Shown here one piece after another: positions 1-64,000 of a DNA stretch of 64,000 nt; position 1 is the first letter of the stretch; each line of letters starts with the position of its first letter. The DNA comes from Flavihumibacter solisilvae (GTDB lineage Bacteria > Bacteroidota > Bacteroidia > Chitinophagales > Chitinophagaceae): positions 62,001 to 126,000 of the forward strand of contig NZ_JSVC01000018.1 in NCBI RefSeq assembly GCF_000814475.1, read 5' to 3'. The notes under the pieces were generated by a model. That model did no database searches and was not told the DNA's origin. It was given only the letters and a program-made list of their open reading frames with translations. The position numbers and the translations under genes are program-made.

Positions 1-510
1 CGACAGGTAACGTTCCTTTAAGATGTTCATATGATGTTGTACATGGCCTGCCATGATATAACAAAGTGCGGCTACGCTTACCGGGTGATTACTTGCAGTA
101 CCTGTTGAGTTGAGTTGTTCGATGTTGAAATCATCAATCATCAGTTCATTGCTTTTGCGCAGTTGCCTGAATTCGCGGATCATGTCTTTCCAGCCGCGGG
201 CTGAGACATCAGTTCTTTCGGCCCAGGTGTTCTCATCAAAACCGGCAAGATGAGTTTCATCATAGCGGGCAATCCGGAGTGCGCGATATGAAAAAACGCG
301 CTCTGCGTCGATGATGTGCTGGACCAGTTGCTTGATCGTCCATTTCCCATCAGCGTACGCATAGTCAATCTTTGAAGCAGGGATGTCGTCGAGCAGCTGG
401 AGGAAGTCCTGGGTGTTTTTTTTGATTGCTTTCCTTACGGATTTGTCCTGCACCAGGCTTACATAATGCTTATAGAAATCTCCATAGACGAGGTTGTATG
501 GCTGCTTCAT
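1..510 (-). CDS. DinB-like family protein (3' end off window)
   Basis: The first 170 residues of a DinB/YfiT-type four-helix protein are visible; the C-terminus lies beyond the left edge. The family holds a divalent metal with a His triad, and here H65 plus the HxxxH pair H156/H160 fit that pattern. Some members are thiol-dependent (for example bacillithiol) transferases, others have no known reaction. A bacillithiol gene (bshC) occurs elsewhere in this window, so a thiol-linked role is possible but is inference. The ATG at 510 is the only sensible start. It is divergent from the lipoprotein gene at 583, with a 72-bp shared upstream region. Confidence 0.75.
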   Translation of the reverse strand, partial: MKQPYNLVYGDFYKHYVSLVQDKSVRKAIKKNTQDFLQLLDDIPASKIDYAYADGKWTIKQLVQHIIDAERVFSYRALRIARYDETHLAGFDENTWAERTDVSARGWKDMIREFRQLRKSNELMIDDFNIEQLNSTGTASNHPVSVAALCYIMAGHVQHHMNILKERYLS

Positions 511-557
511 AACGATAAATTATTTCAAGTGAAATTAGTAAAATTTAATTGCTGCAT

Positions 558-565
558 TATATTTG
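558..565 (+). promoter_or_regulatory. -7 promoter box for the lipoprotein gene
   Basis: TATATTTG matches the Bacteroidota -7 consensus TAnnTTTG perfectly and ends 17 bases before the ATG at 583. No clear TTTG box is visible at the usual -33 distance, so this rests on one element. Confidence 0.4.
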
Positions 566-582
566 GCGTCTAAACCCTATCT

Positions 583-1404
583 ATGATAACTCGTGTACTC
601 TCTGCTACATCAGTGCTGCTCTTTTTTATTTCCTGCTCAAAAGACCCGGTAAACGTTCCCATTAATCCAGTTGGTGAAACTCCGGGATTGCTGATGACTA
701 AACGAATTTTCCAGACTACACTTGCTGACGGCCAGAAGATCATTGATTCATTTGGTTACGTGTATAACGACAAAAGACAGCTCACCCGTGTTACCTATCT
801 CAACCTGGGCACCTATTTTCAACTTGAATACAAAGGTGACCTGGTCAACAAAGCCACCAGTTTCAGGAGTAATGGTGTGAAAATATCAACCCAGGTAAAT
901 GTAATGATATGGGAAGCAGATGGAAGTACGATCAGGTGGGACCAATCCACTGAAGCAACAAACGGAGGAATTGACACAGCATATGTGTACTTCAATTTTG
1001 AAGGCCAGCAATTGCGATCAATACGCAAGTATTTACATGACCAGGTTGACGATCAACCGTACGAAGAACTGGTCCAGTATACTTATGACGCCCAGGGTGG
1101 CCTTGCATATCTCGACCACCAGGTCAACGGAAAGGTAAAGCGGCATTCGGTTGAAAAGAACGATGGAAGAAAAAATCCTTACCGCCTGATGACACCTGCA
1201 TCACTGATGTACCTTACTGGCAACAGCTTGTACACAACCACGCTTACCAGCCCCTTGTATTTAGCCGGAATAAATAACCCCCTTCAGACAGCTGCGGATG
1301 GACGAACAGAAACCTACGGTTATTCCTATAACACCCAGGGATATCCGCTTGCCATGACAATCGGAACCGGTTACCAGGTCTCTTATGAATACACTGAAGA
1401 GTAA
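583..1404 (+). CDS. Putative lipoprotein, YD-repeat/DUF4595-like
   Basis: A 273-residue exported protein. Residues 1-18 form a short signal peptide ending in the lipobox FISC (C18), so it should be lipid-anchored after cleavage. The mature part has several short stretches of the type YxYNxxxxL (around residues 50-60, 135-145, 165-175 and 245-260), like the beta-strand repeats of DUF4595 or YD-repeat lipoproteins of Bacteroidota. No catalytic motif is visible and the function is unknown. It stands alone: upstream is divergent DinB, downstream is a palindromic repeat followed by a convergent subtilase. Confidence 0.7.
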   Translation: MITRVLSATSVLLFFISCSKDPVNVPINPVGETPGLLMTKRIFQTTLADGQKIIDSFGYVYNDKRQLTRVTYLNLGTYFQLEYKGDLVNKATSFRSNGVKISTQVNVMIWEADGSTIRWDQSTEATNGGIDTAYVYFNFEGQQLRSIRKYLHDQVDDQPYEELVQYTYDAQGGLAYLDHQVNGKVKRHSVEKNDGRKNPYRLMTPASLMYLTGNSLYTTTLTSPLYLAGINNPLQTAADGRTETYGYSYNTQGYPLAMTIGTGYQVSYEYTEE

Positions 1405-1443
1405 CAAAAAAAAATTACCCGTCGGGTGCCACCCGTCGGGTAA
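1405..1443 (-). terminator. Hairpin made of two 14-bp repeat units, likely terminator of the subtilase gene
   Basis: Two copies of ACCCGTCGGGT (1417-1427 and 1431-1441) are separated by GCC and flanked by TTA/TAA. Together they fold into one long stem with a single T-T mismatch and a three-base loop. Read on the minus strand, downstream of the subtilase stop at 1481, the hairpin is followed by an unbroken run of T (plus-strand A run 1405-1414), which is the form of an intrinsic terminator. On the plus strand there is no T run. The same unit recurs near 10.8 and 21.5 kb. Confidence 0.6.
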
Positions 1444-1480
1444 AATATGTTGAAAAAACGGAATTTCTTTGAAGTGAGGA

Positions 1481-3193
1481 TTATCCTCGTGAGCCCTGCT
1501 TCAGCTTGGACTTGGGTGCCTTCTTCTTTGAAGGAGCCGTGCCCTTAATGGTTTCGGCGAGTTTCGCTGCCTCGTAGGCATTCAGGAAACCACCTGACTT
1601 GCTGATCTCAGACAGGAATACCATGTCTTCGGAACCGGGTTTTTTCACCTTTTCTGCAGGAGGGGTAGCTGATTTTTCAATCACCATTTTCACTTCCTGA
1701 GGTGTGAGGGTAGGATAGTAGCTTAACAGGAATGCTGCTACTCCTGCTACAACCGGGCTTGCCATACTGGTTCCCTGCTGGTTACCATAAGTGTTCCCGC
1801 CAGGAATTGTTGAATAGATCTTCGTGCCCGGAGCAAATACATCTACTTCGTTCTTACCGTAGTTGGAGAACGATGCTGTATAGCTGCTGAAACCAGGCTC
1901 GGAAAGCGGATCGCTGCTGGCGCCAACTGTGATCCAGTTGCTGGCTTTCTCCTTCACGGCGCGGAGGTTCGCGTTGGGGAAGTTGTCCACTTCATCCACG
2001 TTGGCTCCATCGTTTCCTGCAGCATGTACCAGCAATACGCCTTTTGATTCGGCATATTTAACGGCTTCATCAACCCATTTCTTTTCAGGAGAGAAGCTCT
2101 TACCAAAGCTCATGTTCACCACCTTTGCGCCATTGTCAACCGCATAACGGATAGCAAGGGCCACATCTTTATCATGCTCATCGCCATCAGGAACGGCCCT
2201 GATCATCATGATGCGTACATTGTCGGCAACACCATCCATACCCAGGTCATTGCCGCGCTTTGCTGCAATGATACCGGAAACGTGTGTTCCATGGTAGGGA
2301 GTGCCCGCCATTACATCATTATTACCGTAGAAGCGATCGTTCAAATCGTAGTAGTTATCTTTTACAATTTCACCGCGGTAGTCCTTTGGAGCTTTTTCTG
2401 CAGCTTCCTTCTTTCTTTCTTCACCGCTAACATAATCCTCAAATCCTTCCAGGAATTCCTTGTTGCTGGTTTCCATCATATTGAAGGCCTTGAAGATATA
2501 CAGCATACCGGCCTTTGATTTCTGAGCTTCGGATGTGCTGGGAACCCAGGTTTCGAGGTCTTTCCCGGTGTAGGTGTCTTTTCCCATCGCCTTGGTCAGG
2601 ATGCTGTCATTATTCTGGCTGCTTTCGAGTGCACGTTTCAGGAACAGGAGGTCAGCGCCACCGCCGCCGGCATCACCTTCCACTCTTTCTTTAGCCTTTT
2701 TCCACATTTCGTATTCATCCTTCTCTTCGCCCTGCAGTTTGGAAGCATCGAAGCCCGGAGCAGAATACTTTTCCTTCAGCCTGTGATACACACGGGCACC
2801 TTCGTAGCTGTCCTGCTTCACATTCGTACCATCTTTCCCGCCAAGGAAGTTCCATCCATGGATATCATCCACGTAGCCGTTCTTGTCATCGTCAATGCCG
2901 TTACCGGGAATTTCTTTCGGGTTAACCCACAAAATCGGTTTCAGGTCTTCATGAAGGGTATCAATTCCGGAGTCAATCACCGCAACCACTACGGTTTTGG
3001 ACGTTTTACCTTTAACAAATTCATAGGCTTTGTCCATGCTGATCCCGTAAAATCCATCTGTGGTCTTGTCTGAAAGATGCCATCCTTTGGGGAGTTCCTT
3101 TTTCAAAGGTGCGGTTGTACCTTGTCCGCTTGCCGGGTTGAAACTGAGAGTAGCCATAACAAGTCCGGCAGACAGGAAGAGAAAATGCTTCAT
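1481..3193 (-). CDS. S8 family serine peptidase (subtilase), secreted
   Basis: A 570-residue subtilisin-family endopeptidase. Signal peptide residues 1-23 (ends ASGQ). The catalytic triad is readable: D74 in VIDSGID, H304 in HGTHVSG, S476 in GTSMASP, with the oxyanion Asn N394 in AAGND. The spacing is unusual: about 230 residues separate Asp and His, roughly 150-200 more than in a minimal subtilisin. The insertion (about residues 120-290) is rich in Lys, Glu and Asp and has no recognisable domain. The C-terminal ~25 residues are Lys/Ser/Pro rich. Exported to periplasm or surface; substrate unknown. It stands alone on the minus strand and is probably ended by the hairpin at 1405-1443. Confidence 0.9.
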   Translation of the reverse strand: MKHFLFLSAGLVMATLSFNPASGQGTTAPLKKELPKGWHLSDKTTDGFYGISMDKAYEFVKGKTSKTVVVAVIDSGIDTLHEDLKPILWVNPKEIPGNGIDDDKNGYVDDIHGWNFLGGKDGTNVKQDSYEGARVYHRLKEKYSAPGFDASKLQGEEKDEYEMWKKAKERVEGDAGGGGADLLFLKRALESSQNNDSILTKAMGKDTYTGKDLETWVPSTSEAQKSKAGMLYIFKAFNMMETSNKEFLEGFEDYVSGEERKKEAAEKAPKDYRGEIVKDNYYDLNDRFYGNNDVMAGTPYHGTHVSGIIAAKRGNDLGMDGVADNVRIMMIRAVPDGDEHDKDVALAIRYAVDNGAKVVNMSFGKSFSPEKKWVDEAVKYAESKGVLLVHAAGNDGANVDEVDNFPNANLRAVKEKASNWITVGASSDPLSEPGFSSYTASFSNYGKNEVDVFAPGTKIYSTIPGGNTYGNQQGTSMASPVVAGVAAFLLSYYPTLTPQEVKMVIEKSATPPAEKVKKPGSEDMVFLSEISKSGGFLNAYEAAKLAETIKGTAPSKKKAPKSKLKQGSRG

Positions 3194-3305
3194 GCAGTGC
3201 GAGTTTAATTAATACAAATAGACGCCAATTCGGGTCATGTGGTTTACCGTTCCCGTAATTTTAGCATCTTGTATGCCATTCACGAGAAGATCGATTATAA
3301 TTTTC

Positions 3306-4829
3306 TTAAATATCAAATTTAATGCCCTGGGCCAGTGGTAACTTGTGCGTGTAGTTAATTGTGTTGGTCTGCCGGCGCATATACGCTTTCCAGGCGTCGC
3401 TGCCACTTTCGCGGCCACCGCCCGTTTCCTTTTCACCGCCGAACGCGCCACCGATCTCTGCGCCGCTTGTGCCAATATTAACATTTGCAATGCCGCAATC
3501 ACTACCTGCCTGCGACAGGAATTGTTCTGCCTCGCGCAGGTTTAGGGTCATAATGGCGGATGAGAGTCCCTGTGGCACATCATTCTGAAACGAAATTGCT
3601 TCGTCGATATTGCTGTACCTGATCAGGTAAAGGATGGGAGCGAAGGTTTCGTGCTGAACTATGGCGAAGTGGTTTTTCACCTCGGCGATGCAGGGCTTTA
3701 CATAACAGCCGCTTTCGTAGCCGTCGCCCTCGAGTACACCGCCTTCAACGATGAAATTGCCGCCTTCCTGTTTGCACTTTTCGATGGATTCCTGGTATTG
3801 GCGGACTGCATCCCGGTCAATGAGCGGTCCCACGTGGTTGTGCTGGTCGAGCGGATCGCCTATCCGAAGCTGGTTGTATGCATTTACCAGTTTATCGCGG
3901 AAAGCATCATATACCGAGTCGTGAATGATCAGGCGGCGGGTTGATGTGCATCTTTGTCCTGCCGTACCCACAGCCCCAAATACTGCACCTATTAATGCCA
4001 TATCAAGATCGGCTTCACTTGAAATTATAATTGCATTATTGCCGCCGAGTTCGAGTATGCTTTTCCCTAGTCTTGCACCCACTGCGGCACCCACTGCCTT
4101 GCCCATGCGTGTTGAGCCGGTTGCAGAGATCAGTGGAATGCGGGTATCGCTTGCCAGCCATTCGCCAAGTTCACGACCACCGTTTACGATCGTGCTCACG
4201 CCTTCCGGAACCAGGTTCCTGGTGAAGACTTCATTCACAATATTCTGGCAGGCTATTGAACAGAGGGGAACTTTTTCGGAGGGTTTCCAGATGCAGACAT
4301 CACCGCAGACCCAGGCCAGCATGGAATTCCAGGCCCATACCGCAACAGGGAAGTTGAAGGCGGAAATAACGCCAACTATGCCCAGTGGGTGCCACTGTTC
4401 ATACATCCGGTGGCCGGGCCTTTCGCTGTGCATGGATAGTCCGTATAACTGGCGGGAAAGACCAACCGCGAAGTCGCAGATATCGATCATTTCCTGCACC
4501 TCGCCAAGGCCTTCCTGGAGGCTCTTGCCCATTTCGTAGGAAACAAGCTGGCCAAGTGCTGACTTCTTTGCCCGCAGAGCTTCACCGATCTGCCGAACGA
4601 TCTCCCCACGTTTTGGAGCCGGCCAGGTGCGCCATTCAATAAAGGCGGCTGCGGCGCTTTGAATCACTTCTTCATAACCGGCCTTATCTGTTTCGACCAC
4701 CGATCCGATCAGGTTGCCATCAACAGGAGAATAAGAGTTGATTACAGATCCGGTGGTATTGATCCAGTTGGACCCGGTAGAAGTGCCCAGGTTTTTATCA
4801 GCAATACCTAATTCTTTCAGGAATTCCAT
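3306..4829 (-). CDS. Aldehyde dehydrogenase, ALDH7/antiquitin-like (aminoadipate-semialdehyde type)
   Basis: A 507-residue NAD(P)-dependent aldehyde dehydrogenase, full length for the family. The general base E260 lies in LELGGNNA and the nucleophile C294 in GTAGQRCTSTRR. The GGNNAII and GQRCTSTRRL strings are typical of ALDH7 (antiquitin, piperideine-6-carboxylate/alpha-aminoadipate-semialdehyde dehydrogenase), which oxidises the semialdehyde formed in lysine catabolism. The substrate is inferred from this resemblance only, since no other lysine-degradation gene is nearby. Cytoplasmic. Upstream, on the minus strand, a perfect -7 box TACCTTTG (4851-4858) sits 21 bases before the ATG, so it is probably transcribed on its own. 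Confidence 0.85.
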   Translation of the reverse strand: MEFLKELGIADKNLGTSTGSNWINTTGSVINSYSPVDGNLIGSVVETDKAGYEEVIQSAAAAFIEWRTWPAPKRGEIVRQIGEALRAKKSALGQLVSYEMGKSLQEGLGEVQEMIDICDFAVGLSRQLYGLSMHSERPGHRMYEQWHPLGIVGVISAFNFPVAVWAWNSMLAWVCGDVCIWKPSEKVPLCSIACQNIVNEVFTRNLVPEGVSTIVNGGRELGEWLASDTRIPLISATGSTRMGKAVGAAVGARLGKSILELGGNNAIIISSEADLDMALIGAVFGAVGTAGQRCTSTRRLIIHDSVYDAFRDKLVNAYNQLRIGDPLDQHNHVGPLIDRDAVRQYQESIEKCKQEGGNFIVEGGVLEGDGYESGCYVKPCIAEVKNHFAIVQHETFAPILYLIRYSNIDEAISFQNDVPQGLSSAIMTLNLREAEQFLSQAGSDCGIANVNIGTSGAEIGGAFGGEKETGGGRESGSDAWKAYMRRQTNTINYTHKLPLAQGIKFDI

Positions 4830-4850
4830 GACAAGCTATTTTTTAGCGGC

Positions 4851-4858
4851 CAAAGGTA
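4851..4858 (-). promoter_or_regulatory. -7 promoter box for the ALDH7-like gene
   Basis: The minus strand reads TACCTTTG, a perfect match to TAnnTTTG, ending 21 bases before the ATG at 4829. No convincing -33 TTTG was seen. Confidence 0.45.
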
Positions 4859-4918
4859 AGGAATAGTATTGTGGTTGGACTGCGGTATTGTGGCAGCAGT
4901 GAATGAGTGTCCCCGCAC

Positions 4919-5734
4919 TTAATATTGCTCCTGGTCATTGGGGAAATCCACTGAACGTACGTCTTTAACATATTGCTGTACGGCCTGGGTTATCTGCTCA
5001 TGCAGGTTCAGGTACTTGCGGAGGAAACGGGGATTGAATTCATTATTGATCCCCAGCATGTCATGCATCACGAGCACCTGTCCATCGCAGAAATGACCCG
5101 CACCAATTCCAATGGTAGGAATATGCAGGCTTTCAGAAACGACCTTGGCCAGCTGCGCCGGGATCTTTTCCAGCACGATTGCAAAACAACCCGCTTCCTG
5201 CAGTGCAAGGGCATCACGCTTAAGCTTTTCTGCTTCTGCTTCTTCCTTTGCCCTTACCGTATAGGTGCCGAATTTATAAATGGATTGCGGGGTCAGTCCG
5301 AGGTGGCCCATTACAGGAATGCCAGCATTCACGATCCTGCGGATGCTGTCGGCAACTTCTTCACCACCTTCAAGTTTGATGCTGTGACCACCAGTCTCCT
5401 TCATCATGCGGATAGCAGAAGCCAGCGCGATATCGGAGTTCGACTGGTATGCACCAAACGGCAGGTCAACAACCACGAGGCAACGGTCAATACCCCTCAC
5501 GACACACTGGGCATGATAGATCATCTGGTCGAGGGTAATGGGGACAGTCGTCTCATGCCCGGCCATAACATTACTTGCCGAGTCTCCCACCAGGATAACA
5601 TCAATGCCCGCCGCATCAAAGATGCGAGCGAATGAATAATCGTATGCAGTGATCATGGAGATCTTTTCACCGGCCGCCTTCATTTTGAGAAGGGTGTTGG
5701 TGGTGACCTTTTTTACTTCGTGATGAACAGACAT
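4919..5734 (-). CDS. panB: 3-methyl-2-oxobutanoate hydroxymethyltransferase
   Basis: A 271-residue PanB, normal length. It transfers a hydroxymethyl group from methylene-tetrahydrofolate to 2-oxoisovalerate, giving ketopantoate, the first committed step to pantothenate and coenzyme A. Characteristic stretches are [19 protein letters not shown] near residue 30, the metal-binding LVGDSASNV, the GGEEVADSI segment, and GHLGLTPQS, followed by [15 protein letters not shown]. Cytoplasmic, (beta/alpha)8 barrel. It lies 23 bp downstream of ppx on the same strand and is probably the last gene of a ppk1-ppx-panB transcript. No panC or panD is nearby. Confidence 0.95.
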
Positions 5735-5757
5735 TGTGAGTTTTTGAGAGTGGAAAA

Positions 5758-6645
5758 TTATTGCGATTGCCGGACTTTTTCATAAAGAATATGGATAAGT
5801 CCGTCAGCGAGCCCGATCTTGGGTACATAGATCTCGCGGGCATCGGCCCATCGCATAACGTTAACGTATATACTAAGCGCCGGCACAATTACGTCGGCGC
5901 GGTCTTCGCGAAGGTTGTACAGCCGCATCCTGTCTTCAACAGAAAAGCTGCTCAATTCCTTATGATAGTCTTTCAGCAGTTCCAGCGGCAGTGGCTTGCC
6001 ATCTTTTTTCTTTGAAAGAGAAAACACCTTGTTGATATTCCCGCCTGAACCGATGCAGGTGATCTCTTTGAAACCTTTGGTCTGCATGCGGATATAATCC
6101 TTCATCTTATCCCACAATTCATCAGGAACCTGGTTCTTCAACAGGCGGATGGTGCCGATATTAAATGATTCCTTAAAGATGAGTTTGTTATCGCTGAAAA
6201 AAGTGAGCTCTGTACTGCCACCGCCCACATCAATGTAGAGGTAGGAGTGATCCGTATCCATGTTTTCGGCGATATGATTCTCATAAATGAACGATGCTTC
6301 TTCGTCGCCGCTGATCACTTTTATTTCAATACCCGTTTCTTTCAACACGCGATCGATGATGCGGTTTGAATTTTTTGCATCACGCATCGCCGAAGTGGCA
6401 CATGCAATGTAATGCTTCACTCCATACACATCGATCAATGCGCGGTATGCCTTAATTGTTTTGAGAATATGGTCTTCCTTTTCCGGGGAAATGGACTGGG
6501 TTTCAAAAACGTCAAAACCAAGCCTGAGGGGCACTCTTACCAGGTTAAGCTTATTGAACCGGTTTCCGCCGGTTCCATCCTGCACCACATCTGTAATGAG
6601 CAGGCGGGCGGCATTACTGCCTATGTCGATTGCTGCGAGTCTCAA
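5758..6645 (-). CDS. Ppx/GppA family phosphatase (exopolyphosphatase-like)
   Basis: A 295-residue protein of the ASKHA fold, with the Ppx/GppA N-terminal signature [14 protein letters not shown] at residues 4-17, the phosphate-binding DVGGGSTEL near residue 140 and [10 protein letters not shown] near 200. It is the short, two-domain form, lacking the C-terminal HD extension of E. coli Ppx. Such enzymes remove terminal phosphate from polyphosphate or pppGpp. The 4-bp overlap with ppk1 upstream (ATGA type) couples it to the polyphosphate synthase and favours polyphosphate as substrate; that choice is inference. Confidence 0.9.
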
Positions 6646-8789
6646 AGTGTTTCTTCAATTTTTAACGCCTCGGCTGTGGGGGCCATCGGGGTTGCCGGTG
6701 TTTCTTCAAAAACAATGGCTTTACTTTTCTTCGACAGGAGATAACTGTACAATTCGAGCTGTGACCTGACCTTCTTTCCATCCGTTCGCACATATTGATT
6801 GCTCAGTGCATTGTCCAGCACCCTTGCCTTTACATTATCGTTCAGCTGGATAGCCATCATATTCTTCAACACTTTGCGGATACTTTCATCAAACACAGGG
6901 CATGTTACCTCAACGCGGTGATCCAGGTTTCTTACCATCCAGTCGGCCGAAGATATATAAACTTTTTCTTTGCCGCCGTTGTGGAATGCAAACACCCGCG
7001 CATGCTCCAGGTATTCATCGATGATACTGATGGCCTTGATTGGCTTGCGGAATTTTTTACCCTCTGCATACATACAGAAGATGCCACGGACAATCAGGCT
7101 TACGGGAACGCCTGCCCGTGCGGCTTCGGTGAGTTTATCAATCAGGATTTCATCCGAAAGTGAATTCATTTTCAGGATGATCCCCGAAGGTTTTTTCTTT
7201 TTTGCTGCCCTGATCTCCTGGCCGATAAGTTTCAGCAATTCACGCCTTAGTGTCCCAGGGCATGGCAATAAGGTCTTGCAACCTTTCAGGATGTCGGGAT
7301 GTGTCTTATGTTTTTCGATGTACAGGAAGACGCGGTTGATATCTGCCATGATGCCACGGTGCGATGTAAGCAGGCAGTGATCGCCATAGATCTTTGAAGT
7401 GGACTCATTTAGGTTGCCGGTGCTTACAAATCCATATTGGATGGTCCGGTTCTGGATCCGTTTGCGGATGATACAGAGCTTGGCATGGATCTTCATATTC
7501 GGAATGCCCAGCAGCACTTTCACGCCTTCTTCTTCAAGCCTTTCTTTCCATTCCATATTGGCTTCTTCTTCGAAGCGTGCACGTAGTTCCAGCATCACCG
7601 TAACCATTTTGCCGTTACGAACGGCATTGATGAGTGCGTTCACGATCTTGCTGTTTGAGGCAAGCCGGTACGCGGTTATTTTGATGGAAACGACGTCCGG
7701 GTCAATGGCAGCTTCCCGCAGCAGTTCGATCACCGGGTTAAAGGAATGATAGGGGAAACTGAGCATGACGTCATTATGCAGGATCGCATCCGTGACCCGT
7801 TGTGTACCCGTGAGCAGTGGATGCAGGAAGGGCTTCCTGCGCTGCGACCTTTTGGGAAATACGTCCGGAAAATCCATAAAATGACGGAAATTATGGATCC
7901 GTCCACCCGGAATGAGGTTATCCTTCCGGGCCAGGTTCATTCTTCGCATCAGGAATTCCAGCAGGCCTGAGTCCATCTCCTTATCGTACACGAAACGCAC
8001 CGGCTTGCCCTTGCGGCGGTTCCGCACACCTTTTTCGATCTTCTGGATCAGCGAAGTGGAAATGTCATTGTCGATATCGATCTCAGCGTCCTTGGTGACT
8101 TTAAACACCCAGGAATCGTATTTATCATACCCGAAATAGGAGAAGATGGCGGGAATGTTGAAGCGGATGATGTCCTCCAGCAGGATTATATGATTTTCGC
8201 CTGCTGGTGCCGGTAATTGTACGAACCTGCCCAGTGCTTTCGACGGCACTTCGATCAGGGCGTATTTCTGCTCAAATGCGGTATTCTGGCGGGTCATGAC
8301 TACGCCCAGGTAAATGGATTTATCGCGCAGGTAGGGGAGCTGGGGGATCTGCTCGATCATCAGGGGAATGGTGTTGACCCTCACTTCCTCCTCGAAATAC
8401 TGCTTCACGAACACTTTCTGTTCGCGGTTCAGTTGTTTTTCGGTGACCAGGAAGATCTTCTCCTTTTCCATTTCGAGCCGGATATTCTCCCAGATATGGT
8501 TGAATTCGCTCTGCTGCCGGAGTACCAGGATCATGATCTCTTCAAGGATCTTGTCGGGCGACTGCTCCAGGTGCATGTTCAGTTTCACTTTCTTACCCCC
8601 GAATTCGATCATGCGCCGCAGGGTTGCTACCCGGACCCGGAAGAATTCGTCCAGGTTATTCGAAAATATGCCTAAGAACCGGATCCTTTCCCGTAGTGGC
8701 ACAGTGGCGTCGGCCGCCTCCTGCAGCACCCGGGCGTTGAATGATAACCAGCTGATGTCGCGGGGGATGAGCTTTCTCTTATTGTCCAT
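6642..8789 (-). CDS. ppk1: Polyphosphate kinase 1
   Basis: A 715-residue PPK1, full length. It reversibly polymerises the gamma-phosphate of ATP into polyphosphate. The four-domain order is intact: N domain (RDISWLSFNARVLQEA, residues 10-25), head domain (to ~310), then two phospholipase-D-like C domains. The autophosphorylated histidine is H435 in NMKIHAKLCII, and the C2 domain contains the SSADWMVRNLDHRVEV stretch near 630. The gene overlaps ppx by 4 bp. The start at 8789 (MDNKRKLIPRDISW) matches the family N-terminus. Divergent from the ribosomal-protein operon across a 236-bp region. Confidence 0.97.
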   Translation of the reverse strand: MDNKRKLIPRDISWLSFNARVLQEAADATVPLRERIRFLGIFSNNLDEFFRVRVATLRRMIEFGGKKVKLNMHLEQSPDKILEEIMILVLRQQSEFNHIWENIRLEMEKEKIFLVTEKQLNREQKVFVKQYFEEEVRVNTIPLMIEQIPQLPYLRDKSIYLGVVMTRQNTAFEQKYALIEVPSKALGRFVQLPAPAGENHIILLEDIIRFNIPAIFSYFGYDKYDSWVFKVTKDAEIDIDNDISTSLIQKIEKGVRNRRKGKPVRFVYDKEMDSGLLEFLMRRMNLARKDNLIPGGRIHNFRHFMDFPDVFPKRSQRRKPFLHPLLTGTQRVTDAILHNDVMLSFPYHSFNPVIELLREAAIDPDVVSIKITAYRLASNSKIVNALINAVRNGKMVTVMLELRARFEEEANMEWKERLEEEGVKVLLGIPNMKIHAKLCIIRKRIQNRTIQYGFVSTGNLNESTSKIYGDHCLLTSHRGIMADINRVFLYIEKHKTHPDILKGCKTLLPCPGTLRRELLKLIGQEIRAAKKKKPSGIILKMNSLSDEILIDKLTEAARAGVPVSLIVRGIFCMYAEGKKFRKPIKAISIIDEYLEHARVFAFHNGGKEKVYISSADWMVRNLDHRVEVTCPVFDESIRKVLKNMMAIQLNDNVKARVLDNALSNQYVRTDGKKVRSQLELYSYLLSKKSKAIVFEETPATPMAPTAEALKIEETL

Positions 8790-8914
8790 TCCTATCTGCC
8801 TTTGGCCCTCAAATTAGGCAAATGTCTGCGCGCCCCCGAATTCAAAATTGAAAATAATAGTTTAAAAAGGGCGGATTGTGATCAGCCGGGGTGGGCCGGG
8901 TCGTCCCAATGGCC

Positions 8915-8935
8915 TATTTTTGCACCCGGCCGGGT
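8915..8935 (+). promoter_or_regulatory. Upstream -7 box followed by a 12-bp palindrome in the ppk1/rpmB spacer
   Basis: TATTTTTG (8915-8922) is a perfect TAnnTTTG box; two bases later comes the perfect palindrome ACCCGGCCGGGT (8924-8935), placed about where transcription would begin. It may be a second promoter for rpmB with a 5' hairpin or an operator. It differs from the 14-bp repeat unit found elsewhere in its centre. Function unproven. Confidence 0.3.
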
Positions 8936-8969
8936 AAACGGACGGACCGCGCCGAGAATATTTTTGAAT

Positions 8970-9004
8970 TTTGAATTTTTCCTTTTGATTTTTCCCTACC
9001 TTTG
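8970..9004 (+). promoter_or_regulatory. Promoter of the rpmB-rpmG-DUF4295-ftsY block
   Basis: TTTG (8970-8973) and TACCTTTG (8997-9004) match the Bacteroidota -33 and -7 elements with 23 bp between them, slightly longer than usual. The -7 box ends 21 bases before the rpmB ATG. The AT-rich stretch from 8957 to 8996 fits a strong ribosomal-protein promoter. Confidence 0.55.
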
Positions 9005-9025
9005 CCGTCCTAAATTTTGACAGTC

Positions 9026-9262
9026 ATGGCTAGAGTATGTCAGGTTACGGGTAAAACGCCGATCACTGGTCACCGCGTATCTCACTCGAATATCAAGACA
9101 AAGCGCAGGTTCCTTCCGAATCTGCTGACAAAGAAGTTCTATTTGGCAGAAGAAGACAAGTGGATAACACTGAAACTTTCTGCTGAGGGACTGCGGACCA
9201 TTAACAAGAATGGTTTGTATTCAGTAGTAAAGGACCTGAGAGCAAAAGGAGCTAAAATCTAA
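9026..9262 (+). CDS. rpmB: 50S ribosomal protein L28
   Basis: A 78-residue L28 starting [12 protein letters not shown]. The ATG at 9026 is chosen over an in-frame TTG nine bases earlier because L28 begins with this string and the promoter's -7 box ends at 9004. The [17 protein letters not shown] segment is typical. Part of the large ribosomal subunit near the E site. First gene of a compact block with rpmG, DUF4295 and ftsY. Confidence 0.97.
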
Positions 9263-9310
9263 TTTACCCTTCGTTCCGGACTCCGGAATAAATTATAAAA
9301 TTGATTAACA

Positions 9311-9493
9311 ATGGCAAAGAAAGGTAACAGAGTTCAGGTGATTATGGAGTGTACCGAGCACAAAACCAGCGGTAAGCCGGGAACAAGCCGTTATATCACT
9401 ACCAAGAACAAAAAGAACACTCCGGAGCGCCTGGAGTTGAAAAAGTTCAACCCGATCCTGAAGAAGGTGACTGTTCACAAAGAAATCAAGTAA
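9311..9493 (+). CDS. rpmG: 50S ribosomal protein L33
   Basis: A 60-residue L33 ([18 protein letters not shown]...). It is the form without the zinc-ribbon CxxC pairs: only one Cys is present, so it should fold without zinc. It lies 48 bp after rpmB and 41 bp before the DUF4295 gene, and all are read together. Confidence 0.96.
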
Positions 9494-9534
9494 GGCGTAT
9501 AACCTGATTTACTCATCAACTAATTCATTATACA

Positions 9535-9708
9535 ATGGCAAAAGCAGCAAAAACGGCGATCAAGACCAAAGACCAGAAGGCAGCAGCAGAAGCTAAGAAC
9601 TGGACAAAAGTGATCAAGGCTGTACGCAGTCCGAAGTCCGGTGCCTACACTTTCAAAGAGGCTATCGTACACAAGGACAAGATCAAGGATTTTCTGGCTG
9701 AAAAATAA
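9535..9708 (+). CDS. DUF4295 family small basic protein
   Basis: A 57-residue, Lys/Ala-rich protein (starts MAKAAKTAIKTKDQKAAAE, ends KIKDFLAEK). The DUF4295 family is confined to Bacteroidota and is regularly placed directly after L28 and L33. Charge, size and position suggest a ribosome-associated protein, but this is inference; no biochemical role is established to my knowledge. The ATG is the only start, 41 bp downstream of rpmG; ftsY follows after 96 bp. Confidence 0.88.
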   Translation: MAKAAKTAIKTKDQKAAAEAKNWTKVIKAVRSPKSGAYTFKEAIVHKDKIKDFLAEK

Positions 9709-9804
9709 TTATAGGTTTCAGTAAGTACTAGTATGAGCTGTTCTGTATTCAACGGGACAGCTTTTTCTGTTTTCTGTATTCGTAAATCTCAAATTGATTG
9801 GACT

Positions 9805-10767
9805 ATGGGATTGTTTGATAAACTGTTTGGCAAAAAAGAAAAGGAATCGCTTGACCAGGGATTGCAGAAGACCAAGGATAGTTTTCTGTCCAAGATCACA
9901 AAAGCTGTAGCGGGAAAAAGCACGGTTGATGAAGAAGTACTCGACAATCTCGAAGAAGCGCTGGTGAGCGCGGATGTAGGGATCGATACGACAGTGCAGA
10001 TCATCGACCGCATTGAAAGTCGCGTGGCGCGTGATAAATACCTCAATACTTCCGAACTGAACCGCATTCTGCAGGAAGAGATCCGCGGAGTACTGGTTGA
10101 TGCACCACAGGGTAATTCATATTCCTTCCAGTCTGAACTTCCTTCAAAGCCTTATGTGATCCTGGTTGTTGGTGTTAACGGTGTGGGCAAAACGACAACA
10201 ATCGGGAAGCTGGCACATAATTTCAAGATGGCCGGCAAGTCAGTACTGCTCGGCGCCGCCGATACTTTCCGTGCCGCAGCGGTAGACCAGCTTACGATCT
10301 GGAGCGACAGGGTAGGTGTTCCCATTGTAAAGCAGGATATGGGCTCTGATCCCGCAGCCGTTGCTTTCGATACCGTTCAAAGCGGTGTTTCCAGGGGCGC
10401 CGATGTGATCATCATCGATACAGCCGGGCGTTTACACAACAAGGCTCACCTGATGGATGAGCTCGGCAAGATCCGCCGGGTCGTGCAGAAGGTTATTCCT
10501 GCCGCGCCTCATGAAGTTCTGCTCGTGCTCGATGGCTCTACCGGCCAGAACGCCCTGGAGCAGGCGAAACATTTTACCGCCACTACCGACGTGAGTGCGC
10601 TTGCCATCACCAAGCTCGACGGCACCGCCAAAGGTGGTGTGGTGCTTGCCATTGCCAACCAGTTCAAGATCCCCGTGAAGTTCATTGGTGTGGGCGAAAA
10701 GATGGAAGACCTCCTCATCTTCGACAAAAACGAATTCGTCGACAGCCTCTTCAACCTCGAAAAATAA
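9805..10767 (+). CDS. ftsY: Signal recognition particle receptor FtsY
   Basis: A 320-residue SRP receptor GTPase that docks SRP-ribosome complexes at the membrane. Start [14 protein letters not shown] at 9805; a longer in-frame extension to 9733 is rejected because MGLFDKLF is the usual amphipathic membrane-binding N-terminus in this phylum. N domain residues ~20-95; G domain with P-loop GVNGVGKT (123-130), DTAGR, and [10 protein letters not shown]. The acidic A domain of E. coli FtsY is absent, as is normal here. Followed by a four-unit palindromic repeat, then a convergent gene. Confidence 0.96.
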
Positions 10768-10787
10768 CCGTTTTTTCACCCAGCTTC

Positions 10788-10843
10788 ACCCGACGGGTGG
10801 GACCCGACGGGTGAATGCCGACGGGTGGTACCCGACGGGTGAA
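10788..10843. repeat. Four-unit 14-bp palindromic repeat between convergent genes
   Basis: Units begin at 10788, 10802, 10816 and 10830, exactly 14 bp apart. Three are ACCCGACGGGT plus three bases, and the third is TGCCGACGGGT. The array is framed by TTC at the left and GAA at the right, so adjacent units pair into hairpins. It fills the space between the ftsY stop and the stop of the convergent outer-membrane gene, where it may act as a bidirectional transcription barrier; no clean T run follows on either strand. Confidence 0.85.
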
Positions 10844-10849
10844 AGTTAC

Positions 10850-11365
10850 TCAGAAAGTGAACCTTACGGCCACTCCGCCCCACAAATCCATATAGGGGTG
10901 GTCAACGAATTCTACATACGGCTGCAGGTCAAGGCTCATGTTGATAGGAGCGCCCTTGAACTTGTAGTCAAGACCCACGACGCCATCAAGTCCAAATGAA
11001 CCACGTCCCTCCTCAAAATGATCGTCTTCATCATGGTCGTGGTTTCCATTATGGTGGTGACGATGCCAATTCTCATTATACACCCCCGCATGGAAACCCG
11101 GGCCGGCATACCATTTCAGTCCTGGTGCACCACTGAAATCTCCGTGAAACTCGTATAGCCCGGTAAAGCGGAATCCGTGGTCCCAGAAGTACCCGAGTCC
11201 TTCCAAAGCCCGGTTATCTTTTATAAAGTGCTTCACGGTAACGGCGCCAGGCCAGAACTTCACACCGAGGGCAGTTTTGTAACTGCTTCCCATTGACTGT
11301 GCATTTGTTCCCTGCGCAAATCCCATCGCTGCTATAATGGCCACGGCCATCATCCATCTTTTCAT
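10850..11365 (-). CDS. Putative outer-membrane beta-barrel protein
   Basis: A 171-residue exported protein starting MKRWMMAVAIIAAMGFAQG, with a signal peptide of about 23 residues ending TNAQ. Alternating hydrophobic strands and the C-terminal residues VAVRFTF, ending in an aromatic, fit a small outer-membrane beta-barrel. One loop (about residues 87-107) is His/Asp/Glu rich (HRHHHNGNHDHDEDD), so it may bind metal, which is speculative. Function unknown. The ATG at 11365 is preferred over one at 11425, which would put 20 charged residues ahead of the signal peptide. Its 3' end abuts the palindromic array. Confidence 0.65.
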   Translation of the reverse strand: MKRWMMAVAIIAAMGFAQGTNAQSMGSSYKTALGVKFWPGAVTVKHFIKDNRALEGLGYFWDHGFRFTGLYEFHGDFSGAPGLKWYAGPGFHAGVYNENWHRHHHNGNHDHDEDDHFEEGRGSFGLDGVVGLDYKFKGAPINMSLDLQPYVEFVDHPYMDLWGGVAVRFTF

Positions 11366-11420
11366 ATCTGTACGTTTTGCCCCGGGGAATGCGAAAAACG
11401 GGCCAATTATAGTTGTCTTA

Positions 11421-11507
11421 ACCATGCTTTATCCATGTATTATCCATGCTTTAAAATACCTGCGACAGAAGGGATAATACATGGTTAATACATGGTTAAT
11501 ACATGGA
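11421..11507. repeat. 11-bp-period array, three units in each orientation
   Basis: Left arm: ACCATGCTTTA (11421-11431), TCCATGTATTA (11432-11442), TCCATGCTTTA (11443-11453). Right arm: TAATACATGGT (11475-11485), TAATACATGGT (11486-11496), TAATACATGGA (11497-11507). The right arm is the reverse complement of the left in pattern, with a 21-bp non-repeated centre. An 11-bp period places every site on one helix face. It lies in the divergent upstream region of the outer-membrane gene and rimO; see findings. Confidence 0.8.
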
Positions 11508-11635
11508 TTAGCGTACATAAAATTGATAATCAGCACTTTGTATAAGTGCGCATTTTACACTTAAAATATATTGTGCTAATAACCAAGTAGTTAGGAAGCC
11601 AAACGCCGGGTGGGACTTCAAATTTTGCTTTTTAC

Positions 11636-11669
11636 TTTGAATGCCCCTTGAACAATTTGCGTAATTTTG
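11636..11669 (+). promoter_or_regulatory. Promoter of rimO
   Basis: TTTG at 11636-11639 and TAATTTTG at 11662-11669 match the -33/-7 consensus with 22 bp between. The -7 box ends 18 bases before the rimO ATG. The rest of the 322-bp spacer 11366-11687 holds the 11-bp array (11421-11507) and no gene. Confidence 0.55.
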
Positions 11670-11687
11670 CACCTCATTTGAAAAGGC

Positions 11688-12995
11688 ATGAAAGCAAGAA
11701 CGCTGAAGAAGGACAAGGTCAACATCATTACCCTGGGTTGCAGTAAGAACATGGTGGATAGTGAGGTGCTCAGCGGACAGCTGAAGGCCAACGACATAGA
11801 AGTGGTTCACGAGAACGGTAAGCTGGATCATAATATCGTGGTGGTTAATACCTGCGGTTTTATCGATAAGGCAAAAGAGGAATCCGTAAACACCATCCTT
11901 GACCAGGTTGCCCTGAAGCAAAAGGGAAAACTGGACAAGGTATATGTAACAGGCTGTCTCAGCCATCGTTACCGCGACGATCTCGAAAAAGAGATCCCCG
12001 AAGTGGATGCCTGGTTTGGAACCATGGAACTTCCCCTCATCCTGAAAGAACTCGAAGCAGACTATAAAGCTGAATTACTTGGTGAGAGACTGCTCGCCAC
12101 GCCTAAACATTATGCCTACCTGAAGATCTCCGAAGGTTGTAACCGTACCTGTTCATTTTGTGCCATTCCTTTGATGCGCGGTACACACGTGAGCCGCCCG
12201 ATCGAAGAACTCGTAAAGGAAGCAGAAAGCCTCGTGAAGAAGGGTGTGAAGGAAGTAATGCTCATTGCACAGGAGTTAACTTATTACGGTCTCGATCTCT
12301 ATAAGAAACGCCAGTTAGGCGAGCTGTTAAACAAGCTGGCTGATGTGGAAGGACTGGAATGGATTCGCCTGCATTATGCTTACCCGTCTAAATTCCCGAT
12401 CGAATTACTGGACGTGATGCGCGACAGGAAGAACATCTGTAACTATCTCGATATGCCGCTGCAGCATGCTTCCAACAACATGCTGAAAGCAATGAAACGC
12501 CAGATCACGCGTGAAGAAATGGAAACGCTGATCGCGGACATCCGCGCGAAAGTGCCTGGCATCTGCCTGCGTACGACGCTGATCACCGGCTTTCCTGGCG
12601 AGACAAGGGAAGATGTGGAAGAACTGAAAGACTTCCTTCGCCGCATGCGCTTCGACCGTGTAGGGATCTTCACCTATTCACACGAAGAAAATACCTCGGC
12701 ATACGACCTTGTTGATAATATTCCGGCAGAAGAAAAAGAAGCCCGCGCGCAGGAGATCATGGAAGTGCAGCAGGAGATCAGCCTCGAAAAGAACCAGGAG
12801 AAAGTTGGAAGGACTTTCCGCGTTCTCGTTGATAAAAAAGAAGCCGGCCGTTACCTTGGCCGCACTGAGTTCGACAGCGTTGAAGTGGATAACGAAGTAG
12901 TGATCAATACCAACAAAAAGCTTACACCAGGTGAGTTTGTTGATGTATTGATTACAAAAGCTTACGATTACGATCTCGAAGGAGAATTGGTATAA
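11688..12995 (+). CDS. rimO: Ribosomal protein S12 methylthiotransferase RimO
   Basis: A 435-residue radical-SAM enzyme that adds a methylthio group to the conserved Asp of ribosomal protein S12. The N-terminal UPF0004 domain carries the auxiliary cluster cysteines C18 (TLGCSKN), C56 (NTCGF) and C90 (VTGCLS). The radical-SAM cluster cysteines are C151, C155 and C158 (SEGCNRTCSFCAIP). The C-terminal TRAM domain begins near residue 370. The start is 18 bases after a good -7 box. It is monocistronic, ended by the hairpin at 13014. Confidence 0.96.
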   Translation: MKARTLKKDKVNIITLGCSKNMVDSEVLSGQLKANDIEVVHENGKLDHNIVVVNTCGFIDKAKEESVNTILDQVALKQKGKLDKVYVTGCLSHRYRDDLEKEIPEVDAWFGTMELPLILKELEADYKAELLGERLLATPKHYAYLKISEGCNRTCSFCAIPLMRGTHVSRPIEELVKEAESLVKKGVKEVMLIAQELTYYGLDLYKKRQLGELLNKLADVEGLEWIRLHYAYPSKFPIELLDVMRDRKNICNYLDMPLQHASNNMLKAMKRQITREEMETLIADIRAKVPGICLRTTLITGFPGETREDVEELKDFLRRMRFDRVGIFTYSHEENTSAYDLVDNIPAEEKEARAQEIMEVQQEISLEKNQEKVGRTFRVLVDKKEAGRYLGRTEFDSVEVDNEVVINTNKKLTPGEFVDVLITKAYDYDLEGELV

Positions 12996-13013
12996 AAAAC
13001 TGGTATAAATATG

Positions 13014-13042
13014 AAAGGCGTTCCTCCCCGGAACGCCTTTTT
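13014..13042 (+). terminator. Intrinsic terminator of rimO
   Basis: AAAGGCGTTC (13014-13023) pairs perfectly with GAACGCCTTT (13031-13040), giving a 10-bp stem and 7-base loop, with TTTTT at 13038-13042. It lies 18 bp after the rimO stop and just before the end of the convergent oxidoreductase gene. The leading AAA means it could also work on the minus strand. Confidence 0.9.
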
Positions 13043-13059
13043 AATTTTGAATTTTTATT

Positions 13060-15243
13060 TTAACCCAGTTTCTTCAGGTCGAACGGAAGCTTCCTCACCC
13101 TCGTTCCCGTCAGGTCGAAAATCGCGTTGCACAAAGCCGGTGCGAACGGTGGCAAAGAAGGCTCACCAACACCACCAGGCTTTTCCTCGTTTTCCATGAT
13201 GTGCACTTCGATCTCAGGAGTGTCGGAAATTCTCGGCATCCGGTATTGATGGAAGTTGGTTTCAACAGCCCTGCCAGCCTTGAAATTAGTGGCATGAACT
13301 GCAGCGGCTCCTAGTCCCATGATGATGCTGCCTTCCACCTGCTGGCGGATAATATCAGGGTTGACATACCAGCCGCAATCCATCACGGTGTAAACCTTAT
13401 CGATCTTCACTCCACCTGAAGGGTTCTTCGACACTTTTACCACTTCCCCAACAATACTTGCGAAACACTCTGCGATTGCGAGACCCCAGCCTTCATTCTT
13501 ACCACGCTTGCTCCAGCCGGAAACTTCATCAAGCTTGTTAAGTAATGCATGGTAACGTTCCTTGTCGCCGGGGATATGCATCTTGCGAAACTCGAGCGGG
13601 TCTTTCCCGGCTGCGATCGCGAGTTCATCCCAGAAACTTTCAAATGCAAACGCGTTGGTCGACGAATACACCGAGCGCCACCACATTACAGGGATGGCCG
13701 CTTCCGTTGGAATATCAGCAAAGCGGTAATGGGGTATCATATCGAAATAGGCTTCAGGGAAACCTTCGGTCGTACTGCGATTGTACTCACCCTTATCGGG
13801 AATGGGAGCCCACTGGTGATCCATATTCTGTGCGGCCATCTTGATCTGCATGGCATTGACCCTGCCATTGGCAATGCTGGCCTGGCAACCATATACGGCA
13901 CCCGGGCGGAACGGTCCCTGCGTCATATCATCTTCGCGGGTCCACACAACCTGCACCGGCGCTTTAATAGCCTTCGAAATTGTCACAGCTTCGGTAGTGT
14001 AATCCGTAAACGCCTTGCGACCGAATCCACCACCAAGGAAGGTCATGTTTACGATCACCTTGTCGGCAGGGATTTTGAACCGGTCAGCCAGGTCAGTCTG
14101 GATCCAGTCCGGGCCCTGGATCGGTCCCCATACTTCGATCTTTTCGTCGGTATAATGTGCTGTACAATTCAATGGTTCCATTGCACTGTGTGACTCGTAC
14201 GGCGTTTCATAAACCACTTCTACTTTCTTTTCCGCTTTGCCGATCACCCTTTCGCTGTCACCGAGTTGCCGTTGGGTAAGTCCGGGTTTTGCCAGGTCCT
14301 TCCGCATGCGGTCGTACAACTGTTCGGTATCCACCGGGTCGATGCCCGTCTCGTCCCATTCAACCTTCAAAAGCTTGCGTGCTTTTAAAGCGTTCCAGAC
14401 ATTATCTGCAATCACCGCAACGCCTTCCCGCGTACCTGCGAATACAGGCATCTGCACGCGGATCACATCCTTCACTCCCGCAGAGGCACGGGCAGCTTTA
14501 TCGTCGACTGATTTGATTTTTCCATGGAAGGTCGGGCATCTTTCCACGACTGCGTAGACCAGTCCGGGGAGACGATGATCAATCCCAAACACCGCAGTGC
14601 CATTGAGCTTTGCGGGGGTATCGAGCCGCGGCAATGGCTTGCCGATGATCTTATAGTCCTTTCTTTCTTTCAGTTTAACGCCGGTCTGCGGCTTCAGCTT
14701 TGCAGCATTTTCCACCAGTTCACCATAGCCGAATTTCCTGCCTGTCGGGCGATGGATCACAAATCCTTTTTCTGCATAACATTCATCAAATGCTGTGTTC
14801 CATTTTGCAGCAGCAGCGATGACCAGCATCTGTCGGGCGGCAGCACCTGCACGCAGCATGTTCTTGAATCCGCCTCTCACCGTTGAGCTTCCGCCGGTGA
14901 TCTGGCTGCCCCACTTGGTCTGGTGACCAGGTGCAAAAGCAACCTTCACTTTATCGAGCTCCACTTCGAGCTCTTCCGCAACGATCTGCGGAATGGCCTG
15001 GTAAGCACCCTGGCCCATTTCAGCACGGTGACTCATAATGGTTACCAGTCCATTTTTATCTATAGATACCCAGGCACTCAGTTCAACACCCTGTTCAATC
15101 GCATCCCCTGCTGTAAACAGCTCCGGGATGCCTTTGGCGGCTGCAGGCATAAAAAAGCCGACAGTCAGTGATGCGCCGGTAAGCCCGGACATGCGGATGA
15201 AATTCCTGCGGGAAAATTTATTAGGAGGGTTTTGCATAATCAA
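13060..15243 (-). CDS. Molybdopterin-binding subunit of isoquinoline-1-oxidoreductase-type enzyme (large subunit)
   Basis: A 727-residue molybdenum hydroxylase large subunit of the xanthine-dehydrogenase superfamily, IorB-like. Residues 11-40 form a Tat signal (SRRNFIRMSG followed by a hydrophobic run), so the folded, cofactor-loaded enzyme should be exported to the periplasm. Cofactor-binding Gly-rich stretches include TFLGGGFGRKAF and GGSSTVRGGFKN, with GGVGEPSLPP near the C-terminus containing the family's active-site Glu. The small 2Fe-2S subunit gene lies 38 bp upstream. No FAD subunit is present, as in IorAB, so electrons presumably pass to a cytochrome. Substrate not predictable. An alternative start is at 15237. 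Confidence 0.85.
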   Translation of the reverse strand: MIMQNPPNKFSRRNFIRMSGLTGASLTVGFFMPAAAKGIPELFTAGDAIEQGVELSAWVSIDKNGLVTIMSHRAEMGQGAYQAIPQIVAEELEVELDKVKVAFAPGHQTKWGSQITGGSSTVRGGFKNMLRAGAAARQMLVIAAAAKWNTAFDECYAEKGFVIHRPTGRKFGYGELVENAAKLKPQTGVKLKERKDYKIIGKPLPRLDTPAKLNGTAVFGIDHRLPGLVYAVVERCPTFHGKIKSVDDKAARASAGVKDVIRVQMPVFAGTREGVAVIADNVWNALKARKLLKVEWDETGIDPVDTEQLYDRMRKDLAKPGLTQRQLGDSERVIGKAEKKVEVVYETPYESHSAMEPLNCTAHYTDEKIEVWGPIQGPDWIQTDLADRFKIPADKVIVNMTFLGGGFGRKAFTDYTTEAVTISKAIKAPVQVVWTREDDMTQGPFRPGAVYGCQASIANGRVNAMQIKMAAQNMDHQWAPIPDKGEYNRSTTEGFPEAYFDMIPHYRFADIPTEAAIPVMWWRSVYSSTNAFAFESFWDELAIAAGKDPLEFRKMHIPGDKERYHALLNKLDEVSGWSKRGKNEGWGLAIAECFASIVGEVVKVSKNPSGGVKIDKVYTVMDCGWYVNPDIIRQQVEGSIIMGLGAAAVHATNFKAGRAVETNFHQYRMPRISDTPEIEVHIMENEEKPGGVGEPSLPPFAPALCNAIFDLTGTRVRKLPFDLKKLG

Positions 15244-15281
15244 TGATCATTTTTTCGAAGTGAAAGAAAAATCACGCGTAA

Positions 15282-15746
15282 TTATTTAGCTGCAAGTTTA
15301 GCAGCTGTTTTAATGGCTTTGCGGATCCGGGGATAGGTACCGCAACGACAGATATGTCCCTGCATGGCCGTGTCAATCTGTTCATCAGTCGGCATTGGGT
15401 ATTTTTTCAGCAATGCGGCTGCTGCCATCATCTGTCCGCTCTGGCAGTACCCGCACTGGGGAACCTGCTCGGTTAGCCATGCCTGTTGAACAGGATGCGT
15501 GAGGTCAGAAGACAATCCTTCCACAGTGGTAATGGGTTTTTTTCCAACGGCGCTCACCGGCATGCTGCAGGCGCGTACCGGGGTTCCGTCGAGGTGAACG
15601 GTACAGGCGCCGCACTGTGCGATCCCGCAGCCGTACTTGGTTCCGGTCAGCTGAACGATGTCACGGATGACCCAAAGCAGCGGCATGTCAGCGGTCGCTT
15701 CAACTGCATAATTTTTCCCGTTAATGTTGAGTTGATAGGAGGGCAT
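15282..15746 (-). CDS. 2Fe-2S subunit of isoquinoline-1-oxidoreductase-type enzyme (small subunit)
   Basis: A 154-residue ferredoxin-like subunit (IorA/CoxS type) carrying two 2Fe-2S clusters. The plant-type cluster uses the cysteines in [15 protein letters not shown] with a fourth in VRACSMP; the C-terminal helical-bundle cluster uses CGYCQSG and CRCGTYPRI. The start [16 protein letters not shown] at 15746 matches the family; a longer reading frame to 16004 runs through the divergent xdhC and is rejected. It has no export signal and presumably rides out with the Tat-tagged large subunit. A TACCTTTT -7-like box lies upstream at 15769-15776 on the minus strand. Confidence 0.92.
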
Positions 15747-15768
15747 ACAAAACTGGTTGTTTAGGGGT

Positions 15769-15805
15769 AAAAGGTAATAAATGTTGCTGATAGGTCGTAC
15801 TTTTA
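15769..15805. promoter_or_regulatory. Divergent promoter region of the molybdenum cluster
   Basis: The 64-bp spacer between the two start codons holds a minus-strand TACCTTTT (15769-15776), near the -7 consensus and about 22 bases before the small-subunit ATG, and a plus-strand TACTTTTA (15798-15805), 5 bases before the xdhC ATG at 15811. Both differ from TAnnTTTG in the last base. No room remains for a molybdenum-cofactor riboswitch. Confidence 0.35.
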
Positions 15806-15810
15806 GTAGG

Positions 15811-16995
15811 ATGAAAGAGATAAGGGATATACTAGCGGCATACGACGTTGCAAAAGCTGAGGGCCGTGATGCGGTTCTGGCTACTGTCGTGCACGTGGAA
15901 GGTTCATCATACCGCAAGCCCGGGGCAAGGATGCTGGTCACCGACGATGGCAGGTTAACAGGGGCGATAAGTGGTGGTTGTCTCGAAGGCGATGCCCTCC
16001 GCAAAGCCCTGATGGTACTTGCCGACGGCCGCTCCAGGCTGGTAACCTACGATACTTCCGATGAAGATGATTTCACACTGGGCGTACAACTCGGTTGCAA
16101 CGGTGTGATCCATATCCTGATTGAACCGATCATCGCTAAGGATTCCAACAACCCGGTCATGCTGCTGCGGCGGCTGATCAGCAATCGCAGTTCAGCGGTA
16201 CTGGTCACATTGTTTTCATTAAAAGATAAGGTCAACAACCAGGCGGGCACCTGCCTGCTTGCCGATAGCAGGGATAATTCCTGGGGTGCGATGCCGGCAT
16301 CGCTTGAGCAGTATGTGCGGGCAGACATGGCCGTTGTGGCAAATGCCCGGCAGAGCATGATTAAGACCTATACCAGTGGCGAGATCGCTTACACTGCATT
16401 TGTGGAATGGCATCCGCCCGTGATTCACCTGGTAGTGGCAGGCGCAGGTAATGATGCATTTCCACTGGTTACATTATCGGAAATGCTGGGTTGGACAATT
16501 ACGGTTACTGATGGACGTAATACCCATGCCAATACGACCAGGTTCAGCAGCGGATGCAATGTGGTGGTGTCAAAGCCGGAAGCATTGCTTCAGCAGATGT
16601 CGATTGATGAATATACAGTTGCCGTACTGATGTCACACAATTACAACTACGACCTGGCGATGTTGCGTTACCTGGTCAACTCGCCTGTCAGTTATATCGG
16701 GATGCTTGGCCCGCGGAAGAAATACGAGCGGATGAAAGAACAACTGGCTGAGGAAGGCCAGGCATTGACTCCGGAACAGGAAACAAAGATCTATGCACCT
16801 GTCGGACTGGATATCGGTGCGGAATCGCCGGAGGAAATTGCTGTTTCCGTGATCGCCGAGATCAGCGCCGTTTTCGCTTCCCGCAAAGGCGGCTACCTGC
16901 GTGAAATGGCTACACCGATCCATGACCGCGCCAGCCAGGAAGTAAGGCAGCAACATATTTCGCCAGACCAGAAGCCAGTACATCATGAGAAATGA
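15811..16995 (+). CDS. XdhC/CoxI family maturation protein
   Basis: A 394-residue XdhC-like protein. Family members bind the molybdenum cofactor, assist its sulfuration and hand it to the apo-hydroxylase. The N-terminal XdhC_CoxI domain (residues ~5-75) contains [16 protein letters not shown] and SGGCLEGD. The C-terminal Rossmann-like domain begins near 205 with [14 protein letters not shown]. The start at 15811 ([12 protein letters not shown]) is chosen because the probable -7 box lies at 15798-15805; an in-frame ATG at 15781 would add ten residues. It overlaps mocA by 11 bp and leads the operon, divergent from the enzyme it probably matures. Confidence 0.88.
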
Positions 16996-17602
16996 TCATA
17001 CATATGCCGTGGTGGTGCTCGCTGCGGGGGCATCGCGAAGGATGGGACGACCCAAGCAGGGATTGATGTATCATGGTGAACCGCTGGTGAAACACGCTGT
17101 AAGTGCCGCTCTCGAAGTCAGTGACCGTGTATTGGTTGTAACCGGTGCAAACAAAGAAGTAACTGAAGAAGCTATTGCCGGAATGATGGTCACATTGGTT
17201 CACAATGAAGACTGGGAAACCGGGATGGCTTCATCCATATTTGCAGGCATCGAATACCTGGAAGCCGGTGAAGATTACGATGCCGGCGTAATCATTACAA
17301 CCTGCGACCAACCGATGCTTACAGCTGACCACCTGCAGGCGCTTATAAATGAAATGGAAACGACAGGTGCCGGCATCGTTGCATCGGTATATTCACAAAC
17401 AATGGCAACCCCAGCTATTTTCGACCGCAAATATTTTCATGAACTGAAAGGGCTGAAGGGTGACAGGGGCGCAAAGGAATTGTTCGTGCAACATGCTTCG
17501 GACACCCGCGGAATCGCATTTCCAGGTGGGGAAATCGACATGGACACGGAAACCGACTATGAAACACTTTTAAAAATGAAGAATGATCCAGGACAGGTAT
17601 AA
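16985..17602 (+). CDS. Molybdenum cofactor nucleotidyltransferase, MocA-like
   Basis: A 205-residue nucleotidyltransferase with the GT-A signature VVLAAGASRRMGRPKQ at residues 9-24 and the metal-binding TTCDQPML near 100. MocA and MobA add CMP or GMP to Mo-molybdopterin. Placement between xdhC and moaA, beside an IorAB-type enzyme that in known cases uses the cytosine dinucleotide form, favours MocA (CTP) over MobA (GTP); the sequence alone does not settle this. It overlaps xdhC by 11 bp and moaA by 20 bp, so translation is probably coupled. Confidence 0.82.
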   Translation: MRNDHTYAVVVLAAGASRRMGRPKQGLMYHGEPLVKHAVSAALEVSDRVLVVTGANKEVTEEAIAGMMVTLVHNEDWETGMASSIFAGIEYLEAGEDYDAGVIITTCDQPMLTADHLQALINEMETTGAGIVASVYSQTMATPAIFDRKYFHELKGLKGDRGAKELFVQHASDTRGIAFPGGEIDMDTETDYETLLKMKNDPGQV

Positions 17603-18563
17603 CAGGATACACGATTACTTACGGATCTCACTGACCGATAACTGTAATCTTCGCTGCTTTTATTGCATGCCGGAGGAAGACTATGAATTTACACCTGCCT
17701 CTAAGCTGATGCAGGTAGATGAGATCCTTGCCATATCGGAGATCTTCGTTTCGATGGGCGTGAATAAGATCCGCCTCACCGGCGGTGAACCATTGGTAAG
17801 AAAAGATGCGAAAGCGATAATGGAAGGATTGTCGAAGCTGCCGGTAAAACTGACTATCACAACGAACGGTGTAAGGGCACATGAATTTGTCGATACTTTT
17901 GAAACTGCCGGCATCCGGTCGGTGAATGTAAGTCTTGATACCCTCAATGCAGACAGGTTCCAGTTGCTCACCCGCCGTAACCAGTTTGCAACTGTGAAGA
18001 ACAATATTGAGATGCTGGTCAACCGGCACTTTCATGTGAAAGTGAATATGGTGGTGATGAAGGGCATCAACGAAACAGAACTGCTCGATTTTGTGGGGTG
18101 GACGAAAGACCTTCCCGTTCACGTGCGGTTCATAGAATTTATGCCCTTTGCCGGTAATAAATGGCAGCACGAGAAAGTATTCAGCTGGCAGGAAATGCTT
18201 GAAGTAATTACTACCGTGCACCCGGTTGAGCGTCTTTCCGACGGAGCGCACGATACCGATAAAAAATACCGTGTGCCCGGCAGCCCCGGCACATTTGCCG
18301 TGATCAGCACCATGAGCGCGCCTTTCTGCAGCACCTGCAACCGCATGCGCCTCACCGCCGACGGAAAAATGAAGAATTGCCTCTTCTCCCGCGAGGAAAC
18401 CGACCTGCTGACCACATTCCGGCAGGGCGGTGATATCCGTCCGCTGATCCTGAAATCAATTGCGGAAAAGGCAAAGGAACTGGGCGGCCAGTTTACCAGC
18501 GATTATGCCCATATTGATGCCAGCAAACTCGAAAACAGGAGCATGATCACAATCGGAGGATAA
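17583..18563 (+). CDS. moaA: GTP 3',8-cyclase MoaA
   Basis: A 326-residue radical-SAM enzyme that converts GTP to 3',8-cyclo-GTP, the first step of molybdenum cofactor synthesis. Radical-SAM cluster C21, C25, C28 (TDNCNLRCFYCMP); second cluster C249, C252, C266 (FCSTCNRMRLTADGK to NC). The C-terminus ends in the GG that inserts into the active site. The start MIQDRYNRIHDYLRIS fits the family and overlaps mocA by 20 bp. The stop is directly followed by the moeA ATG. Confidence 0.97.
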   Translation: MIQDRYNRIHDYLRISLTDNCNLRCFYCMPEEDYEFTPASKLMQVDEILAISEIFVSMGVNKIRLTGGEPLVRKDAKAIMEGLSKLPVKLTITTNGVRAHEFVDTFETAGIRSVNVSLDTLNADRFQLLTRRNQFATVKNNIEMLVNRHFHVKVNMVVMKGINETELLDFVGWTKDLPVHVRFIEFMPFAGNKWQHEKVFSWQEMLEVITTVHPVERLSDGAHDTDKKYRVPGSPGTFAVISTMSAPFCSTCNRMRLTADGKMKNCLFSREETDLLTTFRQGGDIRPLILKSIAEKAKELGGQFTSDYAHIDASKLENRSMITIGG

Positions 18564-19757
18564 ATGAAAAACATCATAAGCGTATCGACAGCCAAAGCTT
18601 TGGTTAAACAGCATGTGCCGCTGATGCCGGCCGGACAGGTAAAACTGGAGGCCGCTGATGGCTTAACTCTCGCCGAAGACATTAAAGCCCCACTTGCATT
18701 GCCGCCGTTTGACCAGTCTGCCATGGATGGTTATGCATTCCGGTTTGCAGATTGGAATGGCAGCCCGATGAAGATCGAAGGCGAGCAGGCTGCAGGCACT
18801 GCGGCTGTAAATACCCTGGTAACAGGAACCGCTATGCGCATCTTCACCGGTGCTGCATTGCCGGCGGGCGCAGACACTGTTGTAATGCAGGAAAAGACCA
18901 CCCGTGATAATGGGCTGCTGACCATAACCGACGAACAACTCGTTGAAGGCACGAATGTCCGGAAGGTAGGGTCGGAAGTGGATAAGGATGTAGTGGCGAT
19001 CGGCAAAGGAACAACTTTACTGCCTGCGGCACTTGGACTGCTGGCATCGATGGGCATCACTGAAGTGCCGGTATATAAACGTCCACAGGTGAGCCTGCTG
19101 ATCACCGGGAATGAATTGCAGACGCCGGGAATTCCTTTGGTACACGGACAGGTATACGAAAGTAATTCTTACACCCTGCGCGCCGCATTACAACGTGCAG
19201 GGATAAACGATATTAATATCATCCCTGTAAAGGATGATCCCGACCAGGTGGAGTCTGCCATCAGTTCTGCAATCGGAAGTTCGGACCTGGTATTACTCAC
19301 CGGAGGCGTAAGCGTGGGAGATTATGATTATGTGGTCGGAGCTGCAGGCCGGGCAGGAATTGAAACAATCTTTCACAAGATCCGGCAGCGACCGGGAAAG
19401 CCATTGTTCTACGGACGCCACTCCAAAGGGATAGTCTTCGGACTGCCCGGAAACCCGGGATCCGTGCTGACCTGTTTTTATGAATATGTGTACCCGGCGA
19501 TCTGCGCCATGATGGGAAAAGATTTCGAACAACCTGTTATCACAGCTGTGCTGCAACGTGCATATTCCAAACCAGCTGATCTCACTTGTTTTGTAAAGGC
19601 AGGTTACGATGGTAAAAGCGGTGTGATGCCGCTTGACGCCCAGGAATCTTTCCGGTTGCGCTCCTTCGCGGTTGCCAATGCACTCATTAAGCTTGAGGAA
19701 GGAAAAACGGAATATCTTGCGGGAGAGCAGGTAGAAGTTCATCCTATTCCCATGTAA
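18564..19757 (+). CDS. moeA: Molybdopterin molybdotransferase MoeA
   Basis: A 397-residue MoeA, normal length. It inserts molybdate into adenylylated molybdopterin. Domain order: MoeA N/linker region (PPFDQSAMDGYAFR near residues 50-63, then a beta-rich domain with GAALPAGADTVVMQE near 95), the MoCF-biosynthesis domain (VSLLITGNEL near 175, LLTGGVSVGDYDYV near 245) and the C-terminal barrel. The NPGS motif occurs in GLPGNPGSVLTCFYEYV. Zero spacing from moaA and 10 bp before the TauE-like gene. Confidence 0.95.
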   Translation: MKNIISVSTAKALVKQHVPLMPAGQVKLEAADGLTLAEDIKAPLALPPFDQSAMDGYAFRFADWNGSPMKIEGEQAAGTAAVNTLVTGTAMRIFTGAALPAGADTVVMQEKTTRDNGLLTITDEQLVEGTNVRKVGSEVDKDVVAIGKGTTLLPAALGLLASMGITEVPVYKRPQVSLLITGNELQTPGIPLVHGQVYESNSYTLRAALQRAGINDINIIPVKDDPDQVESAISSAIGSSDLVLLTGGVSVGDYDYVVGAAGRAGIETIFHKIRQRPGKPLFYGRHSKGIVFGLPGNPGSVLTCFYEYVYPAICAMMGKDFEQPVITAVLQRAYSKPADLTCFVKAGYDGKSGVMPLDAQESFRLRSFAVANALIKLEEGKTEYLAGEQVEVHPIPM

Positions 19758-19767
19758 TACGATCCTT

Positions 19768-20499
19768 ATGGGCTACGAATGGTTATTTTTTAGTTTGTTG
19801 TTCATTGTCGCCTTCCTCTATGCGTCAGTCGGCCATGGCGGCGCAAGCGGGTACCTGGCTCTTATGGCTTTATTCGGGATGGCGCCTGATGTCATGAAGC
19901 CAACGGCATTGCTCCTGAATCTCTTCGTGTCACTCACTGCCTTCCTGCAATATTACCGCGGCAAACATTTCAGGTGGAACTTGTTCTGGCCACTGGCGCT
20001 GGCTTCGGTGCCGTTTGCTTTCCTGGGTGGACTGGTCGAAGTTAATGATGAGATCTATAAAAAATTCCTGGGTGTGTTGTTGTTGTTGCCGGTGATCCGG
20101 TTCTGGTTTTTCCAGAAGATTGATGTAGTGGAAACAAAAGAGGCCGACCGTGCCATCCTGTTCCTCACCGGTGCTTTGATCGGGTTTTTGTCCGGGCTCA
20201 TTGGCATTGGCGGCGGCATTATACTTTCACCGGTTTTATTATTGTTACATTATACCAACCAGAAGCAAACCGCAGCCATCAGTGCATTGTTTATACTGGT
20301 GAATTCAATGGCTGGACTAACCGGGCAAATGACAAGAGGCATAGAATGGAGCAGTGGCATGGCCGGGTTTGTTGCGGTGGCCTTTGCCGGGGGACTACTC
20401 GGCGCCTGGCTGGGTGCCCTGAAATTCAGGCAGTCTGTACTGAGGAATGTACTGGCGCTCGTATTACTGGTGGCCGCGATCAAATTGCTGGTCACCTGA
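19768..20499 (+). CDS. TauE/SafE family anion permease inside the molybdenum operon
   Basis: A 243-residue, very hydrophobic inner-membrane protein with about eight membrane segments. The two TauE/SafE repeats are recognisable: FLYASVGHGGASGYLALMAL near residue 15 and its second-half counterpart GFLSGLIGIGGGIILSPVL near residue 135. Known members move sulfite, sulfonates, sulfoacetate or similar anions. It sits between moeA and moaD with gaps of 10 and 13 bp, so it is co-transcribed with cofactor genes. No modABC is in the window. A role in molybdate, sulfite or other oxyanion movement is an inference from position. Confidence 0.85.
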   Translation: MGYEWLFFSLLFIVAFLYASVGHGGASGYLALMALFGMAPDVMKPTALLLNLFVSLTAFLQYYRGKHFRWNLFWPLALASVPFAFLGGLVEVNDEIYKKFLGVLLLLPVIRFWFFQKIDVVETKEADRAILFLTGALIGFLSGLIGIGGGIILSPVLLLLHYTNQKQTAAISALFILVNSMAGLTGQMTRGIEWSSGMAGFVAVAFAGGLLGAWLGALKFRQSVLRNVLALVLLVAAIKLLVT

Positions 20500-20512
20500 A
20501 AATTAAATTGAC

Positions 20513-20752
20513 ATGCAGGCACAATTGACGATACTCTTTTTTGGACAACTGGCGGAAGCTGTGGGAACAGGCATGGAAACAATTGCCCATGTCCGTGATA
20601 CGGTTCAACTTGATGAACTGTTAAAAGCCCGGTACCCCCGACTGAATGGTTTCACTTATGTCAGGTCTGTAAACAATAAAGTAGTCAGTGGAATAACGGA
20701 GATCCCGGAAGGCGCCACCATCGCTTTACTGCCACCTTTTTCAGGAGGATGA
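20513..20752 (+). CDS. moaD: Molybdopterin synthase sulfur carrier MoaD
   Basis: A 79-residue ubiquitin-fold protein ending in FSGG, the C-terminal Gly-Gly that is adenylylated and thiocarboxylated to carry sulfur into molybdopterin. The central TIALLPPFSGG tail is typical of MoaD. Its partners are in the same operon: the activating enzyme at 20792 and MoaE at 21900. Confidence 0.92.
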   Translation: MQAQLTILFFGQLAEAVGTGMETIAHVRDTVQLDELLKARYPRLNGFTYVRSVNNKVVSGITEIPEGATIALLPPFSGG

Positions 20753-20791
20753 GAGAGAGTAAACAAATAGTGAATTTAAGGAAGGAACAAC

Positions 20792-21922
20792 ATGAACAGG
20801 GAAGATTTATATGAACGATACCAGCGGCAGATGATGTTGCCGGGGTTTGGTGAGCAGAAGCAAATGCTGCTGGAACAAGCATCCGTACTGGTGATAGGGG
20901 CGGGTGGACTGGGCTGCCCGGTGTTATCGTATCTCGCTGCAGCCGGCGTGGGCAGAATTGGACTGGTGGATGATGATGCAGTAGAGATCCATAACCTGCA
21001 CCGCCAGGTGATTTATACCATGGAAGACCTGGGGAGGGCAAAAGTAACGGTTGCGGCTGAACGCATTTCCGCCCTGAACCCTGGGGTTATCATCGTTCCC
21101 TATAAACAGCGGGTAAGTAACCAGAATATTCGTGAACTGGTGGAAGGTTACGATCTAATCATTGATGGTACGGATAATTTTGAAACCCGCTACCTCGTAA
21201 ATGATGCCTGTGTAATAGCCGGCAAACCATTGGTATATGGCGCCATTTCGCAGTACGAAGGGCAGGTGTCTGTATTCACGCCCGACTTTCATTACCGCGA
21301 TCTTTTCCCTGACCCACCTGCACCCGGCTCTGTTTTGAATTGCAGTGAGGCGGGCGTGATTGGCGTGTTACCCGGTCTCATCGGCATACTGATGGCCCAG
21401 GAAGCGATCAAGATCATTACTGGCATCGGCCAGCCGCTATACGCAAAGCTGTTGCTCTGGAACCTGTTGACCAATAACAGTATGGTCATGGAAAATTCAC
21501 CCGACGGGTGGCACCCGACGGGTGAGGCCCGACGGGTGGGGCCACGAAACTGGACGGAGCTGGAAGCGTTCGACTATTCGTGGTTCTGCGGCACAGGCAA
21601 AGTCAACAACATAACCGCAGCGGAGCTGAAAGCAATGCGCGCACAAGGCGAATGGCTGGTGATCGATATCCGTGAGCCGCATGAATTGCCCGGAAGCGAA
21701 GGACTGGCAGATCTGCGCATTCCTTCAGCAGAGCTTTTACCGAAGCATATCGGCGACACAGCAGAAAAGATCGTTTTTGTTTGCCAGTCAGGAAAACGGA
21801 GTGAAGCAGCAGTGCTGCGCTTCTCGAATCTTTTGGACGGTTCCCGCCAACTCTATAGTTTGCAGGGTGGTGTATTGGGCTGGAGTCAATTTCAACAATA
21901 TGAGCAAAGAGAAAACCATTAA
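20792..21922 (+). CDS. MoeB/ThiF-like E1 activating enzyme fused to rhodanese, with repeat-derived linker
   Basis: A 376-residue fusion. Residues 1-230 form the ThiF/MoeB adenylylating domain (VIGAGGLGCPV 34-44, catalytic-type C184 in LNCSEAGV); residues 275-370 form a rhodanese domain with active Cys C331 in VCQSGKRSEAA. It should adenylylate the MoaD C-terminus and supply sulfur. Two oddities. The usual zinc CxxC before C184 is replaced by H167 and D170 (HYRD), and no second CxxC is seen, so the zinc site is lost. The interdomain linker (residues about 236-250) is encoded by three units of the 14-bp repeat (21499-21540). Overlaps moaE by 23 bp. Confidence 0.9.
   Translation: MNREDLYERYQRQMMLPGFGEQKQMLLEQASVLVIGAGGLGCPVLSYLAAAGVGRIGLVDDDAVEIHNLHRQVIYTMEDLGRAKVTVAAERISALNPGVIIVPYKQRVSNQNIRELVEGYDLIIDGTDNFETRYLVNDACVIAGKPLVYGAISQYEGQVSVFTPDFHYRDLFPDPPAPGSVLNCSEAGVIGVLPGLIGILMAQEAIKIITGIGQPLYAKLLLWNLLTNNSMVMENSPDGWHPTGEARRVGPRNWTELEAFDYSWFCGTGKVNNITAAELKAMRAQGEWLVIDIREPHELPGSEGLADLRIPSAELLPKHIGDTAEKIVFVCQSGKRSEAAVLRFSNLLDGSRQLYSLQGGVLGWSQFQQYEQRENH
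21499..21540 (+). repeat. Three 14-bp palindromic repeat units inside the moeB-like reading frame
   Basis: Units start at 21499, 21513 and 21527 (ACCCGACGGGT twice, then GCCCGACGGGT), period 14. Three units are 42 bp, so the frame is kept even though 14 is not a multiple of three. The encoded stretch is SPDGWHPTGEARRVG. The first 25 bases are identical to the reverse complement of the element at 1417-1441. Confidence 0.9.
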
Positions 21923-22346
21923 GAATATTTTCCGGGAAGGGGCTATTCCCGCTGAATTCATCGGCAGTTCTATTGCCAGTCACCAGGCTAAGACCAGTAT
22001 TGGCGGGCACAGCATTTTCCTGGGACAGGTTCGGGCCGACGAGATCAATGGCAAAACAGTAGCCGCGATCGAATATACTACCTACCAGGAAATGGCACTG
22101 GAACAGATGCACCTTATCCGCGAAGAAACAATTGCGAAATATGCGCTTACCTGCATGCATGTTTACCATAGTCTCGGCACGGTGGAAGCAGGCCAGATCT
22201 GCCTCTTTGTATTCACTTCGGCTCCTCACCGTAAAGCGGCTATTGATGCCTGTGAGGAGCTTGTGGAAAGGATAAAAAAAGAATTACCTGTGTGGGGAAA
22301 AGAGATCTTCGAAGGGGAAGGTCACCAATGGAAAGTCAACACCTGA
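21900..22346 (+). CDS. moaE: Molybdopterin synthase catalytic subunit MoaE
   Basis: A 148-residue MoaE. With MoaD it converts cyclic pyranopterin monophosphate to molybdopterin. Family stretches include GGHSIFLGQVRADEING near residue 35, IEYTTYQEMA near 58 and the late SAPHRKAAIDACEELVERIKK segment; the Lys in VWGKEIFEG near the C-terminus corresponds to a conserved active-site Lys. The ATG at 21900 lies inside the end of the preceding gene (23-bp overlap); a longer frame starting at 21672 is only an out-of-frame reading of the rhodanese domain. Confidence 0.95.
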   Translation: MSKEKTIKNIFREGAIPAEFIGSSIASHQAKTSIGGHSIFLGQVRADEINGKTVAAIEYTTYQEMALEQMHLIREETIAKYALTCMHVYHSLGTVEAGQICLFVFTSAPHRKAAIDACEELVERIKKELPVWGKEIFEGEGHQWKVNT

Positions 22347-22348
22347 AC

Positions 22349-23281
22349 ATGGTCAACATCACGCATAAGCAGAATACATACCGGATCGCGATCGCAACGG
22401 CAGAAGTCCGGGTTTCCGAACCGGCAACAATATCAGCTATTAATGAGAAGCGGGTGCCCAAGGGCGACGTACTGGAATGCAGCAGGGTAGCCGGCCTGCT
22501 TGGTGTGAAGAATACCAGCTCAGTAATTCCTGACTGTCATCCCTTACCCGTTGAATACACTTCTATCCGGCACAGCATTGACGGGCTGGCAATCCGCATC
22601 GAAGTGGAAGTGCATACCATTTACAAGACCGGTGTGGAAGTGGAAGCCATGCATGGCGCCGCCGTTGCTGCATTGACGATGTATGATATGCTGAAGCCGA
22701 TCGATAAGGGTGTGGTGATCGGGGAGATCAAACTGCAGCAAAAAAAAGGAGGGAAGTCGGACCGGGCATTCGCCCCCGGAGTTACAATCCGTACGGCGGT
22801 GGTAGTATGCTCTGATTCGGTGGCCGCTGGCGATGCAGAAGATATTTCGGGAAAAACTGCCATGGCACTGCTGGAAGAATACAGTATTCCTGCCACGCAC
22901 TATAGTGTTATCGCTGATGATCCGCAGGCTATAACTTCTACCTGTGAAAAACTGGTCAATGACGGTTATAATCTTGTACTGCTTTCCGGTGGCACAGGCG
23001 CCGGTCCACGTGATATTACGCCCGAAACAGTGTCGGCAATCATTGACCGGCCCATGCCCGGAATTATGGAGCATGCACGGTCATATGGACAATCCTACAC
23101 GCCCTATTCCATGCTCTCTCGCGGTATTGCAGGGTTTGCAGGCAACACGCTGCTGATCACCTTACCAGGCTCACCCAAAGCAGTAACCGAAAACATGCGG
23201 GCGATCTTTCCGCATGTGCTGCATGTGTTTAGCGTTAACAAGGGCGGGCGACACGATGAAAGTAGAAATTCAAATCAGTAA
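22349..23281 (+). CDS. Bifunctional MoaC-MoaB/MogA fusion
   Basis: A 310-residue fusion of two cofactor enzymes. Residues 1-145 are MoaC (cyclic pyranopterin monophosphate synthase): VNITHKQNTYRIAIATAEV at the start, DCHPLP near 66, and GVEVEAMHGAAVAALTMYDM near 98-117 containing the family's catalytic region. Residues 150-300 are the MoaB/MogA adenylyltransferase: VVVCSDSVAAGDAEDISGK and LLSGGTGAGPRDITPE, then TLPGSPKAVTENM. The start at 22349 is two bases after the moaE stop; an ATG at 22328 is possible. It ends 7 bp inside the convergent DUF3857 gene. Confidence 0.93.
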   Translation: MVNITHKQNTYRIAIATAEVRVSEPATISAINEKRVPKGDVLECSRVAGLLGVKNTSSVIPDCHPLPVEYTSIRHSIDGLAIRIEVEVHTIYKTGVEVEAMHGAAVAALTMYDMLKPIDKGVVIGEIKLQQKKGGKSDRAFAPGVTIRTAVVVCSDSVAAGDAEDISGKTAMALLEEYSIPATHYSVIADDPQAITSTCEKLVNDGYNLVLLSGGTGAGPRDITPETVSAIIDRPMPGIMEHARSYGQSYTPYSMLSRGIAGFAGNTLLITLPGSPKAVTENMRAIFPHVLHVFSVNKGGRHDESRNSNQ

Positions 23282-25815
23282 GGGTCGCTCTTCGATTTTA
23301 CGAATACGCGTTTCACATTCTGCGATTTTATTACGTAGGGAATCCAGACAAGGCAATACACGCAGGAACGCCCGATTGCTTTATAAAGGTTTGTCATCGC
23401 GTCCGGTACAAGTGCATCAACCTTGCTGACGTTATATACAGTCAGCAAAACAAGATTGCCGATCAGCAGGCTTAATGCGTAACCGATAAAGAACCGTGGG
23501 AAAATATCCCGTTTCATAAAATACCAGTAACACAAAGCGCCCACGCCAATGAGCCATGCAAGGCTGACGAAGAGCTCAGCATAAATGGCATACACTGCAA
23601 TTTCACCACCAGCATCTTCAAAAACCTGGTAAGTGCCCGGCGTATAGTATCCCGACGTGAGGAAGTTGTACAACTGGATAATTCCGCCACCGACCAATGT
23701 AAATCCAAGGAACCCGGTGGCTCCCGAGCGTTTTTCCGGCAGGTCTGTCCATTCCATCATGAACTGCCTGTTGTTATACCACCGGATGAAGGTCAGCCCG
23801 ATAACAGCACAAAACAGGGTCAGCAACATGGATGGCCAGTTGATGCTCTGTACGGACGATGTGTTGGCGGTATCATCCGCTGCAAAGCCATCCGTTTGAT
23901 ATAATTCAAACTGCAGCACATCCTCTATGCGGGCATAGTCTTTCCGGTACGCTGCAACTTCTTCGGCGGGAAGATGGTCTTTTATTGTTTTATAGAGGTA
24001 CGTCAGTGTTATAGTGTTGCCCGCGACCTCAGGTTTGTAAGAGAAACGGTAAGCGTCGTTCTCGATGTTAAACGGTTTAAGCGGGAAGCTCCAGTGCTCC
24101 GGCATGTGAATGTTCATTTTATATCTCAGGTAGCCTGGATCCGGAAGCGACAACGGCGCATTGGCAGCCAGGTTTTTTGCTGAAGGCAGTTTCTCATAGA
24201 TTGCCTTGGCCAAAACGGAGAACGACCTTTTGCCGTGGTCAGTTTCCTCCCAGATCCCGGGGATCTCGTAGGTTTCAGTGACCGTGACAATATTTTCAAT
24301 ACTGTCATCTTCAAACCCGATCTCGCCGCTGAGTTTTATACTGTCATAAATAGCCGAATAATAGTTTGTGTATTGCTGTTCAATGGACGACTTGCTTGAT
24401 GAACTGAAATAGCTTCTCATATCATCAGCAATGCCACCGGAATAAATTGTTTTTACTTTCAGTGTACTGTTGCCTTTGTCCGCCGCCTTCACTGACAGGT
24501 CTTCTTCAATTTCCACGTTGTTGACAACAGCTTCTTCAATGTCCTCCAGTCCACCTGTGCCTTCTTTCAATACAAGTGATTTGCCGTAAGGCGGAATGTA
24601 AATATTAATGAGGCTTCCGCGTTGTTGCTGGTTTGTGGCATCGATGAATACATATCCAGATGAACGTTCAATGGCAACGATGGCATGGTTGAACATGATT
24701 GCGGCAGGAGATTCATTTTCCACCTTTGCACGGAGACTGGTATTTACCAGTGCAACATAAGATTGAATTCCTTCTTCCCGCAGCATGCACACCAGCAACA
24801 GTGCCTTGTCCTTACAATCGCCGTATCCCTGCCGGAAAATGTTATTCGGATCGTGCGGTTTATGCGTGTACACACCCACTTCAAAACCAAGGTAACGGAT
24901 CTCATCCTGTACATACCTTGTGGCGAGTTCTGCATACAGGTCTTTGTTTCCTTTTGACTGCGTCCGTAATTCGGCGATCTTTTTCTTCAATGGCGCATCA
25001 AGCGGGAACCGGTAGTTACTGAATACTTTTACCCCCCAGCTGCCTACTTCAGCCCAGCTTTTAAAAGTGGTAAGTGTGGTATAAGGATATTTGTCGAACC
25101 ATGCCGGGGCCCCGGATACTGACTCATATTTCTTCAATTCAGGCTGGCTCCAATGATACAGTTTCAGGTTATTGTGATCCTTCACTACGGGCTGTGACGC
25201 CTGGTTGTATAATGCGTACTGGAGGGGTTGTGCAGGCGAACTGAATACACTGTAGAAGAAATTGGTGATGGGTGTGCCGTATGTGAAATACTGCGATGTT
25301 GTAAAGTGGTTTCCAAACACTGGATTGAAGCCGGTAACCGAGTAGGCATAATCTATGCGGTCATCCTTTCTCACATCTTCAAGAATTACAAACGCTCTTT
25401 TCTCGTTATTGTACTGGTAGTTTCCGGCCGCGGTTTCCTCCTGCACTACGCGGATCTGTTTTGGTGAAAGCCGGCTGATAATCCTGCCGTCACGCACCTG
25501 GTTGATATAATGAAATGTGACCTTCTGGTATTCCGGTGAATAAGTGACGGAAACTTCCGAGGCTTGCTGAACACCCGTTTCATTGATGATGTGACGAATA
25601 AAATGAGAGTACTCCGTTTGCTCAGGTATGTTCACCTGTACGTCCATCAGGCCGTAATAAAAGCCATCGCTGATCTCTTTATCATTTGCCTTACGGTTAT
25701 GGTCGGGCGCAATGGTAAAAAGCCATGATGGGGCGGACTGAATGGAAGGTTGCTGGGCAAAGACTGCGAGATGACAGGTAAGGGTTAACAGGGCCAGGGT
25801 CAATTTTCTCAGCAT
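23275..25815 (-). CDS. DUF3857/transglutaminase-like protein with C-terminal membrane domain
   Basis: An 846-residue exported protein. Signal peptide 1-21 (ends VFAQ); DUF3857 beta-sandwich about residues 50-230; transglutaminase-like core about 285-400 with the thiol-protease triad C334 (GYGDCKDKA), H377 (FNHAIV) and D392 (VFIDA); a long beta-rich region to ~640; then four to five membrane segments (about 660-830) resembling DUF2569. It is therefore anchored with its catalytic part outside the cytoplasm. The family is common in Bacteroidota, with unknown substrate; peptide cross-linking or hydrolysis are the family chemistries. It overlaps the end of the moaC/moaB gene tail to tail. Confidence 0.85.
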   Translation of the reverse strand: MLRKLTLALLTLTCHLAVFAQQPSIQSAPSWLFTIAPDHNRKANDKEISDGFYYGLMDVQVNIPEQTEYSHFIRHIINETGVQQASEVSVTYSPEYQKVTFHYINQVRDGRIISRLSPKQIRVVQEETAAGNYQYNNEKRAFVILEDVRKDDRIDYAYSVTGFNPVFGNHFTTSQYFTYGTPITNFFYSVFSSPAQPLQYALYNQASQPVVKDHNNLKLYHWSQPELKKYESVSGAPAWFDKYPYTTLTTFKSWAEVGSWGVKVFSNYRFPLDAPLKKKIAELRTQSKGNKDLYAELATRYVQDEIRYLGFEVGVYTHKPHDPNNIFRQGYGDCKDKALLLVCMLREEGIQSYVALVNTSLRAKVENESPAAIMFNHAIVAIERSSGYVFIDATNQQQRGSLINIYIPPYGKSLVLKEGTGGLEDIEEAVVNNVEIEEDLSVKAADKGNSTLKVKTIYSGGIADDMRSYFSSSSKSSIEQQYTNYYSAIYDSIKLSGEIGFEDDSIENIVTVTETYEIPGIWEETDHGKRSFSVLAKAIYEKLPSAKNLAANAPLSLPDPGYLRYKMNIHMPEHWSFPLKPFNIENDAYRFSYKPEVAGNTITLTYLYKTIKDHLPAEEVAAYRKDYARIEDVLQFELYQTDGFAADDTANTSSVQSINWPSMLLTLFCAVIGLTFIRWYNNRQFMMEWTDLPEKRSGATGFLGFTLVGGGIIQLYNFLTSGYYTPGTYQVFEDAGGEIAVYAIYAELFVSLAWLIGVGALCYWYFMKRDIFPRFFIGYALSLLIGNLVLLTVYNVSKVDALVPDAMTNLYKAIGRSCVYCLVWIPYVIKSQNVKRVFVKSKSDPY

Positions 25816-25907
25816 GGTTTAGGATGGTTTCCGGCCCAAGATAATTTTCTAATTCAGAATTTAAAAGGGAAAAAGTAAAAAGCCGTTTATACTTTTTAAT
25901 TTCAACC

Positions 25908-26561
25908 GTGACTATCGACGAATTAAAATCTGCGCTGGATTTTCACCGCGACAACGATGCCGCCAAAGCTATGGCTGCCTATATGAAGGGGCATTTTGAA
26001 TTTTTCGGGATCAAGCAACCCGTACGAAAAGCCCTGTCAGCGGAATTTATCAAAGCAAACAAAAAGCTGGAGGAAAAGCAGGTGCTGAGACTGGCGGACC
26101 AGCTCTGGAAAATGTCCGAAAGGGAAGCGCAATATATTGCCATGGAATTGCTGTACGCGGCAAGGAAAAGCCGCACAGAAAAAAGCGTTACATTCTACCT
26201 GGACCTGGTTACCCGAAAATCGTGGTGGGATACGGTTGACTTTATAGCCACGCGCCTTATCGGCGAATCTTACCAGGGGGAGCGCCGGCCAAGGGTAATG
26301 CTGAAGTGGGTGAAGAGCGAAAACACCTGGCAGAACCGCACAGCCATCCTGTTCCAGCTAAATTATAAGGATAAGACAGATAAAGAACTGCTGTTCGAAA
26401 CCCTCACCGCCCTGAAGCACAAGAAGGAGTTCTTCATCCAGAAAGCCATTGGCTGGAGCCTGCGGCAGTACTACCGGACTGACCCCGACGCTGTGAATGA
26501 CTTCGTCGAAGAAAGCGGAATAACCGGCCTGGCAAAACGAGAGGCTCTCAAGCATACGTAG
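25908..26561 (+). CDS. DNA alkylation repair protein, AlkD-like HEAT-repeat glycosylase
   Basis: A 217-residue all-helical protein of the AlkC/AlkD superfamily. These remove positively charged alkylated bases (3-methyladenine, 7-methylguanine) using a HEAT-repeat solenoid. The KSWWDTVDFIATRLIG stretch near residues 104-119 holds the Trp and Asp residues of the AlkD active-site pair; the FIQKAIGWSLRQY stretch near 172-184 supplies the second aromatic cluster. The start is GTG at 25908 (MTIDELKSALDFH), as no ATG is available before the conserved KAMAAYMKG segment. Monocistronic. Confidence 0.88.
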   Translation: MTIDELKSALDFHRDNDAAKAMAAYMKGHFEFFGIKQPVRKALSAEFIKANKKLEEKQVLRLADQLWKMSEREAQYIAMELLYAARKSRTEKSVTFYLDLVTRKSWWDTVDFIATRLIGESYQGERRPRVMLKWVKSENTWQNRTAILFQLNYKDKTDKELLFETLTALKHKKEFFIQKAIGWSLRQYYRTDPDAVNDFVEESGITGLAKREALKHT

Positions 26562-26654
26562 AGGCCAGGCCGCCTAAACCTTATGATTTAAAATATGTTT
26601 AAGTAGCCCTTCCCACAGGAAATAAAAGAGGTCTGCCAACCGTTATTCATTCCC

Positions 26655-28061
26655 ATGAAGACGTTACGTTACCTTATCTGTATTATGCTGCTGGCAATAT
26701 CCTCTGCGCTTTCCGCCCAGAAAACCTGGAAGCACGGCCGCCTGCGGGTAAGTGCAGATGCACATTTCCTGGAAACGAGCAATGACAGGCCATTTTTCTG
26801 GCTCGGCGACACCGGATGGGAGCTGTTCCACCGGCTGAGTTTTGAAGAAATCGAGGTATACCTGGAGGACAGGTATGCCAAGGGTTTTAATGTGATCCAG
26901 GCGTCAATCATTGCAGAACATGAAGGGCTTAAAAAGCCAAACCGATATGGTGCGCTCCCGCTGACCCAGAACAAGCCTGAAACACCCAATAATAATTATT
27001 TCGCGCTGGTGGATACGGTCGTACGACTGGCTGCAACCCACGACATGTTCATGGCGCTGGCGCCGGCCTGGGGCGATAAGGTGACCGGCAAACCCGGGTC
27101 CGCGATCTTCAACAAGGAGAATGCCTACAAATATGGAAAATGGCTGGGTAACCGCTATAAGAATGATGAGAACATCATCTGGATGCTCGGCGGTGACCGC
27201 GCTCCCCAAAAGGATACAAATGACTGGCGCCCGATCTGGCGCGAAATGGCGCGTGGGATCCAGGAGGGAAGCGACTACAAGGCTTTCATCACCTATCATT
27301 CCACTGTCGGCGAAAAAAGCAGTACCAGCCAGTCACTTCATAAAGAGCCCTGGCTCAATATGAACACTTTCCGAAGTGGTAATACCTCAAAAGACATCCC
27401 GGTCTGGACTTATATCGAGCGCGACTTTAAACTGCCGAGCCCTAAACCCACTATCGATGTCGAACCTAACTTCGAGGACTACCCGGTGAACCCGTCTCCC
27501 AGGTGGACCGAACAAAAGGATGGCTACTTTGACGATTATGACGTTCGCAGGCAATGTTACCGTTCCGTTTTTGCAGGCGCTGCCGGGGTAACATATGGCC
27601 ACCATGGTGTGTGGCAGTTCTATAGCGAAAGGGAAGAGCCGATCACCTTCGCCGACCGCAGCTGGACCAACGGCCTTGATCGTCCGGGGGCTTTCAGTGT
27701 AAGCTATCTGCGCAAACTGATCGAATGCAGGCCTTTTATCGGCAGGATCTATGATCCCTCGCTCATTGTTGAAGGACAGGGCGAGAAAGGGGAATATATT
27801 ACCGCTTTCAGGGGAAAGGACAACGACTATGCGATGATCTATATGCCTGTTGGCAAGACCATCAAGGTGAAGACCAAATTCATGAAAAGCTCCGATATAA
27901 AAGTGTGGTGGTATGACCCGCGGATCGGCCTGATGGTAAGGGGGATCTCCCTTTATCGCAAGGACGTGCTGGAGTTAACACCACCGACGAAAGGAGTGGG
28001 GCAGGACTGGGTGCTTGTATTAGATAATCCTGACTACCAGTATCGTCCACCCGGAAAATAA
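26655..28061 (+). CDS. GH140-like glycoside hydrolase (DUF4038 plus collagen-binding-like domain)
   Basis: A 468-residue exported protein with a signal peptide of about 21 residues (ends ALSAQ). Residues ~28-370 match the DUF4038 barrel: RLRVSADAHFLETSNDRPFFWLGDTGWELF is the typical opening, and WMLGGDRAP (near 179) and TIDVEPNFED (near 270) carry acidic residues where the family's catalytic pair lies. Residues ~375-465 resemble the C-terminal putative collagen-binding domain (DYAMIYMPVGKTIKV, WWYDPR). The characterised GH140 enzyme is an apiosidase acting on rhamnogalacturonan-II; that substrate cannot be asserted here. No SusCD pair is adjacent. Convergent with the next gene, 3-bp gap. Confidence 0.82.
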   Translation: MKTLRYLICIMLLAISSALSAQKTWKHGRLRVSADAHFLETSNDRPFFWLGDTGWELFHRLSFEEIEVYLEDRYAKGFNVIQASIIAEHEGLKKPNRYGALPLTQNKPETPNNNYFALVDTVVRLAATHDMFMALAPAWGDKVTGKPGSAIFNKENAYKYGKWLGNRYKNDENIIWMLGGDRAPQKDTNDWRPIWREMARGIQEGSDYKAFITYHSTVGEKSSTSQSLHKEPWLNMNTFRSGNTSKDIPVWTYIERDFKLPSPKPTIDVEPNFEDYPVNPSPRWTEQKDGYFDDYDVRRQCYRSVFAGAAGVTYGHHGVWQFYSEREEPITFADRSWTNGLDRPGAFSVSYLRKLIECRPFIGRIYDPSLIVEGQGEKGEYITAFRGKDNDYAMIYMPVGKTIKVKTKFMKSSDIKVWWYDPRIGLMVRGISLYRKDVLELTPPTKGVGQDWVLVLDNPDYQYRPPGK

Positions 28062-28064
28062 TGA

Positions 28065-29336
28065 TTAAACTGTAACGCTCAGTTGCCTGTTCTCCCGCAG
28101 GTATGCATATGCGAACCAGGCGGTAACAACAATTGATAGGATGAAATAGCCAATCAGCATCGGTTTAACCAATGGCGAATACTGGCTTACTCCAAACCAG
28201 TCGCCCTGCTGGATAATGATGCTGATCCCGAACAGGTTTTTCATGCCTTCCCATACCAATGCCCCGGGGTTCCTGTCCATCAGGTCAGTAAACGCATATA
28301 CCTGCAGGAATACAAACAGCCCGTAAACAAAGATTCCCGGCGATCCGATCTGTGCGATATTCCCAAAAAGATAACTGATGAAGAGCAGGCACATGCTTAG
28401 CTGGATCCAGCTCCACACATGCATGGCGACAGACACTTTCGGATCGTATTTCTCGAAGTGATAAGGATCGTCAATCTTATATACAGGAAACTTTTCTGCG
28501 ACATCTGCAGGACGCCAGCCGGTAGGCATCAACCAGATGCGGAATTTATCGCGCCAGTCTGCCGCCCGCCATGCATCTTTCGTCAGCAGCCACATGTGCT
28601 GGAAATTGATCTTGATCGGGTTCCAGGTCCGCACCGGTCTTGTGATTCCATATACAGGTGGAATGTCTTCCCTTTCTTCCTGGAAAGTCCCGAATAACTT
28701 ATCCCAGAAAATAAAGATCTGTGAATAGTTCTTATCGAGGTATTCCGGGTTCAGCGCATGGTGCACGCGGTGATGCGAAGGAGTTACAATGATATGTTCG
28801 AGAAAGCCCATCTTATTGATATGACGGGTATGATACCAGAACTGTGCAAACAAATGCAGTGGTGCCACAACTGCAATAACTTTGTCAGGTACGCCGAGTA
28901 CAGCTGCCGGCAGCAGGAAGATGATAAAGATCTTGACTATCGATGAAATGCTTTGCCTGAGGGCGCATGCCAGGTTGAATTCTTCACTGCTGTGATGGAT
29001 GATATGGTTGTTCCAGAAGAAATTATACTCATGTGCGATGCGGTGTGTCCAGTATCCCGAGAAGTCGAGTGCAAGGAACGCAATGGCATAGGTAAGCCAT
29101 CCGTCAGGAACTGTTACGAGTGCAACACGATCAACAAGCCAGCCATAACTGATAATGGCGATGCTAAGTCCCAGCACGTCTTTGGTAACATTGGTTATGC
29201 CGGAGCTGAGACTGGAGATCATGTCCATATTCCTTACGGTATCGAAGCCTTTTCTCCAGCCGTACCATTTTTCGAACAATACAAGTAACAGGAATGCCGG
29301 CATGGCAATGAGTAGTATCTTTCCGTAGGTTTCCAT
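28065..29336 (-). CDS. Sterol desaturase/fatty acid hydroxylase family membrane protein
   Basis: A 423-residue integral membrane di-iron oxygenase. The eight-His pattern of the superfamily is present: HRIAHE (near 98), HIIHHSSEE (near 110) and HHRVHHALNPEY (near 195). About four to five membrane helices precede and surround the His region, and three more follow in the C-terminal third, longer than the minimal ~280-residue family form. Members hydroxylate or desaturate lipids, or cleave alkylglycerol ethers; the length and NHIIHHSSEEFN string are like the alkylglycerol-monooxygenase branch, a low-confidence guess. It stands alone. Confidence 0.85.
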   Translation of the reverse strand: METYGKILLIAMPAFLLLVLFEKWYGWRKGFDTVRNMDMISSLSSGITNVTKDVLGLSIAIISYGWLVDRVALVTVPDGWLTYAIAFLALDFSGYWTHRIAHEYNFFWNNHIIHHSSEEFNLACALRQSISSIVKIFIIFLLPAAVLGVPDKVIAVVAPLHLFAQFWYHTRHINKMGFLEHIIVTPSHHRVHHALNPEYLDKNYSQIFIFWDKLFGTFQEEREDIPPVYGITRPVRTWNPIKINFQHMWLLTKDAWRAADWRDKFRIWLMPTGWRPADVAEKFPVYKIDDPYHFEKYDPKVSVAMHVWSWIQLSMCLLFISYLFGNIAQIGSPGIFVYGLFVFLQVYAFTDLMDRNPGALVWEGMKNLFGISIIIQQGDWFGVSQYSPLVKPMLIGYFILSIVVTAWFAYAYLRENRQLSVTV

Positions 29337-29378
29337 ATAGCAGCGATCCTTTGTACGAATTTAAACAGATTTTAGCCG

Positions 29379-31136
29379 ATGAAACGAATACCAGCCCGAA
29401 TCTTGACCGTGATCACCTTCATGATAACCAGCCTTGGCCTGACTGCACAGGAGGGATTCAATTCACCGGCACTTAAAAGCCTGGTCGCCAGGATGGAAGC
29501 TTTTGACCGCAGGGAAAATGAAAGCGACAGTTTCCCGCTCGGCAGGTACGCCGAAGAAGACTTCAAAAGGCGCTATGCTTTCAGCAAATCAACGCTTGCC
29601 GACCTGCAAAATATCGATACGGCAAAGCTTGATTTCAATGATTATATCAGTTGGGAACTGCTGCGGTTTTCCCTGGAAGATGAAGTGAAGGAATACGAAA
29701 TGAAGCGGTACCTCAATACTGTGTTGAGTGACTATGGCTTTCATATTGGTTTTGCGGGCTTTGCCAACACGCCAATAAACAATGCTTCCACTGCCGAAAA
29801 ATACCTGCGCAGGCTGGAGGCATTCCCGGTTTATGTACGTCAGCAGATTGCGTTGTTGAGAAAGGGATTGTCGATCGGGCTTTCGCAGCCGGATTTTATT
29901 ATCCGCGGCTTTGCAGCAAGTTATGACAAGCATATTGTGAGCGATGCTGAGCAAAGCATTTTCATTCATCCTTTTGATCAGCGGCCGTCTTCGGTTGACA
30001 ATGTGCGGTGGAATGCTTACCGTAAACGTTGCCTGCAGCTCATCGATAATAACATTGTGCCTCAATACCGGATCATCAAGGCATTTTTCGAGCAGGAGTA
30101 TATTCCCAAAACCCGTAAAAGTATTGGAGCAAGTGAATACCCCGATGGCAGGGCATACTACCAGCAGCGGGTGAATTTTTATACCACATCTACCGTTTCT
30201 TATGAAGAAGTGTATGAGACCGGGCTGAAGGAAGTGGACCGTATCAAAGCAGAAATGGAAAAGGTAAAAACTGCGACCGGATTTAGGGGCAGTCTACAGG
30301 AATTCATTGGTTTTTTACGGACTGACAAGCAGTTCTATGTTACGACTCCTGAAGCACTTTTGAAGGAAGCCTCTTTTATTGCAAAAAAGATTGATGGATT
30401 GTTGCCCGCATACTTCGGCAAGCTTCCCCGGCAGCCGTATGCCGTGCAGCCTGTTCCCGCGCACCTTGCGCCCAATTATACTGCGGGCCGTTATTCCGGC
30501 GCCCCGGTAAACAGTACACGGTCGGGCGAATATTGGGTGAATACCGTGAACCTGCCAAGCAGGCCATTATACAACCTAGAGGCCCTGACCTTGCATGAAG
30601 CGGTTCCCGGCCATCACCTGCAGATCTCGCTGACGCAGGAACTCGACAGCATTCCGGCGTTCCGAAGGAACTTTTATGTAAATGCTTTCGGTGAAGGCTG
30701 GGCTCTGTATTGCGAATACCTTGGTCGCGAAATGGGCCTGTACCAATCGCCCTACTCGCGGTTCGGCCAGCTCACTTACGAGATGTGGCGGGCATGCAGG
30801 CTGGTAATTGATGTAGGCATCCATGCGAAGGGGTGGACCAGGCAGCAGGCTGTGGATTATCTTTCGTCGAATACAGCATTAAGCCTGCACGAATGCAATA
30901 CCGAGATCGACCGTTACATTTCCTGGCCCGGGCAGGCACTCAGTTACAAGATAGGCGAGCTCACGATCCGCCGCCTCAGGGAGAAAACAGAAAAGGCCCT
31001 GGGTAACCGCTTTAATATTCGATCCTTTCATGATATGATCCTTTCCCGGGGCACTGTAACCATGAAACTGCTCGAGCAGATGACTGACAGGTACATCAGT
31101 GAACAACTTACCCACACAGCTTCAATCAGTCAATAA
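29379..31136 (+). CDS. DUF885 family exported protein (metallopeptidase-like)
   Basis: A 585-residue periplasmic protein with a signal peptide of ~23 residues (ends GLTAQ). The DUF885 helical domain carries LTLHEAVPGHHLQ near residue 405, an HExxxGHH arrangement that looks like a zinc-binding site, with ALYCEYLGRE ~50 residues later offering a further Glu. The family is annotated as peptidase-like, but few members are characterised. It is 72 bp before the FAD oxidoreductase gene, which has its own probable promoter. Confidence 0.82.
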   Translation: MKRIPARILTVITFMITSLGLTAQEGFNSPALKSLVARMEAFDRRENESDSFPLGRYAEEDFKRRYAFSKSTLADLQNIDTAKLDFNDYISWELLRFSLEDEVKEYEMKRYLNTVLSDYGFHIGFAGFANTPINNASTAEKYLRRLEAFPVYVRQQIALLRKGLSIGLSQPDFIIRGFAASYDKHIVSDAEQSIFIHPFDQRPSSVDNVRWNAYRKRCLQLIDNNIVPQYRIIKAFFEQEYIPKTRKSIGASEYPDGRAYYQQRVNFYTTSTVSYEEVYETGLKEVDRIKAEMEKVKTATGFRGSLQEFIGFLRTDKQFYVTTPEALLKEASFIAKKIDGLLPAYFGKLPRQPYAVQPVPAHLAPNYTAGRYSGAPVNSTRSGEYWVNTVNLPSRPLYNLEALTLHEAVPGHHLQISLTQELDSIPAFRRNFYVNAFGEGWALYCEYLGREMGLYQSPYSRFGQLTYEMWRACRLVIDVGIHAKGWTRQQAVDYLSSNTALSLHECNTEIDRYISWPGQALSYKIGELTIRRLREKTEKALGNRFNIRSFHDMILSRGTVTMKLLEQMTDRYISEQLTHTASISQ

Positions 31137-31152
31137 GATGCGCGCTTTTATA

Positions 31153-31160
31153 TATTTTTG
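31153..31160 (+). promoter_or_regulatory. -7 box upstream of the D-amino-acid dehydrogenase-like gene
   Basis: TATTTTTG matches TAnnTTTG exactly and lies 48 bases before the predicted TTG start at 31209. No clear -33 element. Confidence 0.35.
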
Positions 31161-31208
31161 ACAATTGTGCCTGAAGCATTTTTTAATTTATAATATTTAC
31201 TTTTTACT

Positions 31209-32459
31209 TTGAGCAAAGCGATAGTAATTGGTGGCGGAATTATCGGCCTTAGTTCCGCCTTCTACCTGCAGCAGGACGGATGGCAGGTGACCGTTATAGA
31301 TAAAGATGATTTCCTGAATAACTGCAGTTATGGAAATGCGGGATATGTTTGTCCTTCGCATTTTGTTCCCCTCGCAACGCCTGGCATTGTACAGCAGGGC
31401 TTGAAATGGATGCTGAATTCACGCAGCCCGTTTTATATCCAGCCACGGCTCAGCTGGTCGCTGATCGACTGGTCAATGAAATTCATCAAAAGTGCAACAC
31501 CTGAAAAAGTTAAAGCAGCAGCGGTGCCATTGCGTGATATTGCATTGCTGAGCCAGCAATGTTACCTCGATTGGAACAATCTTCCGGGGTTTGAAATGGC
31601 GTATGAGCATAAGGGTTTGATGGAATATTTCCAGACTGCTGCAAAGGAAGAGCATGCACATCATTTCTGTGAAGATGCACGGGCACTGGGACTGGATGCC
31701 GTGATGCTGAGTGCTGCGGAAGTGCAGACCCTGGAGCCACAGACAAAAGTGAATGTGAAAGGAGCGCTGTATTTTAAGTGTGACGCCCATGTGTACCCGA
31801 ATAAAGTGATGCAGTCGCTCATTCAATACCTGCGCGACAAAGGAGTGAAGTTTGTGACACATGAAATGGTTACGGGTTTTGAAAAGCAGGATGGCCATAT
31901 TAAAACCGTCATCACCAATAAGGGAAGGCATGACGCAGATACTGTTGTGCTGGCGACAGGTTCCTGGAGCCGTGAGCTGGCAGCAACAGCGGGATTGCGT
32001 ATCCCGATTGTGGCGGGCCGTGGTTATTCGATAACGATGGAAAATTCTTCCAACCTTTTAAACCATCCCGCTGTTCTTATGGAAGGCCGGGTGGCGATAA
32101 CGCCAATGGATGGCAACAAGATCAGGTTTGGCGGTACAATGGAGATCACTGATACCAACCGTCCACCGCGCATGAGCAGGGTGCAGGGAATTATCGATGC
32201 GGTGAAGAGATACTTGCCGGAATTTGAGATCCCGATGCCGGCGGAGAAGGATGTGTGGTACGGATTCCGTCCCTGTTCTGCAGATGGCATGCCTTACATA
32301 GGGCGATGCCGGAATGTTCCGAACCTGGTAGTAGCAACCGGCCATGCCATGATCGGAATGAGCCTTGGTGCGGGTACCGGTAAACTGGTAAGCGAAGTGG
32401 CAGGAGAGAGGCGGACATCAGTTGACCTGGCGCCTTACCTGCCCGAACGATTCAGCTAA
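31209..32459 (+). CDS. FAD-dependent D-amino-acid dehydrogenase-like oxidoreductase
   Basis: A 416-residue DAO-superfamily flavoprotein. The FAD-binding Rossmann motif is at the very N-terminus, AIVIGGGIIGLSSAFYL (residues 4-20), followed by VTVIDKDD. The C-terminal WYGFRPCSADGMPYIGR (near 345) is typical of DadA-like enzymes and of the related hydroxyproline/D-amino-acid dehydrogenases. Substrate unknown. The start appears to be TTG at 31209, because the next in-frame ATG falls inside the protein, well after the FAD motif. The bshC gene follows with no obvious functional link. Confidence 0.82.
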   Translation: MSKAIVIGGGIIGLSSAFYLQQDGWQVTVIDKDDFLNNCSYGNAGYVCPSHFVPLATPGIVQQGLKWMLNSRSPFYIQPRLSWSLIDWSMKFIKSATPEKVKAAAVPLRDIALLSQQCYLDWNNLPGFEMAYEHKGLMEYFQTAAKEEHAHHFCEDARALGLDAVMLSAAEVQTLEPQTKVNVKGALYFKCDAHVYPNKVMQSLIQYLRDKGVKFVTHEMVTGFEKQDGHIKTVITNKGRHDADTVVLATGSWSRELAATAGLRIPIVAGRGYSITMENSSNLLNHPAVLMEGRVAITPMDGNKIRFGGTMEITDTNRPPRMSRVQGIIDAVKRYLPEFEIPMPAEKDVWYGFRPCSADGMPYIGRCRNVPNLVVATGHAMIGMSLGAGTGKLVSEVAGERRTSVDLAPYLPERFS

Positions 32460-32492
32460 CGTCATTTAACGAGAATTTATAAGGTGTCATCA

Positions 32493-32500
32493 TACCTTTA
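32493..32500 (+). promoter_or_regulatory. -7-like box of bshC
   Basis: TACCTTTA differs from TAnnTTTG only in the last base and ends 22 bases before the ATG at 32523. Its position supports the ATG over the upstream in-frame GTG at 32484. Confidence 0.35.
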
Positions 32501-32522
32501 TCACTGTTTCAACCACGACAGT

Positions 32523-34145
32523 ATGGAATGTAGTAGCGCACTGCTAAGCTATAAGGATACAGGATCATTTAACCAGATCGTAACTGATTATGTAGAGGGT
32601 GCAGCCGACCTCGGCCCCTTTTACGAACACCCGGTAAGTTATGAGGGCATTGCTGCGGCTATCCGGAACCGTGAAATCTTTCCGACCGACAGGCAGACCA
32701 TTGTTGAAGTGTTGACGGAGCAGTACAGTAAATCGATGCTGATCGATCCGGTTGTGGACGCAAACATCAGGAAGCTGGGTGATCAGAAGACATTTGTTAT
32801 TACCACAGCGCACCAGCCCAATATTTTCTCCGGCTACCTTTATTTTATTTATAAGATCATTCATGCCATAAAACTGGCCGATGACCTGAAAGGAAAATTT
32901 CCTGAATACGATTTTGTGCCTGTGTATTATATGGGCAGTGAAGATGCTGACCTCGATGAGCTGGGAAAGATCTGGCTCTCCGGCGAGAAACTTGTGTGGG
33001 ATACCAAGCAGACCGGTGCGGTTGGAAGGATGAATACAAAGGGGCTCGACAAACTGGTTCACCGGATTGAAGGGGAACTCTCTGTGCTTCCTTTCGGGGC
33101 AGAACTCGTAAGCCTATTAAAGGAAGCCTACCTGCAGTCGCCCGATATCCAGACTGCAACATTCAGGTTGGTGCATAATTTGTTTGCTTCATTTGGGCTA
33201 GTTGTATTGATTGCTGATCATCCCTTGCTTAAAAGGAAAATGATCCAGGTGTTTACTGACGACTTGTTGCAGCATAAGCCTTCTGAAATAGTAAATGCTA
33301 CTACTGAGCAACTGGCAAAGAAATATAAAGTGCAGGCTAGTCCCCGCGAAATCAATCTTTTTTACCTGAAAGATGATATCAGGAATCGCATAGATAAAGA
33401 CGGCAATGACTTTGTTGTAGTGGATACTGACCTGCGTTTTACCCGTGCGGAATTGTTGCAGGAATTGGAATTATACCCCGAACGGTTCAGTCCGAATGTG
33501 ATCCTGCGTGGTCTTTACCAGGAAACCATTTTACCCGGCATCGCATTTATCGGTGGTGGGGGAGAACTTGCCTACTGGCTTGAGCTCAAGAACCTGTTCG
33601 AACATTACAAAGTGCCATTCCCCGTGCAGGTGCTACGCAATTCCTTCCTGCTGGTGGAGCAGAAGTGGGAAGAAAAAATGAATTCGCTCGACCTGCGGGT
33701 GGAAGATTTCTTCAGGTCAACCCAGCAACTCACAGATGAGCTTGTGAAGCGTGACTCTGCAGCACAGGTGCACCTTACGAATGAGCTGCGCGATACCAGG
33801 GCCTTTTATGATCATTTGCGGAAGGTCAGCGGCAAGATAGATAAGACACTTGAAGTGCATGTATCTGCGCTGGAGAAGCGGATGACGAAACAGTTGCAGG
33901 AGCTGGAAAAGAAACTGCTGCGTGCCGAGCGCAGGAAGTTTGGCGACCAATCGCGACAGATTGCGGCGATTCGCGCGGCCCTCTTCCCCAACGATAACCT
34001 GCAGGAGCGGGTGGAGAATTTCATGCCCTACTATGCACGGCTGGGCAAGACATTCTTCGATACTATTTACGAGTGTTCGCCCGTGCTGGAGCAGAAATTT
34101 GTCCTGTTGGAGCTGAAGGAAAAGAAAGTCGGGTTTGAGGTTTGA
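32523..34145 (+). CDS. bshC: Bacillithiol biosynthesis cysteine-adding enzyme BshC
   Basis: A 540-residue BshC, normal length. It joins cysteine to glucosaminyl-malate in the last step of bacillithiol synthesis, the main low-molecular-weight thiol in many Bacteroidota. Recognisable parts are TTAHQPNIFSGYLYFIYKI near residue 90, YYMGSEDADLDEL near 135 with the nucleotide-binding-like HxGH-region counterpart, GGGGELAYWLELK near 345, and a long C-terminal coiled coil (about 390-500). The ATG at 32523 (MECSSALLSYKDTGSF) fits the family N-terminus; a GTG at 32484 lies upstream of the probable promoter. No bshA or bshB is in the window. Confidence 0.92.
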   Translation: MECSSALLSYKDTGSFNQIVTDYVEGAADLGPFYEHPVSYEGIAAAIRNREIFPTDRQTIVEVLTEQYSKSMLIDPVVDANIRKLGDQKTFVITTAHQPNIFSGYLYFIYKIIHAIKLADDLKGKFPEYDFVPVYYMGSEDADLDELGKIWLSGEKLVWDTKQTGAVGRMNTKGLDKLVHRIEGELSVLPFGAELVSLLKEAYLQSPDIQTATFRLVHNLFASFGLVVLIADHPLLKRKMIQVFTDDLLQHKPSEIVNATTEQLAKKYKVQASPREINLFYLKDDIRNRIDKDGNDFVVVDTDLRFTRAELLQELELYPERFSPNVILRGLYQETILPGIAFIGGGGELAYWLELKNLFEHYKVPFPVQVLRNSFLLVEQKWEEKMNSLDLRVEDFFRSTQQLTDELVKRDSAAQVHLTNELRDTRAFYDHLRKVSGKIDKTLEVHVSALEKRMTKQLQELEKKLLRAERRKFGDQSRQIAAIRAALFPNDNLQERVENFMPYYARLGKTFFDTIYECSPVLEQKFVLLELKEKKVGFEV

Positions 34146-34200
34146 ACAAAAAATCAGTTCTTTTGTGCTCTGATTGATTAATGCTCCTCAATTAAATTAT

Positions 34201-34713
34201 ATGAGTCTTGTTGGTATAATAATGGGATCTGATTCCGACCTCCCCGTGATGCAGGCTGCGGCAGATATGCTGAAGCAGTTTGGGATTTCCTACGAACTGA
34301 CTGTGGTTTCCGCGCACCGCACCCCGAAAAGGATGGTTGATTATGCCACTACCGCCCGCGACCGCGGTATCAAAGTGATCATAGCCGGCGCCGGCGGCGC
34401 CGCGCATTTGCCAGGTATGGTTGCCTCACTGACACCCTTACCTGTAATAGGTGTACCAATTAAGTCGTCGAACTCCATCGACGGCTGGGATTCTGTATTG
34501 TCCATTCTCCAGATGCCCAATGGCATTCCTGTTGCGACAGTTGCGCTTAATGCGGCCAAAAACGCCGGCATTCTCGCTGCTTCGATCATCGGTGCGTTTG
34601 AGGCTGAAGTTGGCAACAAAGTAGCAGCCTATAAAACTTCCCTCGAAGAAGAAGTGCTGAAGAAAGTAAGCAAGCTTAAGGCTGACGGGCAACCGAATGA
34701 TTTCGATGCGTGA
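34201..34713 (+). CDS. purE: N5-carboxyaminoimidazole ribonucleotide mutase
   Basis: A 170-residue class I PurE. It moves the carboxyl group from N5-CAIR to CAIR in purine synthesis. The N-terminal [16 protein letters not shown], the SAHRTPKRM stretch with the catalytic His (near 45), and [14 protein letters not shown] are all present. The start is the ATG at 34201. The usual partner purK is not adjacent. Convergent with the response regulator, 18-bp gap. Confidence 0.95.
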
Positions 34714-34731
34714 CAAGGCTGGTTTTGTGAA

Positions 34732-35136
34732 TTAATACGCTTTCCAGAACTTGTGAAAGGCCTGTGCGGTCTCAAGACATTCGTTGAAGGTTATTGGTTT
34801 GGTAATGTAGGAGTGTGCGCCCAGCTGCATACATTTTTCCATTTCAATGGAATTGATGGAAGTGGAAAAGATGATAACGGGGACTTCCCTGAAACGGTCG
34901 TCGAGTTTAAGCCTGCGCAAGGTTTCGGTGCCATTCAACTTTGGCATGTTAAGGTCAAGAACAATGAGACAGGGGATATTTCCGAGGTCATATTCCCCGG
35001 AAAGCAGTTGCAGTGCGTGTTCACCATCATCAGCAAAGTTTATGGTGTTGCCTGCATTTATCATTTCCATTGCATCCCTGATGATTTCCTTGTCTTCAGG
35101 ATCATCGTCAGCAAGTAAGATTTTCCACCTTTTCAT
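34732..35136 (-). CDS. Single-domain response regulator (receiver only)
   Basis: A 134-residue CheY-like receiver of the Rcp1 subtype. Acidic pocket D10/D11/D12, phospho-acceptor D61 in LIVLDLNMPKLNG, and K113 in YITKPI. There is no DNA-binding or enzymatic output domain. It overlaps the histidine kinase gene by 4 bp and is the last gene of the stressosome operon, so it is the likely phosphorylation target; its downstream partner is unknown. Confidence 0.93.
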   Translation of the reverse strand: MKRWKILLADDDPEDKEIIRDAMEMINAGNTINFADDGEHALQLLSGEYDLGNIPCLIVLDLNMPKLNGTETLRRLKLDDRFREVPVIIFSTSINSIEMEKCMQLGAHSYITKPITFNECLETAQAFHKFWKAY

Positions 35137-36779
35137 AACTCTGACCGTTTTACCAGTTGACTGGGTAATGAAATAAAAAAACTTGCCCCGACATCTTCCC
35201 TTGCTTCCGCCCAGATCCTGCCCTGGTGCAATTCAACAATTTTCTGGCAAATGGCAAGGCCAAGACCGGTGCCTTCATAAGCCTCCCGGTTATGCAGGCG
35301 CTGGAACAACGTAAAGACCTTGGGAAGATACTTTTCATCGAACCCGATACCATTGTCTTCAAACACAATCTCGTATTGGCCATTCCTTTCCGTGCATCGG
35401 ATATTGATTACAGGGGTGCGCGACGTGCTGGAATATTTAAGGGAGTTGCCGAGTATATTCTCAAATAGCTGGCGCATCATGCCTGCATCCCCGCCAACAG
35501 TGGGAAGCGATGAAATATTAAGCTGCGCATTTTTTTCCGTAATGGCAATTTCGAGGTCCTGCAATGCATCCTTCACAATTATGTTGAGATCGACAGGTTT
35601 AAACTCTAACGGTTTGCTGTTAAGGTGCGAGAACAGCAGCAGGTCCTGGATCAGTGCCCTCATACGCATTGAAGCGGAATGCATATTCCTGAGCAGGTCG
35701 CTTCCGCGGTTATCCAGCACCGTTTCATATTGGTTCAGCAGGTAATCGCTGTAAAACAACAGTTTCCTGATTGGCTCCTGGAGATCATGCGATGCTATAA
35801 ATGCAAACTGCTGCAGTTCTTTGTTGCTCCTGTTGAGTTCGTCAACATAAGTCTGAAGCATCTTTTGATTCAATTCGAGCTGAACCTGTGCCTGTTTTAA
35901 TTCGACATTGTCCTTCAGTGTTTCTTCGTAGACCTTTTGCGCGTGGATATCAACCATGTACCCGATCCAGTATTGCAGTTCATCTTTGTCATCCCGAAAA
36001 GGAGTAATGGACACCATGTGCCAGAAATAATCTGCATCATTACCATTGCGGAATCGTGCCTGGGTCCGAATCACTTTTGCATTCCTGGCAGAATGACTTT
36101 TCAGGATATGTGAGAATGCATCGTAGTCTTCTTCATGCACTATAGACCTCCAGCCATCGGTATTCAGGCTTTCAATGGTCTGCCCGGTAAATTTGGAAAG
36201 CCATTCATTAGCATACAGTAAATTTCCTTCCAACCCGAGGGAAAAGATGATCAGGGGCAATGAATTGGTAAGTGTCTTATATTGGCTTTCGCTTTTTTGA
36301 AGACGCTCAGACATTTCCTGCATCTGCTCGTTTTTCCGTTTGATTTCTTCATAAGGTGAAACAGGAGGTTCGTTGCGGAAAAGCGTGCGCCATTCATCGA
36401 GTTTACGGATGTCTGCTTTTAAAAAGGCAGGAACAGCATAATATAATTCAATCGAAGTGGATCCGCCGTTGTTGAGAACCTGGTATTTATTTACCAGTCG
36501 CTTCGCATATTCCAATCCCCTTTTTGCATTTTCGCCCGTTTGTTGGTTGGTAAGCGATGCCACAATAAAATCATCTTTAAGGTCCGACTTTACCCCCAGG
36601 ACCAGGTAACTTCTTTTACCTGACTCAATAGATGTGCGTGCCACTTCAGAAACAGCGGTTGCAAATGATGTCTGGGCAGACAAAGACAGTCCGGAAAGCT
36701 CGGCCAGCTTCATTGAGCGTTTGTGCGCGAGGATCAGGTCCATTTCATTGTCCAACGCAATTTTTGCTATCTCGTCCAT
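35133..36779 (-). CDS. Histidine kinase with N-terminal RsbT-like domain and PAS domain
   Basis: A 548-residue soluble kinase without membrane segments. Residues ~1-120 resemble a degenerate RsbT/RsbW-type ATPase fold (SFATAVSEVARTSIESG in the N-box position). A PAS domain spans about 165-285, a coiled coil 285-320, then HisKA with H331 in FIASHDLQEPIRKLLF, and HATPase_c 395-545 with the N box GNSLKY, the G1 box FEDNGIGFDE and GTGLGLAICQKIV. The N-terminal domain suggests that it reads the same RsbR-RsbS platform as RsbT, which is inference. Separated by one base from the SpoIIE-type gene and overlapping the receiver gene by 4 bp. Confidence 0.88.
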   Translation of the reverse strand: MDEIAKIALDNEMDLILAHKRSMKLAELSGLSLSAQTSFATAVSEVARTSIESGKRSYLVLGVKSDLKDDFIVASLTNQQTGENAKRGLEYAKRLVNKYQVLNNGGSTSIELYYAVPAFLKADIRKLDEWRTLFRNEPPVSPYEEIKRKNEQMQEMSERLQKSESQYKTLTNSLPLIIFSLGLEGNLLYANEWLSKFTGQTIESLNTDGWRSIVHEEDYDAFSHILKSHSARNAKVIRTQARFRNGNDADYFWHMVSITPFRDDKDELQYWIGYMVDIHAQKVYEETLKDNVELKQAQVQLELNQKMLQTYVDELNRSNKELQQFAFIASHDLQEPIRKLLFYSDYLLNQYETVLDNRGSDLLRNMHSASMRMRALIQDLLLFSHLNSKPLEFKPVDLNIIVKDALQDLEIAITEKNAQLNISSLPTVGGDAGMMRQLFENILGNSLKYSSTSRTPVINIRCTERNGQYEIVFEDNGIGFDEKYLPKVFTLFQRLHNREAYEGTGLGLAICQKIVELHQGRIWAEAREDVGASFFISLPSQLVKRSEL

Positions 36780-36780
36780 G

Positions 36781-37797
36781 TCACAGAGTTATTTTACAGC
36801 CAGCCACAGATGTATCATCGGTATGCCGGGCGAAGTCCTTCACAAGGCAGGCACATATGACTGACAAGTCATAGCGCAAAATGCCGTTATGCCTTAACAG
36901 GTCCCATCTTGATTTCAGTCCGTCACTGCAGCACAGTAACAATTGTCCTTTTTCATACTCGATTTCCTGTACGTTAAGTGTTCGCGGCAAATTCATCCCG
37001 ATGATACCGTTGTAGGCGATATAATTTTTTGAAATCGTAGGCCCGGTTATCCTTGTGCTGATGTTTCCGACGCCGCACAATTTCCAGGATTTGGATTTCA
37101 TGTCAAATATGACGACTGTTCCGACCAGTCCCCTGGTCTTTTTGACTGCGGTATTCATGGAACGAATGATCTCGACAGGATCGCAGGAATTGCAGTCCAG
37201 GAAAGAATTCCCCGCCTGCCTGACAGCTTCTGCCGCTTCGGGCCCGTGACCAAGTCCGTCGCCGAGAAACATCTTTACCTTATCTTTTTCGACTTTGTAT
37301 ACAAAGCCGTCACCACTTAGCTCTTCACCGGTTTTCGGAAAAACAAGGGACCTGATCTCAGTAACTGTTTTCTTAAGTGACATCGGCCGTTCTTTTTCAA
37401 AGATCCTGGCGAGTACAATGGTTCCCCAGCCTTTTTGGGAATACAACTGGAATACATCAGACAACCTTTTGATGGACCCCAGCCCGATTCCCAGGGTTTG
37501 CCTGGAAGAGACGCCATCCAGCATAACCCGGTTAATATCGGCAATACCCGGACCACTGTCGATACTGATGATCTCAATCCCGGCAATATTATTTTCTTCC
37601 ACCAGCTTAACCAGCAGTTCCCCACCTCCCGCATGTTTAACCAGGTTGCTTGCGAGTTCCGCGACTATGATATCGATTTCGCTAATCTTTTTTGCAGAAA
37701 ACCCTGCCGATACACAAACATTATGTATTTCCTTTTTTAAAATGGCCAGGTAACTCCTGTCAGGAGCTTTTAAAACAATATGGGTATCATTACCCAT
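36781..37797 (-). CDS. RsbT-like ATPase fused to SpoIIE/RsbX-type phosphatase
   Basis: A 338-residue two-domain protein. Residues 1-135 are a GHKL ATPase of the RsbT/RsbW kind (AELASNLVKHAGGGELLV at the N box, DSGPGIAD at G1, GIGLGSIKRLSD at G2). Residues ~145-335 are a PP2C-type phosphatase of the SpoIIE/RsbX family with metal-binding Asp residues in SGDGF (D163), LGDGLGHG (D180), CSDG and DDTSVAG. In the Bacillus system RsbX resets the stressosome by dephosphorylating RsbR and RsbS. The start at 37797 (MGNDTHIVLKAPDR) overlaps rsbT by 8 bp; an ATG at 37854 would add 19 residues. Confidence 0.88.
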   Translation of the reverse strand: MGNDTHIVLKAPDRSYLAILKKEIHNVCVSAGFSAKKISEIDIIVAELASNLVKHAGGGELLVKLVEENNIAGIEIISIDSGPGIADINRVMLDGVSSRQTLGIGLGSIKRLSDVFQLYSQKGWGTIVLARIFEKERPMSLKKTVTEIRSLVFPKTGEELSGDGFVYKVEKDKVKMFLGDGLGHGPEAAEAVRQAGNSFLDCNSCDPVEIIRSMNTAVKKTRGLVGTVVIFDMKSKSWKLCGVGNISTRITGPTISKNYIAYNGIIGMNLPRTLNVQEIEYEKGQLLLCCSDGLKSRWDLLRHNGILRYDLSVICACLVKDFARHTDDTSVAGCKITL

Positions 37798-38203
37798 TTT
37801 TCCATTTAAGTATGGAGACGATTGTTCCTTCACCCGGTTTACTTTTAATGTCAAATTCGTTCACAAGTCTTCTCGCACCGGGCAAGCCAAGTCCCAGGCT
37901 CTTTCCTGTTGAATAGCCATCTTTCATGGCCAGGTCAACGTCCTTAATACCCGGTCCCCTGTCTTCGAAAAGCAAACGGATCCCGCTGTTCCTGTTATCG
38001 CTGACAACTTCTATTAAAGCGGTACCGCCACCGGCATATTTCAGCATGTTCCGCACCAGCTCGCTGGCGGCAGTTATGAGTTTAGTCTGATTGACAAGGC
38101 TCATACCAATTTTCACCGCATATTCCTTTACACGGTTCCGAAAAGGGATCACATCCTGTTCCTTCTCGATTTTCATGGTATCCTTATTCAGTACTATTCT
38201 CAT
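37790..38203 (-). CDS. rsbT: RsbT-like switch kinase of the stressosome
   Basis: A 137-residue serine/threonine kinase of the GHKL fold. N box SELVRNMLKYAGGGT (residues 48-61), G1 box EDRGPGIKD (80-88), G2 GLGLPGARRL (104-113). In B. subtilis RsbT is held by the RsbR-RsbS complex, phosphorylates both, and is released to activate RsbU. Here no RsbU-like protein with an RsbT-binding helical domain is present, so the released kinase must have another partner. It overlaps rsbS by 20 bp. Translation may start at M1 or M10. Confidence 0.9.
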   Translation of the reverse strand: MRIVLNKDTMKIEKEQDVIPFRNRVKEYAVKIGMSLVNQTKLITAASELVRNMLKYAGGGTALIEVVSDNRNSGIRLLFEDRGPGIKDVDLAMKDGYSTGKSLGLGLPGARRLVNEFDIKSKPGEGTIVSILKWKNG

Positions 38204-38582
38204 CGTCTTCTGTTTCTTCCGGTTCTTCCCCGATCCTGTCTTTTAATAAATCCATGCCTTTTTCAACATTGAGCGCGGTATGCACTCCTTTCAATTCAAG
38301 TCCAAGCTCAATAAGGGTAATGGCTACAGCAGGTTGCATACCTACAACCACAGTTTCTGCGTCCATAATTTTGGCCATGCTGCCAATATTTCCAAGGATC
38401 CTGCCCATGAAAGAATCGACGATGGACAGTGCCGAAATATCGATCAGCACTCCCCTTGCTTCAGTCTTGTTTACAGCCTGGATCAAATCCGATTCCAGGT
38501 TAGTAGCCAGCCGGTCGTATAGGTCAATCTGGATGGTGACCAGCAAAAATTTCCCCATCCGGAGTATTGGAATACGATCCAT
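38184..38582 (-). CDS. rsbS: RsbS-like STAS core protein of the stressosome
   Basis: A 132-residue single STAS domain. The phospho-acceptor position is S57 in ALSIVDSFMGRIL, matching the Ser that RsbT phosphorylates in RsbS. The C-terminal ~15 residues are almost all acidic (EEPEETEDDENSTE), an added tail not typical of B. subtilis RsbS. With RsbR it should form the pseudo-icosahedral shell. Six bases after rsbR, 20-bp overlap with rsbT. Confidence 0.88.
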   Translation of the reverse strand: MDRIPILRMGKFLLVTIQIDLYDRLATNLESDLIQAVNKTEARGVLIDISALSIVDSFMGRILGNIGSMAKIMDAETVVVGMQPAVAITLIELGLELKGVHTALNVEKGMDLLKDRIGEEPEETEDDENSTE

Positions 38583-38588
38583 ATGTAA

Positions 38589-39452
38589 TTAGATAGCTTT
38601 TTCCCTTTGAGATTTTTTTACTTCCAGTTTGAGCATGGTAAACGCATATTTGAGTGCGCTTGCGAGAGATGCTTTTGTAACGATGTTGGAGAGATCGATA
38701 CCGAGGTGCACGACAGTTTGTGCAATTTCGGGGCGGATGCCGCTTATGATGCATTCGGCTCCCATAAGCCGGGTAGCCGCTACTGTCTTAATGATATGCT
38801 GTGCAACCAGTGAGTCAACCGCAGGTACACCGCTGATGTCGAGGATAGCGATTGTGCTGCCACTTTCCACGATCTCTTCAAGCAGGCTTTCCATCACTAT
38901 CTGGGTGCGGGCGCTGTCGAGGGTTCCGATAATAGGCAATGCCAGGATACCATCCCAGACGCGGATCACCGGGGTTGAAATTTCCGCGATCTCGTCTGTC
39001 TGGCGCAGGATCACTTCCTCCCTGCCTTTTATAAAGGTTTCAAAAGTTGTTATGCCAAAGCTGTCCATCAGTTTATTCATGTTCAGCGTTGCGTCAACCA
39101 ATGCTAAGGGGTCGTCTTTCAGCTCAGCCTGCAATGTTTTCAAAACCGCATCCTTCAGGCTGAAAATAAAGGTTCCCGTTTCCCTGGGCGAATAACCCTG
39201 CCTTGCCCTGGATATCGAAATTCCTGCGAGGATCTCATTCACCCCTTCAAAATCGGCGGATTGCGGGTCGGTTATATTAGTTGAAGTCAATGATTTCAGC
39301 AAACTGTCGAGAAGTTCGTCAGATTGTGTTCTTAACTCTTCATTCGACATGAGGTCTTCTCTGAGACCTGCATCTTTCAGCTGGAAATTCATCCAGTCTT
39401 CCAATAGTTGTTTCTTCTTCTTTTGCAGAAGCCTGGAAATGTCTTGTTTCAT
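38589..39452 (-). CDS. RsbR-like stressosome sensor (RsbRD_N plus STAS)
   Basis: A 287-residue protein, first gene of the operon. Residues 1-155 are an all-helical N-terminal domain of the RsbRD_N kind (starts QDISRLLQKKKKQLLEDWM), the variable sensory turret, distinct from the globin-like domain of B. subtilis RsbRA. Residues 165-280 are STAS, with S214 (AVDSLVAQHI) and T246 (PEIAQTVVHLGI) at the two phosphorylation positions known from RsbR. There is only one RsbR paralogue here, so the shell would be simpler than in Bacillus. The signal sensed is unknown. Confidence 0.88.
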   Translation of the reverse strand: MKQDISRLLQKKKKQLLEDWMNFQLKDAGLREDLMSNEELRTQSDELLDSLLKSLTSTNITDPQSADFEGVNEILAGISISRARQGYSPRETGTFIFSLKDAVLKTLQAELKDDPLALVDATLNMNKLMDSFGITTFETFIKGREEVILRQTDEIAEISTPVIRVWDGILALPIIGTLDSARTQIVMESLLEEIVESGSTIAILDISGVPAVDSLVAQHIIKTVAATRLMGAECIISGIRPEIAQTVVHLGIDLSNIVTKASLASALKYAFTMLKLEVKKSQREKAI

Positions 39453-39884
39453 TGGTTTTGCTGTTTTGGGTTTAACTTATGGGTTGGTGAAAACCGTTGT
39501 GAAAGCCATAAGTTTGAAAGAAAAACAATAAATGAGCCATTAGCAAGCGATTTACTGTTTGTCCTGGTTTTCGCGTAGCCGAAACGGTTATCCTATGGCC
39601 ATTCTCATTGGAAATGCAGGCTGGTACTGCGATGCAGGATTTTCTCCACGCGCCTCTAAGTGTTGGGCGCTCCGCCAATTGATGGGGAAATATCGAGTAT
39701 TTATTTACTCATGATGAGGTGGTTTGTCACCAATTTACCAGGGGCAGGAAGTATGGGATATTTGAAATTTACCCTATCCTATACCCTGGTATGTCCAACT
39801 AATCTGACGGGTGAATAGTAAAAACAGAAGGGGAAGTTCTTTATGAAGGCGGTGCATAGTGATAAGTTTAATTGTCTGGGTCTA
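39453..39884. other. 432-bp spacer between rsbR and copB, no gene supported
   Basis: The stretch lies upstream of rsbR and downstream of the copper ATPase. A 68-codon minus-strand frame (39472-39678) exists but has no recognisable family and no start signal, and is not called. There is no tRNA and no intrinsic terminator. A lone degenerate copy of the 14-bp repeat core (ATCTGACGGGT) occurs at 39802-39812. The rsbR promoter must lie here, but no TAnnTTTG box was convincing. Confidence 0.6.
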
Positions 39885-41912
39885 CTATTGCTTTACCTTA
39901 AGCAAACTTGCATTGATAGCCACCACAACGGTACTGACACTCATCAGCACAGCTCCGGTGGCAGGGCTCAACAAAATCCCGGAGCCATACAGAACCCCGG
40001 CAGCCAACGGAAGCGCAATCACGTTATAACCCGTCGCCCAGGCCAGGTTCTGCACCATTTTTTTGTAGGTTGACTTTCCAAACATGACAAGGTTGGCTAT
40101 GTCGCGCGGGTTACTGTTTACCAGTACAATTGCTGCAGTTTCCGCTGCGATATCTGACCCTGAGCCTACTGCTATGCCGATATCTGCCTGCGCAAGTGCA
40201 GGTGCGTCATTTACACCATCGCCGGTCATTGCTACAAACTCTCCCTTGCCCTGGATCTCTTTGATCTTTTCCAGTTTCTGGTGTGGGAGTACCTCCGCAT
40301 AGTATTTGTCAATCCCAAGTTGCTTACTCACGCTTTCGGCCACCTGCTTATTGTCTCCGGTTAGCAGGATGGATTTTATCCCGATGGTGTGCAGGGTGCG
40401 TATCGCATCAGCAGATTCAGGACGGATTTTGTCAGCCAGTGAAATATAACCGGCAGGAGTGGAGTCGACAATTACGAAGACAGTTGTTTCAGCGGCATCA
40501 GGACGGAAGTTACCGGGCAGGGAAATATTGTTTTCTTTCAGGAAACCCGGACTGACAACTTTAACCTGTTTGCCTTCAACAGTAGCTTCAACACCCTTGC
40601 CGGTAATCGCGTTAAAGTTTTGTGCAGCCGGAACCTGGAGGGAAAGGTCCTTCACTTTTTGGATGATGCCTGTAGCTATCGGGTGTTCGGAGTTTTGTTC
40701 CAGCGCCGCAGCCAGACGCAGCAATTCATTTTCACTTACGCCTTCCTGTAAGGCAACTATTTTAGTCACTTCAAATTTACCGTAGGTCAACGTTCCTGTT
40801 TTATCGAAGACGAGCGTAGTGATCTTCCTCGAGTTTTCAAAGGCTGTCCGGTTCTTGATCAGCAGCCCGTTTTTGGCTGACAACGCAGTTGACTTTGCTA
40901 CTACCAATGGTACTGCAAGGCCTAATGCGTGCGGACAACAGATCACAATCACAGTCACCATTCTCTCAATAGCAAAGGCAAGGTCCTTTCCTGAAAGATA
41001 CCATGCGAGAAATGTGGCAATGCCGGCAGCGATGGCGATCAGGGTCAGCCAGCGTGCTGCTGTATCGGCCAGCAATTGAGTCCTGGACCTGGATTGCTGC
41101 GCATCCTGCACCAGTTTGATCACCTGCGACAGGTAGGAATCTTTCGCGCCATGCAGAACAGAAATCTTTATAGCGCCATTTCCATTGATGGAGCCAGCAA
41201 TGACTTTGTCGCCTTTGCTCTTCTCTACCGGTTTCGATTCACCGGTAAGCAGGCTTTCATTCAGGTAACTCTGTCCATCGACGATAACGCCGTCGGCGGC
41301 GATCTTTTCCCCGGGTTTCACCAGGATAACATCGTTTTCCTTCAACGTTTCTGTTTTGACATCCATTACATGATGGCCATGTACGAGGTGGGCGTCATCC
41401 GGCATTAACCGGACCAATAGCTCCAGTTCCTTTGAAGCCCCGGCAATCGACTTCATTTCAATCCAATGTCCCAGTAACATAATGAGGATCAGCGTAGCCA
41501 GTTCCCAGAAAAAATCCATTCCATTCAAACCAAACACTGTGACAACGCTATACACGTATGCTACCGTTATCGCAAAACCGACCAGTGTCATCATACCGGG
41601 GTTCCGGGCTTTCATTTCGTTCCCCCATCCTTTAAGGAATGGCCAGCCTCCGTAAAAGAATACAATTGAAGAGAGAGAGAACAGCACATAATCAGAACCC
41701 GGAAAACTGATATGGATGTTCAGCCAGTGCTGGATCATTTCAGAAAGCAACATGACCGGGATAGTCAGGATGAGCACTACGAAAAATCTTTTCCTGAAAT
41801 CATCAATCATCATAGCATGATGGTCATGACCTGCATGTCCCATTGGTGGGTTGGTGTGATCGTGCACCTGCTGTTGTTGTGTCTGTGGCTGTGGGTGATG
41901 ATGATGTTCCAT
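39885..41912 (-). CDS. copB: Copper-translocating P1B-type ATPase, CPH (CopB-like) class
   Basis: A 675-residue heavy-metal P-type ATPase. The N-terminus is His/Gln rich (MEHHHHPQPQTQ, then HDHT and HAGHDHHAMM up to residue 34) with no CxxC metal domain. The membrane metal site is CPH (C326-P327-H328), the hallmark of the P1B-3/CopB class, which in known members exports Cu(II) or Ag(I). Phosphorylated D370 in DKTGTLTYG; HP motif in NSEHPIATG; hinge GDGVNDAP. The start MEHHHH at 41912 is chosen over 41960. Divergent from the metal-efflux operon across 129 bp. Confidence 0.92.
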   Translation of the reverse strand: MEHHHHPQPQTQQQQVHDHTNPPMGHAGHDHHAMMIDDFRKRFFVVLILTIPVMLLSEMIQHWLNIHISFPGSDYVLFSLSSIVFFYGGWPFLKGWGNEMKARNPGMMTLVGFAITVAYVYSVVTVFGLNGMDFFWELATLILIMLLGHWIEMKSIAGASKELELLVRLMPDDAHLVHGHHVMDVKTETLKENDVILVKPGEKIAADGVIVDGQSYLNESLLTGESKPVEKSKGDKVIAGSINGNGAIKISVLHGAKDSYLSQVIKLVQDAQQSRSRTQLLADTAARWLTLIAIAAGIATFLAWYLSGKDLAFAIERMVTVIVICCPHALGLAVPLVVAKSTALSAKNGLLIKNRTAFENSRKITTLVFDKTGTLTYGKFEVTKIVALQEGVSENELLRLAAALEQNSEHPIATGIIQKVKDLSLQVPAAQNFNAITGKGVEATVEGKQVKVVSPGFLKENNISLPGNFRPDAAETTVFVIVDSTPAGYISLADKIRPESADAIRTLHTIGIKSILLTGDNKQVAESVSKQLGIDKYYAEVLPHQKLEKIKEIQGKGEFVAMTGDGVNDAPALAQADIGIAVGSGSDIAAETAAIVLVNSNPRDIANLVMFGKSTYKKMVQNLAWATGYNVIALPLAAGVLYGSGILLSPATGAVLMSVSTVVVAINASLLKVKQ

Positions 41913-42000
41913 GGCTGCTGTCTTTATAAGGATAAAAGTAGAAGTATTCAATAGTTCCACTAGTACACTTTTGTAGGAAATAGTTATACTTTATTGGTAG

Positions 42001-42035
42001 TTGTTGGTAATGAATAAAAATTCCCTATACCTTTG
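42001..42035 (+). promoter_or_regulatory. Promoter of the heavy-metal efflux operon
   Basis: TTGTTG (42001-42006) and TACCTTTG (42028-42035) match the -33/-7 elements with 21 bp between. The -7 box ends only 6 bases before the ATG at 42042, implying a very short or absent 5' leader. Confidence 0.6.
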
Positions 42036-42041
42036 CAGAGC

Positions 42042-42440
42042 ATGAAGAAATTCATTGTCGCCATACTCGCCATTCTTTACCTGGGCTCCATTACCGGTGC
42101 CCCGGTGCACCTGCATTACTGCATGGGTAAGATTGCCGACTGGAGTCTCGGACATGCAGAAAAGTCCGGCGAATGTAGCAACTGCGGCATGGAGAAATCC
42201 ACTTCATCAGATAATGGCTGCTGCAAGGATGAACATAAATTCATCAAAGGCAGTATCGATCAGAAGCTGGTGGAAAGTGTCCAGCTCATGCTGGTGACTG
42301 CAGTACCTGTTAATCCTATCTATGTTGTTTTGCAGGCACCGGCTACCAGTAATGAGGTTGAAATCCTACCACACAGCAATGCTCCGCCCCGAAGCAGCAA
42401 GGTTGACATTTACATACTGGACAATACATTCCTGATTTGA
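42042..42440 (+). CDS. Small Cys/His-rich exported protein at the head of the metal operon
   Basis: A 132-residue protein with a signal-like hydrophobic N-terminus (MKKFIVAILAILYLGSITG). Likely metal ligands cluster after it: H23, H25 and C27 (HLHYCMGK), C45/C48 (CSNCG), C60/C61 and H65 (CCKDEH). The HYCMG string followed by CxxCG and CCxxE recurs in small Bacteroidota proteins near copper genes. Probably a periplasmic or membrane-tethered metal-binding protein; the function is not established. The promoter is so close that the start is almost leaderless. Confidence 0.7.
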   Translation: MKKFIVAILAILYLGSITGAPVHLHYCMGKIADWSLGHAEKSGECSNCGMEKSTSSDNGCCKDEHKFIKGSIDQKLVESVQLMLVTAVPVNPIYVVLQAPATSNEVEILPHSNAPPRSSKVDIYILDNTFLI

Positions 42441-42525
42441 TTTAGTCTTTTTCAATTGTGCCGGGTAATTCAGTTTGCCGGGCTAATCGTCATTCCCATC
42501 ATTCCCCATCTCTCATCTCATTAAA

Positions 42526-43158
42526 ATGAAAAAGACATTCATTATTATCTCAGCATTCACCACGTTGGCATTTGCCGCCTGTTCTGATTCACCAACAAAA
42601 TCCGGCCACGAAAATCACGATACCATAACCGCGCAACCGACAGAACCTGCAGCCACACAGGAAACAAAAGAAACTGATGTAAAGACTATCCCGGTAGTGT
42701 TCACATCAGTGGATCCAAACGCTGCCGCCTCTTTAAAGGCCGTGGTTGATCATTACCTGCATGTAAAAAATGCTCTCGTGAACGATAACGCTGCGGAAGC
42801 GGCAAATGGCGCAAAGGCCATGCAGAAAGCGGTGTCCGGCATCGATAAATCCTACCTGAGCGCGGACCAGAAAAGTGCTTACGATAAACTGGAGCAATCG
42901 CTGAAAGAACATACCGCGGTCATCGCCAAAAGCGGGACTAAAATCGCCGATCAGCGCACCCACTTTGCATCCCTCAGCGAAACTGTATATGAACTGGTAA
43001 AGAACTTCGGTGCAGGCCGAACCATGTACCACGATCATTGCCCCATGGCCCGCAACAACCAGGGCGCCATGTGGATGAGCGAAAACAAGGAAGTCACGAA
43101 TCCCTATTTCGGCGCTGAAATGCTCAACTGTGGAACAGTAGAGGAAGAAGTGAAATAA
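42526..43158 (+). CDS. DUF3347 lipoprotein
   Basis: A 210-residue lipoprotein: signal peptide with lipobox FAAC at C19, then a Thr/Glu-rich linker (residues 20-60) and a DUF3347 domain (about 65-205). The domain's HCPMARNNQGAMWMSE stretch, with its Cys/Met/His mix, resembles the copper-site region of DUF3347 domains fused to CusB-like adaptors. Here the domain is a separate protein. Likely a periplasmic metal carrier for the pump; inferred from context. 24 bp before cusA. Confidence 0.82.
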   Translation: MKKTFIIISAFTTLAFAACSDSPTKSGHENHDTITAQPTEPAATQETKETDVKTIPVVFTSVDPNAAASLKAVVDHYLHVKNALVNDNAAEAANGAKAMQKAVSGIDKSYLSADQKSAYDKLEQSLKEHTAVIAKSGTKIADQRTHFASLSETVYELVKNFGAGRTMYHDHCPMARNNQGAMWMSENKEVTNPYFGAEMLNCGTVEEEVK

Positions 43159-43182
43159 CGCCTCACCCTTTAACCAGTTAAT

Positions 43183-44478
43183 ATGGTTCGCAAACTCATT
43201 GAGCTTGCGCTGCGCAACAGGCTTATCGTCCTGTTGCTGGCAGCAGCAATGTTCGCCTACGGCATATTTTCTATCCGGAAGAATCCTATCGACGCCATTC
43301 CTGACCTCAGCGAGAACCAGGTGATCGTGTTTACCGAATGGATGGGTCGAAGTCCACAGGTGATCGAAGACCAGGTGACCTACCCGCTGGTGAGCAACCT
43401 GCAGGGAATTCCGAATGTGCGCAACATCCGTGGTTCTTCCATGTTTGGCATGAGCTTCATCTACGTGATCTTCGACGATGATGTCGATACCTATTGGGCC
43501 AGGACCCGCGTACTGGAGCGACTGAATTTCGCGCAACGCCTGTTGCCGCAGGGTGTAACGCCAACGCTTGGTCCCGATGGTACAGGAGTTGGCCACATCT
43601 ACTGGTACCATCTCGATGCCCCGAAAATGGACCTTGGGGAGCAGCGTGCGCTGCAGGACTGGTACATCAAATTTGCCTTGCAGACAGTTCCCGGCGTTGC
43701 GGAAGTGGCATCTTTCGGTGGCTTTGAAAAGCAATACCAGCTGGTGATCGACCCGGTTAAGCTCCAGTACTATAACATCTCCATGATGGATGTGATGAAT
43801 AAGGTCCAGGCCAACAACAATGATGTAGGAGGACGAAAATTCGAAATGTCGGGGATGGCTTATATCATTCGTGGCCTGGGTTATATCCGCTCGCTTGAAG
43901 ACGTGGAGAATTTAGCCCTGGGCAATTACAAGGGTGTACCGGTACGGGTGCGCGACGTGGGCACGGTGCAGATGGGAGGAGATCTTCGGTTAGGCATTTT
44001 CGATATGGATGGGGAAGGGGAAGTGGTCGGCGGTATCGTAGTAATGCGATACAACGAGAATGCGAATAAAGTGATCGAAGCCGTAAAAGAAAAAATGGCT
44101 GAAGTGCAGAAGGGGCTGCCGGAAGGTGTGACATTCAAAACTTCCTATGACAGGAGCACGCTGATCCAGGAAGCGATCGCTTCAGTAAAGGCAACGCTGA
44201 TCGAAGAAATCATCGCTGTTTCCCTCATTGTCCTGTTATTCCTGTTCCACTGGCGAAGCGCATTGATCATTCTCATCCAGCTTCCTATTTCCGTTGCAGC
44301 CGGATTTATCCTGCTGGAAATGTTTGGCATCTCGTCCAATATCATGTCACTTACCGGTATTGCGTTGGCAATCGGGGTGGTAGTCGATGACGGTATTGTG
44401 ATGGTGGAAAACGCGTACAGGCATGTGAACGAAGCACAGGAACAAAAGATTTCAGGACAGTTAAAAGACTCAGTATGA
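43183..44478 (+). CDS. CusA/CzcA-family RND pump, N-terminal half (split gene)
   Basis: A 431-residue product equal to the first ~40% of a CusA-type heavy-metal RND pump: transmembrane helix 1 (LIVLLLAAAMFAYG), the first periplasmic half, then helices 2-4 ending with the proton-relay Asp pair in GVVVDDGIVMVENAYRHV. The frame stops at TGA 44476-44478 in the cytoplasmic loop after helix 4. The remainder is encoded in the -1 frame from an ATG overlapping this stop (ATGA). The combined length of 1072 residues is normal for CusA. Either two polypeptides assemble, or a one-base indel or sequencing error splits the gene. Confidence 0.85.
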   Translation: MVRKLIELALRNRLIVLLLAAAMFAYGIFSIRKNPIDAIPDLSENQVIVFTEWMGRSPQVIEDQVTYPLVSNLQGIPNVRNIRGSSMFGMSFIYVIFDDDVDTYWARTRVLERLNFAQRLLPQGVTPTLGPDGTGVGHIYWYHLDAPKMDLGEQRALQDWYIKFALQTVPGVAEVASFGGFEKQYQLVIDPVKLQYYNISMMDVMNKVQANNNDVGGRKFEMSGMAYIIRGLGYIRSLEDVENLALGNYKGVPVRVRDVGTVQMGGDLRLGIFDMDGEGEVVGGIVVMRYNENANKVIEAVKEKMAEVQKGLPEGVTFKTSYDRSTLIQEAIASVKATLIEEIIAVSLIVLLFLFHWRSALIILIQLPISVAAGFILLEMFGISSNIMSLTGIALAIGVVVDDGIVMVENAYRHVNEAQEQKISGQLKDSV

Positions 44479-46400
44479 CAAAGTGGTTCAGCCGTGAAAA
44501 GGATCCGCTTAACGAAGCGGAAAAAATGGCCGTGATAGAAAAGTCTTCCAAACAGGTTGGCCCGGGGGTATTTTATTCAACGATTATCGTGGTGGCTTCC
44601 TTTCTCCCGGTCTTCCTGCTTACAGGAATGGAAGGCAAATTATTTCACCCGTTAGCATGGACAAAAACATACATTCTGTTGATTGACGCAGTGCTTGCAG
44701 TAACGTTGACACCTGTGCTGATCAGCCTGATGTTGAAAGGAAGACTGAAACCAGAAAGCGCCAACCCGATAACTCGTACGCTCGAAAATATTTATACGCC
44801 AATTCTCAAATGGTGCCTGAAATGGCGGAAGACGATCATCGGGATAAATCTCCTGGCTCTTGCAATTGGAATTGTTATGATGACCCGGTTGGGATCCGAA
44901 TTCATGCCGCCGCTCGATGAGGGGTCGCTGTTATTCATGCCTGTAACCCTTCCCGACGTTTCCAACTCGGAAGCGAAGCGTCTTCTGCAGGTTCAGGATA
45001 AACTGATCCGTACTGTTCCTGAAGTTGAGCATGTGCTGGGGAAAGCAGGTCGCGCGAATACCGCAACGGATAACTCGCCGATCAGCATGATTGAAACGAT
45101 CATTTTGCTGAAGCCGGCAGATAAATGGCGAAAAGGCATCAGCAAGGATGATATCATCAATGAGCTGAACGCCAAACTGCAGATCCCGGGCGTAACGAAT
45201 GGCTGGACCCAGCCCATCATTAACCGGATCAATATGTTGTCGACGGGCATCCGTACCGACGTGGGACTGAAGGTGTATGGTCAGAACCTCGACAGCATTT
45301 ATGCCTTCTCTCAAACCATCAAGAAACAACTGGAAGGAATAGATGGAATCAAGGACCTGTATGTTGAACCGATCACCGGTGGTAAATACATTGATATTGT
45401 CATCAGGCGGGAAGAGATCGGCAGGTATGGGTTGAGCATTGATGATGTGAATGCAGTGATTGAAACAGCATTGGGCGGGATGAAACTCACGACTACAATC
45501 GAAGGGCGGCAACGGTTTTCCGTGAACGCCAGGTATGGCCAGGATTTCCGGAACAACCTGGAAGCACTGAAAAGACTACAGGTGCAGACAATGGAATTCG
45601 GGCCGGTCCCGCTTTCCGCGGTTGCGGAGGTCAGGTTGAGTGATGGTCCACCCATGATCAATTCTGAAAACGCCATGCTTCGTGGAACAGTGCTCTTCAA
45701 CGTACGGGAGCGCGACCTGGGAAGCACTGTCAAAGAGGCGAGGAGTAAACTGAACCAGTTGATCAGCCGGTTGCCAAAAGGATATTTCCTGGAATGGAGC
45801 GGGCAGTGGGAAAACCAGATCCGCGCCAACCAGACTCTTAAGATGATCCTGCCCATTGTGTTGCTGATCATTTTTATCGTCCTGTATTTCACTTATCATT
45901 CGCTCAAGGAAGCATTGCTCACTATGGTAACCGTTCCGTTCGCTTTGATCGGCGGCGTATTCATGGTGTATTTCTATGGCATTAATTTATCGGTTGCTGT
46001 TGCGGTTGGTTTCATCGCTTTGTTTGGGATGGCAATAGAAACTGCCATGCTCATGACCATCTACCTGAATGAAGCAATGGAAAAGATGGTGGCTGAGCAC
46101 GGAAACTCGAGGGAAACACTTACCCCGAAAATCATCAGGCAATATGTAGTGGAAGGTTCAGCCAAAAGATTACGGCCAAAACTCATGACCGTGTCCGTGA
46201 GCCTTTTTGGCCTCATTCCAATTCTGTGGGCTACAGGAGTAGGCAGTGATATTATGCGACCCATAACAGTGCCCCTGATCGGTGGTACCATTTCATCAAC
46301 CATTTATGTACTGCTGATCACGCCGGTGATCTTTGAGATCATCAAGGAAAGAGAATTAAAACGTAACGGTAAAATAGAACTGATCGATGTTAAAGAATAA
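44475..46400 (+). CDS. CusA/CzcA-family RND pump, C-terminal half (split gene)
   Basis: A 641-residue product carrying the rest of CusA: the loop (SREKDPLNEAEKMAVIEKSSKQVG), helices 5-6 (VFYSTIIVVASFLPVFLLTG), the second periplasmic half with GSEFMPPLDEGSLLFMPVTLP, and helices 7-12. It lies in the -1 frame relative to the N-terminal half and its ATG overlaps the upstream TGA by one nucleotide step, so ribosomes ending the first half could restart here. Upstream in this frame the reading continues openly for some codons, which also allows a frameshift explanation. Overlaps the cusC-like gene by 14 bp. Confidence 0.85.
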   Translation: MTKWFSREKDPLNEAEKMAVIEKSSKQVGPGVFYSTIIVVASFLPVFLLTGMEGKLFHPLAWTKTYILLIDAVLAVTLTPVLISLMLKGRLKPESANPITRTLENIYTPILKWCLKWRKTIIGINLLALAIGIVMMTRLGSEFMPPLDEGSLLFMPVTLPDVSNSEAKRLLQVQDKLIRTVPEVEHVLGKAGRANTATDNSPISMIETIILLKPADKWRKGISKDDIINELNAKLQIPGVTNGWTQPIINRINMLSTGIRTDVGLKVYGQNLDSIYAFSQTIKKQLEGIDGIKDLYVEPITGGKYIDIVIRREEIGRYGLSIDDVNAVIETALGGMKLTTTIEGRQRFSVNARYGQDFRNNLEALKRLQVQTMEFGPVPLSAVAEVRLSDGPPMINSENAMLRGTVLFNVRERDLGSTVKEARSKLNQLISRLPKGYFLEWSGQWENQIRANQTLKMILPIVLLIIFIVLYFTYHSLKEALLTMVTVPFALIGGVFMVYFYGINLSVAVAVGFIALFGMAIETAMLMTIYLNEAMEKMVAEHGNSRETLTPKIIRQYVVEGSAKRLRPKLMTVSVSLFGLIPILWATGVGSDIMRPITVPLIGGTISSTIYVLLITPVIFEIIKERELKRNGKIELIDVKE

Positions 46401-47655
46401 ACTTTTATGCCTCGCAGTTATGTTGCTTGCTGCACACATGGCAAATGCGCAGGTAGTGAAACTGGAAAGCATCCTCGACAGTATCCGGGCTGTGCACCCG
46501 GTTATAAAGATGTATGATTACGAGATCCGGTCGATGGACGCGGCCGCAAAAGGTGCACGGAGCTGGATGCCACCTGAATTCAGCAGCGGACTGTGGATGG
46601 TGCCTTACGATCCTTCGCGCTGGAAAAAAATGGATGATGGCATGGGCGGAACAACAGAGGGGATGGGACAGTACATGATCGGAGGCCAGCAAATGTTTCC
46701 TAGCAGGAAAAAACTTGATGCCGACGCAAAGTATATGGAAACGATGTCCTCCGTCGAAAAGGAAAAGAAAAATGCCACGCTGAACGAACTGGTTAATGAT
46801 GCGAAACAATTGTATTATGAATGGCTGGTATTGAAAAAAAGACAGTCCATTCTCGAACAGAATGAAAAGCTGCTGGATTTCATGATTAAGAATGCAGAGA
46901 TCCGTTATCGCAACGGCCTGGAGAAGATCAATGCCTATTACAAGGCAAAGGCGGCACTTGGCAACATCCAGAACATGCGGCTGATGGCTGATAATGACAT
47001 CCGGGAAAAGCGCATCCGGATCAACGCGCTGATGAACCGAAATGTTATGACTGATTTCGAAATCGATACAGCATACATATTGACCGATTATTCTTCCATG
47101 GCTTTTGACAGTACCTTGTTTTACGGGAACCGGAGTGACCTGAAAGCTGTTGACAACCAGATCAACCTCACATACCTGAAACAGGAAACGGAGAAACAAA
47201 GTCTTCGTCCGCAATTCGGCGTCAGGTACGAGCATATGTTCGGTTTCGGGGGACTCCCTATGCAGTATTCGGTCATGGGAATGCTGAAACTCCCTATGGC
47301 CCGGTGGTCATCCAAAATGAACCGCGCGAATATGGAAAGTCTCCGCCTGAAAGCAACTGCACTTCAATCGCAGAAAGAAATGATGCTGAATGAATACAGC
47401 GGAATGGCCTATGGCATGCGCAATGAACTGGAGCTTAAAAGGAAACAGCTGCAGTTGTACGATTCCAGTATTGTTCCGGCATTGCAGAACAACTATAAGA
47501 TCATGCAGCTGGGATATGAACAGAACACGGAAGAATTATTCATGTTGTTTGATGCCTGGGAGACATTATACATGGCAAGGATTGAACAGTTAGAATTGCT
47601 CGGCCAGGCACTGAAACTACAGGTCTCAATTGAAAGATTAATCGAACAGAAATGA
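46387..47655 (+). CDS. TolC-like outer-membrane efflux protein (CusC-like)
   Basis: A 422-residue outer-membrane factor with a signal peptide of ~22 residues (ends ANAQ). It is mostly long alpha-helices (for example residues 115-215 and 310-420, coiled-coil pattern), as in TolC/CusC tunnels. A Met-rich stretch (DDGMGGTTEGMGQYMIGGQQM, near residues 77-97) and another (MFGFGGLPMQYSVMGML) are unusual for TolC and could bind copper; this is inference. It overlaps both neighbours (14 bp and 4 bp), so it belongs to the efflux operon. Confidence 0.88.
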   Translation: MLKNKLLCLAVMLLAAHMANAQVVKLESILDSIRAVHPVIKMYDYEIRSMDAAAKGARSWMPPEFSSGLWMVPYDPSRWKKMDDGMGGTTEGMGQYMIGGQQMFPSRKKLDADAKYMETMSSVEKEKKNATLNELVNDAKQLYYEWLVLKKRQSILEQNEKLLDFMIKNAEIRYRNGLEKINAYYKAKAALGNIQNMRLMADNDIREKRIRINALMNRNVMTDFEIDTAYILTDYSSMAFDSTLFYGNRSDLKAVDNQINLTYLKQETEKQSLRPQFGVRYEHMFGFGGLPMQYSVMGMLKLPMARWSSKMNRANMESLRLKATALQSQKEMMLNEYSGMAYGMRNELELKRKQLQLYDSSIVPALQNNYKIMQLGYEQNTEELFMLFDAWETLYMARIEQLELLGQALKLQVSIERLIEQK

Positions 47656-48782
47656 AAACAGCATTGATCGCTTTAACAATTTTTGTCACGGCGCTTTCCT
47701 GCAAAGACAGTAATGATGAACATGCCGGTCACGTGGAGCAGGTTACCGTTTCGGATTCGGGCCTGGACGCGCTTGTTCGTCCGACGGATGAGTTCGTGCT
47801 CTCAGGAATCGCTGTAACCACCATGCAAAAGCATGAGGAACAGATCGAGATCGAAGCTTTAGGAAGTATCGCCTATGATACGAAGGAAACAGGAAGTATT
47901 GCTGCCCGGGCTTCCGGCAGGATCGAGAGACTGTATGTTCGCTACCGTTACCAGAAGATCCGGAAAGGCCAGCATATCATGGATATCTACAGTCCCGAGG
48001 TACTTACCGCCCAGCAGAACCTCTTATTCCTGTTAAAGAATGATCCTGCAAACAACAGCCTTGTTGAAGCAGCCAAAGAGCGGCTGATACTACTGGGAAT
48101 GAGCAGCCAGCAATTGCAGCAGGTGATCAGGTCTGGCAAGGCTTCACCGGTTGTGGCCGTGTACAGTGGCTACGGCGGGCACATTCATGAGGCAGCGAAC
48201 GGTACTATGGAGGACGAAGCAGGGAAGATGAAGGACATCTCCCTGTTAACAGCAGAACTGTCTGTTAAGGAAGGCATGTACCTGCAGAAAGGCCAATCGG
48301 TCTTCTCCATTTTCAACCCTGATCGCGCCTGGGTGCTGTTGAATATTTATGGTGAAAGCCAGTCCCTGGTCAGGACCGGCAACACGGTAAGGATTGTGCC
48401 TGAAACGGTGCCGGGAAAAGATTTCAGGGCGAAGATCGATTTCATTGAACCCTTTTACCGGAAGGAAAATAAAACACTTACGGCGCGTGTCCATTTTGAT
48501 AACAGTGAACTCCGGATCCCAATCGGCAGCCAGGTGCGGGCAACTGTTTTTGGAAACACCCGTGATGCCTCCTGGCTGCCTAAGGAAGCTGTTCTTTCGC
48601 TGGGACTGAAACAGGTCGTCTTCCGCCGGGTGGGTGATGGTTTCCGTGCCCAGGCAATCAGTACAGGCATATCCAATAAACAGTATGTCCAGGTACTGGA
48701 AGGTTTGGATGAAACAGACTCTGTTGCTATAAATGCACAATACCTGATGGACAGCGAAAGCTTCATAAAAATCAAGCAATGA
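47652..48782 (+). CDS. RND periplasmic adaptor (CusB-like), first copy
   Basis: A 376-residue lipoprotein membrane-fusion protein: lipobox ALSC with C17, short His/Asp-rich stretch (SNDEHAGHVEQ), barrel-sandwich hybrid domain (ASGRIERLYVRYRYQKIRKGQ near 90), a helical hairpin (QQNLLFLLKNDPANNS), a second lipoyl half and beta-barrel (EGMYLQKGQSVFSIF near 205). It connects the pump to the outer-membrane channel and in CusB hands metal to the pump. ATGA-type overlaps on both sides. Paralogue of the next gene. Confidence 0.87.
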   Translation: MKTALIALTIFVTALSCKDSNDEHAGHVEQVTVSDSGLDALVRPTDEFVLSGIAVTTMQKHEEQIEIEALGSIAYDTKETGSIAARASGRIERLYVRYRYQKIRKGQHIMDIYSPEVLTAQQNLLFLLKNDPANNSLVEAAKERLILLGMSSQQLQQVIRSGKASPVVAVYSGYGGHIHEAANGTMEDEAGKMKDISLLTAELSVKEGMYLQKGQSVFSIFNPDRAWVLLNIYGESQSLVRTGNTVRIVPETVPGKDFRAKIDFIEPFYRKENKTLTARVHFDNSELRIPIGSQVRATVFGNTRDASWLPKEAVLSLGLKQVVFRRVGDGFRAQAISTGISNKQYVQVLEGLDETDSVAINAQYLMDSESFIKIKQ

Positions 48783-49990
48783 TGTTACGGTCAATACAAC
48801 TTATATTTTTACTGGTGGCAGTCCTGTTGACAGCTGCTTCGTGCCGCGAGAAGAAATCCGCGCAGGTTGATCCCGATGTATATTATACCTGTTCCATGGA
48901 TCCGCAGGTAGTTGAATATAAACCCGGCAAATGTCCCATCTGCAAAATGGACCTGACACCGGTAAAGAAGCGGAACGGGGAGAAGAAGGATGAGATCCAG
49001 TTAAGTGAGCAGCAGATCAGGCTGGGAAATATTGTTACGGACACCATACGAAATGGTAAAATAGGAGACAGGATGGTGTTGACAGGCACACTGAATTTCA
49101 ACCAGATGAAAAGCAGGGCGGTCAGTTCCCGGGTTATGGGAAGGATTGAAAAACTATACTTCCGCAACCAGGGAGACTATGTAAAAAAGGGAGCACCGTT
49201 GGCGGATATCTATAGTGAAGAGTTGAACGCTGCAAAGCAGGAATACCTGCTCGCCCTCGACAGGGCGAATGCATTCAAGGATGAGACAGCCATCGACTTT
49301 GGGCAATTGCTTCAAAGTGCCCGTAATAAACTGCAGTTATGGGGAATGACCAATGCCCAGCTTGCCGTGCTTGAAAAAACACGCAATGCAGGAACGGTAA
49401 CCACTTTCTTCAGCACTGCAGAAGGTTATGTAGCAGAGCTGGCGCTACGAGAGGGGGATTACGTAATGGAGGGTGGTACAATTGTAAAACTGGTAGACCT
49501 TTCGGAACTCTGGGCAGAAGCGCAGGTGTATTCATCACAACTTGCACAGATCGACAGGAACAGTGTTGCTACTGTGCAATTGGTTGGGGACGAAGACAAA
49601 GAGGTGACCGGCAAGATCGACCTGGTCAACCCGGAGGTCAGCCCGGAAACCCGGATCAACCTATTACGGGTATCCATACCTAACCCCGGTAATCGTTTCA
49701 AACCCGGGATGCCTGTGTATGTTGTCCTGCAAAGTCCGGCGCGTAACACGCTCAGTCTTCCCGTTGATGCTGTGATCCGCGACGGAACGGCAGCAACGGT
49801 CTGGTTGCGCACCGGTAAAAGCAGTTTCAAAAATGTAATGGTAAAGACTGGAATGGAAAGCGGCGATCGCATTGAGATCCTTTCCGGACTTTCGTCCGGT
49901 GATGCTGTTGTAACTTCCGGGGCCTATTTATTAAACAGTGAATATATTTTTAAGAAAGGATCGGATCCCATGACGGGCCACAATCACTAA
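48779..49990 (+). CDS. RND periplasmic adaptor (CusB-like), second copy with metal-binding N-terminus
   Basis: A 403-residue lipoprotein adaptor (C22 in TAASC). Residues 35-62 form a heavy-metal-binding domain: YTCSMDPQV and KCPICKMDLTPV, with C38, M40, C52, C55 and M57 as candidate ligands. The barrel-sandwich (SSRVMGRIEKLYFRNQGDYV), helical hairpin and beta-barrel follow. It differs from the first adaptor, which lacks this domain. Two unlike adaptors for one pump recall TriAB-type pairs; whether they form a mixed ring is unknown. Ends 16 bp before the DUF2911 gene. Confidence 0.88.
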   Translation: MMLRSIQLIFLLVAVLLTAASCREKKSAQVDPDVYYTCSMDPQVVEYKPGKCPICKMDLTPVKKRNGEKKDEIQLSEQQIRLGNIVTDTIRNGKIGDRMVLTGTLNFNQMKSRAVSSRVMGRIEKLYFRNQGDYVKKGAPLADIYSEELNAAKQEYLLALDRANAFKDETAIDFGQLLQSARNKLQLWGMTNAQLAVLEKTRNAGTVTTFFSTAEGYVAELALREGDYVMEGGTIVKLVDLSELWAEAQVYSSQLAQIDRNSVATVQLVGDEDKEVTGKIDLVNPEVSPETRINLLRVSIPNPGNRFKPGMPVYVVLQSPARNTLSLPVDAVIRDGTAATVWLRTGKSSFKNVMVKTGMESGDRIEILSGLSSGDAVVTSGAYLLNSEYIFKKGSDPMTGHNH

Positions 49991-50006
49991 AACAACAATC
50001 AACCAT

Positions 50007-50579
50007 ATGAACTTCTCTGCTTTGAAATCATTAATTCTTGTCATTTTAGTTATTGCTGGCTTCAGTGCAAGCGCACAGACCTCGGGTGAGGTATGTTATA
50101 ATCCAAACCTCGTGAAGGACAGCAGTAAAAAAAGTATTAAGTCAATGGCCTTTTCGGTTCTAAAGAGTGATAGCATTAAGATCGTTTACCATTCGCCTGG
50201 CGTTCGCAAAAGAGTGATCTGGGGCGGACTGGTTCCTTACGACGAAGTATGGGTAACCGGCGCGCATGATGCAACTACTCTTGAAATGCCATTTCCTTTT
50301 ATTGTAAATGGAAAAGAGATTCCCGCTGGCAAATACGCCCTGTTCACTATCCCGGGTAAAAAGACATGGACATTCATCATCAATAAAAACTGGGAACAGC
50401 ACCTGGCTTCAGAATATGACGAAAAAGACGATGTGATTCGCATCCAGGTTAAGCCGGCAAAAGTTTCGCACACGGAAAGGCTGCAGTACTTCATAGACAC
50501 AGATCCTGCTGGTAAAGGCTCGATCTATGTTGCCTGGGAAAATCAGCGGGTAGGATTTCCGTTCAGTGTGAAGAAATAA
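50007..50579 (+). CDS. DUF2911 exported protein
   Basis: A 190-residue periplasmic protein, signal peptide ~24 residues (ends ASAQ). The DUF2911 beta-sandwich shows the family strings YHSPGVRKRVIWGGLVPYDEVW, GANxAT-like GAHDATTLE, GKEIPAGKYALFTIPG and IINKNWEQH. No function is established. It is probably co-transcribed with the efflux genes (16-bp spacing). Confidence 0.85.
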   Translation: MNFSALKSLILVILVIAGFSASAQTSGEVCYNPNLVKDSSKKSIKSMAFSVLKSDSIKIVYHSPGVRKRVIWGGLVPYDEVWVTGAHDATTLEMPFPFIVNGKEIPAGKYALFTIPGKKTWTFIINKNWEQHLASEYDEKDDVIRIQVKPAKVSHTERLQYFIDTDPAGKGSIYVAWENQRVGFPFSVKK

Positions 50580-50591
50580 TTTGTAATTGCC

Positions 50592-50599
50592 TATTTTTG
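50592..50599 (+). promoter_or_regulatory. -7 box of the DUF6660-like gene
   Basis: TATTTTTG is a perfect -7 match ending 4 bases before the GTG start at 50604. It may drive the DUF6660-like gene and the TonB receptor separately from the efflux genes. No -33 element was found. Confidence 0.4.
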
Positions 50600-50603
50600 C
50601 CCG

Positions 50604-50903
50604 GTGAAAAAAATCCTGGCTTTCATATTGTTCAGCGTTATTGCAATTGCGGTGTTTACACCCTGCTGTACTGATGATTGCCAGGAAAATGCCACCACAC
50701 AACAGGAAGCTGCCAAAAAGAATCTTGAAGGCAATTGTTCGCCTTTCTTTGCCTGTGGTGGCTGTCATGGCTTTGCACCGGCTATTTCAATCATTCATGT
50801 TTCCACACCACCAGGAGCTCTGCGGGAATATTTCATTATTGACCATTCAACAACTTTTCCGCCACACGCCGATATTCCGTGGCAACCCCCGCGGAATGCC
50901 TGA
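50604..50903 (+). CDS. DUF6660-like small Cys-rich exported protein
   Basis: A 99-residue protein with a hydrophobic N-terminus (MKKILAFILFSVIAIAVFT) followed by Cys residues C21, C22, C26, C45, C51, C54 and H55 (CSPFFACGGCHG), and a C-terminus ending IPWQPPRNA. Order and tail resemble small Bacteroidota proteins of the DUF6660 type found beside metal efflux genes and TonB receptors; assignment is from memory of that pattern. Probably a periplasmic metal-binding protein. GTG start. An overlapping frame 50641-50922 is out of phase and rejected. Confidence 0.6.
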   Translation: MKKILAFILFSVIAIAVFTPCCTDDCQENATTQQEAAKKNLEGNCSPFFACGGCHGFAPAISIIHVSTPPGALREYFIIDHSTTFPPHADIPWQPPRNA

Positions 50904-50957
50904 TTTTTCCATAGGCATGTAAATTTTATTAATCGCGTAAGCCATCGTTTTTAACAG

Positions 50958-53117
50958 ATGAAAAAAGTACTATCCGTTTGTATAGTGCTGCTGGTTGCGT
51001 GCGTCAGCACCTATGCCCAGCACACATTAAGTATTTCAATTAGAGACAAAGAAAGTAAGGAGCCACTCGCCGGGGCAACTGTAGAAATCCGTTCATTAAA
51101 AAGGAGCGCTGTAGCCGACAGTACCGGACTGGCTGTTATCACCAACCTGGCAACAGGTAAGTATTCATTACACTTCTCGTTTATTGGCTTCGAAGAACAG
51201 GAGGCCATGATAAGTGTGCCGGGGCAGGATCAGCTGTTTGAAGTCCTGCTACACAAAGCGGAAGAGGAACATGAAGAAGAAGTTGTGGTGCAGGCGACAC
51301 GGTCAGCCCGGCCGTTCCGGGATATTCCTACCCGCGTGGAAACGATCTCCGGTGAAGAGCTTGCAGAAAAGGCAAACATGAAACCAGGGGAAATTCGCAT
51401 GCTGCTGAGCGAAAGCACCGGGATCCAGACACAGCAGACCTCTGCTACCAGTTACAATTCGAGTATCCGGATCCAGGGGCTCGATGGCCGGTATACCCAA
51501 ATATTGAAGGATGGGTTCCCGCTATACGCCGGTTTCTCAGGTGGACTGAGCCTCATGCAACTGGTTCCGCTTGACCTGAAGCAGGTGGAAGTGATCAAAG
51601 GTTCAAGCAGTACGCTTTATGGCGGTGGGGCAATTGCGGGGTTGGTTAACCTGGTCAGTAAAACGCCGACAGAAAAGCGTGATCTGAGTTTCCTGGCAAA
51701 TGCTACATCTGCAGGTGGACTGGACCTCAGCGCTTTTTATGGACAACGCTTCAACAAGATTGGAGTGACCGTATTTGGTTCCCGGAATACCGGCCGGCCT
51801 TACGATCCGGCTGACATCGGGCTGACCGCTATCCCGGAGTTTCAACGCTATACGATCAATCCCCGGATCTTTTACTATGGTGACCGAACGACTGCAAATT
51901 TCGGTGTGAGCTATATCACCGAAGATCGTGTTGGCGGAAGTATGGATTACATAAAGAACGATGTGAGCGGTTACTATGAAAAGAATAACACGGATCGTTT
52001 TACCTCCCAGCTTGCTGTCACACACCGGCTAAGCGATAACGGCAGTTTGAACTTCAAGAATAGCTACAGTCATTTCAACAGGTCAATCAGGGTACCTGGC
52101 TACACGTTCATGGGTACACAAAAAAGCACCTATTCTGAATTGACATACTCGGCAGGCGCTGAAAAAATGGACTGGATAATCGGTGCCAATGTGCTCACTG
52201 ACCAATTCGATGAGGACAGGCAAAGTACGCCTGTACTCCGGAATTACGATTACACCACTTTTGGCGGCTTTATCCAGAATACCTGGCGACCTGGCGATGC
52301 ATTCTCACTCGAAACCGGCCTGCGTGGTGATTATGTAAAACAATATGGTTTCGAACTTTTGCCCCGGGTGTCGGCAATGTGGAAACTTACATCGCAGTTG
52401 ACTGCGCGGATTGGAGGTGGTTTTGGTTATAAAACGCCCACCGTATTCAACGAAGAGGCAGAGCGAATTCAGTTCCAGGGTATTCTTCCCATTAATGAAT
52501 CTACTGCCCGCAATGAACGTTCCGTTGGCGGAAACCTCGATGTGAATTATCGTACTCACCTTGGTGAGGTGGAACTCGTGATCAACCAGATGTTCTTTTA
52601 TACCCAACTGAACAGGCCGCTGGTGCTGGCAGATAAAGGTCAGGGTGAACAGGAATTTGTCAACGCAAACGGTCGCCTTGATACGCGTGGACTCGAAACC
52701 AACCTGCGTTTCAGGTACGAAGACCTCAAGTTGTTCATCGGCTATACGTTCGCTGATGTAAATACGCATTATGATGGCACGAAAGCATGGTTCCCGCTTA
52801 CCGCACGGCATCGCCTGAACAATGTGCTGATGTATGAAAAGGAAGAGAATTTCAAATTTGGCCTGGAAGCGTATTATGTCAGTCCGCAGCGTCTGAACGA
52901 CGGTACAACAGGCAGATCCTATTGGACGGCCGGTATAATGGGAGAGAAGATCTGGGAGAAGTTTTCGATCTTCCTTAACCTGGAGAATTTCACCAATACA
53001 AGGCAAACGAAATTTGGGCCGATTTACACCGGCCCAATTGACAATCCTGTATTCAATGATATCTATGCACCACTCGAAGGTCGGGTGCTGAATGGTGGAA
53101 TTAAACTGAGGTTGTAG
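50958..53117 (+). CDS. TonB-dependent receptor in the metal operon
   Basis: A 719-residue outer-membrane receptor. Signal peptide 1-20 (ends TYAQ); carboxypeptidase-regulatory-like beta domain about 22-105 (SIRDKESKEPLAGATVEI); plug about 115-235 with IRIQGLDGRYTQILKDGFPLY-like and VIKGSSSTLYGGGAIAGLVN; then the 22-strand barrel to the C-terminal GGIKLRL. At ~720 residues it is short enough to be a siderophore/metal-type receptor rather than SusC. Its place after a copper efflux operon suggests a metal ligand, like the copper receptor OprC, but this is inference. Confidence 0.88.
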   Translation: MKKVLSVCIVLLVACVSTYAQHTLSISIRDKESKEPLAGATVEIRSLKRSAVADSTGLAVITNLATGKYSLHFSFIGFEEQEAMISVPGQDQLFEVLLHKAEEEHEEEVVVQATRSARPFRDIPTRVETISGEELAEKANMKPGEIRMLLSESTGIQTQQTSATSYNSSIRIQGLDGRYTQILKDGFPLYAGFSGGLSLMQLVPLDLKQVEVIKGSSSTLYGGGAIAGLVNLVSKTPTEKRDLSFLANATSAGGLDLSAFYGQRFNKIGVTVFGSRNTGRPYDPADIGLTAIPEFQRYTINPRIFYYGDRTTANFGVSYITEDRVGGSMDYIKNDVSGYYEKNNTDRFTSQLAVTHRLSDNGSLNFKNSYSHFNRSIRVPGYTFMGTQKSTYSELTYSAGAEKMDWIIGANVLTDQFDEDRQSTPVLRNYDYTTFGGFIQNTWRPGDAFSLETGLRGDYVKQYGFELLPRVSAMWKLTSQLTARIGGGFGYKTPTVFNEEAERIQFQGILPINESTARNERSVGGNLDVNYRTHLGEVELVINQMFFYTQLNRPLVLADKGQGEQEFVNANGRLDTRGLETNLRFRYEDLKLFIGYTFADVNTHYDGTKAWFPLTARHRLNNVLMYEKEENFKFGLEAYYVSPQRLNDGTTGRSYWTAGIMGEKIWEKFSIFLNLENFTNTRQTKFGPIYTGPIDNPVFNDIYAPLEGRVLNGGIKLRL

Positions 53118-53144
53118 TTACCTGTATTTTGGTTGTGATTACTG

Positions 53145-53200
53145 GTTACAATACGTTCACATGAGGGTAACAGTAAGGTAACAGTGGCCGTCTACTTTTA
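53145..53200 (+). promoter_or_regulatory. Candidate PHO-box array and -7 box of the PhoX-like gene
   Basis: Four 7-mers repeat every 11 bp: GTTACAA (53145-53151), TTCACAT (53156-53162), GTAACAG (53167-53173) and GTAACAG (53178-53184), with 4-bp spacers. On the opposite strand the last two read CTGTTAC-N4-CTGTTAC, close to the enterobacterial PHO box CTGTCAT-N4-CTGTCAT. A -7-like TACTTTTA (53193-53200) follows 8 bp later, so the array takes the -33 place, as at activator-dependent pho promoters. Confidence 0.55.
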
Positions 53201-53215
53201 GGAAAATAAGCCACT

Positions 53216-54676
53216 ATGAATTTTCGTTCCAGCACGGCCGTTATGGTAGGCCTGGTTTCCATCACCGGTATTTATGGATGTAATAAATTGAATGAATACC
53301 TCGGCGATTGGGATGGTGTAAAGCCCAACCCAAAGATTGAATTGAAGAGTCATTCTATCACCCCGTCACTGGTGAGGATGGCTACTGGTTTCGAGCAGAC
53401 CGAAATCTATCCCCTTATCGGGAGTGATGATGTGTTGCCCGGCAGCCCATCCTTTATTTATGGCGCCCAGCCCGATGGTGGAGGACTGATCAAAAATGAA
53501 GAGGGAAAAGGATACGTGATGATCACCAACCATGAAATTCTCCGCGGTGTATCACGCGTTTTTCTCGATGAAACATTTAAGCCGGTAAAAGGAGAATATA
53601 TTGTTGATGGCGATGGCGGCCAGTGGCGCCTTTGTTCGGCATCCATGGCAACTCCAAAAGAACATGGATTCGGCCCGCTTTTCCTCACAGCCGGTGAAAG
53701 CGGATCAGAATCGAGGATCCATGCCATTAATCCCTTTGCGCCTGTATCCGATAAAAAAAGGACTGACCGTGTGGTTCCTGCACTTGGTCGCGCCAGCATG
53801 GAAAACGCAGTGCCTCTGCCTAAGGATGCATTCAGGGGTAAAACAGTTATCGCTATTGGCGAAGATGATGCAAGCGGACAAGTGGTATTGTATGTTTCAA
53901 ATGGTGTGGGCAACCTGGAGAATGGAAGCCTGTATATGATGAAGAGATCAAATAACGATCCTGTTGAAACAAATATGGAAGTCGGCTCTGCATATGATGT
54001 GGAATTCGTGCAGATCGATAACCATACCACTGCAACAGGTGTTGAAATCGCAGCCCAGTCCGTAGCGAAAAATGCCATCCAGTTTGCACGGGTTGAAGAC
54101 CTGGATTATCGCAAAGGCGGTGGTGACAACAGTCGCGAATTGTACTTTGTGTCTACCGGCGTGAACGGGCAGACCGGTAAAACAAAATGGGGCCGTCTTT
54201 ACCGTCTTGTTTTTGAAAAGAACAATCCTTTGAAAGGTAAACTTACGCCGGTTGCTGATGGTGGTATCAACCCCGGCAACGACCTGATCAATCCTGATAA
54301 CGTGTGTGCAACCGAAAACTTTGTGTATGTACAGGAAGACGGTGATTCATATTACCCGGAAGCATTGCATGATTCCTGGATCTGGCAGTATAATATCAAA
54401 ACCGGTACTTATAAGCCTTATGTGAAAATGGATCATCGCCGCGATGATGCAGCATTCAGCGCGAAATATAACACAGTGGCCAATAACCGCCTTGGTTCCT
54501 GGGAGTTTGGTGCCATGTATGATGTTTCTGAAACCATCGGATCGCCAAATACATTCATCCTGAATATCCATCCGCATACCTGGCAGGAGAGCAAGTTCCT
54601 GAATGCAGACGGCAGTACTGTTTCAGGCAATATGGAAGGTGGGCAGACCATCATTCTCAGGGGAGTTCAGAAATAA
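53216..54676 (+). CDS. PhoX-like (DUF839) lipoprotein, putative alkaline phosphatase
   Basis: A 486-residue lipoprotein (lipobox-like IYGC, C22). The order of segments follows PhoX/DUF839 propellers: GKGYVMITNHEILRG (near 100; PhoX has VNHEY here), GRASMENAVPLP (near 200), VIAIGEDDASGQVVLYVSN (near 220; GDD in PhoX) and DLINPDNVCATENFVYVQEDG (near 360). PhoX enzymes are calcium/iron alkaline phosphatases induced by phosphate starvation, and the PHO-box-like array upstream supports that. Unlike classic PhoX it has a lipoprotein rather than a Tat signal. It is a PhoX-family propeller with good likelihood; phosphatase activity is less certain. Confidence 0.6.
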   Translation: MNFRSSTAVMVGLVSITGIYGCNKLNEYLGDWDGVKPNPKIELKSHSITPSLVRMATGFEQTEIYPLIGSDDVLPGSPSFIYGAQPDGGGLIKNEEGKGYVMITNHEILRGVSRVFLDETFKPVKGEYIVDGDGGQWRLCSASMATPKEHGFGPLFLTAGESGSESRIHAINPFAPVSDKKRTDRVVPALGRASMENAVPLPKDAFRGKTVIAIGEDDASGQVVLYVSNGVGNLENGSLYMMKRSNNDPVETNMEVGSAYDVEFVQIDNHTTATGVEIAAQSVAKNAIQFARVEDLDYRKGGGDNSRELYFVSTGVNGQTGKTKWGRLYRLVFEKNNPLKGKLTPVADGGINPGNDLINPDNVCATENFVYVQEDGDSYYPEALHDSWIWQYNIKTGTYKPYVKMDHRRDDAAFSAKYNTVANNRLGSWEFGAMYDVSETIGSPNTFILNIHPHTWQESKFLNADGSTVSGNMEGGQTIILRGVQK

Positions 54677-54694
54677 TATTTACTATATCGTTTA

Positions 54695-54730
54695 GTCCTC
54701 CTTTCGTCAGAAGGGAGGACATTTCTTTTG
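54695..54730 (+). terminator. Terminator after the PhoX-like gene
   Basis: GTCCTCC and its complement GGAGGAC (54695-54701 and 54714-54720) extend inward by a few more pairs including a wobble, with a short loop, followed by ATTTCTTTTG. It is 19 bp after the stop codon. Confidence 0.65.
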
Positions 54731-54733
54731 TTT

Positions 54734-56548
54734 ATGGAGATGAAAATTTTACAGCGGATAGCAGTGATTGTGATTATTGGATTGGCGGCTTTTGGTTGCG
54801 CGCCAGGTACCGGCAAAAAGGAAATTGATGAAATTCACCGGCTCACTGAAGCCCGGTTCAGCGGCATGGAGCAATGGCTCGACAGTGGCTTTATTCCCCT
54901 GGCCGGCACTACAACAGACACCGCAGTATTAAAAAGATCTTACCGTGAGGGCAGGAGACAATATAAGGAGATTGCCTTCCTCGTGGAATATTTTTACCCC
55001 AGTTCTTCGCGGTTTATTCTTGGACCCGCGCTCGATGAAATTGAGGCACAGGAACACCAGGTGTCGGAACCAGGGGGCTTCCAGGTTATGGAAGAATCAC
55101 TGTTTACAAACGCTGTTGCCGATACCGCTTTCCTGAAACGGGAAGCCCGGAAAATGAGATCCCTGTTCTTCCGTTTGCACGGCATCTGGACGCAGGAAAC
55201 TTTTCGCGACGACCAGGTATTTGATGCGATCCGGACGGATATAGCCAGGATGACGACACTGCAATTGACTGGTTTTGATGCGCCTGTTTCCCTGGAAGGA
55301 TTACAGGAGATTCCTGTTTCCCTCGGCTCATACCAGGAGGTGTTGAACATTTATCGCAGCAAGGTTCCCGGCATGGAAAAGGCTGATAAACTGATTACAG
55401 CTGCGGGCGAATTTGCTGCCCGGTACCAGGACTTCGATGCCTTTCCGAGGTTGGAATTCATTACGTGGTACCTGAACCCGCTGTCGGCAACCATACTGCA
55501 TTTGCAGGAGCAAGCAGGGATTCCGGTATTGAATAACATCGGGGCTTTAAACATGGCGGCTCCGCACATCTTTACAGATAGCTCTATCCGGCAGGATTTC
55601 TTTATTCCCGACGCCACTTCGGCTATCAGCAAACAAAAGGTCCAACTGGGCAGGAAATTGTTTTACGACCCCGTTCTGTCTAATTCAAACAGCATCAGTT
55701 GTGCGTCCTGCCACCTTCCGGAAAAAGCATTTACCGATGGATTAACAACAAGTCCTGCACTTGGGAGCAAGGGCAATCTAAAGCGCAATACGCCAACACT
55801 TTTTTATGCTGGTTTGCAGAAAGCGCAGTTCATGGACCTGCGTGTGGCTTTCCTGGAAGACCAGGTGAAGGATGTTGTGGAAAGCAAGGACGAGATCCAT
55901 GGCAATATGGATAGTGCGGCAAGGAAAATGTCGAAAGATCCGGAGTATTCAAAACTATTTGCTGCCGCTTTTCCAGGTTGGCGCGACAGTATCTCCACCC
56001 GCCAGGTGCAGGTAGCGCTGGCTTCGTTTATCCGGTCGCTAAACCCATTTCGGAGCGCCTTTGATCTTTACCTGAATGGCGATACAACGCAACTGTCGGC
56101 AAGCCAGCAACGCGGATTTGACCTGTTTGCCGGAAAAGCAAAATGCGCAACCTGCCATTTTGTTCCTTTGTTCAATGGTACGGTTCCTCCTGCATTTGCG
56201 GTGTCAGAGGGAGAAGTGCTTGGGGTAATGGACAAGCCTGGCTCCGCGAATATCGATCCTGACCAGGGCAGGTATGCAATCTATAAAATTGACAATTTCA
56301 GGCATGCATTTAAAACTCCCACATTAAGGAACATTTCACTCACAGCACCGTATATGCATCAGGGTGGCTATCGTACGCTGGAAGAGGTTCTCGCATTCTA
56401 CAATTCAGGTGGGGCTGCCGGTCGGGGAATCAGCCTGCAGAATCAAACACTTCCTGCCGATTCGCTTCGGTTGTCCAAAACAGAGATCTCTGACATTATC
56501 CATTTCATGGAGGCCCTTTCAGACCCGGAAGGCACCAGGCGGTTTTAA
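54734..56548 (+). CDS. Di-haem cytochrome c peroxidase with long N-terminal domain
   Basis: A 604-residue lipoprotein (FGC, C22). The C-terminal half (about 290-590) is a bacterial di-haem peroxidase/MauG-like unit with haem motifs CASCH near residue 323 and CATCH near 472, plus GRKLFYDPVLS before the first haem. The N-terminal ~270 residues are a helical domain with no assignment by eye; its size and helical content recall imelysin-like iron-related domains, low confidence. Reaction: reduction of hydrogen peroxide with electrons from periplasmic cytochromes, or a MauG-type oxidation. Start ATG at 54734 or 54740. Follows a terminator. Confidence 0.85.
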   Translation: MEMKILQRIAVIVIIGLAAFGCAPGTGKKEIDEIHRLTEARFSGMEQWLDSGFIPLAGTTTDTAVLKRSYREGRRQYKEIAFLVEYFYPSSSRFILGPALDEIEAQEHQVSEPGGFQVMEESLFTNAVADTAFLKREARKMRSLFFRLHGIWTQETFRDDQVFDAIRTDIARMTTLQLTGFDAPVSLEGLQEIPVSLGSYQEVLNIYRSKVPGMEKADKLITAAGEFAARYQDFDAFPRLEFITWYLNPLSATILHLQEQAGIPVLNNIGALNMAAPHIFTDSSIRQDFFIPDATSAISKQKVQLGRKLFYDPVLSNSNSISCASCHLPEKAFTDGLTTSPALGSKGNLKRNTPTLFYAGLQKAQFMDLRVAFLEDQVKDVVESKDEIHGNMDSAARKMSKDPEYSKLFAAAFPGWRDSISTRQVQVALASFIRSLNPFRSAFDLYLNGDTTQLSASQQRGFDLFAGKAKCATCHFVPLFNGTVPPAFAVSEGEVLGVMDKPGSANIDPDQGRYAIYKIDNFRHAFKTPTLRNISLTAPYMHQGGYRTLEEVLAFYNSGGAAGRGISLQNQTLPADSLRLSKTEISDIIHFMEALSDPEGTRRF

Positions 56549-56573
56549 ACGTCTGGAATTGCTATTTTTAAGA

Positions 56574-57893
56574 ATGGAAGCTTCCTTTTTACAAACTCTG
56601 CTGTTCCTGGCCGTAGGCATAAGCGTTATCGTGGTATTAACGGCCAGGTTCAGGGTCCATGCTTTTTTTGCGTTACTTATTTCCTGCTTCATAGTGGGGC
56701 TGGGTGTCCAGCTTTCCGTGAGTGAGATCATTACTGCGACAAAAGACGGTTTTGGCAATGTGATGAAGTCACTCGGCCTGATCATCGTGCTCGGTACAGC
56801 GCTTGGTGTGATCCTTGAACATACCGGCAGCACGCAGGTTATGGCCAGTTACATTTTACGCAAAGTGGGAGTGAAGCGTGCACCTCTCGCAATGAACATT
56901 ACAGGCTTTATTGTCGGGCTGCCGATTTTTTGTGACTCGGGATATATTGTTCTCAATGGGTTGAACCAGTCGCTGGCAAGACGCACAGGCATTCCCGTGG
57001 TGATCATGGCAACTTCGCTTGCAACAGGATTGTATTCCGTGCATTGCCTGATCCCGCCACATCCCGGTGCTGCTGCCGCTGCAGGGATAATAGGTGTTGA
57101 TTTCGGGACTTTGATTTTGGTGGGTGGGTGCATCGCTATACCGGCAAGTGCGGTTGGATATTTGTGGGCAAAGTTTGCCGGCAAAAAATCAGCAGTGGCT
57201 ACGGCTGAAGTAGCGGCCGCAACCGAAAACCCGGATCAACCTTCAGTCCTTAAATCTTTTCTACCGGTTATAATCCCCATCCTCCTGATCGCGCTAAGGT
57301 CGTTTTCCGACAAGTATGTTGACAGCAAATTCTGGAAGGAATGTCTTGTGGTGGGAGACCCGGTTATCGCACTATCGATTGGTGTGTTGCTCGCGCTGAA
57401 TGGCAAAAGGGGGTGGACTAAAGAAAAACTCGGTTCCTTGTTGCAGGACGCAGCTGAAAAGGCAGGTGGCATCCTGGTGATCATTGGGGCTGGTGGCGCT
57501 TTCGGTGCGGTGCTGGCGGCCACGAATATCGGCGGTCATTTAAGCGGGTCATTAGACCTTGGCAGCCTGGGCATATTGTTCCCTTTTCTCCTTACAGCAC
57601 TGCTGAAAACTGCCCAGGGGTCTTCAACGGTAGCCATCATTACATCCGCTTCTATAATAGCGCCGCTGATGCCTTCCTTAATGATGGATAAGGGCAATGG
57701 CCCTTTATTCTGTGTGTTGTCGATGGGCGCGGGATCCATGATGGTTTCCCATGCCAATGACGCCTATTTCTGGGTGATTGCGAGGTTTTCCGGGCTGGAA
57801 ATGAAAGAGATGCTGCGGGTATATACTGTCGCCAGTATCCTGATGGGACTAACGGCCTTCCTGGTGACCTGGCTGGTGTGGATAGCATTTTGA
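56574..57893 (+). CDS. GntP-family permease (gluconate/organic acid transporter)
   Basis: A 439-residue inner-membrane protein with about 12-14 membrane segments. Family strings: TKDGFGNVMKSLGLIIVLGTALG, GLPIFCDSGYIVLNGL, HCLIPPHPGAAAAAGIIGVD (near 160) and a C-terminal SHANDAYFWVIARFSG. GntP members import gluconate, fructuronate, glycerate or similar acids with protons; the substrate is not predictable, and no gluconate kinase is adjacent. The ATG at 56574 is preferred over a long upstream frame through the peroxidase gene. A TATTTTTA box at 56563-56570 lies just before the start. Confidence 0.88.
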   Translation: MEASFLQTLLFLAVGISVIVVLTARFRVHAFFALLISCFIVGLGVQLSVSEIITATKDGFGNVMKSLGLIIVLGTALGVILEHTGSTQVMASYILRKVGVKRAPLAMNITGFIVGLPIFCDSGYIVLNGLNQSLARRTGIPVVIMATSLATGLYSVHCLIPPHPGAAAAAGIIGVDFGTLILVGGCIAIPASAVGYLWAKFAGKKSAVATAEVAAATENPDQPSVLKSFLPVIIPILLIALRSFSDKYVDSKFWKECLVVGDPVIALSIGVLLALNGKRGWTKEKLGSLLQDAAEKAGGILVIIGAGGAFGAVLAATNIGGHLSGSLDLGSLGILFPFLLTALLKTAQGSSTVAIITSASIIAPLMPSLMMDKGNGPLFCVLSMGAGSMMVSHANDAYFWVIARFSGLEMKEMLRVYTVASILMGLTAFLVTWLVWIAF

Positions 57894-57896
57894 AGG

Positions 57897-58319
57897 TTAT
57901 GCCTGGTTGAATCCATATCGGATTGCCGCTTCAAGGATATCGATGTTGATATCTTTAAGTGCTTTGAACTTGATGCAATACCCGGTGACACTCGCCTTGC
58001 CAATTTCCTTCCCAAATGTTTGCGCTAAATAAGTCTTATCCTTAAGCCCAAGGATATAGACAGAGATCCCGGTTTTGTTTGCGCTGATGCCAATCCGAAA
58101 CCACTCGGCAGTTTTTCCATTGGCATATTTCATTGTCTGTGATCCATATCCAATTGTAGGATTTGCAACCGTTTTATTTTCGCTGTCCTTACCATCGCTG
58201 AACCATAATTTACATCCTGGCGATACCTGGAGTGTGCGCTCGTGCAAGGCCTGCATGTCAGCACGTTTAGCATCAGGCTGACTGCCAATGTACTCTTTGA
58301 TTTGCCCTTCTACGTTCAT
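57897..58319 (-). CDS. DUF1801 domain protein (YdhG-like), copy 1
   Basis: A 140-residue cytoplasmic protein with the DUF1801 fold: DMQALHERTLQVSPGCKLWFSDG at the N-terminus, TIGYGSQTM (the GYG-type signature near 56), WFRIGISANKTGISVYILG and a C-terminal NIDILEAAIRYG. Family function unknown; some members are iron-binding or frataxin-like folds. Tail to tail with the GntP gene (3-bp gap). Confidence 0.8.
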   Translation of the reverse strand: MNVEGQIKEYIGSQPDAKRADMQALHERTLQVSPGCKLWFSDGKDSENKTVANPTIGYGSQTMKYANGKTAEWFRIGISANKTGISVYILGLKDKTYLAQTFGKEIGKASVTGYCIKFKALKDINIDILEAAIRYGFNQA

Positions 58320-58368
58320 GCTTTTTTATTTTGTCATAAATTAGACTTGTACCTAAAATAATATAATT

Positions 58369-59175
58369 ATGAAGTACATCCTATATGTATTTTGTATGCT
58401 TTTGTGCCTGGCGTCAGTTGCGCAGCAAAAGAATACGAAGGAAGTTAAGGTATTACTGATTGGTACTTTCCATTTTGATAACCCCGGGTTGGATGTCGCA
58501 AAATTCAAGGATGCCGATATCTTATCGCAGAAGCGACAGCGGGAAGTGGAGGAAGTAACCAGCCTGCTGAAGAGATTTGCGCCTGATAAAATATTTATCG
58601 AAGCAGTTCCTGCCAGGCAGTCTCAGATTGATTCTGCTTTTACATTATACAAGGCTGGGAAAAAAGAGCTTCGTGCCTCTGAAGTTGAGCAGCTTGGTTT
58701 TCGGCTTGCAAAGCAATTAGGTCATTCAACTTTATATGGGGTAGATTACCAGGAAACTAAATTCCCATTTGATAGTTTGATGAAATCGGCCACGGAGGCC
58801 GGGCAAACTGGTATCACATCTCACGTTCAAAAAACTATTGAAGAAGTACAGACTTCATTTAATGAAGCATTGCAAAAACTTACGATCAAAGAGATGTTGT
58901 TACGTGAGAACAGTGAAGATATGATAAAACTACAGCATGAATTTTACTTCAAGCTTTTACCGGCAGGAAAGCCCGGTAATCATGTTGGTTCTTATTTAGT
59001 GAGTGAATGGTGGCGAAGGAACATGGTGATTTGTGAGAACATACTAAAGCAGCTAAATGGCAATGAAGAAAAAGTATTGGTCATTTTTGGCTCCGGACAT
59101 ACAGCCATTCTGAATGAAATAATGAAGTTTAATCCTGCCATTAAACTGGTGCCGGCTTCAGAAGTGTTACGTTAA
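58369..59175 (+). CDS. DUF5694 exported protein
   Basis: A 268-residue periplasmic protein, signal peptide ~18 residues (ends ASVAQQ). It has the TraB/EreA-like arrangement used by DUF5694: VLLIGTFHFDNPG (near 29), FIEAVPARQ (near 73), WWRRNMVICENIL (near 205) and VIFGSGHTAILNEI (near 239). The conserved His and Glu residues suggest a metal-dependent hydrolase, but no activity is established. Its last 4 bp overlap the convergent DUF1801 gene. Confidence 0.82.
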   Translation: MKYILYVFCMLLCLASVAQQKNTKEVKVLLIGTFHFDNPGLDVAKFKDADILSQKRQREVEEVTSLLKRFAPDKIFIEAVPARQSQIDSAFTLYKAGKKELRASEVEQLGFRLAKQLGHSTLYGVDYQETKFPFDSLMKSATEAGQTGITSHVQKTIEEVQTSFNEALQKLTIKEMLLRENSEDMIKLQHEFYFKLLPAGKPGNHVGSYLVSEWWRRNMVICENILKQLNGNEEKVLVIFGSGHTAILNEIMKFNPAIKLVPASEVLR

Positions 59176-59642
59176 GTCTTTTTTCTGTGATTCTTAAAGC
59201 TGCTTTCATACATTTCAATCCAGTCATCAGGCGTTATCTTGGAAACCAGCTCACCGATAAGTTCATACGGGATGTCTTCCGCTTTTTTATAGCGCAAACA
59301 GCTCTTGCCCATATCCAGTTTTTTTGGAGAGGCTTTAGCATGCGCCGCGGTAAACCATTCCAATAGTTTGGGGTCCGCATAGATCCCCATGTGGTAAACA
59401 GCAATAAAATTTTTCTGCGAGGCAAATCCAAGGAATGGCAGGGGCAATTTCGGATCGCAGTGATAGCCCGCGGGGTATTTACTGTGCGGTACTGAATAAC
59501 CAGCCATGCCATATCCCATGCCCTCCTGGAAACCTTCAGGAATATTCTTTTTGATCACATTTCTTAATTCAGTGATCGCTTTCTTCCTGTCTTCCGGAAG
59601 TTCGTCTATGTACTGATCAACAGTTGTTGCCTTCGACTGCAT
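59172..59642 (-). CDS. DUF1801 domain protein, copy 2
   Basis: A 156-residue cytoplasmic protein. MQSKATTVDQYIDELPEDRKKAI at the start, EGMGYGMAGYSVP (near 40), LPFLGFASQKNFIAVYHMG (near 67) and LDMGKSCLRYKKAEDIPYELI (near 109) are DUF1801 family strings. It is only distantly like copy 1 at 57897, so not a recent duplicate. The ATG at 59642 is preferred to one 57 bp upstream, which would add Cys/His-rich non-family residues. Function unknown. Confidence 0.82.
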   Translation of the reverse strand: MQSKATTVDQYIDELPEDRKKAITELRNVIKKNIPEGFQEGMGYGMAGYSVPHSKYPAGYHCDPKLPLPFLGFASQKNFIAVYHMGIYADPKLLEWFTAAHAKASPKKLDMGKSCLRYKKAEDIPYELIGELVSKITPDDWIEMYESSFKNHRKKT

Positions 59643-59673
59643 ATACCGAAAGTATAAAAAAATCCTATAATGC

Positions 59674-60804
59674 TTACAGGTGCACTTCTTTCCCGGCAAT
59701 ATGTTTGGCTATTTGCCTGGCATCGAGGGCAATTTCCCTTAATTGGCCGGTTGGACTCACGAAGAAGCCACAGAAATACAAACCATCCTTACCGAAATAT
59801 TTCTGCCTGCTAACAGGATTTCTGAGGTCGTCAAACCGGCCGGTGTCAACAGCAATGATTTTGGCATAATCGCGGTAATATCCAATGGCTGCAATGATCG
59901 CATCAAATTCCCCGGCTTCACCCGAAGTAAAATGAACCGTTCTGCCCTTGATATGATCTACATCTTCATGAATCTTTATGTGGCCTTCCCTGATATGCTT
60001 TATGGTACCGATATCCAAAAGGGGAATTGTTCCATCCCTTTCAATCTGTTCAAAAATCCCGTAAGGCATTTTTTTCAATCCCAGCCTGGGCAGGTCCGGG
60101 TAAAGTAATTTTAGTAACGGTGCATTGAGAGCATCGGCCACGCGGGGTGGAAGTTTTGACATCATCACACTTAAACGGAGAACGGGGATGCCCAGCAGGT
60201 CCCTGGGAATAACATTCACGGGTGAGCGGACAGACATATGCGGTTCAGCGCCCTGTTCATGCAGGTCAATCGCAATTTCACAGGCAGAATTTCCAAATCC
60301 GACAACCAATACTTTTTGTCCTTTGAATTCCCTGCCCGATTTATAGCCATAGCTGTGCATGATCCGGCCAGGAAAGCTTTCCATTCCATCGAAATGGATC
60401 TTTCTTGGTTTACCAAATGCACCAGTAGCAATAATGACGTACTTCGAAATGTAAGTATCTTTATTTGTTTCAGTGATCCAGAAATTGCCTTCCCGCCGGA
60501 TTGATCTTGCTTCCGTATGAAAGGCGGGATTGATGTTGAATGCCTTTTGGTAGTCATCCAGGTAGTCCACTACCTGCTGCCGGGCAGGATAATCCGGAAT
60601 GGCCTTGTCAAACTTTTTATACGGCAGGTTCGACATGGCCTTATTCGTATGCAAATGCAGTCGCTCGTAATGGTTGCGCCAGGGATTGGCCGCCTGCGCT
60701 TCTTTTTCAATCACCGCGTATTCAATACCTCTCTTGTGTAGGCTGGCTGCTGAAGCAAGTCCTGATGCGCTTGCACCTACAATTAGTGTACGAATCTGTT
60801 GCAT
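59674..60804 (-). CDS. Flavin-containing monooxygenase-like NAD(P)/FAD oxidoreductase
   Basis: A 376-residue two-dinucleotide-binding flavoprotein, YUCCA/FMO-like. FAD site LIVGASASGLASAASL (residues 7-22), in which the usual GxGxxG is GASASG; NADPH site LVVGFGNSACEIAIDL (near 175); the ATG motif IIATGAFGKPR (near 125) and FDAIIAAIGYYRDY near 305. The fingerprint FxGxxxHS-type is present as FPGRIMHSYGY. It probably oxygenates a small N- or S-containing or ketone substrate; identity unknown. The cytochrome gene upstream on this strand is 22 bp away, so the two may be co-transcribed. Confidence 0.88.
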   Translation of the reverse strand: MQQIRTLIVGASASGLASAASLHKRGIEYAVIEKEAQAANPWRNHYERLHLHTNKAMSNLPYKKFDKAIPDYPARQQVVDYLDDYQKAFNINPAFHTEARSIRREGNFWITETNKDTYISKYVIIATGAFGKPRKIHFDGMESFPGRIMHSYGYKSGREFKGQKVLVVGFGNSACEIAIDLHEQGAEPHMSVRSPVNVIPRDLLGIPVLRLSVMMSKLPPRVADALNAPLLKLLYPDLPRLGLKKMPYGIFEQIERDGTIPLLDIGTIKHIREGHIKIHEDVDHIKGRTVHFTSGEAGEFDAIIAAIGYYRDYAKIIAVDTGRFDDLRNPVSRQKYFGKDGLYFCGFFVSPTGQLREIALDARQIAKHIAGKEVHL

Positions 60805-60826
60805 GGAAAGGGATCTGGGTTACTTA

Positions 60827-61906
60827 TTATTTTTTCTTCATGGCATTGATCCAGTCGACAATCAATTGTACGCCTTCTTTATGGATGACGGACCGGGCAA
60901 CCTCTGGCATCGCTGTTCCTGGTACTGCACTGTTCATGCGGTATGCAAAAATGGAATGTGCAGCATCGCCGGGAATAATGTCGTAATTCAATCCACCGGC
61001 GCCACCACCTGCTGATACCGGTTCTTTCATAATGCCCAGGTGGGCGGGATCGGTTTGTTCATACTCGAGGAATAACCCGGTGTTGGATGCATCTCCGCTT
61101 GCTTTATGACAATGTGCACAGTTGATGTCGATATAGGCCCGTGCCCGCTGATCCAGCGTGAACTGTTTTGTATTTTTCCAGTCTGGCAGTTGTGCAACCT
61201 TATCCATGGAAGGCAAGCTGTCGAGAACTCCCATCTTCGCCCAGCGCAGCAATTGATTCACCGTTTCCCCATTTTGGACAAAATTCAGGTTGCGGATCTT
61301 CGGACCAATAGGAGTGAGCTCGCCATTGCTGGTATGGCATCTTTTACAATCATTCGTATTGGGTACCTGGTAAGTGGTTGAGATTTTAGCGCCATTATCG
61401 TCTAACAAGGTAATGGGAATTTTTGCCCCGATGATATGCTTTACGGCGTCCGTTTGCTCTTTGTTCCACAGATAGTTCATCACTTTCCACTGGTGATCGG
61501 CAGGGTTCTTTACAAGTAACCTCGTTTCGATCATTACCTTCTGGTGCTGCTCATTGATGTAGGCAAAATTCTTGATGATAATGGTGGAGTCCGGGAAATC
61601 CGGCAAGTCACTGCCGGTGTATCTGGCCGCTTTTCCTTTTGGCAACAAAACAAACCGGTCCTTCACCGCGTAATCGCTGAACAGGGGAGTAGCCAGTTCA
61701 TAATGCACCAGGGCGACCTGCGGCTTTAGTTCTTTCAGTTCGCCACCGAAAAAGCCATACTCCGATAATTTCTCTTTGAATTCAAACGCATTCGGATCCG
61801 AATTTATCTTCTGCTCAGCTGTTTTGTTCTTACAGCCCTGGATTAAACCTGAAAATGATACGATGCCTGTTAAGATGCCGGCAATCCACCACACACTTTT
61901 CTTCAT
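60827..61906 (-). CDS. Di-haem c-type cytochrome, SO2930/TIGR03806-like lipoprotein
   Basis: A 359-residue lipoprotein (LIQGC, C25). The haem sites are C187-H191 (CKRCH) and C263-H267 (CAHCH). The N-terminal half is beta-rich (YELATPLFSDYAVKDRFVLLP near 69), a string I associate with the SO2930/TIGR03806 family, whose members sit beside a TIGR03805 beta-helix protein, as here. Likely periplasmic electron transfer; substrate unknown. The ATG at 61906 gives a proper lipoprotein signal; an upstream ATG at 62002 does not. Confidence 0.8.
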   Translation of the reverse strand: MKKSVWWIAGILTGIVSFSGLIQGCKNKTAEQKINSDPNAFEFKEKLSEYGFFGGELKELKPQVALVHYELATPLFSDYAVKDRFVLLPKGKAARYTGSDLPDFPDSTIIIKNFAYINEQHQKVMIETRLLVKNPADHQWKVMNYLWNKEQTDAVKHIIGAKIPITLLDDNGAKISTTYQVPNTNDCKRCHTSNGELTPIGPKIRNLNFVQNGETVNQLLRWAKMGVLDSLPSMDKVAQLPDWKNTKQFTLDQRARAYIDINCAHCHKASGDASNTGLFLEYEQTDPAHLGIMKEPVSAGGGAGGLNYDIIPGDAAHSIFAYRMNSAVPGTAMPEVARSVIHKEGVQLIVDWINAMKKK

Positions 61907-61943
61907 AATACTAATTTGCGATTCCAATAAAAATGTTTTCCTG

Positions 61944-63230
61944 CTACTTACAAACAAAGGGCGCCACATCCACTCCGGGATTCCATTTTTTGGGATCGCC
62001 AATGCTCATCAGGTCGGCGTTCACGAAAATATTGTCACCACTTTGTTTGATGCATAAAGAGTCCGGGTTTGCAGCGGTACCATTGGTGAGAATATTTGTT
62101 GAGATGCCATCATATAGTACGAACGGAATTCTTTTATTCTTCCTGTTCGGGTCTTTTGCATTCAGGGCCTGCTCAATCCCGATCAGCATCTGGCCCATGC
62201 GGTGTTCATATGCCGGCTTTGGAAATGAATCGCCCATCTGCATGATGTTGTCGTGGATGAAGATGTTTTTTGAAATGGGAAAGTAGTTGTCATTGATCTT
62301 GTGGACTGCGCTATCATCCGTTGCAAGGCCCGATGCCAGCATAATAGCTCCTGAGTTGTTGTTGACGATCCGGTTATTGTATAGTTCAATATCGGATGCA
62401 GCCAGGATGATTATACCACTTCCGGGCGCTGCATTCCCAACTCCCCAGGTAGTGCCGAAGCTTCCGGCTTTGGCAAAATTCCTTTCGTTGTTGTCGTGGA
62501 TATTATTGTTGTATGCCTTAACCTTACCGCCGCGTTTGGAAAGTGTCGGCAGGTCAAAGATGAGAAAGCCGGCAGTGTTGCCCCAAAATTCATTATCATA
62601 AACCTGCGCGTTCGTGGTGTTTTCGATTTCGCAACCGGCTACATTCATGAATGCTTTACAATTCCTGATGACTGCGCTATCGGACTGTCCAACATAAATG
62701 CCGGCATCCGAAGAACCCTGTACATAACAGTTTTCGATCAGGATATTCCTGCACAACACCGGGTACAGCGCATAGCCTCCATTGGATGAATCGATGTTCT
62801 CCCATACGGCACTTACATTATTAAACACAATGTCGCGGCTTTGGGTGATTTTGATCATATCACCCTTGGCATTTTGCAGCTTGAGGTCTTCTATATTGAA
62901 CCCGGTTACATTAGTCACCCGGATCCCTTCTCCACCCTGGGTCTGCGAAGAGAAATCAAGAATGGTTTTATCACTTCCCTCGCCGCGGAACATGATGTGT
63001 TTTAACTGGGCGATGCTGAGGTTATCGAATTTATAGGTGCCAGCCTTTAACTCAACAATTGAACTGTCTTTTAATGAAAGCAAAGCTTCCATGATCTTGA
63101 GTTCTTCCCCCGGGTTAAATGACAGGTTGTTTAAATAGCTGTCTTCATGTTTTTCGCCAATATTGGTGGCACAGGAAGTAAAAAAGAGTACTGCGGTTAG
63201 TGATAAGAGCGATAAAATTCCTTTTTTCAT
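61944..63230 (-). CDS. Parallel beta-helix lipoprotein, TIGR03805-like
   Basis: A 428-residue lipoprotein (FTSC, C20) made largely of right-handed beta-helix repeats of the NxxxxxNxxxxN kind (for example ILIENCYVQGSSDAGIYVG, AVIRNCKAFMNVAGCEIENT). Such folds usually bind or cleave polysaccharide, yet the pairing with a di-haem cytochrome and a TonB receptor points to a joint uptake or oxidation task of unknown kind. 37 bp upstream of the cytochrome gene and 12 bp downstream of the receptor, so one operon. Confidence 0.8.
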   Translation of the reverse strand: MKKGILSLLSLTAVLFFTSCATNIGEKHEDSYLNNLSFNPGEELKIMEALLSLKDSSIVELKAGTYKFDNLSIAQLKHIMFRGEGSDKTILDFSSQTQGGEGIRVTNVTGFNIEDLKLQNAKGDMIKITQSRDIVFNNVSAVWENIDSSNGGYALYPVLCRNILIENCYVQGSSDAGIYVGQSDSAVIRNCKAFMNVAGCEIENTTNAQVYDNEFWGNTAGFLIFDLPTLSKRGGKVKAYNNNIHDNNERNFAKAGSFGTTWGVGNAAPGSGIIILAASDIELYNNRIVNNNSGAIMLASGLATDDSAVHKINDNYFPISKNIFIHDNIMQMGDSFPKPAYEHRMGQMLIGIEQALNAKDPNRKNKRIPFVLYDGISTNILTNGTAANPDSLCIKQSGDNIFVNADLMSIGDPKKWNPGVDVAPFVCK

Positions 63231-63242
63231 GTTTCGGGTTGT

Positions 63243-64000
63243 TTAGAATACGTTGTACGACAGCGATACATAATACACGCCACCAATCATCGGATTGGCC
63301 ATGCCGGTCGAATAATATTTGTTGGTGATGTTGGTTCCGCCGACTTTAATGCCGGTATGGATTTTTGTAAATGTGTACCCTACCTGTGCATCGATAACTG
63401 CTGATGCCGGTACCGTTCCATTTGCCAGTCCGCCACCTACTTCATAATGATAGGATGGTTTATAACGCATGGAGGTGTTGAATGCCCAGTTTTGTTTTTT
63501 GCCGAAACCGGTGTTCCCTACTTCCAGGTTCAGGTGGTAACTCGGCGTATTGAAATTATTGATCTGGCTGTTATTCTTATTCTTGATATGATCTGAATAA
63601 TAATTTGCCTTTGCAAAGAAGCGACGGGAAAGGTCAACATTCACACTTGCGGCATAACCATAGGTGTTAACCCGTTGTGCTCCGTTGAAAGCAATATTGT
63701 ATTGGATATAAGTGCTGCGGTCCTTGAACGCGTTTGGATCGGTAGTGCCCGGGGTATTGCACACATCTGCATAACCGATAAAATTTTCCCAGGTGGAATA
63801 ATATCCTAATACATCAAACAATACTCTTTTTCCAATCAACGCAGCATATCCCAATTCAAATGCATTTACCGATTGGGGTTTGATGTCATTTACATAGAAC
63901 CTTTCCAGCTTTGTTGCATCATCGGCCTGTTGAAATTCCGAAACGCTTTTTAGGGTATAAGGAACATATTGATCAAAATGATAGGTGTCGTACAACAGTC
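63243..64000 (-). CDS. TonB-dependent receptor, C-terminal part (5' end off window)
   Basis: About 252 residues of the beta-barrel end of a TonB receptor; the start lies beyond the right edge, so the apparent Met at 63995 is internal. Visible features are FELGYAALIGKRVLFDVLGYYS, YAASVNVDLSRRFFAKANYYSDH, KIHTGIKVGGTNITNKYYSTG and the terminal VSLSYNVF ending in Phe. It is the first gene seen of the receptor-beta helix-cytochrome-monooxygenase series. Confidence 0.85.
   Translation of the reverse strand, partial: LLYDTYHFDQYVPYTLKSVSEFQQADDATKLERFYVNDIKPQSVNAFELGYAALIGKRVLFDVLGYYSTWENFIGYADVCNTPGTTDPNAFKDRSTYIQYNIAFNGAQRVNTYGYAASVNVDLSRRFFAKANYYSDHIKNKNNSQINNFNTPSYHLNLEVGNTGFGKKQNWAFNTSMRYKPSYHYEVGGGLANGTVPASAVIDAQVGYTFTKIHTGIKVGGTNITNKYYSTGMANPMIGGVYYVSLSYNVF

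Follow-up and report, generated by a model that had tools for sequence, protein, structure and literature searches.

The histidine kinase of a stressosome operon in Flavihumibacter solisilvae begins with a domain, here called HKn, that is identified by sequence comparison and structure prediction as a degenerate paralog of the switch kinase RsbT, apparently no longer able to bind ATP. The best explanation, to which we give an even chance, is that the kinase is a client of the stressosome and docks on it through this dead RsbT domain. An RsbT-like front end suggests how a stress complex could hold and control a histidine kinase. A sequence-only reading of the window, the whole stretch of 64,000 nucleotides analysed, had left open how a serine-kinase switch reaches a histidine kinase; the RsbT-derived N-terminus offers a candidate answer.

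Features of the operon and its products in the window
Feature	Coordinates	Strand	Basis
rsbR, RsbRD_N sensor and STAS, 287 aa	38589..39452	-	PF14361 8e-28, PF01740 6.7e-15; 74-80% identity to six relatives
rsbS, lone STAS domain, 132 aa	38184..38582	-	PF01740 3.9e-8; 76-89% identity to six relatives
rsbT, GHKL switch kinase, ATP-site motifs intact, 137 aa	37790..38203	-	HATPase_c 3.4e-12
Fusion of RsbT-like domain and SpoIIE/RsbX-type phosphatase	36781..37797	-	HATPase_c_2 2.4e-9, SpoIIE 1.4e-9
Fusion, RsbT-like domain, ATP-site motifs intact	37393-37797	-	
Fusion, phosphatase	36781-37347	-	
PAS histidine kinase with HisKA and HATPase_c, 548 aa	35133..36779	-	Pfam; SHDLQEP, N, G1 and G2 boxes
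HKn, kinase residues 1-118, degenerate RsbT paralog	36426..36779	-	BLASTP, hhalign, AlphaFold2, fold matches, motifs
Kinase PAS domain, residues 181-279	35943..36239	-	PAS_9 1.5e-9
Single-domain receiver, 134 aa, phosphoacceptor Asp61	34732..35136	-	PF00072 1.3e-20

The six-gene operon proposed in the sequence-only reading is borne out on the minus strand between 34732 and 39452, in the order rsbR, rsbS, rsbT, RsbT-phosphatase fusion, kinase and receiver. The spacings given there proved exact: a 6 bp gap between rsbR and rsbS, overlaps of 20 bp (rsbS-rsbT) and 8 bp (rsbT-fusion), a 1 bp gap before the kinase and a 4 bp overlap between kinase and receiver. Pfam, with only matches above the curated cut-offs kept and those below omitted, assigns RsbRD_N and STAS to rsbR, STAS to rsbS, HATPase_c to rsbT, HATPase_c_2 and SpoIIE to the fusion, PAS, HisKA and HATPase_c to the kinase and Response_reg to the receiver. 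A search seeded with the kinase returned 11 loci, 7 of which match from residue 1; in six of these all six genes recur with their order unchanged, though with frame breaks in L007, and the seventh, L005, has kinase and receiver only. The genes are grouped beyond chance, since their order is repeated in relatives. A promoter scan found 8 matches against 7.9 expected, no excess, and an association with catalase, which adjoins the operon in 3 of 35 stretches examined, was dropped as too rare.

The domains and motifs of the first three products are those of an RsbRST module. RsbT has the N-box Asn, DRGPGI and GLGL. Ser57 of RsbS lies in VDSF, of which DSF is conserved in the alignment, and is a candidate phosphosite; the RsbR sites read IIGTLD and, with a Ser at the second, PAVDSLV. 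We take these RsbS and RsbR positions to be the predicted phosphosites. The fusion, whose start was set at ATG 37797 (the longest ORF begins at TTG 37854), scores 38.6 bits for SpoIIE against a cut-off of 25 and has the motifs GDG, DGLGHG, SDGL and DDTS, presumably including the metal ligands; by domain and motifs it is probably an RsbX-type feedback phosphatase. RsbU, RsbV, RsbW and SigB are all absent from the operon by Pfam, as the sequence-only reading had stated. Across the whole genome, SpoIIE is matched only by the fusion of this operon and none of seven sigma-factor matches exceeds the SigB/F/G cut-off, which leaves the RsbU and SigB of a sigma-B cascade missing. Elsewhere in the genome, contig C17 encodes a lone STAS domain in an open frame of 145 aa; the HATPase_c_2 search for RsbW-like proteins was insensitive enough to miss the operon's own RsbT.

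Pfam has no match to the first ∼118 residues of the kinase. Compared with the operon's own RsbT, this region gives an E-value of 3e-8 by BLASTP and 2.4e-9 by the profile comparison hhalign, and its profile matches only HKn itself and RsbT in the host genome. The AlphaFold2 model (pLDDT 84.5) most resembles RsbW and SpoIIAB (Z 12-14; 11.5-13.9 when UsfX is included), with the ATPase domains of histidine kinases lower (about 7). A PDB sequence search with the HKn profile matched no chain, and RsbU_N (PF08673) has no match in the window kinase up to E 1.

The window HKn has neither a G1 box (DxGxG) nor an ATP lid, its N-box Asn is replaced by Thr and only the second G2 glycine is left; the motifs of an active Ser/Thr kinase of the RsbT/RsbW type are lacking. 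Neither G1 box nor ATP lid is present in any of the 27 dead HKn domains, which retain the second G2 glycine in 74% and the N-box Asn in 37%. By motif count, N-box Asn and DxGxG are present in 43/43 RsbT proteins, 39/39 fusion domains (a set from which L004 was left out) and 12/43 output-fused domains, the last falling to 11 because alignment shows the match in L001 to be due to chance. This retention in RsbT and the fusion, set against loss in most output-fused domains, points to binding rather than catalysis as the role of HKn, and so does the conservation of helices 1-2 in the dead domains (mean majority frequency 0.83) while the remainder drifts (0.44-0.48).

The coupling of kinase and stressosome is indicated by the occurrence of HKn and RsbS in an identical set of 16 genomes among 147 sampled from the host's family. 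Over two samples taken together, 22 of 22 RsbS-bearing genomes of the host's class have an HKn kinase, with ATP-site motifs lost in 21, and among 345 genomes sampled from the phylum none without RsbS has an HKn-profile match. These figures strongly support the earlier claim that the stressosome genes are wired to a histidine kinase. A tblastn search of 72,556 plasmids with HKn (limit E 0.01) gave two matches, at E 1e-4 and 3e-3, each of them the N-terminus of a histidine kinase beside RST genes. The 28 loci compared below were mostly selected through HKn, so its presence in them is not a count; L007, with its frame breaks, was left out of them and of all alignments except that of the receiver.

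By motifs, the window kinase and receiver appear to form an orthodox two-component pair. In eight aligned receivers D10-D12, D61, T92 and K113 are invariant. The receiver adjoins the kinase in 17 of 28 loci and is missing beside it in 11; an automatic test gave 15, and L100 and L101 were added as their receiver ORF starts within the kinase gene (in L100, HK 6189-7829 and RR 7741-8235). The receiver of L104 is weak (75 bits, gap 71). The receiver as an invariant output is ruled out by these counts. Because of them too, the proposal of phosphotransfer to a receiver with no output domain stands only in part: the adjoining position is not general. The PAS domain, missing in 5 of 28 loci, is likewise variable; PAS and receiver thus differ between loci, whereas HKn is constant in the RsbS-bearing genomes of the class. 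A full-length kinase model (pLDDT 69.9, pTM 0.35), in which the helix following HKn falls partly below 50, was taken for secondary structure only.

In the proposed mechanism, a kinase dimer would use its two dead RsbT domains to dock on RsbS and RsbR, at the surface to which the real RsbT binds. Under stress, RsbT would phosphorylate RsbS and RsbR and alter the STAS surface; the docked kinase would then be released or re-set together with RsbT. The movement might be relayed through helix 142-171 (predicted with low confidence) and PAS to the HisKA helices, whose switch would govern phosphotransfer to the neighboring receiver, or to other receivers where the neighbor is missing. Resetting of RsbS and RsbR would fall to the phosphatase part of the RsbT-RsbX fusion.

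The conserved helices of HKn could instead serve RsbT binding or dimerization. RsbW and SpoIIAB, the nearest folds to HKn, are dimeric kinases, and HKn might be a receptor with which freed RsbT, or the RsbT half of the fusion, pairs in an RsbW/SpoIIAB-like manner, switching the kinase. RsbT is, however, commonly regarded as monomeric in its complexes with STAS partners, and we consider this reading rather unlikely. It gains from the activation of RsbU by RsbT through the RsbU N-terminal domain and from RsbU_N kinases already known, both in the parts available of PMC12143880. In Bacteroidota modules outside the host's class, a kinase with RsbU_N holds the same operon slot in five of six (four above the Pfam cut-off, one just under). 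Direct Ser/Thr phosphorylation of the histidine kinase or receiver by RsbT, with an incidental N-terminal domain, is suggested for outputs without RsbU_N in the available passages of PMC9237108; it is improbable here, as it leaves unexplained an HKn kept in every RsbS-bearing genome of the class with its ATP motifs lost in all but one. The fusion might alternatively be the main switch, competing with RsbT and HKn while the kinase reports the position of the phosphatase. Its RsbT domain keeps the ATP motifs in all 39 examples, and its gene separates rsbT from the kinase gene in 27 of 28 loci (the exception is L005); yet in the cross-phylum tree the fusion domains cluster separately from RsbT (100/98), so that their choice of partner may differ, and this is very improbable. 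A chance position of kinase and receiver downstream, as a two-component pair with no relation to the stressosome, is scarcely credible given the strict co-occurrence with RsbS, the conserved order and the RsbT-derived input domain, although the pair has complete motifs, could work alone and, in the L005 genome (a MAG), lies on a different contig from the RST genes. The presence of both even in that genome counts for the coupling.

L112 has the R-S-T-fusion-kinase order of the window with an intact HKn that is sister to the 27 dead domains. Intact RsbT-histidine kinase fusions follow RST-fusion genes in Deinococcus and in Proteobacteria (Sphingomonas, Paraburkholderia, Phaeobacter, Salipiger and Alloyangia); some of these kinases end in a fused receiver and others have HisKA_2, and existing annotation calls them only ATP-binding protein or (sensor) histidine kinase. 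In Deinococcus radiodurans R1 the locus is DR_RS15570-15595 on plasmid MP1. In the ORF list for Paraburkholderia locus L138, neither rsbR nor rsbT appears as a clean open frame. Plasmid records with matches numbered 99 for RsbS and 109 for RsbT, dominated by 58 Phaeobacter and 17 Deinococcus records, many apparently near-copies; 18 distinct loci were inspected. In hhalign against RsbT, output proteins of Streptomyces (L145, 54.1, shuffle maximum 21.5; L146, 39.9, maximum 15.6) and Embleya (L144, 50.3, maximum 20.1) pass their controls, and Caballeronia L131 and Nonomuraea L139 have low RsbT-profile HMM scores of 22 and 15 bits, given without a shuffle control. The cross-phylum tree covers 18 of 34 loci plus the plasmid loci; HKn is not a single group in it once L139, dropped from the cross-phylum profile, is included.

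The third RsbT copy on the output may be an ancient cross-phylum input domain that holds output kinases or phosphatases, its ATP site lost independently in Bacteroidia, Caballeronia and Actinomycetota to give a pseudokinase docking domain that replaces the route through released RsbT and RsbU_N; this is put forward tentatively, at somewhat less than even chances. Some observations weigh against the docking explanation: the RsbU_N kinases of five of the six Bacteroidota modules outside the class, the G2 and N-box remnants in the dead domains, the lack of a PDB chain matching the HKn profile by sequence, and the break-up of HKn in the tree once L139 is counted. In two Variovorax RST operons the next histidine kinase has no RsbT-like domain. 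A hidden RsbT domain is not supported for a Vibrio output kinase (hhalign 13.8; 40 shuffles, mean 12.4, maximum 19.9) and is not claimed for a Flammeovirga output phosphatase, whose score of 22.4 lacks a shuffle baseline of its own.

The available parts of PMC9237108 and PMC10014275 describe two-component outputs of RST modules, and such genes in place of sigma B are already published; the linkage of RST genes to a kinase is therefore not new in kind. The titles, abstracts and passages of the literature searched, a coverage that does not extend to one key review, describe no histidine kinase with an RsbT-like domain. Such a domain on an output kinase makes stressosome-to-kinase control open to a concrete and cheap test. 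If the reading is true, a serine-kinase fold has been reused as a binding module, placing a histidine kinase under a partner-switching complex.

RsbR, RsbS, RsbT and an RsbX-type phosphatase are common to the window and the sigma-B pathway of B. subtilis, which in addition has the RsbU, RsbV, RsbW and SigB missing from the operon. The anti-sigma kinases RsbW, SpoIIAB and UsfX share the predicted fold of HKn, but HKn has neither G1 box nor ATP lid and is joined to a histidine kinase. The rsbRSTX genes of Vibrio vulnificus with VvD1/VvD2, in the parts available of PMC9237108 and PMC10014275, resemble the window in having RST without sigma B, an X phosphatase and a two-component pair directly downstream; RsbR is a heme globin sensor there and an RsbRD_N protein here. 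In another Vibrio (L142) the kinase in the same slot has no RsbT-like domain above shuffles, unlike the window kinase with its HKn, and the neighboring regulator has an HD domain, whereas the window receiver has no output domain. Kinases headed by RsbU_N occupy the same slot of RST operons in the passages available of PMC9237108 and PMC12143880, and carry a receptor domain for RsbT where the window kinase carries a domain derived from RsbT. The fusions of Deinococcus and Proteobacteria resemble the window in that the kinase encoded next to the fusion gene starts with an RsbT-like domain, but they keep the ATP motifs that HKn has lost; Deinococcus radiodurans is a laboratory host that carries this intact version of the RsbT-headed kinase.

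The histidine kinase of the stressosome operon carries an RsbT-derived head, HKn (residues 1-118), a real finding that was overlooked in the sequence-only reading. Over the ∼160 N-terminal residues of the kinase, Pfam gives no match up to an E-value of 1. By BLASTP, residues 1-140 match the RsbT of the same operon at an E-value of 3e-8 (26% identity, 119 columns), and hhalign comparison of HKn and RsbT profiles built from seven sequences each gives a probability of 96.2 and an E-value of 2.4e-9. A structure was predicted by AlphaFold2 from a seven-sequence alignment (pLDDT 84.5, pTM 0.79). All 16 Foldseek matches of this model at E ≤ 0.001 are RsbV/RsbW, UsfX or SpoIIAB entry chains, and the top ten in VIA-align are RsbW, SpoIIAB, UsfX and the RsbW domain of Rv1364c (Z 11.5-13.9), followed lower down by SiaB (Z 10.5) and LvrC (Z 9.1); the best histidine-kinase ATPase domain (DesK, DosS and similar) reaches Z 7.5. 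A PDB sequence search with the HKn profile returns no match, and the RsbT profile finds SpoIIAB there.

The six-gene layout and spacings of the sequence-only reading agree exactly with the coordinates found: in gene order, a gap of 6 bp, overlaps of 20 and 8 bp, a gap of 1 bp and an overlap of 4 bp. A convergent gene lies 18 bases beyond the receiver gene. At the overlap of rsbT with the fusion gene, which encodes an RsbT-like domain joined to a SpoIIE/RsbX-type phosphatase, a hairpin of 7 pairs with a 4-base loop spans the fusion start codon. As for the Bacillus outputs, the only SpoIIE match in the 5.4-Mb genome is the operon's fusion, and its seven sigma-factor matches all score below the SigB/F/G cut-off. 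Of six STAS matches, two are RsbR and RsbS of the operon and one lies outside it in a 145-aa open frame. A scan for RsbW-type proteins failed to recover the RsbT of this operon, so its sensitivity is too low to exclude RsbW.

Coordinates of the operon, its domains and related features
Feature	Record	Position	Strand
rsbR, rsbS, rsbT, fusion, PAS histidine kinase, single-domain receiver	window	39452 to 34732	minus
HKn	window	36426-36779	minus
RsbT-like domain of fusion, ATP motifs intact	window	37393-37797	
Hairpin over fusion start codon	window	37780-37797	
Two tandem rsbR-rsbS-rsbT copies ahead of one fusion gene and kinase (Sediminibacterium roseum)	L003	3604-6993	
Operon copy with frame breaks (Chitinophaga sp. 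E66 chromosome)	L007	5334-9640	
Long catalase gene	L001	1512-3695	
Long catalase gene	L004	2552-4732	
Long catalase gene	L006	778-2991	
SpoIIE phosphatase (Streptomyces plasmid)	L145	8062-9438	
SpoIIE phosphatase (Streptomyces plasmid)	L146	7894-9639	
Output protein (Vibrio)	L142	7969-11142	
Output protein (Flammeovirga)	L149	1-1623	

By its motifs, HKn looks like a dead ATPase. The DxGxG box and ATP lid are absent from all 27 degenerate HKn domains of the class, assigned as Bacteroidia through named relatives; the first glycine of the G2 box is lost, the second is present in 74%, and the N-box Asn survives in 10. When intact is defined as N-box Asn plus DxGxG, 43/43 RsbT domains and 39/39 fusion domains qualify, as do 12/43 kinase- or phosphatase-fused domains, or 11 once L001 is removed, as alignment reveals its motif match to be due to chance. 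Conservation of HKn is 0.83 in helices 1 and 2 and 0.44 and 0.48 in the remainder; over the same three regions it is 0.86, 0.73 and 0.83 in RsbT and 0.67, 0.61 and 0.73 in the fusion domain. That helices 1-2 are retained while the ATP site is lost favours a role in binding over one in catalysis. The ATP motifs of the phosphatase fusion are kept in every copy counted, so two GHKL kinases of the module may be active. In the histidine-kinase core, the H box is present at 29/29 loci checked; pattern matching, as an automatic call only, did not recognise the N box at 7 of these or the G2 box at 5.

HKn is distributed with the stressosome genes. In a sample of 147 Chitinophagaceae genomes, the HKn and RsbS profiles each match 16 genomes, the identical 16. 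In a 345-genome sample of Bacteroidota, RsbS occurs in 13 genomes, seven of the class (including that of the window) and six outside; all seven carry HKn, and the 12 genomes matched by the HKn profile are these seven, four in which RsbT itself is matched, and G327, with an RsbT-kinase fusion. Across both samples, all 22 RsbS-bearing class genomes have HKn; the domain is dead in 21 of them and the remaining one keeps it intact. A counterexample to the universality of this wiring is a Flammeovirga plasmid, from Bacteroidota but part of neither sample. Behind its RST (rsbR-rsbS-rsbT) module come a SpoIIE phosphatase that includes a HATPase_c_2 domain, and an anti-sigma factor antagonist, in place of an HKn kinase.

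In a 28-locus set (the window, L001-L006 and L098-L118), mostly picked through HKn so that its presence there is no count, unlike in the RsbS-based samples above, the order R-S-T-fusion-HKn kinase holds in all except L005. That locus, from a metagenome-assembled genome, has kinase and receiver alone; its RsbR-S-T-fusion genes are on a separate contig whose end lies 271 bases past the fusion match. Five of the 28 kinases have no PAS domain and 11 loci no adjacent receiver; L099 has a second rsbR. The frame breaks in the Chitinophaga copy affect rsbT and the kinase and reflect sequencing error or decay. The catalase gene lies upstream of the operon in 3/35 stretches, preceded by a DUF892 gene in L004 and L006; in Paraburkholderia L133, katE follows the operon on the opposite strand.

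L112, a locus of the same family and order without PAS or receiver, keeps the N, DKGKGI and GRGLGI motifs of HKn intact; its HKn is sister to the 27 dead domains (support 100/99, midpoint root). In G327 (locus L119), the head of a histidine kinase is an intact RsbT domain, and a further REC-REC kinase gene separates the gene of this kinase from the fusion. An RsbT-like N-terminus is present on the protein after the fusion in 14 of 18 distinct plasmid RST loci opened: twelve histidine kinases from Deinococcus (3), Sphingomonas, Paraburkholderia (2), Caballeronia, Phaeobacter, Salipiger, Alloyangia, Embleya and Nonomuraea, and two Streptomyces phosphatases, with weak matches in Caballeronia, Nonomuraea and Streptomyces L146. 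It was not found at that place in Variovorax (2), Vibrio and Flammeovirga, and in the Nonomuraea locus a scan of the stretch from RsbS to the fusion turned up no RsbT gene. The Streptomyces phosphatases bear their degenerate head at the operon place of the kinase, so the input domain may be common to different output enzymes. The Vibrio and Flammeovirga outputs start with ∼110 residues without a Pfam match, then, by eye, a similar line, E-K-x-R-D-x-L...K-N-x-x-L; another decayed RsbT domain may lie there, though the tests made do not support it.

A tblastn search of 72,556 plasmids with the window HKn (E 0.01) finds two places only (1e-4 and 3e-3), both histidine-kinase N-termini adjoining RST genes; it misses the other fusions and is thus specific, not sensitive. 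In a 79-row tree, midpoint-rooted with few columns, 23 of 24 HKn rows lie on one side of a branch with support 92/88, under the strong threshold. The other, L139, is placed among RsbT rows, and all HKn including it form one group in 1% of bootstrap trees; the placement of L131 (Caballeronia) and L139 (Nonomuraea), both flagged as long branches, is uncertain. A fork (97/89) joins intact Paraburkholderia copies to those of the class and leaves a dead Caballeronia copy outside; if that fork is right, the ATP site would have been lost at least twice.

Under stress, RsbT leaves the stressosome surface, and docking models templated on the RsbV-RsbW and SpoIIAA-SpoIIAB complexes put it on RsbS and RsbR (available part of PMC9237128). 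These template folds are those best matched by HKn. On the favoured reading, HKn would use the RsbT docking site on RsbS/RsbR, making the kinase dimer a stressosome client; HKn could alternatively pair with RsbT itself, and the present data fit either. With docking on RsbS/RsbR, phosphorylation of these proteins by true RsbT would free or reorient the kinase, and a helix predicted at low confidence (residues 142-171) would connect HKn to PAS and HisKA.

Two-component genes do take the place of sigma B here, as the sequence-only reading proposed, and they are no surprise, since such outputs of RST modules are already in print (parts of PMC9237108 and PMC10014275). No description of an RsbT-derived domain on an output kinase was found in the literature searched, including the available parts of PMC9237108, PMC10014275, PMC4976288, PMC12143880 and PMC9237128, with subscription reviews and figures outside its scope. 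This head is the new part, and a clear test of it is possible. Outside the class, the phylum sample has six RST modules. After five of them comes a HisKA_3 kinase that bears RsbU_N, with a domain score above the Pfam cut-off in four and just under it in L122; the sixth is G327. In L120, the only such locus examined by Pfam, a LuxR-type response regulator comes next. RsbU_N is an RsbT receptor (available part of PMC12143880). One operon place is thus filled in either of two ways, by a kinase bearing a receptor for RsbT or by a kinase bearing a relative of RsbT.
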